Source of the DNA: a virus
Reading direction: 5' to 3' (one strand)
Length of the DNA: 24,403 nt
IMG/VR virus record: IMGVR_UViG_3300046740_000065
Span: 1-24,403 of that record
Shown here: piece by piece, positions 1-24,403 of the stretch
How the letters are laid out: every line of letters begins with the position of its first letter
Position numbering within the stretch: position 1 is the first letter of the stretch
Translations under genes and position numbers: made by a program
The notes under the pieces: model-generated
Told to the model about the DNA's origin: nothing
Database searches by the model: none
What the model saw: only the letters and a program-made list of their open reading frames with translations

Positions 1-2202
1 GCTAGCAACCGCCGTGATGTTAGTCGTCACGGTAACACCCTTCTTGACCTTCTTCTCACGATGCTTCTGCACAATCATTTCCGCAAGTTCCTTTGCAAAA
101 GCACCCTCATTCCACACCGGCTGGGCTTCACCCTTATTCATGGCCGCGTGGAAGTTCCGACGCTTAGTCTCAACCAATCCACCGATGTGCTGGTCGATAG
201 TTCCCTCAGCCTCAGGGCAGGTGATGTTAATGACATTCGACACCTGACCGATACGACGGAAGCGTCCCGGTGTAGCTTGGTCCTCATTCTGTGGATTCCA
301 CTGACGCTCATGCAGGATGCTATCTGCACAAGTCTGAAGGTTAAGACCTTCACCACATGCCAGCGTTGATGCAATCATGATGCAACGCTTGGTAGTGTTG
401 AAAGTTTCCTGCGTCTGGTAACCCTCAGGCTTGCCAGTGTGCTTCGACGTATACTGAAAGACGCTAACTTTCTCATCCTTCAGTGTCTGAGCCAACTCAT
501 ACCAATCAGGATTGCTACCCTTATCGGTATTGGTCAGTGCCGACAGCATCAACTCGCCAACATCCTTGTGATGAACGAATACCACCAGCTTTCTGTCAGT
601 GTCCTCGATGAACTGTTCAATGAACGACAGAGTAGCAGGAATCTTCGCCAATCCAGTGATATGGCGCATCCTCGACATCTTCGCGAGGATTTCGATGCTG
701 CTAATCTTATCTTCTTCGCCTGACATAACGTATTCGTTATACCAAGCAACGAAGTCGCTCACACTGTCATCGTATGAACTCTGTTCCAACTCATCAAGTT
801 GGACATTCAGCTTCATACGATTGATGTCAGGGAACTCGTCCATTACCTCATTGTATTCACGCCGAATGAGGAGCGATGAAACGTATTCCTTGAACTTCTC
901 AGGACGGCGAATACCGCCCATCTTCTTCTTGGAACCTTCCCAATAGAAGTCCACCCACGTATCAAGGTAGTTCTGATACGAGTAGAACTTGATAGGGTCG
1001 ATAAGGTTCAGCGCAGGGAAAAATTCACTGCCACGATTCTTCCATGGTGTTCCGGATAGCTCGATAACCTTACAATCGGCATTGGCTGAAACGAGCTTCC
1101 GAACTTCCTGCGTCCTCGAACTATCAGGGTTCTTGATTTGCTGGACTTCATCGAGAATGACAAGCTCGATACCCAGCTTGTGGAGTTTCTCACGGGGGAA
1201 ACGACGTAGCAAGTCATATGGGATAATGTAGAGTTTCAGGTTCGGCATCAGATAATCCTTCGACGTTGAGATTATCTGACTAATAAACTCCGGTCCAAGC
1301 CACGTCACAGCAGCCTTGAACCATTGGAATTTGATGGCAGACTTGGTAACTACCATCGTTTTCTTGTGCTTCTTGGCATGGAACTTCAGATATGCGAGGG
1401 CTTGCATCGTCTTGCCCAGCCCCATATCATCGAAGATTCCAAAACCTTTCTGCATTGCAAGTGCTGCTTCACAAGCGCGAGCACCTACAACCTGAAAATC
1501 ATACAGCTTGAACTCACCACACTTCCTGCACTGATTCGATGGAATGTGATTGGTTTTCGCTTCCTCACGCGTGGGCCAATCATGCTTACAGGCTGCAATC
1601 TCAGGCTTCCAGAAATTGCTCACCATTGTCTCAAACGGTGTGCCTTTCGGAATGATACGCTTGATGATATGGAAGCAGTCCAGCGTAATGAGCTTGACAA
1701 CATTACCCTGCTTGTCAACAGTCTCAAACGCGAACTTCTCAACTGCTACCTTACCACACTCCGGGCACTTGTCTTGTAGCCGTGTCACCTTGTGAGTTAC
1801 ATTCCTAACAACTTGCTCAACTACTTTCTCAGTTACCTCGACCTCAACACTGTGACCTGAGCGAATTGCATCAATCACATGCGCGGGAAGGTCAAGGTGT
1901 GAGCAGGGGAATGTATTCGTGCAACCAATCTCACGCGCCTTTGTAGCCCACACATCATTATGTCCCTGACGAGGACAAAGCGCGTGGGCTACTTCATGCA
2001 AGATTGTGTCGATAACTTCCTCACGCGGGTGAATGTCGATGTGATGACCATTCAGCAAGATGCACTTATCAGCATACATGCACTTGCCAAGAAACGGCAG
2101 GGTAATGTCAGAAGTAATCCTGACTCCCCAATCTTTTAGGCCGTAATCATCTAGCTTTTTACGGCACAGCAACGATGCTGCGTGTCGGTCCATTATGTTC
2201 AT
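1..2202 (-). CDS. SprT-like metallopeptidase fused to SNF2-family helicase (3' end outside window)
   Basis: Seen: 734 codons stay open to the window edge, so the C-terminus is missing. Residues 1-100 look like a SprT/Spartan-type zinc peptidase, with HEVAH at 69-73 and a third histidine at H81. Cys pairs follow (CPEC 146-149, CRKC 225-228) and probably bind zinc. An SNF2 (superfamily 2) ATPase follows: Walker A GLGKT 261-265, DEVQ at 351-354 (usually DEAH), SGTP 383-386, TLACGEGLNLQ 613-623 and Q642..R647..R650..GQ 652-653, which fits motif VI. Known: SNF2 proteins move along or remodel duplex DNA; SprT-type domains cleave DNA-bound proteins. Inference: it may clear proteins from phage DNA during replication or repair. 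The ATG at 2202 has GGGAG about 8 nt upstream and begins 2 nt after the preceding stop; a second ATG at 2193 is possible. Confidence 0.9.
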   Translation of the reverse strand, partial: MNIMDRHAASLLCRKKLDDYGLKDWGVRITSDITLPFLGKCMYADKCILLNGHHIDIHPREEVIDTILHEVAHALCPRQGHNDVWATKAREIGCTNTFPCSHLDLPAHVIDAIRSGHSVEVEVTEKVVEQVVRNVTHKVTRLQDKCPECGKVAVEKFAFETVDKQGNVVKLITLDCFHIIKRIIPKGTPFETMVSNFWKPEIAACKHDWPTREEAKTNHIPSNQCRKCGEFKLYDFQVVGARACEAALAMQKGFGIFDDMGLGKTMQALAYLKFHAKKHKKTMVVTKSAIKFQWFKAAVTWLGPEFISQIISTSKDYLMPNLKLYIIPYDLLRRFPREKLHKLGIELVILDEVQQIKNPDSSRTQEVRKLVSANADCKVIELSGTPWKNRGSEFFPALNLIDPIKFYSYQNYLDTWVDFYWEGSKKKMGGIRRPEKFKEYVSSLLIRREYNEVMDEFPDINRMKLNVQLDELEQSSYDDSVSDFVAWYNEYVMSGEEDKISSIEILAKMSRMRHITGLAKIPATLSFIEQFIEDTDRKLVVFVHHKDVGELMLSALTNTDKGSNPDWYELAQTLKDEKVSVFQYTSKHTGKPEGYQTQETFNTTKRCIMIASTLACGEGLNLQTCADSILHERQWNPQNEDQATPGRFRRIGQVSNVINITCPEAEGTIDQHIGGLVETKRRNFHAAMNKGEAQPVWNEGAFAKELAEMIVQKHREKKVKKGVTVTTNITAVAS

Positions 2203-2204
2203 AA

Positions 2205-2414
2205 CTATTCTCCCGATACCGGGGTTTCGTATTCACGCACGTAGAATCGAGCGTTGTCAATATCAAGGTCCATATGATAGACCATGATACTAATCAGTTG
2301 TGATGGTGTGCCTGAGAATATGAATGAATCACTATTCACAGGATACACGTATACACCCCTACGAGTAAACACTAGCTTGTCATTAGTGAGCGTCATTCGC
2401 ACGACATTGGACAT
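2205..2414 (-). CDS. hypothetical protein, 69 aa
   Basis: Small leftward gene between the 241-aa gene and the SprT/SNF2 gene; its TAG stop is 2 nt before the helicase start, so all three are probably co-transcribed. Upstream of the ATG is GGAG followed by GGACACA, and the same GGACACAATG context starts the 241-aa gene. The sequence alternates short hydrophobic and polar stretches (VRMTLTNDKLVFTRRGVYVYP), suggesting a small beta-rich fold. No motif or family was recognised, and no function is proposed. Confidence 0.7.
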   Translation of the reverse strand: MSNVVRMTLTNDKLVFTRRGVYVYPVNSDSFIFSGTPSQLISIMVYHMDLDIDNARFYVREYETPVSGE

Positions 2415-2435
2415 TGTGTCCGCTCCATAGTTGGA

Positions 2436-3161
2436 CTAGTTTGTCTCAGACTTTGATTCGTTGATGCTCCGACGCAGCATGTTAGCCGCAGCTTCGACAG
2501 TAATACCGCGTGACACCACGACAGTTTGCAGAGTGAACTCGCTGATACCAAGTTCCGCCGCATACTTGCGAAGCTCAACCTTATCGAGCTTCGTAGCTTT
2601 TTTGGTCTGAGACGTGGAAACCCGCTTTACGGTAGGCTTAACAGTAGCAGGCTTGTAGTTGATATCAGCAATCTTCAATTTCTCACGTTCTTCGACACGG
2701 AGAGAATTGGCAAGCTGATTCAGGTAGACTTGGATAGCTTTCTGATGATTACCAGCCTCTACAATTTGCTGCTGGGCGTCAAAAGCTACCTGTTTGAAGT
2801 GATTAAATCTCTCCGTGAGAACTTCGGCAAGCGCGTATGGCTTGTTAGAAATCTCAGGATTCTCATCAATGGATTTCTTCAAATCCACGATGGCAGTAGT
2901 GGCAGCATTGAATAGGTCCGTGCGAACTTGGACCGCGCTATCAGTCAGGCGCGAAGCATCAATAACTTTCGCCTCAGGACTGCTAGCAAATGCCGCTACG
3001 CGTGTATCTTTCTGCTCTTGTGAAAGCTGAGTGCTGGCTGCTGATTCAGTAGCCCAGCATTCATCGCAGAACCACATGTTACCATAGTGACAGGTGATGT
3101 TGACGTCTACTTTATCGCAGACTTCACATTCACCTTTCTTTACTAGTTGCGCTATTGACAT
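2436..3161 (-). CDS. Cys-pair (zinc-binding?) hypothetical protein, 241 aa
   Basis: First gene of the leftward unit reading into the helicase. Seen: the N-terminus has CEVC at residues 13-16, a further Cys about 12 residues on, and CDEC about 8 residues after that, suggesting a small zinc-binding module. The middle (about 50-165) is helical in character and rich in Ala, Gln and Glu. A Lys/Thr-rich linker follows, then a compact C-terminal segment (KVELRKYAAELGISEFTLQ onwards) that could be a small helical DNA-binding domain. The ATG at 3161 has GAGGGAC just upstream. It borders the 1.1-kb repeat region, so a role in binding it is possible, but position is the only support. The family was not recognised. 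Confidence 0.8.
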   Translation of the reverse strand: MSIAQLVKKGECEVCDKVDVNITCHYGNMWFCDECWATESAASTQLSQEQKDTRVAAFASSPEAKVIDASRLTDSAVQVRTDLFNAATTAIVDLKKSIDENPEISNKPYALAEVLTERFNHFKQVAFDAQQQIVEAGNHQKAIQVYLNQLANSLRVEEREKLKIADINYKPATVKPTVKRVSTSQTKKATKLDKVELRKYAAELGISEFTLQTVVVSRGITVEAAANMLRRSINESKSETN

Positions 3162-3448
3162 TGTGTCCCTCAGTCTCAGATTCTACAATATTATCGACCG
3201 TCGGGCCGTCGGCCCAGAGCCATAAGGTGCAAGAATCATACCTAATCCGGCGCAGCCCACTTCCACAATATGATGGGGTGCCGTAAAGTGTCACACCATA
3301 TGTTGGGGCTACAGCAAGTCTCGTGCCACCGGAATTTTGGATAAATCCAACGAAATGGATACGGAAGATTGGATTTTATGTCCTATTTAGAGGACACTTT
3401 TATTAAGGTATTGCGCCTATACTACTATAACTAGTATTCCGGAATATA

Positions 3449-3514
3449 CTTCCTACCTCATTCTTACCTCAGGCTTACCCCTTTCTTACCTCACCCCTAC
3501 CTCATTCCTACCTC
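3449..3514 (-). repeat. left iteron array: six 11-bp repeats, consensus GAGGTARGRAT on the minus strand
   Basis: On the plus strand TACC recurs at 3454, 3465, 3476, 3487, 3498 and 3509, exactly 11 bp apart. Read on the minus strand, the units are GAGGTAGGAAT, GAGGTAGGGGT, GAGGTAAGAAA, GGGGTAAGCCT, GAGGTAAGAAT and GAGGTAGGAAG. Eleven bp is about one helical turn, so a bound protein would sit on one face of the DNA. It mirrors the array at 3776-3841. Confidence 0.93.
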
Positions 3515-3624
3515 GGTTTTCCCCGTAAGTCGTTGAGCCACAAGGGTTTAGCTCGACCCCCCTGATTCCGGTAGGGTCCGGCATACACCTTGGAGTGTCC
3601 TAGATAGTGGACGGGGTAGGGTAG

Positions 3625-3660
3625 TATAATATTATATATTAAAAAAAAAAAAAAAAAAAA
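3625..3660. other. AT-rich core: TATAATATTATA palindrome followed by an A20 tract
   Basis: A 12-bp palindrome (3625-3636) is followed by 20 consecutive A (3641-3660). The midpoint of the two flanking 11-bp arrays is 3645, inside the A tract. Such a tract is stiff and easily melted, which suits an origin unwinding element. The exact A count in an assembly may be unreliable. A TATAAT match lies here on both strands but without a -35 element. Confidence 0.8.
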
Positions 3661-3775
3661 TAAAAGAGAACAACTCCCCCCACTACCGGAGGCGCTCAGA
3701 GGGTGCCCCAGCCTACCCCCGGAGAGGGAGGGGTCTAGCTAACTCGTTGCACTAGAGGCACTTAGAGCGATTCGG

Positions 3776-3841
3776 GAGGTAGGAAAGGGGTAGGAGTAGG
3801 GTAGGAATACGGTAGGGCTAAGGTAAGAGAGAGGTAAGAAG
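3776..3841 (+). repeat. right iteron array: six 11-bp repeats, consensus GAGGTARGRAT on the plus strand
   Basis: GGTA recurs at 3778, 3789, 3800, 3811, 3822 and 3833, exactly 11 bp apart. The units are GAGGTAGGAAA, GGGGTAGGAGT, AGGGTAGGAAT, ACGGTAGGGCT, AAGGTAAGAGA and GAGGTAAGAAG. Copy number, period and consensus equal those of the left array, in opposite orientation. Confidence 0.93.
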
Positions 3842-3895
3842 CACGTTCCATTATTGTATTGGTTGCATGTTTCAAAATAACAGATGCGAAGATAC

Positions 3896-4246
3896 GATTA
3901 GCAGAAATACTTTCGGTATCCGAAACAATGATTAGCAAAAACACTTCAGGTATCCTGAACCTCGCGCGATGGCCCTGCTTATGGAGTGCCCGCGATTAGC
4001 AGAAGGCATAACACCGTGGCCCTACTCGTGATTAGCAATAGGGGAAGTTCACATAATCGCGAGGTTTATAATATTATAAAGGGTTGTTGATTAGCAAGGG
4101 GACTTCGGGTATCCCGAACTTCCCGGATGGAATTGATTAGCAATGACACTACAATTAGCATTGGGACTTCCGGTATCCGGAACAGTAGGCAGGCGACTTG
4201 ATTAGCAGCTGGTGAACAACACTTGCCCTCGATTCTCTGATTAGCT
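3896..4246. repeat. nine GATTAGCA-type direct repeats, four coupled to covarying hairpins
   Basis: GATTAGCA or a one-base variant starts at 3896, 3930, 3994, 4030, 4089, 4135, 4153, 4200 and 4239, always in the same orientation. At 3896, 3930, 4089 and 4153 it is followed by exactly 5 nt, then ACTT, then a hairpin: TTTCGG-TAT-CCGAAA, TTCAGG-TAT-CCTGAA, TTCGGG-TAT-CCCGAA and TTCCGG-TAT-CCGGAA. The composite unit is 31 bp (3896-3926, 3930-3960, 4089-4119, 4153-4183). Stem positions change in pairs, so base pairing or dyad symmetry is conserved. Spacing between units is irregular. The function is unknown. Confidence 0.92.
4065..4080. repeat. 16-bp perfect AT palindrome containing ATAATATTAT
   Basis: TTTATAATATTATAAA is its own reverse complement. 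Its core ATAATATTAT also occurs at 3626-3635 and 6483-6492, and a near copy (AATATTAT) lies at 3187-3194. All copies found are in the two non-coding regions. Confidence 0.85.
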
Positions 4247-4258
4247 ACTGAGGACAGT

Positions 4259-4291
4259 CCCCCTTTCGGGGGTCCAGCCCTACTCGGCTGG
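4259..4291 (-). terminator. double hairpin at the end of the leftward small-gene operon
   Basis: Read leftward, CCAGCC-GAGTAG-GGCTGG (4291-4274) carries the stop codon of the 79-aa gene in its loop. It is followed at once by CCCCC-GAAA-GGGGG (4272-4259), a GNRA-type tetraloop stem. No U tract follows, so this is not a classical intrinsic terminator; it could instead protect the 3' end or pause transcription. Confidence 0.5.
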
Positions 4292-4519
4292 TATGAATCC
4301 TTTCTCGCCCTGGACGTATACAATCTTGCGGTCACTGAACAGTGGACCTGCGACGTGTAGTCTGCGCCACACATGTGGATGTGACCAGAGTAACTGGCAT
4401 CCACACTTGCAGGGTAGCAGTATGTCTCCCTTGATGCGAAGTTCTACTGCTGTGAGAAGTGCCCCACAATCGGGGCACCTCTTGGGTGGAGCGAAACCCT
4501 TCATACCGAATCTGAGCAT
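4280..4519 (-). CDS. small zinc-ribbon-like hypothetical protein, 79 aa
   Basis: Last gene of the leftward small-gene operon. Seen: CPDC (about residues 17-20) and CKCGC (about 37-41) form a plausible four-Cys zinc site; the C-terminus has short basic and hydrophobic strands. The start is decided by AAGGAG at 4526-4531, which is 6 nt from the ATG at 4519 but only 3 nt from the adjacent ATG at 4522; either is possible. It begins directly after the upstream gene's stop, implying coupled translation. Small zinc-ribbon proteins in phages may bind nucleic acid or host proteins; no specific function can be assigned. Confidence 0.75.
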   Translation of the reverse strand: MLRFGMKGFAPPKRCPDCGALLTAVELRIKGDILLPCKCGCQLLWSHPHVWRRLHVAGPLFSDRKIVYVQGEKGFIPAE

Positions 4520-4522
4520 CAT

Positions 4523-4699
4523 CTACTCCTTTACTCTCACCTTGAAGATGCGAAGTTTCTGTGTAGGGCCAACTGCACGACGAGCGTAGTAATACGCATT
4601 CTCGGCAGTCTTGAAGGTGGATACTAACACCCACATACCGAAGGTGTAAGTATTGTCGGGATTCTCGTCGAGCCTACGAACTTCGTAAGTGTAGTTCAC
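4523..4699 (-). CDS. hypothetical protein, 58 aa, GTG start
   Basis: Leftward small gene whose stop codon abuts the next start. The frame is open up to an ATG at 4759, but that has no ribosome binding site. The GTG at 4699 has GGGAGG 5 nt upstream (4705-4710), so it is the better start. The protein begins with an alternating NYTYEVRRLDENPDNTYTF and has an Ala/Tyr-rich helix (ENAYYYARRAVG) and a basic C-terminus (KLRIFKVRVKE). The layout suggests a small alpha/beta fold. The family was not recognised. Confidence 0.65.
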   Translation of the reverse strand: MNYTYEVRRLDENPDNTYTFGMWVLVSTFKTAENAYYYARRAVGPTQKLRIFKVRVKE

Positions 4700-4771
4700 C
4701 GTTGCCTCCCGATAGTGATACCTACATGTAAGCAGATACCAGTCCATACGAAGAAGCATACGAGAAGAAGA

Positions 4772-4789
4772 TGGGGCGTCATTGCCCCA
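4772..4789 (-). promoter_or_regulatory. intercistronic GC hairpin with a stop codon in its loop
   Basis: TGGGGC (4772-4777) pairs with GCCCCA (4784-4789); the 6-nt loop holds most of the TGA stop (4779-4781) of the 52-aa gene. It is one of three related GC hairpins at junctions of this operon (also 5239-5267 and 5474-5495). Possible roles are mRNA processing, stability or tuning of translation. Confidence 0.55.
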
Positions 4790-4937
4790 CCTTCCTAACT
4801 ACTTCCCTACGCTGCCACGACACTCCAACCCACTTGAGACTGATAACCTTTATCTCACGGTAGAGAGTGTCACCAATCTTGATGTAGATACGCTCCCACT
4901 TGCATGGGCCTGTTGGACGGTTGGGGATGTTAGACAT
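4779..4937 (-). CDS. hypothetical protein, 52 aa
   Basis: The ATG at 4937 overlaps the end of the 92-aa gene by 8 nt (ATGTCTAA), typical of translationally coupled phage genes. The frame could extend to 5060, but that would overlap the 92-aa gene fully, so the short start is preferred. The protein is basic with Trp and Ile (CKWERIYIKIGDTLYREIKV then SLKWVGVSWQRREVVRK), suggesting a tiny beta-barrel-like nucleic-acid-binding protein; that is a guess from composition. Confidence 0.6.
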   Translation of the reverse strand: MSNIPNRPTGPCKWERIYIKIGDTLYREIKVISLKWVGVSWQRREVVRKVGQ

Positions 4938-5208
4938 CTGCCAACATCCTGCCGAGAAGTGCAATCGGCACGTATCCGTATACGCGAAGTTCACCTTCTT
5001 GCTCGTCGAGAATCTCAGCGTAACCGTCGAGATACTCAGGCCCACGCGTCCACATGCCAAGTTCTACATGTGTATACGGACCTTCGTTGTCTCTCGGTGT
5101 GCTGTAACCACCGACTCCACCGACTACAGAAATACGTCCGTAGCGTGGATGTTGATAGTTCATGTGCGCGTTCATGCTACGCTTCACAATTTCGGCAATC
5201 GTATCCAT
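4930..5208 (-). CDS. hypothetical protein, 92 aa
   Basis: Leftward small gene in the operon read from the 5923-5951 promoter. The ATG at 5208 has GGGAG 9 nt upstream. An N-terminal amphipathic helix (MDTIAEIVKRSMNAHMNY) is followed by a Gly/Tyr-rich middle (GVGGYSTPRDNEGPY) and an acidic then hydrophobic end (LDEQEGELRVYGYVPIALLG). No known motif was recognised. The 9-bp GC hairpin at 5239-5267 lies just upstream of its ribosome binding site. Confidence 0.7.
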   Translation of the reverse strand: MDTIAEIVKRSMNAHMNYQHPRYGRISVVGGVGGYSTPRDNEGPYTHVELGMWTRGPEYLDGYAEILDEQEGELRVYGYVPIALLGRMLADV

Positions 5209-5238
5209 TGTTGTGGACTCCCAATCATTGGGGAAAGT

Positions 5239-5267
5239 GATGGGGGCAATATACAGTCGCCCCCATC
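5239..5267 (-). promoter_or_regulatory. intercistronic hairpin, perfect 9-bp stem
   Basis: GATGGGGGC (5239-5247) pairs perfectly with GCCCCCATC (5259-5267) around an 11-nt loop. It lies between the 67-aa gene's stop (5280) and the 92-aa gene's ribosome binding site. The following bases on the leftward transcript are not U-rich, so it is more likely a processing or stability element than a terminator. Confidence 0.7.
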
Positions 5268-5279
5268 TAACAGGTAACG

Positions 5280-5483
5280 CTATCGGTAGAGATGTTGATA
5301 CTTCTCTCGGTGCTGCTGGAGAAGGATATCTATCGCCATCTCACGCGATACTCCGGCAGACTGTAGAACTTTCACAGCCTTACGGATTTTCTTGATTGTT
5401 GCAAGGGGAAGGAAAAGCAGGTAGATGGTATTGTCCACGATTGTCACCCATTCCGGAAGTAGTGAGAAAAAGTGGGGCGTCAT
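5280..5483 (-). CDS. hypothetical protein with a possible membrane segment, 67 aa
   Basis: The ATG at 5483 has a G-rich ribosome binding site (GGGGGCGG, 5 nt away); the in-frame TTG at 5498 would lie upstream of that site and is rejected. Seen: a hydrophobic stretch at about residues 9-31 (EWVTIVDNTIYLLFLPLATI) may span or lie on a membrane, followed by a basic amphipathic helix and an Arg/Lys/His-rich tail. The start codon sits in the loop of a GC hairpin (5474-5495) and the ribosome binding site in its stem. The family was not recognised. Confidence 0.65.
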   Translation of the reverse strand: MTPHFFSLLPEWVTIVDNTIYLLFLPLATIKKIRKAVKVLQSAGVSREMAIDILLQQHREKYQHLYR

Positions 5484-5495
5484 GTTGACCGCCCC
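5474..5495 (-). promoter_or_regulatory. hairpin that may sequester the ribosome binding site of the 67-aa gene
   Basis: GGGGCG (5474-5479) pairs with CGCCCC (5490-5495) around a 10-nt loop. On the leftward mRNA, the stem holds the G-rich ribosome binding site and the loop contains the ATG (5481-5483). Translation would need the stem opened by ribosomes arriving from the upstream gene or by a regulator. Confidence 0.55.
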
Positions 5496-5518
5496 CAAAG
5501 TGTTCCACTGCTACCTAG

Positions 5519-5869
5519 TTACTCGGTTGCAGTCTGCGCGGCAAGCAGGGAATCGACCTGCTTACGTGCAGCATCTTCCGGAACACCCAGCCGAATGTAG
5601 TCGCGCACCATGCGCTCCTTGATTTCATCCGGCGTGACTTCCGACGGGCGATACGGCAACAGTGCAGCCTGATACGCATTGCTCCGCGCATTGGCTTTGA
5701 GCACATCATTGACCATTGAAGTGATGTCCCACTTCTTTTCGGCAATGACAGCCGTTGCCTCATCGAGAGTGTTGCACTTTCGGAATTCGAAAGTTTTCTC
5801 GATTTTGTCGCCCGCCTGCGGGTGACCCTCGGGGATTGCAAAGGTGAACTTGCCAACCAGTGTTTCCAC
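5519..5869 (-). CDS. hypothetical protein, 116 aa, GTG start; first gene of the leftward operon
   Basis: The frame is open to an ATG at 5932, but the -10 element of the promoter lies at 5923-5928, so that ATG is upstream of the transcript. The GTG at 5869 has a perfect AAGGAG 5 nt upstream (5875-5880) and is chosen; an ATG at 5905 has no ribosome binding site. The N-terminal half has strands (VETLVGKFTFAIPEGHPQAG), the middle is helical (TLDEATAVIAEKKWDITSMV), and the C-terminus is helical and Arg/Ala-rich (DEIKERMVRDYIRLGVPEDA). As first gene behind a strong promoter it may be abundant early. The family was not recognised. Confidence 0.75.
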   Translation of the reverse strand: METLVGKFTFAIPEGHPQAGDKIEKTFEFRKCNTLDEATAVIAEKKWDITSMVNDVLKANARSNAYQAALLPYRPSEVTPDEIKERMVRDYIRLGVPEDAARKQVDSLLAAQTATE

Positions 5870-5922
5870 AACGACTCCTTGGGTTGACCGTGGCGGATTT
5901 GCCATCGGTCCAGCGTAGAACC

Positions 5923-5951
5923 ATTCTAGCATGGGCCAGACAATTTGTCAA
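5923..5951 (-). promoter_or_regulatory. strong sigma70-like leftward promoter
   Basis: On the minus strand, TTGACA (5951-5946) and TAGAAT (5928-5923) are separated by 17 nt, close to ideal for a bacterial housekeeping sigma factor. Transcription would start near 5916, giving a leader of about 47 nt to the GTG at 5869. The -35 overlaps one of two ATTTGTCAA copies (5943-5951 and 5964-5972) 21 bp apart, which could be operators. Confidence 0.85.
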
Positions 5952-6282
5952 GCCCCGAGTAGTATTTGTCAAGGTGCCCCCGTTGTCGCCCCCGACCCTG
6001 TTAATGCTTCGGGGAGTAGTGAGCACACCTATTCCGACGGACTTTTATCTTAATCGGGCCTGTCCTATCGGCCCCCCGTCAAACCCTTGCGCGGTAACTT
6101 CCACCTTGTGGCCGGTCCGCGCTCGGGCGACACCATACTATAAAGCATATGCCATACCATATGACTTTCGCTTCCGGAAGTGCTGTAACTCCTTTGTTCT
6201 CAACAACTTACACTTTTCGTAGGCGAAGGTGTATTCTACCTCGGGGCAGACACGATGTCCCTAGGTTGGCAGACTTTCCCAT

Positions 6283-6459
6283 GGTTGCACGCGGCTGCAC
6301 ACTCTCTAGTCCGACGCGGGGTAGAATTTCACAAGGCTGCGCTGATTGACATATTGTTTTACAAAATTGCACAGAATTTCACAGGGTTGCACACAATGGC
6401 TCTTCCCACCCCTGCATACCCCTGCACAGCAATGCACACAGTTGCACACTTTTGCGCGG
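6283..6459. repeat. array of about 14 degenerate 10-bp units, consensus rrTTGCACAn
   Basis: TGCAC or a close variant starts at 6286 and 6296; then at 6328, 6338, 6358, 6368, 6378 and 6388, all on a 10-bp grid with a degenerate site near 6348; then at 6413, 6423, 6433, 6443 and 6453. The best units are GGTTGCACGC, AATTGCACAG, AATTTCACAG, GGTTGCACAC and AGTTGCACAC. The 10-bp period places sites on one DNA face. It lies 110-285 bp upstream of the rightward promoter. It may be a regulator-binding, packaging or partition site. Confidence 0.85.
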
Positions 6460-6540
6460 ACATGGCAATCATCTGACTCGACATAATATTATTGGGACTC
6501 CTCGAATTTTCCCAGAAAAAAAAAGTTATTTTATTGATTC

Positions 6541-6552
6541 ACTTCCGGAAGT
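6541..6552. repeat. 12-bp palindrome ACTTCCGGAAGT upstream of the rightward promoter
   Basis: A perfect 12-bp palindrome lies 14 bp upstream of the -35 element. Its core TTCCGGAA also occurs at 3437, 5451, 5576, 6172 and 6628. Possible operator half of a phage regulator. Confidence 0.7.
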
Positions 6553-6566
6553 AAAGAATAATAAAC

Positions 6567-6595
6567 TTGACTTTCAGTCCGGGTCGTGGTAGACT
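6567..6595 (+). promoter_or_regulatory. strong sigma70-like rightward promoter for the virion operon, inside an inverted repeat
   Basis: TTGACT (6567-6572) and TAGACT (6590-6595) are 17 nt apart, with an A9 tract 43 bp upstream that could act as an UP element. Transcription would start near 6602, 50 nt before the first gene. A perfect 9-bp inverted repeat, TTTCAGTCC (6572-6580) and GGACTGAAA (6613-6621), brackets the -10 and start site. Its centres are 41 bp apart, about four helical turns, suggesting an operator pair. Confidence 0.82.
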
Positions 6596-6651
6596 CACCA
6601 TGCCATTCCGAGGGACTGAAAATCAGCTTCCGGAATAACTAGGAGAATTGT

Positions 6652-6885
6652 ATGTCAGCAACCGTCACGATTACGGCAAAGTCGGGACCGAACATCGCCA
6701 ATACTGCGGCAGTCTACACAGGTATTACTGGCGTTCTGTTCCTTCCCGACCGTCGAATCATTCAGTTGTTCACAGGTGGAGATACCAACTCACCTCCTGA
6801 ACACGAGTTTGATTTGACTGGAACGACTACTATTACTGGAACAATCGCGGGAACTGCTGGAACTCTGACCCTGACTATCTCGTAA
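6652..6885 (+). CDS. small beta-rich hypothetical protein, 77 aa
   Basis: First gene of the rightward virion operon, with AGGAG 6 nt before the ATG. Composition is Thr/Gly/Ile-rich with alternating strands and no Cys; the C-terminus (TITGTIAGTAGTLTLTIS) is strongly beta-like. A role as a small capsid-associated or accessory protein is plausible from position and composition only. Confidence 0.8.
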   Translation: MSATVTITAKSGPNIANTAAVYTGITGVLFLPDRRIIQLFTGGDTNSPPEHEFDLTGTTTITGTIAGTAGTLTLTIS

Positions 6886-6900
6886 GTTCGCGAGGTTGTC

Positions 6901-7074
6901 ATGGCTGACCCAACACCAGCGGATAGACTACTGAATAGAATCACAAAGATTCTAGCTCAGTATAACAATATTGAGAGTGACATTCCAGTGCATGACCCCT
7001 ATTGGGATTTAATCAATAGGTATCGTCATCACTCGAAGAATCCGGCAGACCCCGTTGATTTGACTGGGGTGTAA
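6901..7074 (+). CDS. hypothetical protein, 57 aa, tandem paralogue of the next gene
   Basis: ATG preceded by GAGG at 5 nt spacing. Seen: an N-terminal helix then YNNIESDIPVHDPYWDLINR, which matches YNYKESDIPQRHNYWKLLNV in the next gene. The shared pattern is IL..YN..ESDIP....YW.L.N.YR. The two genes are 1 nt apart. The short length and conserved ESDIP/YW core suggest a small protein-binding module; no function is known to me. Confidence 0.75.
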   Translation: MADPTPADRLLNRITKILAQYNNIESDIPVHDPYWDLINRYRHHSKNPADPVDLTGV

Positions 7075-7075
7075 C

Positions 7076-7225
7076 ATGCCAACAGTAGAAGAACTACGAG
7101 CAAGTAAAGCTAGTGTGTTGGCTGAGATTACAGCAATCTTGGTGACATACAACTATAAGGAAAGTGACATTCCACAACGACATAACTACTGGAAGTTGCT
7201 GAATGTGTATCGGACGTATCCCTAA
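7076..7225 (+). CDS. hypothetical protein, 49 aa, tandem paralogue of the previous gene
   Basis: Begins 1 nt after the previous stop (TAACATG), so probably translationally coupled. The N-terminal helix MPTVEELRASKASVLAEIT is followed by the ESDIP....YW core and ends soon after LLNVYR. It lacks the C-terminal extension of its paralogue. Located just upstream of the terminase small subunit candidate. The function is unknown. Confidence 0.75.
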   Translation: MPTVEELRASKASVLAEITAILVTYNYKESDIPQRHNYWKLLNVYRTYP

Positions 7226-7249
7226 TCACATTCGCGAGGAATAAATACC

Positions 7250-7807
7250 ATGCCGATGGGAATAGTTTCAGACAAGGACTTCGAGAAGGAAGTGGATAAC
7301 TCAGTCCCTTCTAAAGAGAGTCCTGTCACTACAGTTATCGAACCAATTAACAGGGGACGCGGGGCAGGGAACGTAGAAGTTCCAGATTCCCTGCGTGCTG
7401 TTATTGGTGACGAGGCTATTACTAACGGTAGACAATCTGCCGTAGAATTAGCTACTCGCTTCGGTATTTCCCCATCCAGCGCATCTGCATACGGAGTTGG
7501 TGCCACATCAACTTCCAGTTACGCCGAACGACCCAACGGAAAAGTAATCAAAGAAGCGAAAGAGAGAATCGCGAAGCGTGCGCGAGGTAAACTTATGCGT
7601 GCGCTCAATAAGATTACTGATGATAAACTAGAATCAGCTAACGCAAAAGACTTGGCGGGTATTGCCAAGGATATGTCGGCCATTGTCAAAACTATGGAAC
7701 CTGATGATAGAGGGATTCCACAGAATAACAATGGACCGACATTTGTTTTTTATGCACCACAAATGCGTAGTGAAGAACAATACGCTGTAGTGCATACCAA
7801 GGAGTAG
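7250..7807 (+). CDS. putative terminase small subunit, 185 aa
   Basis: Position just before the large terminase and a helix-turn-helix-like segment at about residues 61-82 (AVELATRFGISPSSASAY) suggest the DNA-recognition subunit. A basic helical region (KVIKEAKERIAKRARGKLMR, about 98-117) follows, then an Ala/Lys-rich helix (AKDLAGIAKDMSAIVK) of a type seen in environmental-phage small terminases. Inference: it binds the packaging start site and recruits the large subunit. The ATG at 7250 has AGGA about 9 nt upstream; an in-frame ATG lies at 7256. The alternative is another DNA-binding protein. Confidence 0.65.
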   Translation: MPMGIVSDKDFEKEVDNSVPSKESPVTTVIEPINRGRGAGNVEVPDSLRAVIGDEAITNGRQSAVELATRFGISPSSASAYGVGATSTSSYAERPNGKVIKEAKERIAKRARGKLMRALNKITDDKLESANAKDLAGIAKDMSAIVKTMEPDDRGIPQNNNGPTFVFYAPQMRSEEQYAVVHTKE

Positions 7808-7809
7808 AT

Positions 7810-8058
7810 GTGCCAACGGAACTTCTCGCTGTCGGATATCCTGTCACGATGGTGAAGGACCAGATTTACGCTGCTCCTGTTACGCGTTGTCTGTTGTTCT
7901 CCCAAACTGGTGGAACTATTGAGCAGTCCAATGAAGTGGCTTTCTCCACTGCGAAAGCTGTAACTCTGGATTCCAATAATCAGGCAGAAGTTGGCGGTGG
8001 ATTTATCCGTCAAACTGCCACGACCGCGGGGCTTGTCGTTGTTCTCAAACATAGGTGA
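7810..8058 (+). CDS. small hypothetical virion-module protein, 82 aa, GTG start
   Basis: The GTG at 7810 has AAGGAG, which overlaps the previous gene's stop, 5 nt upstream. The sequence is beta-like with hydrophobic strands (LLAVGYPVTMV, CLLFSQTGG, AGLVVVLKHR) and no predicted membrane helix. Genes of this size between the terminase subunits are common in environmental phages and mostly uncharacterised. It may be a small capsid-surface or accessory protein; that is a guess. Confidence 0.75.
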   Translation: MPTELLAVGYPVTMVKDQIYAAPVTRCLLFSQTGGTIEQSNEVAFSTAKAVTLDSNNQAEVGGGFIRQTATTAGLVVVLKHR

Positions 8059-8061
8059 GCC

Positions 8062-8232
8062 ATGCTAACACTTCTATTCTGGGTGCTCGTTTGTGGCGTT
8101 ATTGCGTGGGCAGTCTACGCACTGGATATTCCTCAGCCATTCAAGACAATTGCAATTGCAGTTCTCTTGGTAGTTGTGCTGGTGATTCTGTTCTCAGTGC
8201 TTGGTGTTCACACAGGTATTCCAGTTAACTAA
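8062..8232 (+). CDS. small two-helix membrane protein, 56 aa
   Basis: Seen: two hydrophobic segments (about residues 2-20 and 29-48) joined by the short loop LDIPQPFKT, an arrangement resembling the short Thivi_2564-type membrane proteins found in bacteria and phages. Its TAA overlaps the large terminase start (TAATG). A holin-like role is possible because of size and topology, but no lysis gene lies nearby. Confidence 0.72.
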   Translation: MLTLLFWVLVCGVIAWAVYALDIPQPFKTIAIAVLLVVVLVILFSVLGVHTGIPVN

Positions 8233-9899
8233 TGGCTTTTGATAAGGGCTTTTGGAAGCCCAATAGGAAGCAGGAAGAATTTCTATCCCTTCCTACTACA
8301 ATCTTCGAGGGACTGTATGGAGGTGGCAACGCATCTGGTAAATCAGATGTGCTACTTATATACGGCCTCATCAATAAGTGGCATGAGAACCCGAAGTTCA
8401 AACAGGTTTTCATGCGTAGGACTTATCCTGAACTACGTAATGAAATTGTTCCACGCTCTCGGGAAATCTATCCGAAGTTTGGGGCAACATTCAATAAGAC
8501 TGATATGACGTGGACGTTCCCTCGTCCTGATGAAATTGGGGGAACGGGCGCGAGGACTGGCGCACTAATATTCTTGGCGCATTGTGAGGAAGAAGATGAT
8601 GCCCATAAATATGATTCAATGGAAATCAATCTATTTACCCCTGACGAACTTACGACCTTCACTGAATACATCTATTTATACATTGGCTTCACTAGAGTCC
8701 GAACTAGCGACCCTGCACTACCTGCTATTATACGTGCGGCAGGTATGCCCGGAGGTATTGGGCACACCTTCACTAAGAAGCGATTTGTATCTCCAGCACC
8801 CTCTGGAACGATTATTGTAGGTAAGGGAAACGTAAAAAGAATTTACATCCATTCAACTGTCGCTGATAACCCACACGCTGACCCGCAATATACGGCTCGT
8901 CTCGATGGTATACCAAATGAGGCTGAGCGTAAAGCGAGGAAGTATGGAGATTGGGACGCTTATCAGGGACAGGTGTTTGACGAGTTTAGAGATAAGCAAT
9001 ATCCTGATGAACCCGAAAATGCACTTCATGTGTTGCCAGCATTTGAGATTCCAGACTGGTGGCCGAGGTTCGTAGTAGGGGATTGGGGTTTTGCTGCGAT
9101 GACCTACATAGGTTTCTACGCAGTATCACCTACTAAGCGTCTTTACTTGTATAGGGAACTATACTGGTTAAAGACTAAGATTGAGGAATGGGCACCTGTC
9201 GTAAAGGATTACATCGACAGGGAACATCCTAAAGTAGTTAAGTTCTGTAAGTCAGCCTCACAAGATAGAGGCCAAGAACATACTATTCAGCAGCAGATTG
9301 AAACTGCACTTGAGCGTCCTATTGAACTAAGTTCATCTGGTCCGGGTTCGCGTATATCCGGTAAGATGTTAGTTCATGAATACTTGAGATGGGCACAGAA
9401 GCCTATCATTCCACCGTCAGAGATGCCGGTATATTCTGAAGAATATGCAATGTGGATTCTCCGGAATAAGGGTCTGGAGGAATACAAAGCATATCATAGA
9501 CTATTCGACCCTCCTGATGAGGAAACTAATATTCCGAAGCTACAGATTTTCTGTTGCACGGAACATATTCATGAAGGGCATCCGAATTGTTGCCCACTAA
9601 TGATAGACGCTATCAAGGCTTGCTCTTATGATAAGAAGGGCAACTCTGGTAAACCTGCTGAGGATGTTGCGGAGTTCGAGGGGGATGACCCTTACGATGA
9701 CCTCCGATATGCAGTTGACTCAGCAGAGCGTTATTTCGACGATGCTTCGTCAGAATTTCAAAAGATTCAGAAACAGGAGGCTATTACTCAGGCACTAAAG
9801 AATAATCAGGACTGGACTGCGTATTATCGCAACATGAGAGCGATAGACCAGCCATCCAAAATGCAATCTGTCACTAGATTCCATAGAAGGAGAGGATAA
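8232..9899 (+). CDS. terL: terminase large subunit, 555 aa
   Basis: The DNA-packaging motor: an N-terminal ATPase pumps DNA into the prohead and a C-terminal RNase H-like nuclease cuts it. Seen: P-loop GGGNASGKS at 30-38; the family-typical segment ALIFLAHCEEEDDAHKYDSM at 111-130 leading to FTPDEL (D138, E139), the probable Walker B/catalytic glutamate region; VVGDWG with D284, the probable first nuclease acidic residue; and DDPYDDLRYA near 485-494, the probable last acidic cluster. Length is normal for the family. It starts at an ATG overlapping the upstream stop and its own stop overlaps the next start. The small subunit candidate is about 0.4 kb upstream and the portal downstream, a standard packaging module. 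Confidence 0.95.
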   Translation: MAFDKGFWKPNRKQEEFLSLPTTIFEGLYGGGNASGKSDVLLIYGLINKWHENPKFKQVFMRRTYPELRNEIVPRSREIYPKFGATFNKTDMTWTFPRPDEIGGTGARTGALIFLAHCEEEDDAHKYDSMEINLFTPDELTTFTEYIYLYIGFTRVRTSDPALPAIIRAAGMPGGIGHTFTKKRFVSPAPSGTIIVGKGNVKRIYIHSTVADNPHADPQYTARLDGIPNEAERKARKYGDWDAYQGQVFDEFRDKQYPDEPENALHVLPAFEIPDWWPRFVVGDWGFAAMTYIGFYAVSPTKRLYLYRELYWLKTKIEEWAPVVKDYIDREHPKVVKFCKSASQDRGQEHTIQQQIETALERPIELSSSGPGSRISGKMLVHEYLRWAQKPIIPPSEMPVYSEEYAMWILRNKGLEEYKAYHRLFDPPDEETNIPKLQIFCCTEHIHEGHPNCCPLMIDAIKACSYDKKGNSGKPAEDVAEFEGDDPYDDLRYAVDSAERYFDDASSEFQKIQKQEAITQALKNNQDWTAYYRNMRAIDQPSKMQSVTRFHRRRG

Positions 9900-10324
9900 T
9901 GTTTCACTGGTTACGTGAACTACTCGAAATCAAGTATGAGTTTCGTGAGAGGCGCACAAAACTGACACGCGAAGTTGTAACAGAAGAAAAAGTTTGTCAG
10001 TCTTGTGAGACTTTGCGCGAACAACTCGCTATTGCTAACTACGAGAAGTCACAAGTTTTGAATAAATTGTTGAAAGACCCTGAACCTACTGCACCTCCTG
10101 TGTTCCAAGAGGTAAGTAAACCGAAAATGATTCCATGGAATGTGCGTCGTCAGATGCTTGAGCGCGAAGATAGAGAGAAAGCTCGGGCATTACGTAGTGC
10201 CGCACAACCAGATGTAGCTGCTGAGAAGAAATCTACTGAAGAACTTGAGAAGGAACTAGACATTGCCACAGCAGAACGCGAGGCACAATCAGACTCCGGA
10301 GGAAACAAACAAGTTACTGGATGA
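9899..10324 (+). CDS. coiled-coil hypothetical protein, 141 aa
   Basis: Begins in an ATAATG overlap with the terminase, with GGAGAGG upstream. Seen: a CQSCETLREQLAIANYEKSQ segment at about 33-52 combines a Cys pair with a heptad-like helix; the rest is charged and helical (Glu/Lys/Arg/Ala), with an acidic, Gln-rich C-terminus. Proteins with this CxxCExL...ANxEK pattern recur next to the terminase or portal in environmental phages, as I recall; their role is unknown to me. A packaging or assembly cofactor is possible. Confidence 0.8.
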   Translation: MFHWLRELLEIKYEFRERRTKLTREVVTEEKVCQSCETLREQLAIANYEKSQVLNKLLKDPEPTAPPVFQEVSKPKMIPWNVRRQMLEREDREKARALRSAAQPDVAAEKKSTEELEKELDIATAEREAQSDSGGNKQVTG

Positions 10325-10328
10325 GTCT

Positions 10329-10838
10329 ATGCAAAGGGCATACGCCAAGGTAAGTGGTGAGATGCCTGATGTAAAACCAGTAACAGTTTCCCCTAGAAAT
10401 TCATCACTACTCACTAAATACTTCATGCCTAAGGGCGCATTTGCTGTAACTAATCCATTTACTGGTAATATTACTTATGACCCTAATGCACTTCAGGGTC
10501 AATCACAGAATTCAATGGAAAACATTATGGCTCATGAGATGACGCATTCACGTCAGGCTCAGGAAACTCCTTGGTATAAAACTATTATGAATATGATGAC
10601 ACCAGATGAGAAAGTTCCGGAGGGAATTACTCAGGGTGGTCCACTAGATAATCCATACTACTGGCGTCCTCATGAAATGGAAGCATTTCAAAATGAGCAG
10701 GACCGAATGATTCGACAGCACCAGCCTTATCAACAGAGTCCTATTACTGGTGCGATGGATATAAATCTTCCGGCGCAACAAGGCATTGATACCGCTCCGT
10801 CAATGGGTAGTCCGCTTTACAAGAAGCGAGGCCAGTGA
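10329..10838 (+). CDS. putative zinc metallopeptidase-like protein (HEMTH motif), 169 aa
   Basis: Seen: HEMTH at 69-73 (HExxH zinc-binding and catalytic motif) and a downstream PHEMEAF (E116/E118), which could supply the third ligand, as in gluzincin-type peptidases. The start is uncertain: the ATG at 10329 follows GGATGAG, a TTG at 10263 would overlap the upstream gene by 62 nt, and an ATG at 10362 is also in frame. Between terminase and portal, a prohead or virion-associated protease is plausible, but activity is not shown. The tail is Pro/Gln-rich. Confidence 0.75.
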   Translation: MQRAYAKVSGEMPDVKPVTVSPRNSSLLTKYFMPKGAFAVTNPFTGNITYDPNALQGQSQNSMENIMAHEMTHSRQAQETPWYKTIMNMMTPDEKVPEGITQGGPLDNPYYWRPHEMEAFQNEQDRMIRQHQPYQQSPITGAMDINLPAQQGIDTAPSMGSPLYKKRGQ

Positions 10839-11053
10839 TGCCATTCGATGAAGTCATGCACAAGTTCAAGCATGGTAAACTTCATTCTGGTTCCAAGACT
10901 GGAAAGAAGGTTACCAATAGAGGTCAGGCAATTGCAATCATGTTGTCTGAAAAGAAAAAGGCTGGTGCAGGTAAGAAGGAATACCAGCCAAAGTCAAAGA
11001 AGGTGGATGTTGCACCTTCTAAGGGATTCCAGAAGAAGTTCGGAGTAATGTAA
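10838..11053 (+). CDS. DUF6496-like small basic protein, 71 aa
   Basis: The ATG at 10838 overlaps the upstream stop (TGATG). The segment FKHGKLHSGSKTGKKVTNRG followed by QAIAIMLSEKKKAG matches my recollection of the DUF6496 pattern of short, lysine-rich phage and bacterial proteins. The charge suggests nucleic-acid contact. The function of the family is not established to my knowledge. The gene sits in the packaging/head module. Confidence 0.8.
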   Translation: MPFDEVMHKFKHGKLHSGSKTGKKVTNRGQAIAIMLSEKKKAGAGKKEYQPKSKKVDVAPSKGFQKKFGVM

Positions 11054-11554
11054 ATGCCACTCAACGTAGGGCCGTCACCTGCTTTTGGACGTTCAGGCCC
11101 GGTGCCTATTCAGCGTCCAACTAATCCCGGAATGAATAGGGGTTACAGTATGACCCCTCCGCCTCAGATGGGTAGACCCGGTATGGGTAATGGTGGTATG
11201 CCACCGGGACAAATGCCGGGACGTATGCCAGCATTTGGACGTGTTCCTATGGCTGGTGCGCCACCAATGGGACATCCTGCGCCTCCACCTATGATGGGTG
11301 GTGGTATGGTGCGTCCGCCTTCCATGATGCAACCCCCACCTCCTATGGCTCCGGGTGGTGGTGGAGTAATGCCTCAGCCGGGATTTAATATCCACTCTCC
11401 GATGATGGGTGGAAATACTGGTGTAACTGGTGGAATGATGGGCCGTCCCATGCCAGCACCGAATATGCCACCTCAGGGTGGTGGACTCTGGAATGCTTAT
11501 AACAATCTTGCTAATCAGCAGAGTGGTCCCCCGCGCCCACCAATGGGTTACTAG
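11054..11554 (+). CDS. Met/Gly/Pro-rich low-complexity protein, 166 aa
   Basis: Begins at the ATG right after the previous TAA. It is almost entirely Pro, Gly and Met with runs such as GMGNGGMPPG and APPPMM, so it is probably disordered; only the last 25 residues (LWNAYNNLANQQSGPPR) look different. Low-complexity proteins next to portals may act as flexible linkers or scaffold helpers; that is inference. A long opposite-strand frame here is a composition artefact. Confidence 0.8.
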   Translation: MPLNVGPSPAFGRSGPVPIQRPTNPGMNRGYSMTPPPQMGRPGMGNGGMPPGQMPGRMPAFGRVPMAGAPPMGHPAPPPMMGGGMVRPPSMMQPPPPMAPGGGGVMPQPGFNIHSPMMGGNTGVTGGMMGRPMPAPNMPPQGGGLWNAYNNLANQQSGPPRPPMGY

Positions 11555-13893
11555 TGGCTACACTACCTTCTGACGAAATCCAGCGTCTCCTTAAAGAAGT
11601 AGTAGACCACTTCGATAAGGAAGATGTTTCTGTCCGTGAGCGACAAATTCGCACATGGCGCAGACTGAAGCTATTTTGGGAGGGTTTCCAGAAGGCTTGG
11701 TATTCCGAAGTTGCGCATGATTGGCGTATCTGGGACCAAGATGAACAAGGTGACGATACTGAGCAGTCCTACTATGACAAGCCTATTAACATTTTTAGGG
11801 CTTACTTGGAGTCAATTATTGCTGCACTTAGCATTACTATTCCTCCTATTAAGTGCTTTCCTGATGATGCGGATAACTCCCTCGATATCTCAACAGCGAA
11901 AGCGGGGGATAAGATTGCCCAACTGGTATATCGCCACAATGATGTTCCTCTTTTGTGGCTTCATGCTTTGTTTATTTACTGCACTGAGGGTATGGTAGCT
12001 TGCTATGGTTATCCGAAAGAGGATGAATCATACGGCACATATGACAAGAAAGAATACACTGAAGATACTGAGGACCAGCAAGTAACCACTTGTCCTAATT
12101 GTGGTTATGAGTTAGATGCTCAGCAAATGACGCCAGAACTTATGGCGATTCAAGAGAAGGCTGACCAAGCCTATGATGAGTTCATGCCTGAAGATGTTGA
12201 GGTTCAGGATGTTCTTCAGAATAGTGGTGGTGATGCAGATGATTTGTGTCCTGCTTGCTTGCAACTAATTCAGCCCCAACTCTCACAGAAGTCACTGATT
12301 GTAACTAGACTTGTTGGAGTAACTAAAGAACCGAAAACTAGAATCTGCCTTGAAGCATATGGTGGACTCTATGTTAAGGTTGCGAATTACGCGAGGAAGC
12401 AGTGCGATACACCCTATCTCATTTACGCGTATGAGACTCACTATGCGTTGGCTATCGAAAGATATGACCATCTGCATGGTAAGAAGTGGGAAGAAACTGC
12501 AAATAAGTATCGTGCAGCAGTAGGACCAAAAGACCCTTACGAACAGTGGGGCAGACTTTCACCGCAGTATCAAGGTGCATACCCGGTCAACACGGTTACC
12601 ATTAGGAACAATTGGCTTCGTCCATCTGCCTTTAATGTTCTCGCGAACAAGGAAGATATCGACAAGCTGAAAGGTTTATTTCCTAATGGGGCCAAGGTGG
12701 TTTTGGTCAATGATGAGTTTGCTGAGGCGTGTAATGAGTCCCTTGATGATTGCTGGACTCTTACTCATAATCCTCTTAGCGACTATATTCATTACGACCC
12801 CCTTGGCTTACTTCTCGTTAGCGTGCAGGAAATTACGAACGACCTTATCTCACTAATCCTGCAAACTATTGAGCATGGTATCGGTCAGACATTTGCTGAC
12901 CCCGGAGTTCTGAATTTTAATGCGTATCGTCAGATGGAATCAGTGCCGGGAGCTATTTATGAAGCTACCCCGAAAACTGGTAAGTCTATCGGTGACGCAT
13001 TCTACGAAGTGAAAACTGCACAACTCTCATCTGAGGTTATGCCGTTTGCGAACAATATTCAATCCCTCGCGCAACTTGTATCGGGCGCACTTCCATCACT
13101 ATTTGGTGGCGCGATGCAAGGTCAGGGAGAGACAGCTTCACAGTATTCAATGTCTCGCGCACAGGCGCTTCAGAGATTGCAGAATACTTGGAAGATGTTC
13201 ACCATGTGGTGGAAGCAAATCTTCGGTAAAGTAATTCCGATGTATATCGAAGAAGTGCAGGAAGATGAGAAAGACGTTCAGCGTCAGAAGGATGGTTCCT
13301 TCATTAACGTCTTTATTCGTAAAGCTGAACTGGAAGGAAAGATTGGTAGAGTAGAATTGGAAGCTAACGAAAATCTTCCAATGACTTGGAGCCAGCAGAA
13401 GGATGTGTTGATGCAGCTTCTACAGGCTGCTAATCCACAGATTCTGGAAGTGCTCGCTGCGCCTGAAAACCTTCCTATCATTCGTGAACATATTGGTCTA
13501 ACTGACTTCTACGTTCCGGGTGAGGATGATGTTATTAAGGCTAATGATGATATTAAGCTGCTTCTTAATTCTGCTCCTATTCCTACTGGTGACCCTATGA
13601 ATCCAGAGGCACCAGCAGTGGAGCCAGACCCTGTTTACGATAACCCCAAGATTGCATTTGAGGTTGTCAGGAAGTGGGTTATTAGCGAAGCAGGTAGACA
13701 GGCTAAGAACGATAATCCTGAGGGTTATCGAAACGTATTGCTCTATGGTGGTGCTTATCGTCAACTATTGATGATGAGTGCTATGAATGAGCAAGGCTCG
13801 GAACAGGCGCAAGGTGCTGCTCCTAATGCGAAGCCCAATCCTAAAGACCAAGAAGCACCCATAACTGGAGAAGAAAATGTTCAGACTCAGTAA
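11554..13893 (+). CDS. putative portal protein with a Cys-rich zinc-finger-like insertion, 779 aa
   Basis: Portal rings form the DNA entry vertex and bind the terminase and connector. Identity rests on size, position between terminase and scaffold, and an environmental-phage portal-like pattern: a helical N-terminus with RTWRRLKLFWEGFQKAWY, INIFRAYLESIIAALS, and a later SQYSMSRAQALQRLQNTWK helix. Seen: an insertion near 180-235 has C180-x2-C183 and C232-x2-C235, a four-Cys zinc site separated by an acidic loop. The C-terminus is Ala/Pro/Gln-rich. The GTG start overlaps the upstream TAG (TAGTG), and the 3' end overlaps the scaffold gene by 17 nt. Confidence 0.8.
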   Translation: MATLPSDEIQRLLKEVVDHFDKEDVSVRERQIRTWRRLKLFWEGFQKAWYSEVAHDWRIWDQDEQGDDTEQSYYDKPINIFRAYLESIIAALSITIPPIKCFPDDADNSLDISTAKAGDKIAQLVYRHNDVPLLWLHALFIYCTEGMVACYGYPKEDESYGTYDKKEYTEDTEDQQVTTCPNCGYELDAQQMTPELMAIQEKADQAYDEFMPEDVEVQDVLQNSGGDADDLCPACLQLIQPQLSQKSLIVTRLVGVTKEPKTRICLEAYGGLYVKVANYARKQCDTPYLIYAYETHYALAIERYDHLHGKKWEETANKYRAAVGPKDPYEQWGRLSPQYQGAYPVNTVTIRNNWLRPSAFNVLANKEDIDKLKGLFPNGAKVVLVNDEFAEACNESLDDCWTLTHNPLSDYIHYDPLGLLLVSVQEITNDLISLILQTIEHGIGQTFADPGVLNFNAYRQMESVPGAIYEATPKTGKSIGDAFYEVKTAQLSSEVMPFANNIQSLAQLVSGALPSLFGGAMQGQGETASQYSMSRAQALQRLQNTWKMFTMWWKQIFGKVIPMYIEEVQEDEKDVQRQKDGSFINVFIRKAELEGKIGRVELEANENLPMTWSQQKDVLMQLLQAANPQILEVLAAPENLPIIREHIGLTDFYVPGEDDVIKANDDIKLLLNSAPIPTGDPMNPEAPAVEPDPVYDNPKIAFEVVRKWVISEAGRQAKNDNPEGYRNVLLYGGAYRQLLMMSAMNEQGSEQAQGAAPNAKPNPKDQEAPITGEENVQTQ

Positions 13894-15193
13894 TTCACTA
13901 GTCCCTACACTCGCACCCGAATCTGAAGGTGGGGGTGGCGCTGCTACTATTGGTGGCAGTGGTGATACATCAAAAGAGGACATGATTGAATTCATGGCCG
14001 AAGATGATGACACCGAAAAGGAGACTATTCCTCTCGATGACAAAAAGGGCAAAAAGGAAGAAAAGAAGGAAGATTCTTCCGATGAAGATGAAGTGCCTGA
14101 AACATCGGAGGATGACGACGACGAACCTGAAGATGACGAACTCAAAGAAATCGAAGATGAACTAGAGGAGCCGTCAGAAGAACAGCTTGAACTTGTAACT
14201 CCGGTAAGGAGAAGGGATATTCTCAAGAAGTATCCCAACTTGTTCAAGGAATTTCCTTACTTGGAGAAGGCATACTATCGGGAGCAGCAATTCACTGAGT
14301 TGCTTCCAACTATTGCTGATGCTAAAGTGGCTGTCGAAAAGTCACAGACTCTTGATAGATTTGAACAGGACGTAATGAATGGTAATACTGAAAATGTTCT
14401 GAAGGCTGTTCGTGAAACCAACATCAATGGTTTCATGAAGATTGTTGATGACTATCTTCCTACTCTCGCACGCGTGGATGACAAGGCATACTTCCACGTA
14501 ATTGGAAATGTTACGAAGCACACCATCATGGCGATGGTTAAGGAAGCTCGTAACACCAAGAATGAACAGCTTCAGAATGCTGCACATCTTCTGAATCAGT
14601 TTGTTTTTGGAACATCAGATTTTCAACCCCCAACTCAGTTGGCAAAGGGTGAAAGACCGGATGATTCACGCGAGAAACAACTTACTGAACGTGAACGTGG
14701 TTTCGTAAGACAGCAATTTGAAACTACGCGCGGGGAGTTGAATACTCGCGTTAACAACACACTACGTAACACGATTGATGCAAACATTGACCCGAAATCG
14801 TCAATGACGGATTACGTTAGAAAGAATGCGTCTCGTGATGCGTTGGATACTTTGGAAACTATTATCAATCAGGATGGACGCTTCAAGATTCTGGTTGATA
14901 AACTGTGGGAAAAGGCTTTTCAGGAGAATTTCTCCAAAGCCTCTACTGATAGGATTCGTTCGGCCTATGTCAGCAAGGCAAAAACCCTATTGCCTAGGGT
15001 CATCTCAAAGGCACGTAATGAAGCCTTGCGTGGTATGGGTAAGAGAGTGAAAGACGAAGAAGATACGACTCCGAGAAGGGGTCCAGTTCCAGCGGGACGG
15101 CCACGTTCCCAAGATAGACCAACTGGCAAAATTAGAGATGCGAAGGATATTCCGAAAGGAATGTCATCGCTAGATTTCCTCAACTCTGACTAG
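13877..15193 (+). CDS. putative capsid scaffolding protein, 438 aa
   Basis: It lies between portal and major capsid protein, the usual scaffold position. Seen: a Gly-rich start, then a highly acidic region (about 35-110, Asp/Glu with a Lys patch), then long charged helices and a basic C-terminus. An acidic, helical protein that is not membrane-bound fits a scaffold guiding capsid assembly. GGAG lies 6 nt before the ATG, and the gene overlaps the portal end. A minor internal head protein is an alternative. A Ser-rich opposite-strand frame is an artefact. Confidence 0.7.
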   Translation: MFRLSNSLVPTLAPESEGGGGAATIGGSGDTSKEDMIEFMAEDDDTEKETIPLDDKKGKKEEKKEDSSDEDEVPETSEDDDDEPEDDELKEIEDELEEPSEEQLELVTPVRRRDILKKYPNLFKEFPYLEKAYYREQQFTELLPTIADAKVAVEKSQTLDRFEQDVMNGNTENVLKAVRETNINGFMKIVDDYLPTLARVDDKAYFHVIGNVTKHTIMAMVKEARNTKNEQLQNAAHLLNQFVFGTSDFQPPTQLAKGERPDDSREKQLTERERGFVRQQFETTRGELNTRVNNTLRNTIDANIDPKSSMTDYVRKNASRDALDTLETIINQDGRFKILVDKLWEKAFQENFSKASTDRIRSAYVSKAKTLLPRVISKARNEALRGMGKRVKDEEDTTPRRGPVPAGRPRSQDRPTGKIRDAKDIPKGMSSLDFLNSD

Positions 15194-15207
15194 CTAATTC
15201 TGGCTAG
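15190..15207 (+). promoter_or_regulatory. intercistronic hairpin before the capsid gene
   Basis: CTAGC (15190-15194) pairs with GCTAG (15203-15207) around 8 nt and includes the scaffold stop codon. It precedes AAGGAG of the capsid gene. It is weak as a terminator; it might set the high relative expression of the capsid gene by mRNA processing. Confidence 0.4.
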
Positions 15208-15222
15208 TTAAGGAGAGTAACA

Positions 15223-16485
15223 GTGGCTGTTGTTGAATCTCAGGTAGCGGCGCTTGAACTTGAGCGCGTTATCCCGAAGATTCGCACACTGTTTGAGCGG
15301 GATGACAAGTTCTACGCCAACATCAAGAAGCGTGACGTAGAGAAAATCTCGAACAGACAGATGCGTGTTCCTCTGGAACTGCGCCCCGGTGGAAGCTTTC
15401 AGTATTTCAATGCTGATGGCGGAGACTTGGGACGCGGTGGCGGTCCTACTTTCGACAAGGCAGTTCTCACCAGTGTATTCGTAAGCGAGAACATCGAATA
15501 CACGAAGCTCACTCAGTGGTCAACTGATGATGAGCGTAAGGCTATCACCAACGGGGTGCGTAGACTTACTGCGACTGCACTTGACGAGTTGCGTAGGCAG
15601 CTTGACGCACAAATGATGCAGGATGGCACTGGTGTTATCGGTGTCATTACGACTCCTACTACTTCAGGTGGAACAGACACGTATGTTTGTTCAACTGATG
15701 GTTTCGGCGTCCGTCTGATGCGTTTCGGTCAGACTATTCAGGTTTACGACACGACTCTTGCAACGCTGAAGGGTAGTGGCGTAATCACGAAGTGGGACGT
15801 TGAGAACAAGACAATCGACGTATTCCCTGCCATTGCTGGTGTTATTGGCACGGATAAGATTGTCACTAACGGTATTTCTGCGCCTACGTCCTTGCCCGCG
15901 CTGTATGGTGTGCCGTATCACCACAGCAACGCGTCAGCAGGAACATGGCTCGGATTTAGCCGTGCTGCTACCCCTGAAATTCGTGCAAATCGTGTGAATG
16001 CTGCGTCTGCTGGTTTGGCGCTTCCATTCCCACGTCTTGCCATGAACAAGGTGGGTAACCGTGTCGGAATCGACAATACATTCAAGCCACGCGCTTGGAT
16101 GCACCCTTGTCAGGTTCAGGCATACGAGGAAATTGGACAGCTTGTTATCCTCATCTCAAAACAGGCCAAGTCTGAAAACCTCGACATGTATTTCGGAAAT
16201 GGTGATGGCGGCGGTATGCAGATGGCTGGTGCATCTGTTACTGGCTCCTTCAACTGGGACAAAACTCGTATTGACTTTGTCGTTGACGAAGTGTGGGGAC
16301 GCGGCGAAATTCTTCCCATCGGATTCTACACCACCGATGGTCGTAAGATTTTCGAAATCCGTGGCCCTTCGGGTGGTGTCGTAACTGCTGACATCTTCTA
16401 TATGGTGTGCGGTATGCAGACGTTTGTTTCAAACCCTGCTGCCTGTGCCTATATTGATGCGTTGGCTGTTCCGACTGGCTACTAA
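15223..16485 (+). CDS. putative major capsid protein, 420 aa
   Basis: It follows the scaffold candidate and precedes a small beta-rich protein, the usual major-capsid position. Seen: no signal or membrane segment; an N-terminal helix (VAALELERVIPKIRTLFERD), the segment VPLELRPGGSFQYFNADGG, a long helix TATALDELRRQLDAQMM and a C-terminal strand region (GVVTADIFYMVCGMQTFVSN) compatible with an HK97-type fold, inferred. The GTG start has AGGAG 7 nt upstream. About 420 aa is normal. Inference: it forms the icosahedral shell. Confidence 0.8.
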   Translation: MAVVESQVAALELERVIPKIRTLFERDDKFYANIKKRDVEKISNRQMRVPLELRPGGSFQYFNADGGDLGRGGGPTFDKAVLTSVFVSENIEYTKLTQWSTDDERKAITNGVRRLTATALDELRRQLDAQMMQDGTGVIGVITTPTTSGGTDTYVCSTDGFGVRLMRFGQTIQVYDTTLATLKGSGVITKWDVENKTIDVFPAIAGVIGTDKIVTNGISAPTSLPALYGVPYHHSNASAGTWLGFSRAATPEIRANRVNAASAGLALPFPRLAMNKVGNRVGIDNTFKPRAWMHPCQVQAYEEIGQLVILISKQAKSENLDMYFGNGDGGGMQMAGASVTGSFNWDKTRIDFVVDEVWGRGEILPIGFYTTDGRKIFEIRGPSGGVVTADIFYMVCGMQTFVSNPAACAYIDALAVPTGY

Positions 16486-16496
16486 TAGGGGGTCCA

Positions 16497-16808
16497 ATGC
16501 CAAGCAATGACCTCAACTTCCAGAACCTTTCGTCGGTTCAGGGAGCACAGCAGCCAAAGCCCAACACTATTGCGTCAGCAACTGTTGTAGCACCTCAGTC
16601 GTTCATTTCGTTCATCAGTGGGACCGCTGCAATTGCAACGATTACCCCACCTGCTGACGGACAGCACGAATTGGTGTTCATTTTCACCACGACTACTCCC
16701 ACGGCGTTCACTACGTCTGGTAACATCAAGACTGTAGCTACGCCTTCCACAAGTGTTCCTGTGCTGCTGTTCTACGACCCCAGCACGGCGAAATACTACG
16801 TGAAATAG
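16497..16808 (+). CDS. small beta-rich head protein, 103 aa (decoration-like)
   Basis: Directly after the capsid gene, with GGGGG 4 nt before the ATG. Seen: a short polar N-terminus then a beta-rich domain (FISGTAAIATITPPADGQ ... SGNIKTV ... LLFYDPSTAKYYV). The domain aligns loosely with the 99-aa protein at 20123 (pattern I.GT..I.TI.P...G...GNI). Position and fold suggest a capsid decoration or stabilising protein; this is inference. Confidence 0.75.
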   Translation: MPSNDLNFQNLSSVQGAQQPKPNTIASATVVAPQSFISFISGTAAIATITPPADGQHELVFIFTTTTPTAFTTSGNIKTVATPSTSVPVLLFYDPSTAKYYVK

Positions 16809-16816
16809 GAGTTGCG

Positions 16817-17389
16817 ATGCCGAGTGTAGCGAGTCCAGTAGACATCTCACGAGCTACCCTTATCGAGGGTTGGATGAGTGAGCCTGAATTACTGTGGCTC
16901 GCTACACAGGCACGTAATCACAAGTATATTGTCGAATTTGGCTCATTTCATGGGCGTAGCGCGAGGGCATTAGCCGATAATATGATGCCCGGTGGCAAAC
17001 TATGGTGTGTTGACCCTTGGAGTCCACACTACAATATTAACGATTTGATGAATCAGGATAATCCTAATATCATTTCTACGGCTGTTATGCCGTATTTCAT
17101 CGAGAATCTGAAAGACCATATTGACGAGGGGCGTGTAGTTCCAGTTCGAGAATTCTCCCATCGTTTCAAATTGCCACAAAAAGTTCAAATGGTGTTCATT
17201 GATGGGGACCATTTGAAGGAATCGGTAAAAAGAGACATTCGGAGAGGTTTCGACCTGTTGTCAACTGGTGGACTACTTTGTGGGCATGATTATAATGCTC
17301 CGGGGTGGCCCGATGTGAAAGAAGTAGTCGATAACTTGATTGGTAAAGTAGAGGTAAATGCAACGATATGGTCAACAGTAAAGTCCTAA
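16817..17389 (+). CDS. class I SAM-dependent methyltransferase (Methyltransf_24-like), 190 aa
   Basis: Transfers methyl groups from S-adenosylmethionine to an unknown acceptor. Seen: motif I VEFGSFHGRSARALA (about 40-54), VDPW after the second strand, VFIDGDHLKESVKRDI (about 133-148, typical of Methyltransf_24) and GGLLCGHDY. GGAG lies 6 nt upstream. Its 3' end overlaps the glycosyltransferase by 22 nt, so the two are coupled. Sugar or glycan methylation is likelier than DNA methylation, because the partner gene is a glycosyltransferase and no DNA-target motif is seen; inferred. Confidence 0.85.
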   Translation: MPSVASPVDISRATLIEGWMSEPELLWLATQARNHKYIVEFGSFHGRSARALADNMMPGGKLWCVDPWSPHYNINDLMNQDNPNIISTAVMPYFIENLKDHIDEGRVVPVREFSHRFKLPQKVQMVFIDGDHLKESVKRDIRRGFDLLSTGGLLCGHDYNAPGWPDVKEVVDNLIGKVEVNATIWSTVKS

Positions 17390-18069
17390 TCACGGTGTCT
17401 ACTGGCGAATACGCTCGTAATGCCAATTTCTACGACTACTACCACATGCTGGATAAGCCACCGGGAGCTATCATTAGCTTCGTTCATGGTCGCTCACCAG
17501 CCAAATCGAGGAATATACTGATTCAAGCTGCTAAAGAACAGGAATGTTCTCATATCCTGTTCATTGATGACGATATGACTTATCCTGCTGATGGATTGAA
17601 TAAATTGCTTGAACACGACCTCGATGTTGTGTCGGGGCTTTATCTCAGCAGGTCTTATCCTCACCAAGCCGTAGTTTTTGACTTGGCAGATGATGATGGA
17701 CTCTGTTGTCCAATGTATTTGATTGAAAAGCCAAATCTAACGCCCATTGCAGCGGCTGGATTTGGTTTCCTACTTGTCAAAATGTCAGTTTTCGATAAGC
17801 TCGATGAGCCTTATGTTAGGCTCGGAGAACTTGATGAAGAAGAATGGTGTGATGATATTGGCTTCTGCAAGCGTATGCGCGAGGCTGGTATCCAACTATA
17901 CTGTGATTCGACCGTAATGTGTGGTCATATGGGCACAGTTACTATTGAACCTGAATGGGATGAAGAAAATAAGAGGTGGCTCACTGTTTATAACACTCGG
18001 GGGACGGGGAGAATCAAGACTCCTCAGATTCAGCCAAAACTCGAACGTCAAATTGAAACACAACAGTAA
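17368..18069 (+). CDS. GT-A-like glycosyltransferase, 233 aa
   Basis: Seen: an N-terminal Rossmann-like strand (KVLITVSTGEYA), HGRSPAKSRNILIQAA, the metal-binding FIDDDM (DxD-type, about 67-72), then VVSGLYLSR, an acidic cluster WCDDIGFC (about 168-175) and a C-terminal CDSTVMCGHMGTVTI that could supply a metal-ligand His. This fits a GT2-like glycosyltransferase moving a sugar from a nucleotide donor. It overlaps the methyltransferase. The target may be virion protein, phage DNA or host surface glycan; the sequence does not say. The next gene starts in its stop (TAATG). Confidence 0.85.
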   Translation: MVNSKVLITVSTGEYARNANFYDYYHMLDKPPGAIISFVHGRSPAKSRNILIQAAKEQECSHILFIDDDMTYPADGLNKLLEHDLDVVSGLYLSRSYPHQAVVFDLADDDGLCCPMYLIEKPNLTPIAAAGFGFLLVKMSVFDKLDEPYVRLGELDEEEWCDDIGFCKRMREAGIQLYCDSTVMCGHMGTVTIEPEWDEENKRWLTVYNTRGTGRIKTPQIQPKLERQIETQQ

Positions 18070-18641
18070 TGGATTTCCCAGAACTTCCAGAGGACGTTAA
18101 GATTATCAACCGAAGGTTGAAAGATATCTTCGGTATGGATAGTGTTAGCGGCGAAGCTATGTGGCGAGTCTCATGGTCAAATGACCAGTATGAGAAGCGT
18201 CTGACTAATTATACTCCCGAGGGTTTTGTGATGCTCTCGCCGGAAGTTTTGGAACTTCCAAAGTATCAGTGGGTAAAAGACCGTTGGATTCTGGAACGTC
18301 TATGTCTTGTTCCGGATATTCATGTAGGTGAATTGCCTACTCAAAGAGTGTCTTACGAGTGTATGTATCCGTTTCAGAACGCATACACAGAAGAAGCACT
18401 TCCACCGAATTACGAAGCGTGTGAGTTTGTAATCAATACTGTTTACGCTGCTATGGGAAAGAAATCCCTGCGTAAATATGTTGATGAGGAGGAAAATCAT
18501 CCAGTAGAAGTAAAAGAACAACGCATCAAGAAGCTCACCGAAGAACTTTTTGGTGACGAATCTTCCTTACTCGGCAGAACCATTACAGGTGAAGCCGTGG
18601 CTTATACTGGCAAGCCCAAAATTGAAGCCAGTCAGGAGTAA
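18069..18641 (+). CDS. hypothetical protein of the head module, 190 aa
   Basis: The ATG overlaps the glycosyltransferase stop; no ribosome binding site is seen, so it is probably coupled. Aromatic and acidic N-terminal part (YTPEGFVMLSPEVLELPKYQ), a middle with LPTQRVSYECMYPF, and a helical, Lys/Glu-rich C-terminus. No catalytic motif was recognised. Proteins of this kind recur in environmental phage operons, and a structural role is possible. Confidence 0.7.
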   Translation: MDFPELPEDVKIINRRLKDIFGMDSVSGEAMWRVSWSNDQYEKRLTNYTPEGFVMLSPEVLELPKYQWVKDRWILERLCLVPDIHVGELPTQRVSYECMYPFQNAYTEEALPPNYEACEFVINTVYAAMGKKSLRKYVDEEENHPVEVKEQRIKKLTEELFGDESSLLGRTITGEAVAYTGKPKIEASQE

Positions 18642-18643
18642 CC

Positions 18644-19381
18644 ATGTCTCAAGTAGGAGCATTCCCCGGAACTGATTGGAAGCGCAGGACAATTCGTGGT
18701 CCTGTCAATCAGTTTGACAAGGCAACCGTAGTAAGTATCTATCCGAAATACATTCTCGAAAAGAAACCGACGATTCAGCCGGGAACTTTCGAGATTCAAC
18801 CCGGAAGTGTTGCAAAACCTTCTATTCTGGTCGTAGGACCGAGTAGCTGGTGGAGAGATATCGACGAGGAACAGCCACTTCTGGAAATTCCTGTCGGTGC
18901 TATTCAGATTGCAGAATCCATCGTCAAGGATTATTGCAATGGAATCCTCGCGTGCGACATGGCTGAACAGATGCCGGGACTATTCTATCTTCCCGGTGCC
19001 AAGATGGACGCGAAGAATAATGCTGATATCCCTGCTACACTGGCATGGGTTCAGAAGGAATACAAGGGTGCTCTTGATGATGCTGAAAGGCGTCAGAAGA
19101 ACTGGTATTCACTCCTTGTAAAGATGGCAGATTCACTGTGGGCGCGCTCCAATGGAAACCCACTCGCTATCAGCGATGATATGCGAATGGCAGCGCGAGA
19201 GTTGAATCTCTCACAAATCAAGGACTGGATGAAAGACTTCCAGATGGTTGACATGGTGCGTTGTAAGGCTTGTGGTTCTCTCAAGAACCCGCTTTATCCA
19301 ATTTGCGCGGCCTGTCACTTCCCTGACCCTGACCATCCAATGACTAAGCAGTTGTTGGAAGCAAAGACAAAGACGGCATAA
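18644..19381 (+). CDS. hypothetical protein with C-terminal zinc ribbon, 245 aa
   Basis: GGAG lies 5 nt before the ATG. Seen: a beta-rich N-terminal part (about 1-85), a helical middle (NNADIPATLAWVQKEYKG and later LLVKMADSLWARS), and a C-terminal four-Cys zinc ribbon (CKACGSLKN...PICAACHF, about 205-226). No known enzyme motif. It lies between the modification genes and the connector-like gene, so a structural or assembly role is likely; the zinc ribbon may mediate contacts. Confidence 0.75.
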   Translation: MSQVGAFPGTDWKRRTIRGPVNQFDKATVVSIYPKYILEKKPTIQPGTFEIQPGSVAKPSILVVGPSSWWRDIDEEQPLLEIPVGAIQIAESIVKDYCNGILACDMAEQMPGLFYLPGAKMDAKNNADIPATLAWVQKEYKGALDDAERRQKNWYSLLVKMADSLWARSNGNPLAISDDMRMAARELNLSQIKDWMKDFQMVDMVRCKACGSLKNPLYPICAACHFPDPDHPMTKQLLEAKTKTA

Positions 19382-19382
19382 C

Positions 19383-20102
19383 ATGGCATCAGTAGATTTG
19401 GTCGGCGGCAACATAATGGACTTGTCGGCGTCGTTACTTAACGATACCGCTAAGACTGTCTATACTTATGCTGCCCAATCGCCATATCTACGGATGGCAA
19501 TGCAGGAGTTACGGGAGTTCTATGAACTCAATAGTATTCCCGTAACTCAGAAATCTACTGTTGCAATCGAAGTAGCTGCTGGTGTAACAGCTATTGAATT
19601 CAATAATGCTGGAACTCCACTCCTTCCTACTCTACCTGATGATTTCGTAGAACCCGCCCAGTTGTGGGAAAGGAATCACGGTATTGACCCCTATATTCCA
19701 ATGTCAAAGAGAGATTACCTTCCACACGATTTGGAAGGAGTCCAAACTAACAACTTCGTATACTACACATGGAACGGCCAGAAAATCGAGTTTTTGGCTT
19801 CCAATCAGGATAATGACATTAAAATGGACTACATCCTCCAACTATTCCCAGACGCGGGGGCAACTATCGACGAGAATACCATCATCAATGTAGTTAACGC
19901 GGCTTCTTTCCTTCAGTATCGAACTGCTGCTCTTTGTGCAGAGTTCATCGAACGTAACGAGACTTCAGCTAACGCGTTGAATGCTAATGCTGTCCTTGCA
20001 ATTGACCGGGCTACTGGTATTGGGGTCAAGGGTAAGCAGAACATTTCAACTCGTAGAAGGCCATTCCGTGCGGCCTATAAACGGCGCGGATTCATGACGT
20101 AG
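19383..20102 (+). CDS. putative head-tail connector/adaptor protein, 239 aa
   Basis: Follows the preceding stop by 1 nt. Seen: a helical N-terminus (LNDTAKTVYTYAAQSPYLRM then MQELREFYELNSIPV), typical of small connector proteins, a mixed middle with LPTLPDDFVEPAQLWER, and a strongly basic C-terminus (KGKQNISTRRRPFRAAYKRR). The position before the tail gene fits a ring joining the portal to a short tail, like P22 gp4-type adaptors. This is pattern-based, not a proven homology. Confidence 0.6.
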   Translation: MASVDLVGGNIMDLSASLLNDTAKTVYTYAAQSPYLRMAMQELREFYELNSIPVTQKSTVAIEVAAGVTAIEFNNAGTPLLPTLPDDFVEPAQLWERNHGIDPYIPMSKRDYLPHDLEGVQTNNFVYYTWNGQKIEFLASNQDNDIKMDYILQLFPDAGATIDENTIINVVNAASFLQYRTAALCAEFIERNETSANALNANAVLAIDRATGIGVKGKQNISTRRRPFRAAYKRRGFMT

Positions 20103-20122
20103 GAATCTGTGGAGGTGGGTGG

Positions 20123-20422
20123 ATGATTCCTGGACGTATTGCAAGGCTGAGTGAGGAAACTCAAGCATCAGCCACAGCTATTGGCCCCGTAAAGAGTGAT
20201 ATCGTCAAAATCACAGGGACCACTCAGATTGACACCATCGCGCCTGCTCCCGCGGGTGGATACACATGGGGTCAGTTGATTATTCTTATTCCTGTGGATG
20301 GTTCTGTCATCCTTGGAACTGGTGGTAACATTCTCGTAGGTATTACTGCCGTAATCAATCGTGCAGTATTCCTGACTTGGGTTGTCAGCCTCCAGAAGTG
20401 GGTAATCAACTCGGGCGTGTAA
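20123..20422 (+). CDS. small beta-rich protein, 99 aa, related to the 103-aa protein near the capsid gene
   Basis: GGAGG lies about 7 nt before the ATG. The VKITGTTQIDTIAPAPAGG ... GTGGNILVG ... WVVSLQKWVINSG layout parallels the 103-aa protein at 16497, suggesting a duplicated fold used at two virion sites. Located between the connector-like and tail genes. The exact role is unknown. Confidence 0.7.
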   Translation: MIPGRIARLSEETQASATAIGPVKSDIVKITGTTQIDTIAPAPAGGYTWGQLIILIPVDGSVILGTGGNILVGITAVINRAVFLTWVVSLQKWVINSGV

Positions 20423-20423
20423 A

Positions 20424-21923
20424 ATGAGAGACCATACACCGATAGTTTTGGACAGATTTAATGGGCTATGGGACAGGGATGACCCTGAATCTACGCCTAT
20501 GGACCATTTTTCTGATGCCGTAAACCTTCGGTATTATGGTAGCAACTCATTTGGTAGTCGCTACGGGGTTAGTCGCAGTCAATCTGTGGCTAGTCCCGTA
20601 GCTTCTATTTTGAGAATCTACAACTATCCAACGTCAGATAAACAGACTATTTTAGTCCTTACAACTGGTGGTAATATCTATCATGTGGTAGATTCAACCA
20701 CCATTTTTGGACCAATTCTAACTATTCCGACTATGACAGATTTCGGCTTCGCGCCCTACGCAGGACGAGCTTACATTACCCCATTTACGACAGAGCTAGT
20801 AGGTGGACTAAACCGTGAGCGTGGGCTTGTTAGTGAATCTGTCTATGTCTATCTTGGTGCTGGTGCAGCCGCTCGTAAAGCAGGTGGAACCAAGCCATCA
20901 GCAAATCTTACAGCAGCAAATGGTGCAGCCGGGCACACTGACGCTGGTGTGCATATTTTCGGCTATGTATATGAAACTGATACAGGCTATCTTACTGCTC
21001 CCGGTGGACTTGTGGCATTTACGACGAGTCCTAGCCTTTCTGTCAGTTTCACTGGTGTCGCAAATAGTGCTGAAACTTTTGTTGTTAAGAAGCACATTGT
21101 TGCTTCTAAAGTAATTCATGATTACAACGGAGACGTTAATGGCTACGATTTATTCTTCATCCCAGGGGCTGACATTAACAACAATACTACTACTACTCTT
21201 AGCAACATTTCATTTTTCGACCAAGACTTATTGGCAGACGCGACGCACTTACTCGATAATTTCACTAATATACCTGCTGGTGTTGGTATGTGCACTTACC
21301 ATAACCGTATGTGTTACTGGACTGAACACGATAATATTTCACTTATTCGTGTCTCTGCTGTCGGAGAGCCTGAGGCTGTTTCTCAAATTACTGGACTTCT
21401 ACTGTTCCCACCGGATGGGAATCCTATTACTAATGGGGCTGAGTTACGGGACGTATTTTACGCTTTCAAGCGAAACAAGACCGTATCTTGGGTGGATAAC
21501 GGGGACGAGCCTACTACTTGGCCACTTTCTGGCGTTGATAATGCTATGGGATGTGGTGTTCATGGCATTGCGACTGTTGTGGATGCTGGCGGGTCAAATA
21601 TTGACTACCTTGTCGTTGGGACTTACAAGGGAATTACCCAATTCAATGGCAGGTATATTCTTCCAGAACTAAGTTGGAAGATACAAGGGCTATGGACAGC
21701 CCAAGATTTTAAGACAAAGAATCGTTTCATCCAGATGGTGAACGATTCAGTTGGACAGAACCTGTATTGTGTCACAACTGACCGACAAGTTCTGTATGCC
21801 AACTATTCAAACGGATTTGACCCCAAGTCGATACGTTGGTGTCCTTGGACATTTGAGACATTCGTGAACACTTTGTGTTTAATCAACATCAACGAGCTGA
21901 TTCTAGGCTGCGACCAGGTGTAA
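20424..21923 (+). CDS. putative tail tube/nozzle-like protein, 499 aa
   Basis: Large beta-rich protein. Seen: the N-terminus LDRFNGLWDRDDPESTP, repeated beta segments in the first 250 residues and IDYLVVGTYKGITQFNGRY, consistent with a beta-propeller-like fold. Size, fold and place between connector and fibre suggest a tail nozzle or stabilisation protein of a podovirus (T7 gp12 or P22 gp10 analogues); this is inferred. It starts 1 nt after the previous stop. No signal peptide. Confidence 0.6.
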   Translation: MRDHTPIVLDRFNGLWDRDDPESTPMDHFSDAVNLRYYGSNSFGSRYGVSRSQSVASPVASILRIYNYPTSDKQTILVLTTGGNIYHVVDSTTIFGPILTIPTMTDFGFAPYAGRAYITPFTTELVGGLNRERGLVSESVYVYLGAGAAARKAGGTKPSANLTAANGAAGHTDAGVHIFGYVYETDTGYLTAPGGLVAFTTSPSLSVSFTGVANSAETFVVKKHIVASKVIHDYNGDVNGYDLFFIPGADINNNTTTTLSNISFFDQDLLADATHLLDNFTNIPAGVGMCTYHNRMCYWTEHDNISLIRVSAVGEPEAVSQITGLLLFPPDGNPITNGAELRDVFYAFKRNKTVSWVDNGDEPTTWPLSGVDNAMGCGVHGIATVVDAGGSNIDYLVVGTYKGITQFNGRYILPELSWKIQGLWTAQDFKTKNRFIQMVNDSVGQNLYCVTTDRQVLYANYSNGFDPKSIRWCPWTFETFVNTLCLININELILGCDQV

Positions 21924-21924
21924 A

Positions 21925-22335
21925 ATGTCAATGGTCATCCCTGACGCACTAGAAGTCGAAGTCTTAACGACGTTACTAACTCCAGCACTTACGCTGAGAT
22001 TGTATAGTAACAACGTTACGCCTGTCGGCACTAATGCTGCTGCAAGTTTTACAGAAGTGGTTGGTGGGGGATATACCAGTTTCCCCTTGACATTCGCACA
22101 CTGGAGTATCGTGTCAGGAAATCCTTCTGTTGGCGTTTATGACGCTACTCAGACATGGAATTTCACTGGTGTAACTAACGCACCGGGCACGATTTACGGC
22201 TATTATGTGACTAGAAACAGTGATGGACACTTGATGTGGGCTGAAAGATTCGCATCTGGACTAGTTCCATTCTCTCCCATTGCGGGAAGTGTCATCAAGG
22301 TTCTTCCACGCTTTACAGCGGACAGTCTATTCTAA
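21925..22335 (+). CDS. tail-associated hypothetical protein, 136 aa
   Basis: Starts 1 nt after the tail gene stop and its own stop overlaps the fibre start (TAATG). Seen: LRLYSNNVTPVGTNAAASFT, EVVGGGYTSFPLTFA and a late TIYGYYVTRNSDGHLMWAERF: a beta-sandwich-like pattern that recurs upstream of phage fibres. Likely a fibre attachment or tip protein; the exact role is not known. Confidence 0.75.
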   Translation: MSMVIPDALEVEVLTTLLTPALTLRLYSNNVTPVGTNAAASFTEVVGGGYTSFPLTFAHWSIVSGNPSVGVYDATQTWNFTGVTNAPGTIYGYYVTRNSDGHLMWAERFASGLVPFSPIAGSVIKVLPRFTADSLF

Positions 22336-24403
22336 TGGCTCCTCCAATTACTTACTACATGAACTATATTATATTCTTTCGCGACCCCTCCGAATATGCT
22401 TTTGCTTTGGGGGTTGCTGGAAGTCCTTTGCTTGAAATGTCTCCTAGACAAGCTGCTTCAATCTTTGCAATTCCCTATCCCTATCCATCGGGAAATGTTG
22501 ATATAATTCCTAAGGGAATTTTATTTCCTGCTCCTTATACACCGGGTTCAGAAATTGGTTTTCCTGAACCATCAGGTGTATTTGTTGATGATTCTGTTCT
22601 TGAATTTACAGTTCCGGCTCAACAAGGCTATCCTCCAGTTGTTTGGCCTGCTGGACCAGATGGATTGTTTATTTGGTCTGGAAATATTGTTCTAAGTTCA
22701 GGCGCGGGTGCTGCTACAACTCCTCCCGGCAACGTAATGTCGGAAAGGCGTTGGATTGATGGATTTGAATGGAACGCCAATGCTGAAGGTGGTGGTTCAT
22801 CAAATACTGCTGGACTAGCAACTAGAGATGCCTCGCGCACGATTGATGGATGTGGTTTAGCTATTAGAGGAACTAACTCATCAATCAATAACCATCAAAC
22901 TGCTGAATATCGAACTGGTTTGACTCCTGCTACATCGTGGGAGAGATTTTATTTCAGAGTAAGAAGGCTTCCTACAGTTAATCCTGCTGGTTTATGGAGA
23001 TGTCACGGCACACCATCTAACGGTGCTGGATTTGCACTCCAATTGGAGACTACTGGTGCTGTTTCTGGCATTAGTATCAATGCTACAAATACTCAGGTTA
23101 ATGAAGGAACTGTATTTACTCCAGTTCTGCTTGAATGGAATAGGGTAGATATTTTCCTGAAATTCCATGCTTCAGGTGTTGGAACGTCAGGTATTATCAA
23201 GGTTTATGTTAATGGAATCTTGGTTTATACCTTCACTGACAACATTGGACATGGACTAAATAATGGCACTTCACATAATAATAGTGACCTTGGACAGTGG
23301 AATAGCCCAAGGGATAATAACGTAGAAATCGACATGGATGATTGGGTCAATGCTGACCTACCAGCCAACGTCGATGTTGCTACATTGCTATTTCTTGACG
23401 ATTTGTTCCCGATTGATTGGCTATTGGGAAGCCATATCAGGAAGTATCCTGTTCGTTCATCTTCAGTAGTTGGATGGACTGGCGCGGGGGTTCAAACTCT
23501 CAATAGTAACTTAAATCCTGTTGGTAGCACTCAATATGAGAACCTACAGAGCAGCACTTCAGCAGCTCAAATTATCGGTCTTACTGGTGCTCTTGGGTTG
23601 GGTATTCAGGACTGCCTAGCTAATGTCCTTGGACCTGTAGCTGCTACTGCTGGTATCAATACTAAGAACGCTGCATCAACTGATGGTGATTTGGGCTATA
23701 AGATTGCTGGTGCTGCTGCTGTTGTAGCTACTATCAATCAAACTGCTGCGAACCTATTTTTCTCGGTTCTTTATCATCCATCTGGTAATCTCTTGCCAGT
23801 GGAAATTTCTCCCTATAGTATTGTTCATACTAAGTCTGCTGATGCCAATTTGGATACTACCAATGGCATGAGCAATACTATTGAATTCATTGGAGTATGG
23901 GCTGAAGAAGATGACCCAACGTATACATTTCCTGTTTCAAGATTGTCATACCTGCATAATTGTCGGTATGCAAATACTGCATGGGGCTACTATGGTTCTA
24001 CAGTAGCTTCACCTGTTTTTTCAGTTAGTGCTACTTATGTAGGAACTGGTGCGTATCAGGAGATTTCACTTCCCGGACCGTGCCATTTCCTATTTATCAG
24101 AGCACTTACTGGAGGCACCAAACCTGCATGGGTTATGGGTGCTGGACTTTCATCTCGACAGGGTGGAATTGATGAGGCAAATGGCCTCATTCAAATGTTC
24201 GCTGATTCTGCTGGAGATATTTGGTTTTCTGTTGATGGAACGGGTGTTAACTGGAATGCTATTGGTGTAACTTACCAATATGAAGCATTTTGTGACCCCG
24301 GTAATAGATTCCTACTCTGCACTTCAATGGCTCATAGCACTACAGGGCCAACTCCTCCTATTGCGAATACACTGATTGACCCTGCTTTCACTCCTGAAGC
24401 ATG
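22335..24403 (+). CDS. tail fibre/receptor-binding-like protein with lectin-like domain (3' end outside window)
   Basis: 689 codons stay open to the window edge. Seen: a Pro-rich N-terminal part; then from about residue 130 a segment with YFRVRRLPTV, GLWRCHGTP, LLEWNRVDIFLKFHASG and IKVYVNGILVYTFTDN, which resembles a concanavalin A/laminin-G-like jelly roll; then Ala/Gly/Ser-rich beta segments. Position at the end of the tail genes fits a receptor-binding fibre or spike that recognises host surface glycans. No glycosidase residues were identified. The C-terminus, with any chaperone domain, is missing. Confidence 0.8.
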   Translation, partial: MAPPITYYMNYIIFFRDPSEYAFALGVAGSPLLEMSPRQAASIFAIPYPYPSGNVDIIPKGILFPAPYTPGSEIGFPEPSGVFVDDSVLEFTVPAQQGYPPVVWPAGPDGLFIWSGNIVLSSGAGAATTPPGNVMSERRWIDGFEWNANAEGGGSSNTAGLATRDASRTIDGCGLAIRGTNSSINNHQTAEYRTGLTPATSWERFYFRVRRLPTVNPAGLWRCHGTPSNGAGFALQLETTGAVSGISINATNTQVNEGTVFTPVLLEWNRVDIFLKFHASGVGTSGIIKVYVNGILVYTFTDNIGHGLNNGTSHNNSDLGQWNSPRDNNVEIDMDDWVNADLPANVDVATLLFLDDLFPIDWLLGSHIRKYPVRSSSVVGWTGAGVQTLNSNLNPVGSTQYENLQSSTSAAQIIGLTGALGLGIQDCLANVLGPVAATAGINTKNAASTDGDLGYKIAGAAAVVATINQTAANLFFSVLYHPSGNLLPVEISPYSIVHTKSADANLDTTNGMSNTIEFIGVWAEEDDPTYTFPVSRLSYLHNCRYANTAWGYYGSTVASPVFSVSATYVGTGAYQEISLPGPCHFLFIRALTGGTKPAWVMGAGLSSRQGGIDEANGLIQMFADSAGDIWFSVDGTGVNWNAIGVTYQYEAFCDPGNRFLLCTSMAHSTTGPTPPIANTLIDPAFTPEA

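Follow-up and report, generated by a model that had tools for sequence, protein, structure and literature searches.

What might two mirror-image arrays of short repeats do on either side of a long run of A in a phage genome? The site in question lies in a 24.4-kb phage fragment from IMG/VR (24,403 nucleotides, the whole of which we call the window), within an intergenic stretch (3162-4279) flanked by two leftward genes. An earlier note, made from the letters alone, had suggested a phage origin or a centromere-like site. The features that bear on this question are listed here by window coordinates, with the strand in brackets.

1-2202 (minus): gene for a SprT-SNF2 (SF2) helicase, part of a replication/repair operon running leftward from beside the site
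2436-3161 (minus): conserved 241-aa gene adjoining the site; Cys4 motif, coiled coil, three-helix C-terminus
3379-3396 (no strand): TGTCC-N8-GGACA palindrome, an accessory element, found in relatives mainly near the tract
3449-3514 (minus): left array of six 11-bp units (core GGTA.GRA), contiguous and pointing left
3525-3551 (no strand): left 27-bp imperfect palindrome, a degenerate copy, 11 bp from the array
3596-3612 (no strand): second palindrome, GTCC-N8-GGAC, adjoining the A/T core
3625-3665 (no strand): A/T core (TATAATATTATATATT, A20, TAAAA), probable melting element; no other 45 bp of the window is less stable
3641-3660 (plus): A20 tract, the sole run of at least 12 A/T in the window
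3739-3765 (no strand): right-hand copy of the 27-bp imperfect palindrome, 10 bp away from its array
3776-3841 (plus): right array, the mirror image of the left one; six 11-bp units, contiguous and pointing right
3895-4246 (plus): nine (G/A)ATTAGC(A) motifs clustered next to the site, irregularly spaced
5519-5932 (minus): conserved gene (~115 aa), the right-hand boundary of the region in relatives

Arrays, palindromes and A/T core in the window

The left-array units start at 3449, 3460, 3471, 3482, 3493 and 3504 on the minus strand, and those of the right array at 3776, 3787, 3798, 3809, 3820 and 3831 on the plus strand. Two six-unit mirror arrays with 11-bp spacing, as first described, are thus confirmed, with GGTA in register and invariant in 12/12 units. 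The proposed consensus GAGGTARGRAT survives in its GGTA part, while the full string is matched exactly by only 2/12 units. The array midpoint (3645) does fall inside A20, next to TATAATATTATA (3625-3636). The two arrays reach z scores of 12.0 and 10.2, where the highest value among 300 Markov-1 windows was 6.94, and about 1e-10 occurrences of six in-register TACC or GGTA strings, at any period from 8 to 14, are expected by chance. Compared as inverted repeats, the left and right flanks agree at 41/55 positions (null maximum 33). The mirror arrays around A20 are real and far beyond chance. The five inner GGTA/TACC strings of the earlier note are also present, but they are weak because chance alone would give about 0.9 of each, and with their number so near chance we rejected them as functional elements.

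The A/T core has a stability of -41.7 kcal/mol, against a mean of -61.6 (sd 3.7) for 45-bp stretches across the window. Between each array and the tract lies one copy of a 27-bp palindrome whose family consensus is CTAAGTSNYTSA-NNN-TSARNSACTTAG (CTAAGT...ACTTAG). Among forty-three copies the AAGT/ACTT anchors are nearly invariant, and the palindrome mostly sits 9-15 bp inside its array. Palindromes of the TGTCC-N8-GGACA type are operator-like and number one to four per genome, mostly no more than ~700 bp from the tract. To the right, four of the (G/A)ATTAGC(A) motifs are followed by short hairpins (ACTTNNGGTATCCNNAA) whose arms vary by compensating changes, and two hairpins of 3895-4246 resemble leftward terminators. 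A similar hairpin (TTCAGGATACCTGAA) occurs in L006 and L008. A search of Rfam gave no match.

Could the site instead control transcription, with arrays and palindromes binding a phage regulator or bending DNA at core promoters (TATAAT), so as to time early and late transcription? Seven sigma-70-like matches fall in 3150-4300, where 1.5 are expected, and one of them uses the core TATAAT; the operator-like GTCC-N8-GGAC palindromes also cluster here. However, both flanking conserved genes run leftward, so the site is not a point of transcription divergence, and a symmetric pair of long arrays around a homopolymer would be unusual for promoters. We regard this explanation as unlikely.

Conservation among relatives

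With the adjacent gene as query, we found thirty-two viral loci. The complete relatives have circular maps of ~46-47 kb, with k-mer overlaps of 123-127 bp in G011, G013 and G023. Terminase-based loci add further cases, many of them one-sided only, with the contig breaking in the tract. The earlier note had proposed looking for the 11-bp unit in related phages, and all twenty phages with both flanks readable (20/20) carry mirrored arrays on both sides, with five to seven units and a best period of exactly 11. Their tracts range from A10 to A25, and the distance from array to array across relatives is 250 to 351 bp. Wherever a relative has the tract, its polarity is identical. In a period scan of array-bearing genomes, this site is a clear period-11 pair and no other comparable pair was seen.

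Departures from this pattern are few. G019 has arrays with 10-bp slips. In two lineages, G020 (A28/A18) and the contig of L045/L148 (A11), the genes on either side and the tract itself persist, with neither arrays nor inverted matching. Genes kept with arrays lost is the case that had been named as counting against the site; set against the twenty phages that have both, these two lineages mean that the arrays are not universal in the wider group. In 7/9 sequences tested, the A/T core ranks first or second among 45-bp stretches for low stability, the exceptions being G019 and the array-less G020, both of whose contigs break in the tract. In the distant L160, a (TA)n stretch stands in place of the A tract, with the right palindrome and 11-bp array retained. 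What is conserved therefore seems to be a high A/T content and not the A run as such.

More distant phages were mixed. Desulfofustis phage OP947158, a distant phage with a PolA identity of only 25 per cent, shows the same inverted layout, with an A17 midway between 55-nt inverted arms (41/55 matches, null maximum 33). These arms have an internal period near 8.5, and they have the terminase side on one flank and the early genes on the other. In PP438425, MW202554 and MW202489, three further distant phages with PolA/DUF3987, the period scan found no mirrored arrays.

Many contigs (L002, L007, L124, L133, L137, G018, G020) start or stop exactly in or beside the A/T homopolymer. These ends raise the possibility that the A tract is a cutting point, whether as a genome end or as a site of packaging or concatemer resolution, and the terminase genes are ~2-5 kb away. 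Against this, more than fifteen contigs span the tract, and two-sided symmetry is ill-suited to directional packaging. The contig ends are probably assembly breaks caused by variation in homopolymer length. A perfect palindrome at the centre, as in a hairpin telomere resolution site, is absent; the core itself is polar (TATAATATTATATATT-A20-TAAAAGA), which argues against a hairpin telomere. A cut end of this kind is, in our view, quite improbable.

The two halves of the repeat unit behave differently. Its family-wide core, (A/G)GAA(A/T), agrees about as well between phages as within them. In the variable half (positions 0-5), the left and right arrays agree at 0.39-0.64 within a phage vs 0.25-0.47 between phages, and over the whole unit each phage's own left and right arrays match as a pair (permutation p 5e-5). 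This phage-specific half suggests that the specificity of a putative initiator diverges fast. Correlations of unit type with protein divergence were unconvincing (best r 0.45 among many tests), and no protein clearly tracks unit type. A tentative and rather doubtful extension is that this is a mirror-symmetric origin whose units combine the constant half with a phage-specific address half, so that each lineage would initiate on its own origin only. Such an address might tag a phage's identity and so guard against co-infecting relatives, satellites or origin-directed nucleases; concerted evolution would keep the left and right arrays identical.

Other peculiarities were seen in the same genomes. 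G016 (L072-L075) is a 62-kb contig with two different sets of PolA, DUF3987 and HTH genes, whose PolA copies are 92 and 77 per cent identical to that of G011; the contig is a chimera or a co-integrate. In G011, an early ORF of ~100 aa (rotated 36987-37289; L054:18889-19188, plus strand) resembles the N-terminal sixty residues of the major capsid protein, with weak matches also in G009, G010, G016 and G017. Another early G011 gene (rotated 31511-31744) has an Acb2/Tad1 hairpin domain and is possibly an anti-defence nucleotide sponge. Within the window, two small structural ORFs (16497-16808 and 20123-20422) fall in one protein cluster and are likely a duplicated virion gene.

A candidate replication origin

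The operon to the left of the site encodes the 241-aa Cys4/coiled-coil protein and the SprT-SNF2 helicase, and in complete relatives it continues with a Cas4-like nuclease, a Sak4-like ATPase, PolA and a DUF3987 protein. To the right are a few small leftward genes, then terminase and structural genes. No GenBank phage relatives of the 241-aa, 115-aa and capsid proteins were found, and the best identity of PolA to GenBank phages is 25 per cent. The 241-aa and 115-aa proteins gave moderate predicted structures with no significant PDB match, and a search of genome contigs returned no host or prophage relatives.

From its sequence and setting, the site is on balance likely to be the genome replication origin of a lytic, circularly mapping phage clade. 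Its layout, period, symmetry, conservation, single copy, low stability and position are plain in the DNA itself. The origin proposed in the earlier note gains from the single copy, the place beside the replication operon, the least stable DNA and the symmetric layout in twenty phages, and it gains nothing independent from GC skew. The note had suggested checking the skew for a turning point around 3.6 kb; the minimum in the window lies near 6.5-7 kb. In eight genomes the cumulative minimum is no more than ~2.5 kb from the tract. Third-position skew of the top strand in leftward genes is, however, -0.101 to the right of the tract and -0.093 to the left. Because the skew follows gene direction on both sides, we rejected it as origin evidence.

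A search for Rep/O-type initiators, also proposed earlier, came back empty, with no known Rep family recognised among fifty-five G011 proteins; conserved proteins of no assigned family remain. The best structure matches were not significant. Many iteron-type theta origins, though not all, have DnaA boxes; the DnaA box TTWTNCACA occurs nowhere in the window, and most relatives also lack it in the 700 bp around the tract. Two candidates for a site-binding protein are the adjacent 241-aa protein and an 84-aa HTH protein.

Equal outward-facing arrays around a weak core would best be explained by a bidirectional origin. An initiator would oligomerise on each array of five to six 11-bp units; with one turn per unit, all subunits would lie on one face and the two flanks could be wrapped or bent symmetrically. 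The 27-bp palindromes would be the target of a second factor, which together with the initiator would melt the 40-bp A/T core between the arrays. The melted core would then load helicase and primase, and two forks would depart in opposite directions. We infer the protein binding, melting, initiation and bidirectionality from the arrangement of the DNA.

For an uncultivated soil phage clade that lacks close relatives among the GenBank phages searched, the site offers a precise, testable origin candidate. Moreover, a unit with a constant and a variable part, matched across both arrays, is a natural record of change in DNA recognition, and this left/right-matched record can be used for finding the binding protein.

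Comparison with known systems

We do not claim any of the systems compared here as the family of this site. In plasmid R1 parC, both repeat sets have the same orientation. This locus is relevant to a centromere-like partition site, in which a ParR-like protein would coat both arrays and a filament would move it. R1 parC carries short direct repeats in two groups of about five, and a 22-bp two-iteron probe implies 11-bp units (PMC4949242). The parallel drawn in the earlier note therefore stands for two sets of ~11-bp repeats. It is weakened in that the R1 sets are described simply as direct repeats, no mirror arrangement being known for them, whereas the phage arrays are mirrored, and in that no ParM-, ParR-, TubZ- or ParA-like gene was found. 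A weak ribbon-helix-helix (RHH) protein is encoded in some relatives, but RHH appears in only 4/21 records, below the cut-off. ParM, TubZ and ParA were absent from the one complete proteome scanned (G011), StbA_N was found in 0/21 records (though the search control was silent), and no integrase was seen. Partition is thus a very remote prospect.

A replication origin finds closer parallels. Iteron origins (lambda O, RepA_N/PLE, iteron plasmids) share tandem repeats by an A/T-rich element near replication genes. Two features of iteron-type theta origins, tandem short-unit repeats in non-coding DNA and a low-stability A/T-rich element beside them, are present here. Near its ori the PLE carries a poly-A tract, and its repeat/initiator pairs swap specificity (PMC8263062, PMC7145576). 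In PLE satellites, iterons and initiator domains co-vary fast, for which an origin-directed nuclease is thought to select (PMC8263062). The phage site departs from iteron origins in its two equal arrays, which face outward around a core, and in its contiguous 11-mers, which lack palindromy; nor was any known family of initiators recognised.

The binding locus of pMV158 RepB also consists of tandem 11-bp direct repeats bound by the initiator (PMC4753449). It differs in having three repeats on one side, a rolling-circle nick site in a hairpin, and RepB, none of which was found at the phage site. In HSV-1 OriS, inverted initiator boxes flank an AT-rich spacer, and the protein that binds them is an SF2 helicase (PMC12543377). 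The phage site likewise has a gene for an SF2 (SNF2) helicase beside it; the likeness is one of layout, with no homology claimed, and OriS has three boxes rather than 11-bp arrays. The literature searched held no description of a symmetric iteron layout for phages. The site is real, conserved and unusual, and is on balance best read as a phage replication origin with a mirror-symmetric iteron layout that is apparently new for phages.

Follow-up and report, generated by a model that had tools for sequence, protein, structure and literature searches.

A repeated bipartite element, a short box followed at a fixed distance by a hairpin whose stem varies in sequence while its pairing is kept, was found in a noncoding region of a tailed-phage fragment and at the same locus in related phages. 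It is a real, conserved bipartite DNA element situated at a probable phage origin. We put at about even the chance that it is read by structure, box and hairpin being recognized together by a replication protein of the phage. No description of such a bipartite DNA element was found in the literature. To our knowledge, replication origins have been identified for a minority of uncultured phages, and recognition of a folded DNA strand whose sequence is free but whose pairing is kept is rare, the well-studied cases being N4 promoters, primase sites and relaxase sites.

Anatomy of the noncoding region

The window (the whole stretch of DNA analysed, 24,403 nucleotides) is a 24.4-kb tailed-phage fragment. 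Its early genes run leftward (SNF2-type helicase, 241-aa protein, small proteins, 137-aa protein) and its structural genes rightward (terminase, major head protein); the fragment ends before the primase gene. The noncoding region lies between the 5' end of the 241-aa gene (3161) and an 80-aa reading frame starting from 4280. The features referred to below are as follows.

2436–3161, − strand: gene for the conserved 241-aa protein, directly left of the noncoding region
3162–4279: whole noncoding region (about 1.1 kb), proposed replication origin
3450–3514: left arm of 11-bp phased repeats (..TACCTCATTCT..), inverse to those of the right arm
3641–3660: A20 tract, midway in the inverted-repeat region as its centre
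3776–3839: right arm, 11-bp phased repeats (GGTAGGAAAGG..)
3896–3926, + strand: unit 1, box GATTAGCA (3896–3903), 5-nt spacer, AC, hairpin TTTCGG-TAT-CCGAAA (3911–3925)
3930–3960, + strand: unit 2, box GATTAGCA (3930–3937), hairpin TTCAGG-TAT-CCTGAA (3945–3959)
3994–4001, + strand: bare box GATTAGCA, without unit hairpin
4030–4037, + strand: bare box GATTAGCA, without unit hairpin
4067–4078: palindrome TATAATATTATA, a dyad 5' of a box
4089–4119, + strand: unit 3, box GATTAGCA (4089–4096), hairpin TTCGGG-TAT-CCCGAA (4104–4118)
4135–4142, + strand: bare box GATTAGCA, without unit hairpin
4153–4183, + strand: unit 4, box AATTAGCA (4153–4160), hairpin TTCCGG-TAT-CCGGAA (4168–4182)
4200–4207, + strand: bare box GATTAGCA, without unit hairpin
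4239–4246, + strand: last box GATTAGCT, bare, without unit hairpin
5519–5932, − strand: gene for the conserved 137-aa protein, the query for collecting relatives

The first-pass annotation had reported four 31-bp units with a 5-nt spacer, and a search of the whole record with the pattern ATTAGCA-N5-ACTT-NN-GGTATCC-NN-AA bore out their positions and layout: the four + strand copies listed above were recovered with no other copy, and the reversed control pattern gave 0 matches. All four variable pairs that it had given (TC/GA, CA/TG, CG/CG, CC/GG) are present in the units. The five boxes without a hairpin (3994, 4030, 4135, 4200, 4239) had been overlooked. The window has 11 copies of GATTAGC where 2.9 are expected, a count reached by 0 of 100 shuffles, and eight of these copies, together with one AATTAGC, lie on one strand inside 350 bp. 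Unit 3 carries the AT dyad TATAATATTATA immediately 5' of its box. More generally, AATATT was found 5–20 nt 5' of 21 of the 90 boxes in 62 regions of relatives plus the window (4.1 expected), often as the centre of a larger dyad.

Conservation and covariation in related phages

Relatives were gathered by searches with the terminase and the 137-aa gene, yielding upwards of 80 contigs that belong to this phage group, and more were added by way of the 241-aa gene; many of the more than 80 contigs carry the same locus. The same GGTATCC heptamer stands in the same place in the units of L012, L054, L066, L212 and L220, and units with other stems and loops are found in L014, L015, L082, L266, L278, L298, L301 and others. 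L066, a member of the phage family, was among the matches listed when viral contigs were scanned with a loose 15-base pattern; of five contigs found with a tighter pattern, L204, L205 and L207 were rejected as chance matches inside genes, without palindromes. The box is phage-specific and usually repeated within one phage (GATTAGCA, GATAAGCA, AATAAGCA, AATTAGCA, GGTGAGCA, AGTAAGCA, GATGAGC). Hairpins across the phages have a stem of 5–8 bp and a 3-nt loop. There are one to four units per genome, usually one, on a single strand; they are almost confined to the proposed origin region and nearly absent elsewhere in the genomes.

Not every relative has the hairpin, and several boxes lack one: L032, L034, L035, L040, L041, L217 and L280 carry a box and a CCGCCCC-like stretch with the unit hairpin missing, and a strict unit scan of G002, G003 and G019 found no unit. 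The CCGCCCC-like stretch of those seven often lies directly beside a terminator-like hairpin. The last box in relatives is usually followed by a GG-GGGAAA-like stretch, then by a G+C-rich hairpin and then by the leftward genes. In L054, L212 and L219 a second stem (CTTCGC...GGCGAAG), followed by ATAATATTAT, is located about 10 nt ahead of the first box. The 137-aa protein diverges by roughly 11–49% among the unit-bearing phages compared, so the stem changes do not stem from one recent duplication. Beyond this group, no relative of the 137-aa gene was found in a collection of prokaryote genomes from 84,980 species, and thus no host; no relative of the 241-aa protein was found among 50,697 phage records, in which the best TerL relatives show only 24–33% identity.

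Hairpins are tied to boxes by position. A perfect hairpin (stem of at least 6, loop 3–4) begins 7–9 nt past 21 of the 90 boxes, against about 0.5 expected from the same regions. With the loop set at 3 nt and no more than one of the 6 pairs allowed to fail, the loop centre lay 22 nt from the box start in 11 cases, 23 nt in nine and 24 nt in five (background 0.8% per position). Since longer stems begin nearer the box, it is the distance from box to loop centre that is constant, at 22–24 nt whatever the stem length, or about two helical turns.

The stems also covary. Across 20 units, taken from the window and its relatives, 97.5% of stem cells were paired compared with 61% in shuffles, and the covariation score was 0.912 compared with 0.221 shuffled, a value matched by 0 of 500 shuffles; all six stem pairs were doubly changed, and sliding the pairing partner by one base abolished the covariation. 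As these 20 units were selected for good pairing, the enrichment of hairpins beside boxes (21 of 90) is the independent evidence. The window's four units alone have two variable pairs, and their covariation was equalled by 15 of 500 shuffles, for which reason it was rejected as proof of selection; covariation is suggestive from the window units and strong once the relatives are included. The composite element with fixed spacing and covarying stem, as first described, is conserved in relatives, as enrichment, offset and covariation alike show, and where uncorrelated stem changes in homologous phages had been named as a sign against it, the relatives' changes proved to be correlated.

It had also been stated that such compensatory change shows selection. 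The covariation stands; the conclusion needs more than compensatory change, because polymerase template switching is also able to keep hairpin arms paired, and hairpins with apparent compensatory changes can arise and persist in that way (PMC8794818). The case for selection is made instead by the fixed box-to-loop offset, the preference of loop type for one strand (see below) and conservation in phages that have diverged. We suppose that switching might be favoured by forks that stall at an origin, and palindromes so maintained would have little function of their own; this account nevertheless leaves unexplained the fixed box offset, the constant orientation of TAT and GTA loops and the confinement to box copies, and we consider it very improbable.

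A double-stranded operator or partition region is a less remote alternative, though an unlikely one. Here a repressor or regulator would bind the boxes, and a second regulator or a dimer the dyad, to control the leftward early genes and not replication. Many direct copies of a phage-specific box are typical of operators, the AATATT at some 10 nt from the box could serve either strand as a promoter −10, and promoter-like matches number 7 against 1.9 in shuffles. A dimer that reads sequence, however, does not need arms that vary freely and yet stay complementary, within and between phages; the range of the arms, from TTTTCGC to TCCTACC to ATATGC, makes a duplex reader of them unlikely. The one-strand loop preference, the symmetric A-tract arms and the position of the skew minimum are likewise left unexplained by an operator. 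CRISPR-like repeats, REP/IS200 ends and relaxase nic sites were set aside as readings, since the locus keeps its place between the same genes and no gene of those kinds was seen.

Nature of the hairpin

The first-pass annotation had rightly seen that pairing is kept and had left open whether this is in DNA or RNA; the evidence now favours DNA. Among the 120 stem cells of the 20 units there were 0 G-T pairs, and in an open search for mismatch candidates G-T (6) was no commoner than A-C (8) or A-G (9), with T-C at 2. Loops other than TAT are mostly GNA on the + strand: GNA was counted in 9 of 19 loops on the + strand and 0 on the − strand, in a count that ignores kinship. GNA triloops with G-C closing pairs form exceptionally stable DNA mini-hairpins (PMC4686876). 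The window hairpins, having TAT loops, are outside the GNA class. Calculated DNA folding energies on the + strand are weak for 5–6 bp stems (−3.4 to −5.6 kcal/mol). Rfam 15 covariance models gave no match at E≤1 over 3100–4700. From the missing G-T pairs, the DNA-type GNA triloops of the + strand and the want of an Rfam match, we judge a + strand DNA hairpin likely.

The reading in which box and hairpin act in a transcript of either strand, as a small RNA, leader or terminator, has some points in its favour: T8 follows the hairpin in L012, two window units are terminator-like on the − strand, and the hairpins fold as RNA too. The RNA z-scores are weak (−0.5 to −2.1), however, and G-U pairs are absent with G-T candidates not in excess, the loops are of DNA type and Rfam is without a match, so that we hold an RNA element to be quite unlikely.

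A DNA hairpin could also serve as an extruded promoter, with an RNA polymerase using the + strand hairpin as template in the manner of N4 virion RNA polymerase, whose transcripts begin at a set distance of about 11 nt from the loop centre, to make leftward early transcripts. The N4 early promoters have a hairpin of 5–7 bp with a 3-nt loop, a conserved G+C-rich heptamer and a sheared G-A loop, and their stem bases may vary provided that pairing stays (PMC4496689). The phage hairpins share the short stem, the 3-nt loop, the G+C-rich central heptamer and stem bases that are free if paired, and with its GNA loop the + strand would serve as template for transcripts that run leftward, as the early genes do. 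Against this, no single-subunit RNA polymerase (PF00940) was matched in 13 long relatives (T7 control, 9.9e-110), although a divergent enzyme may escape this profile. The longest stop-to-stop frame in seven long relatives was 1,114 aa, in pieces of at most 20 kb whose ends may cut frames, compared with the roughly 3,500 aa of N4 vRNAP (PMC12633501). With neither a vRNAP-sized nor a T7-type polymerase gene detected in relatives, membership in the N4 type fails. The phage unit further differs from N4 in having a separate box 22–24 nt from the loop and in its confinement to one region; a genome usually has a single unit, and bare boxes would be left unexplained. Such a promoter role is, in our estimate, also quite unlikely.

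Proposed origin and candidate reader

We return to the preferred reading, a DNA element of the phage origin read by structure. In most relatives an A15–25 tract lies between two sets of 11-bp phased repeats, the right one GGTAGGAAAC-like and the left one its inverse, and the six long relatives with the tract each have a single A/T run of at least 13. The cumulative GC-skew minimum is within about 2.6 kb of the A-tract in 6 of 6 long relatives and within 124 bp in 4 of 6, by raw or detrended measure (50 bp in G001); gene orientation contributes to GC skew, so that this position is support rather than proof. From the A-tract, the repeats and the skew we infer that 3162–4279 is a replication origin, the A20 tract between inverted arms (3450–3839) being probably its core. 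Further inverted stretches of CTAAGT...ACTTAG type are present within 3450–3839. Left of the A-tract, at 3379–3396, is a hairpin TGTCC...GGACA followed by CTTTTAT; the form TGTCCTC-AAAAGT-GGACAC is also present in L012 and L303. Contigs often end at the A-tract, and L054, L058, L079 and L082 begin at or near it; in G004 (46 kb), an overlapping contig, both ends carry it, which points to a genome that is circular or permuted.

The DNA would open 235–580 bp left of the units, where the A-tract enclosed by the inverted 11-bp repeats is probably the unwinding centre. The + strand at the units, single-stranded or extruded by supercoiling, would then fold into the short hairpin, and box and hairpin might be bound by a reader that starts or loads replication there. 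The likeliest candidates are an initiator of primase/helicase type, the DUF3987 protein in the relatives, and an origin-binding protein, for example the neighbouring 241-aa protein. Right of the A-tract the + strand would be the lagging-strand template of a rightward fork, so that leftward extension of a primer made at a unit would pass the A-tract and establish a second, leftward fork, as at single-strand initiation sites. We tentatively regard this as an undescribed origin type, somewhat short of an even chance, in which an A-tract between inverted arms is accompanied by one-sided units, each a lineage-specific box with a GNA or TAT mini-hairpin 22–23 nt away, read on single-stranded DNA by an initiator or primase co-evolving with the box. 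As dozens of related phages show this anatomy, both the origin and a recognition code (box against protein variant) are testable, and a box that co-evolves with its protein, if that is true, would offer a natural series of specificity variants.

The annotation had known no named element of this form. The unit does belong to no named family, although functional analogues exist in the N4 early promoter hairpins and the RSF1010 ssi sites; it is akin to both and a member of neither. RSF1010 ssiA and ssiB are 40-nt elements read by the plasmid-encoded primase RepB', in which a short DNA hairpin with a sequence-specific single-stranded flank lies near an iteron-type origin (PMC4434180). The phage unit resembles them in anatomy, and its hairpin and box would likewise act as single-stranded DNA near an origin. 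RSF1010, however, has one ssi per strand and the phage one to four units on a single strand; the ssi start motif GTG is in the 3' tail, whereas the phage box is on the 5' side and GTG is not conserved (the − strand bases following the four window hairpins are GTA, GTG, GTC and GTC). In place of RepB' the phage would have a putative primase of DUF3987 type. Structured DNA at a probable origin, with pairing kept over sequence, links the unit to pRN1 and BIP-1, which encode their own primase-helicase and whose proposed stem-loop origins are poorly conserved in sequence with conserved pairing (PMC4234260); theirs is a single large stem-loop of about 100 bp, unlike the phage units, which are repeated, only 30 nt long and have a box apart from the hairpin. 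In carrying one word in direct repeat next to A+T-rich DNA, the region also resembles an iteron origin.

Plasmid iterons and the repeats of the P4 type I ori likewise consist of a short word, specific to the replicon, that stands in several direct copies next to A+T-rich DNA. In iteron origins the replicon's initiator binds the repeats, and replication is lost when they are deleted; we know of no covarying hairpin at a fixed offset from iterons. As to the candidate readers, DUF3987 was found in 15 of 15 long relatives, with a match to PHROG 'DNA primase'. The 241-aa protein has N-terminal Cys pairs (zinc-ribbon-like), long helices and a C-terminal three-helix part; AlphaFold pTM was low for it (0.30) and for the 137-aa protein (0.29), and Foldseek with the 241-aa model gave no meaningful match. 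The relatives also have genes for a PolA that includes a UDG domain and for a Sak4-like protein, as well as a weak SSB match; in L231 the DNA polymerase A (4011–6683, − strand) has an N-terminal domain of the uracil-DNA-glycosylase superfamily. A SprT-like metallopeptidase domain is fused to the SNF2 helicase in the window (1–2202, − strand) and in L231 (13063–15273, − strand), an assignment made by Pfam on the G001 homologue, with a matching helicase hit for the window protein.

Follow-up and report, generated by a model that had tools for sequence, protein, structure and literature searches.

A helically phased TTGCACA array ahead of the late operon of a soil phage, a possible control site alternating with a sigma-54-type box in related phages

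The array and its setting

What purpose is served by a helically phased run of short repeats lying between two divergent phage operons? The question arises at positions 6283-6459 of a 24,403-base fragment of an uncultivated soil phage record (G000), which was analysed over its whole length and is referred to here as the window. An initial annotation had recognised about 14 degenerate TTGCACA units there, in three blocks on a 10-bp grid, and had proposed an activator or repressor array, a packaging site or a second origin element.

Periodicity was evaluated by autocorrelation against dinucleotide shuffles (n=2000). The self-match of the segment was 75 at lag 10 (41.6±6.0 in shuffles) and 70 at lag 20, values that none of the 2000 shuffles reached in either case, and the segment ranked first at lag 10 among all segments of equal length in the window; the runner-up, near 3556, probably reflects a poly-A tract. 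The proposed 10-bp periodicity was thus borne out, as was the count of 14 units, grouped 2+7+5 in three blocks that each keep a 10-bp grid. A single grid throughout did not hold, the offsets being 32 bp between blocks 1 and 2 and 25 bp, i.e. half a turn, between blocks 2 and 3. Nine units match TTGCACA at six or more of the seven positions (6285, 6295, 6327, 6367, 6377, 6387, 6422, 6432 and 6442) and five weaker ones were placed on the block grids by eye (6337, 6347, 6357, 6412 and 6452). Block 1 (6285-6301, + strand) comprises TTGCACG and CTGCACA and is not significant when its 28 bp are taken alone (131/2000 shuffles). Block 2 (6327-6393, +) holds seven units in 10-bp steps, the second to fourth of which are degenerate, and block 3 (6412-6458, +) holds five at the same step, which are displaced by half a turn relative to block 2 and end in TTGCGCG. 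The array consensus differs from that of the 11-bp arrays elsewhere in the window, as had been claimed, and a search for a known RNA returned none.

The array lies in a non-coding gap of about 0.7 kb between the divergent ORFs 5519-5932 (-) and 6652-6885 (+), flanked by oppositely facing sigma-70-like promoters of the two operons. Its placement upstream of the virion promoter was confirmed, the late promoter being TTGACT-17-TAGACT with a TG before the -10 (6567-6595, +); an inverted repeat read from the sequence, TTTCAGTCC (6572-6580) and GGACTGAAA (6613-6621), surrounds this -10 element and is similar in relatives. The leftward promoter, TTGACA-17-TAGAAT (11/12), is at 5923-5951 (-). The annotated start of ORF 5519-5932 at 5932 is probably too early, as the MKTLVGKF start of a relative aligns about 22 codons in, which would put this promoter upstream of the gene. 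Between the leftward promoter and the array are a leftward promoter-like element, TGGTATGGCATATGC (GG-N10-GC) followed by TTTATAGTATGG (6145-6159, -), and an IHF-like site (6198-6210, +) with one mismatch to the IHF consensus WATCAANNNNTTR, and perfect in some relatives. Palindromes of the form TTCCGGAA are dispersed in non-coding DNA, at about 6170, 6545 and 6630 and elsewhere in the window, and also in relatives.

Rightward of the array are a candidate small terminase (TerS) of 185 aa with a helix-turn-helix (HTH) and a helical hairpin (7250-7807, +), the large terminase TerL (8232-9899, +; phrog_979, E 5e-32), a 779-aa protein that is a candidate portal by its usual position, and a major head protein with a weak phrog match. 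The array is about 0.8 kb from the candidate terS and 1.8 kb from terL, an adjacency to terminase genes like that of cosB and pac sites.

Several other repeats were seen in the window. Two 11-bp arrays of the TACCTCATTCC type (3450-3514 and 3777-3825) lie in opposite orientation around an A+T/poly-A tract at about 3630-3665, and GATTAGCA is repeated about nine times, at irregular intervals, in the non-coding DNA at 3890-4245. A TGTCC-N7/8-GGACA palindrome, a possible operator, precedes the first leftward gene at about 3380-3400 and is present in many of the G001-G012 relatives as well. An exact sigma-54-type site, TGGCACGAGACTTGC (3314-3328, -), precedes the leftward gene 2436-3161; it was the sole match found, with 0 mismatches, where 1.27 would be expected by chance at up to one mismatch, and the 11-bp array at 3450-3514 lies further upstream in an enhancer-like placement.

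One site in the relatives, with two alternative elements

A TerL search yielded 80 loci, 54 of which had at least 1.5 kb of upstream DNA. A homologous core with rigid spacing (6395-6476, + in the window) was found in 21 of the 54 (type B). In a leave-one-out test of the core profile all class members exceeded a score of 50 and no other locus reached 12 (shuffled maximum -5.6). Type-B units are at 0, -10, -20, -30 and -45, -55, -65, -75 from the last TTGCACA, the 25-bp offset being kept, and reverse units (TGTGCAA) lie mostly at -74 to -125.

Phasing was counted in 18 of 23 type-B sequences, omitting the near-duplicates L026, L059, L063 and L083 and the reversed L091. The 39 units inside the core are all in phase with one another. 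Upstream of it there are 62 units (5.1 in shuffles) with a Rayleigh Z(10) of 38.2 against a shuffle maximum of 6.5, so that the spacing is indeed conserved in relatives, a point on which the annotation had staked its proposal; farther upstream units are still enriched (45 vs 8.9) with no phase in common with the core. No reading frame through the array stays open in every one of the 18 loci, and a coding array, which the annotation had already dismissed, was rejected. Runs of three or more strong units were confined to the control region in the three type-B contigs scanned (G004, G005, G006). The TTGAC-TTTCAG of the late promoter occurs in 18/18 loci, exactly or with one or two bases changed, at 98-192 bp from the last TTGCACA, a spread of 94 bp with no common phase. 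A core flank, GGTCCCATA, recurs about 60-130 bp downstream, in the late promoter region, in 8/14 type-B sequences.

At the position homologous to the window box 6442-6458, 23 of the 54 relatives have instead YTGGCAYG-N4-TTGC (type A), the first base being absent from the box of L037. The flanks ACCCCT, GGTCCCAT and GCAATCA are common to both types. Promoters of the sigma-54 class are defined by a -24/-12 consensus, and this was used for the scans. Across 81 sequences totalling 686 kb the strict pattern matched 28 times (mean in shuffles 0.6), and 22 of the 28 fell at the homologous site. A slightly relaxed pattern matches 23/23 type-A loci, a count that is partly circular because L050 was placed in type A only after the scan. 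Exclusion was mutual: no 3-unit TGCAC run was found upstream of terL in any of the 23 A loci, and no -24/-12 box between -150 and +60 in any of the 22 type-B sequences checked (all 23 but the reversed L091). The window box itself reads TTGCACACTTTTGCGCG, and a GG-N10-GC element was not found at the core within the same limits. Ten of the 54 loci were left unclassified; the contigs of L012, L013, L024, L064, L066 and L074 may end too near terL, and in L045, L065, L077 and L080 the core was not found in the 3.8-6 kb scanned upstream. L080 has a different 10-bp array, of the TACGACACGT type, about 4.3 kb upstream of terL, with neither the core nor a candidate TerS.

On a TerL tree of 46 leaves at least four A/B changes are needed (shuffled labels: mean 15.7, minimum 11), which indicates that the type is inherited within clades yet swaps repeatedly. 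A TTGGCA variant of the phased unit, which would have united the two types, was unsupported for forward copies, and the phase of reverse copies is weak (9/22 distances, from partly related loci).

The candidate TerS, which has a weak HTH_24 match, keeps its recognition helix in both types (alignment of 32), and was rejected as reader of the A/B difference because none of its HTH columns separates A from B. Mean TerS identity is 0.535 between A and B and 0.536 within B; for TerL the values are 0.753 and 0.752. Its structural model (pLDDT 67.7) gave no significant fold match, and searches found neither a PDB relative, nor a homologue of the 185-aa candidate in phage records, nor a TerL relative in genome contigs. 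Among 13 records no gene cleanly follows the type. An enhancer-binding protein (PF00158) was found in 0/12 relative records, all possibly fragments, and the activator may be the host's.

Late-operon control and its rivals

Our tentative reading, put at slightly below even odds (roughly 0.5), is that the array is a control site of the late operon and that a multimeric DNA-binding protein assembles there along one helical face. The argument is comparative. Array and box occupy one site, have common flanks and exclude each other, and are therefore taken to do the same job, of which promoter control would be the simplest; the two look like interchangeable control modules, and in one phage family the control site would then take alternately the form of a phased binding array or of a sigma-54-type box. 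The fixed position of the units relative to the core in 18 type-B loci and the divergent-promoter setting also favour control. Against it are the absence of a promoter at the core in type B, the marking of P2-like cos sites by similar arrays, and the search for a binding protein, which found none for the array and none cleanly type-linked among the 13 records.

From this pattern we infer that a protein encoded by host or phage could occupy adjacent TTGCACA units along a single face of the helix. The bound units would form a rigid protein-DNA complex about 90-130 bp long between the divergent operons, shifted by half a turn from block 2 to block 3, and might time transcription of the virion operon by looping or blocking. 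Such control would do without a fixed-phase contact between the bound protein and the sigma-70 promoter. An activator of the classical kind, working on the 6567 promoter at a fixed phase, is disfavoured because TTGAC may lie anywhere from 98 to 192 bp from the last TTGCACA, and neither the constant distance nor the helical phase of a class I or class II activator operator was found.

A packaging initiation site of the cosB or pac kind, where the small terminase would recognise the phased units, perhaps wrap the DNA and pass it to TerL, is doubtful but has to be taken as a serious rival, since TGCACA arrays occur near P2-like cos sites and near terS in other phages. The rigid core is a single site and has the canonical location, the non-coding gap ahead of the candidate terS and terL. 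In a viral collection (TTGCACA-N3)x3 was found in 26 stretches, against 6 for a permuted unit, and 43 of 134 array loci have P2-like portal or terminase neighbours. Cos distances were analysed for 32 of these 43, from a list not selected by result. A cos homologue was present in 31/32 of these P88-like loci, and in 30/31 the units stand at about -123, -113, -103 and -31 from it; the TGCAT units of P2 are at -123, -111, -101 and -29 from the annotated cos and those of 186 at -124, -111, -101 and -29. The P2-like loci (L296, L297, L300, L301, L175-L252) thus have TGCAT (P2, 186) or TGCACA (P88-like) at conserved cos distances, and the change affects all units of a locus at once, as a single terminase-binding protein would lead one to expect. 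The P88-like cos is presumably where homology to P2 and 186 puts it; the ends of record LR595891 were considered as this cos and dropped, as the homology places it about 80 bp further on. No P2-type cos was seen by eye in the window or in the relatives that were read, and the window units, 10 bp apart in their blocks, do not follow the -123, -112, -102 and -30 pattern; the HP1 ends showed no such array. Contig ends were also rejected as a sign of termini, not being exact between near-identical contigs.

Outside the P2-like group, 33 records were searched and 18 had a TerL match; the array lay less than 2.5 kb from TerL in 7/18, which favours packaging, but at 3.4-25 kb in 11/18 (distances computed by hand, those of some additional records being left out). 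Arrays are close to a Pfam-confirmed TerS in L143, L209 and L216, and the gene before the L216 array was guessed to be a RinA/ArpU activator, which the search did not confirm. In a Mu-like Acinetobacter prophage, on the other hand, the array adjoins a repressor and other early regulators. With such mixed placement, TGCACA arrays do not go with any single function. An argument against packaging is that the site would be missing from type-A phages although their TerS helix is the same; retention of the array, as expected of a cosB or pac site, was not seen in these 23 relatives, which have the sigma-54-like box instead. Furthermore, the 185-aa TerS is a candidate only, and the TerS of HK97 reads its site via a channel and not as a wrapped array (PMC11331095). 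A broader version, in which unrelated tailed phages converged on a phased TTGCACA/TGCAY array for terminase recognition, the window has a long cosB around which TerS wraps DNA once per turn, and the sisters swapped the module, appears unlikely. If the array is a packaging site, its length and phasing would offer a direct test of how a small terminase reads DNA.

A second replication origin or partition element, with initiator iterons beside A+T-rich DNA at 6480-6560, is improbable. A+T-rich DNA lies 3' of the array in the relatives that were read, the cumulative GC skew has its minimum near 6500-7000, and many relatives have oppositely oriented unit blocks upstream; but divergent genes would also produce such a minimum, the region at 3450-3825 with its inverted 11-bp arrays looks more origin-like, no initiator gene was found adjoining the array, and sister phages have a promoter-like box in its place. 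Functionless tandem-repeat slippage is very improbable indeed. It could make many of the 45 (TTGCACA-N3)x3 stretches in genome contigs, which are identical 10-mers, but in the window the spacer changes from one unit to the next, and between phages up to about 30% apart in TerL the unit positions persist through changes in spacer sequence. The three proposed functions have fared unequally: regulation gained from the sigma-54-type equivalent in the sisters and packaging from other phages, and the origin acquired no specific support.

Comparison with known systems

A late operon of a phage alternating between an array and a sigma-54-type box was not found in the literature covered, which mostly excluded subscription journals, and TTGCACA or TGTGCAA as words returned nothing usable. 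How the small terminase reads DNA is called unresolved in a review (PMC9611059), and PMC5694545 cites the classic work on the cos sites of P2 and P4. The HK97 TerS-cos system is similar in that a site upstream of the packaging genes is read by TerS, and differs in being a single 15-bp site with the DNA threaded through the ring (PMC11331095).

The Peduoviridae (P2, 186 and P88-like phages) share with the window 10-bp-phased, TGCA-centred units near packaging genes. Theirs, however, are 3+1 units at a fixed distance from cos, whereas the window has 14 units in three blocks and an unrelated TerL. Cox/Xis-type filaments and the tandem sites of OmpR/PhoB likewise involve cooperative binding to direct repeats spaced by one helical turn. 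Such a gene was not identified here, and the units of the array far outnumber those of a pho box. Compared with sigma-54 (RpoN) promoters, which have upstream activating sequences and IHF sites, the core of the window differs in having no -24/-12 element, and a phage enhancer-binding protein was not among the 12 possibly fragmentary records, whereas the type-A relatives resemble these promoters in having both the YTGGCAYG-N4-TTGC box and IHF-like sites.
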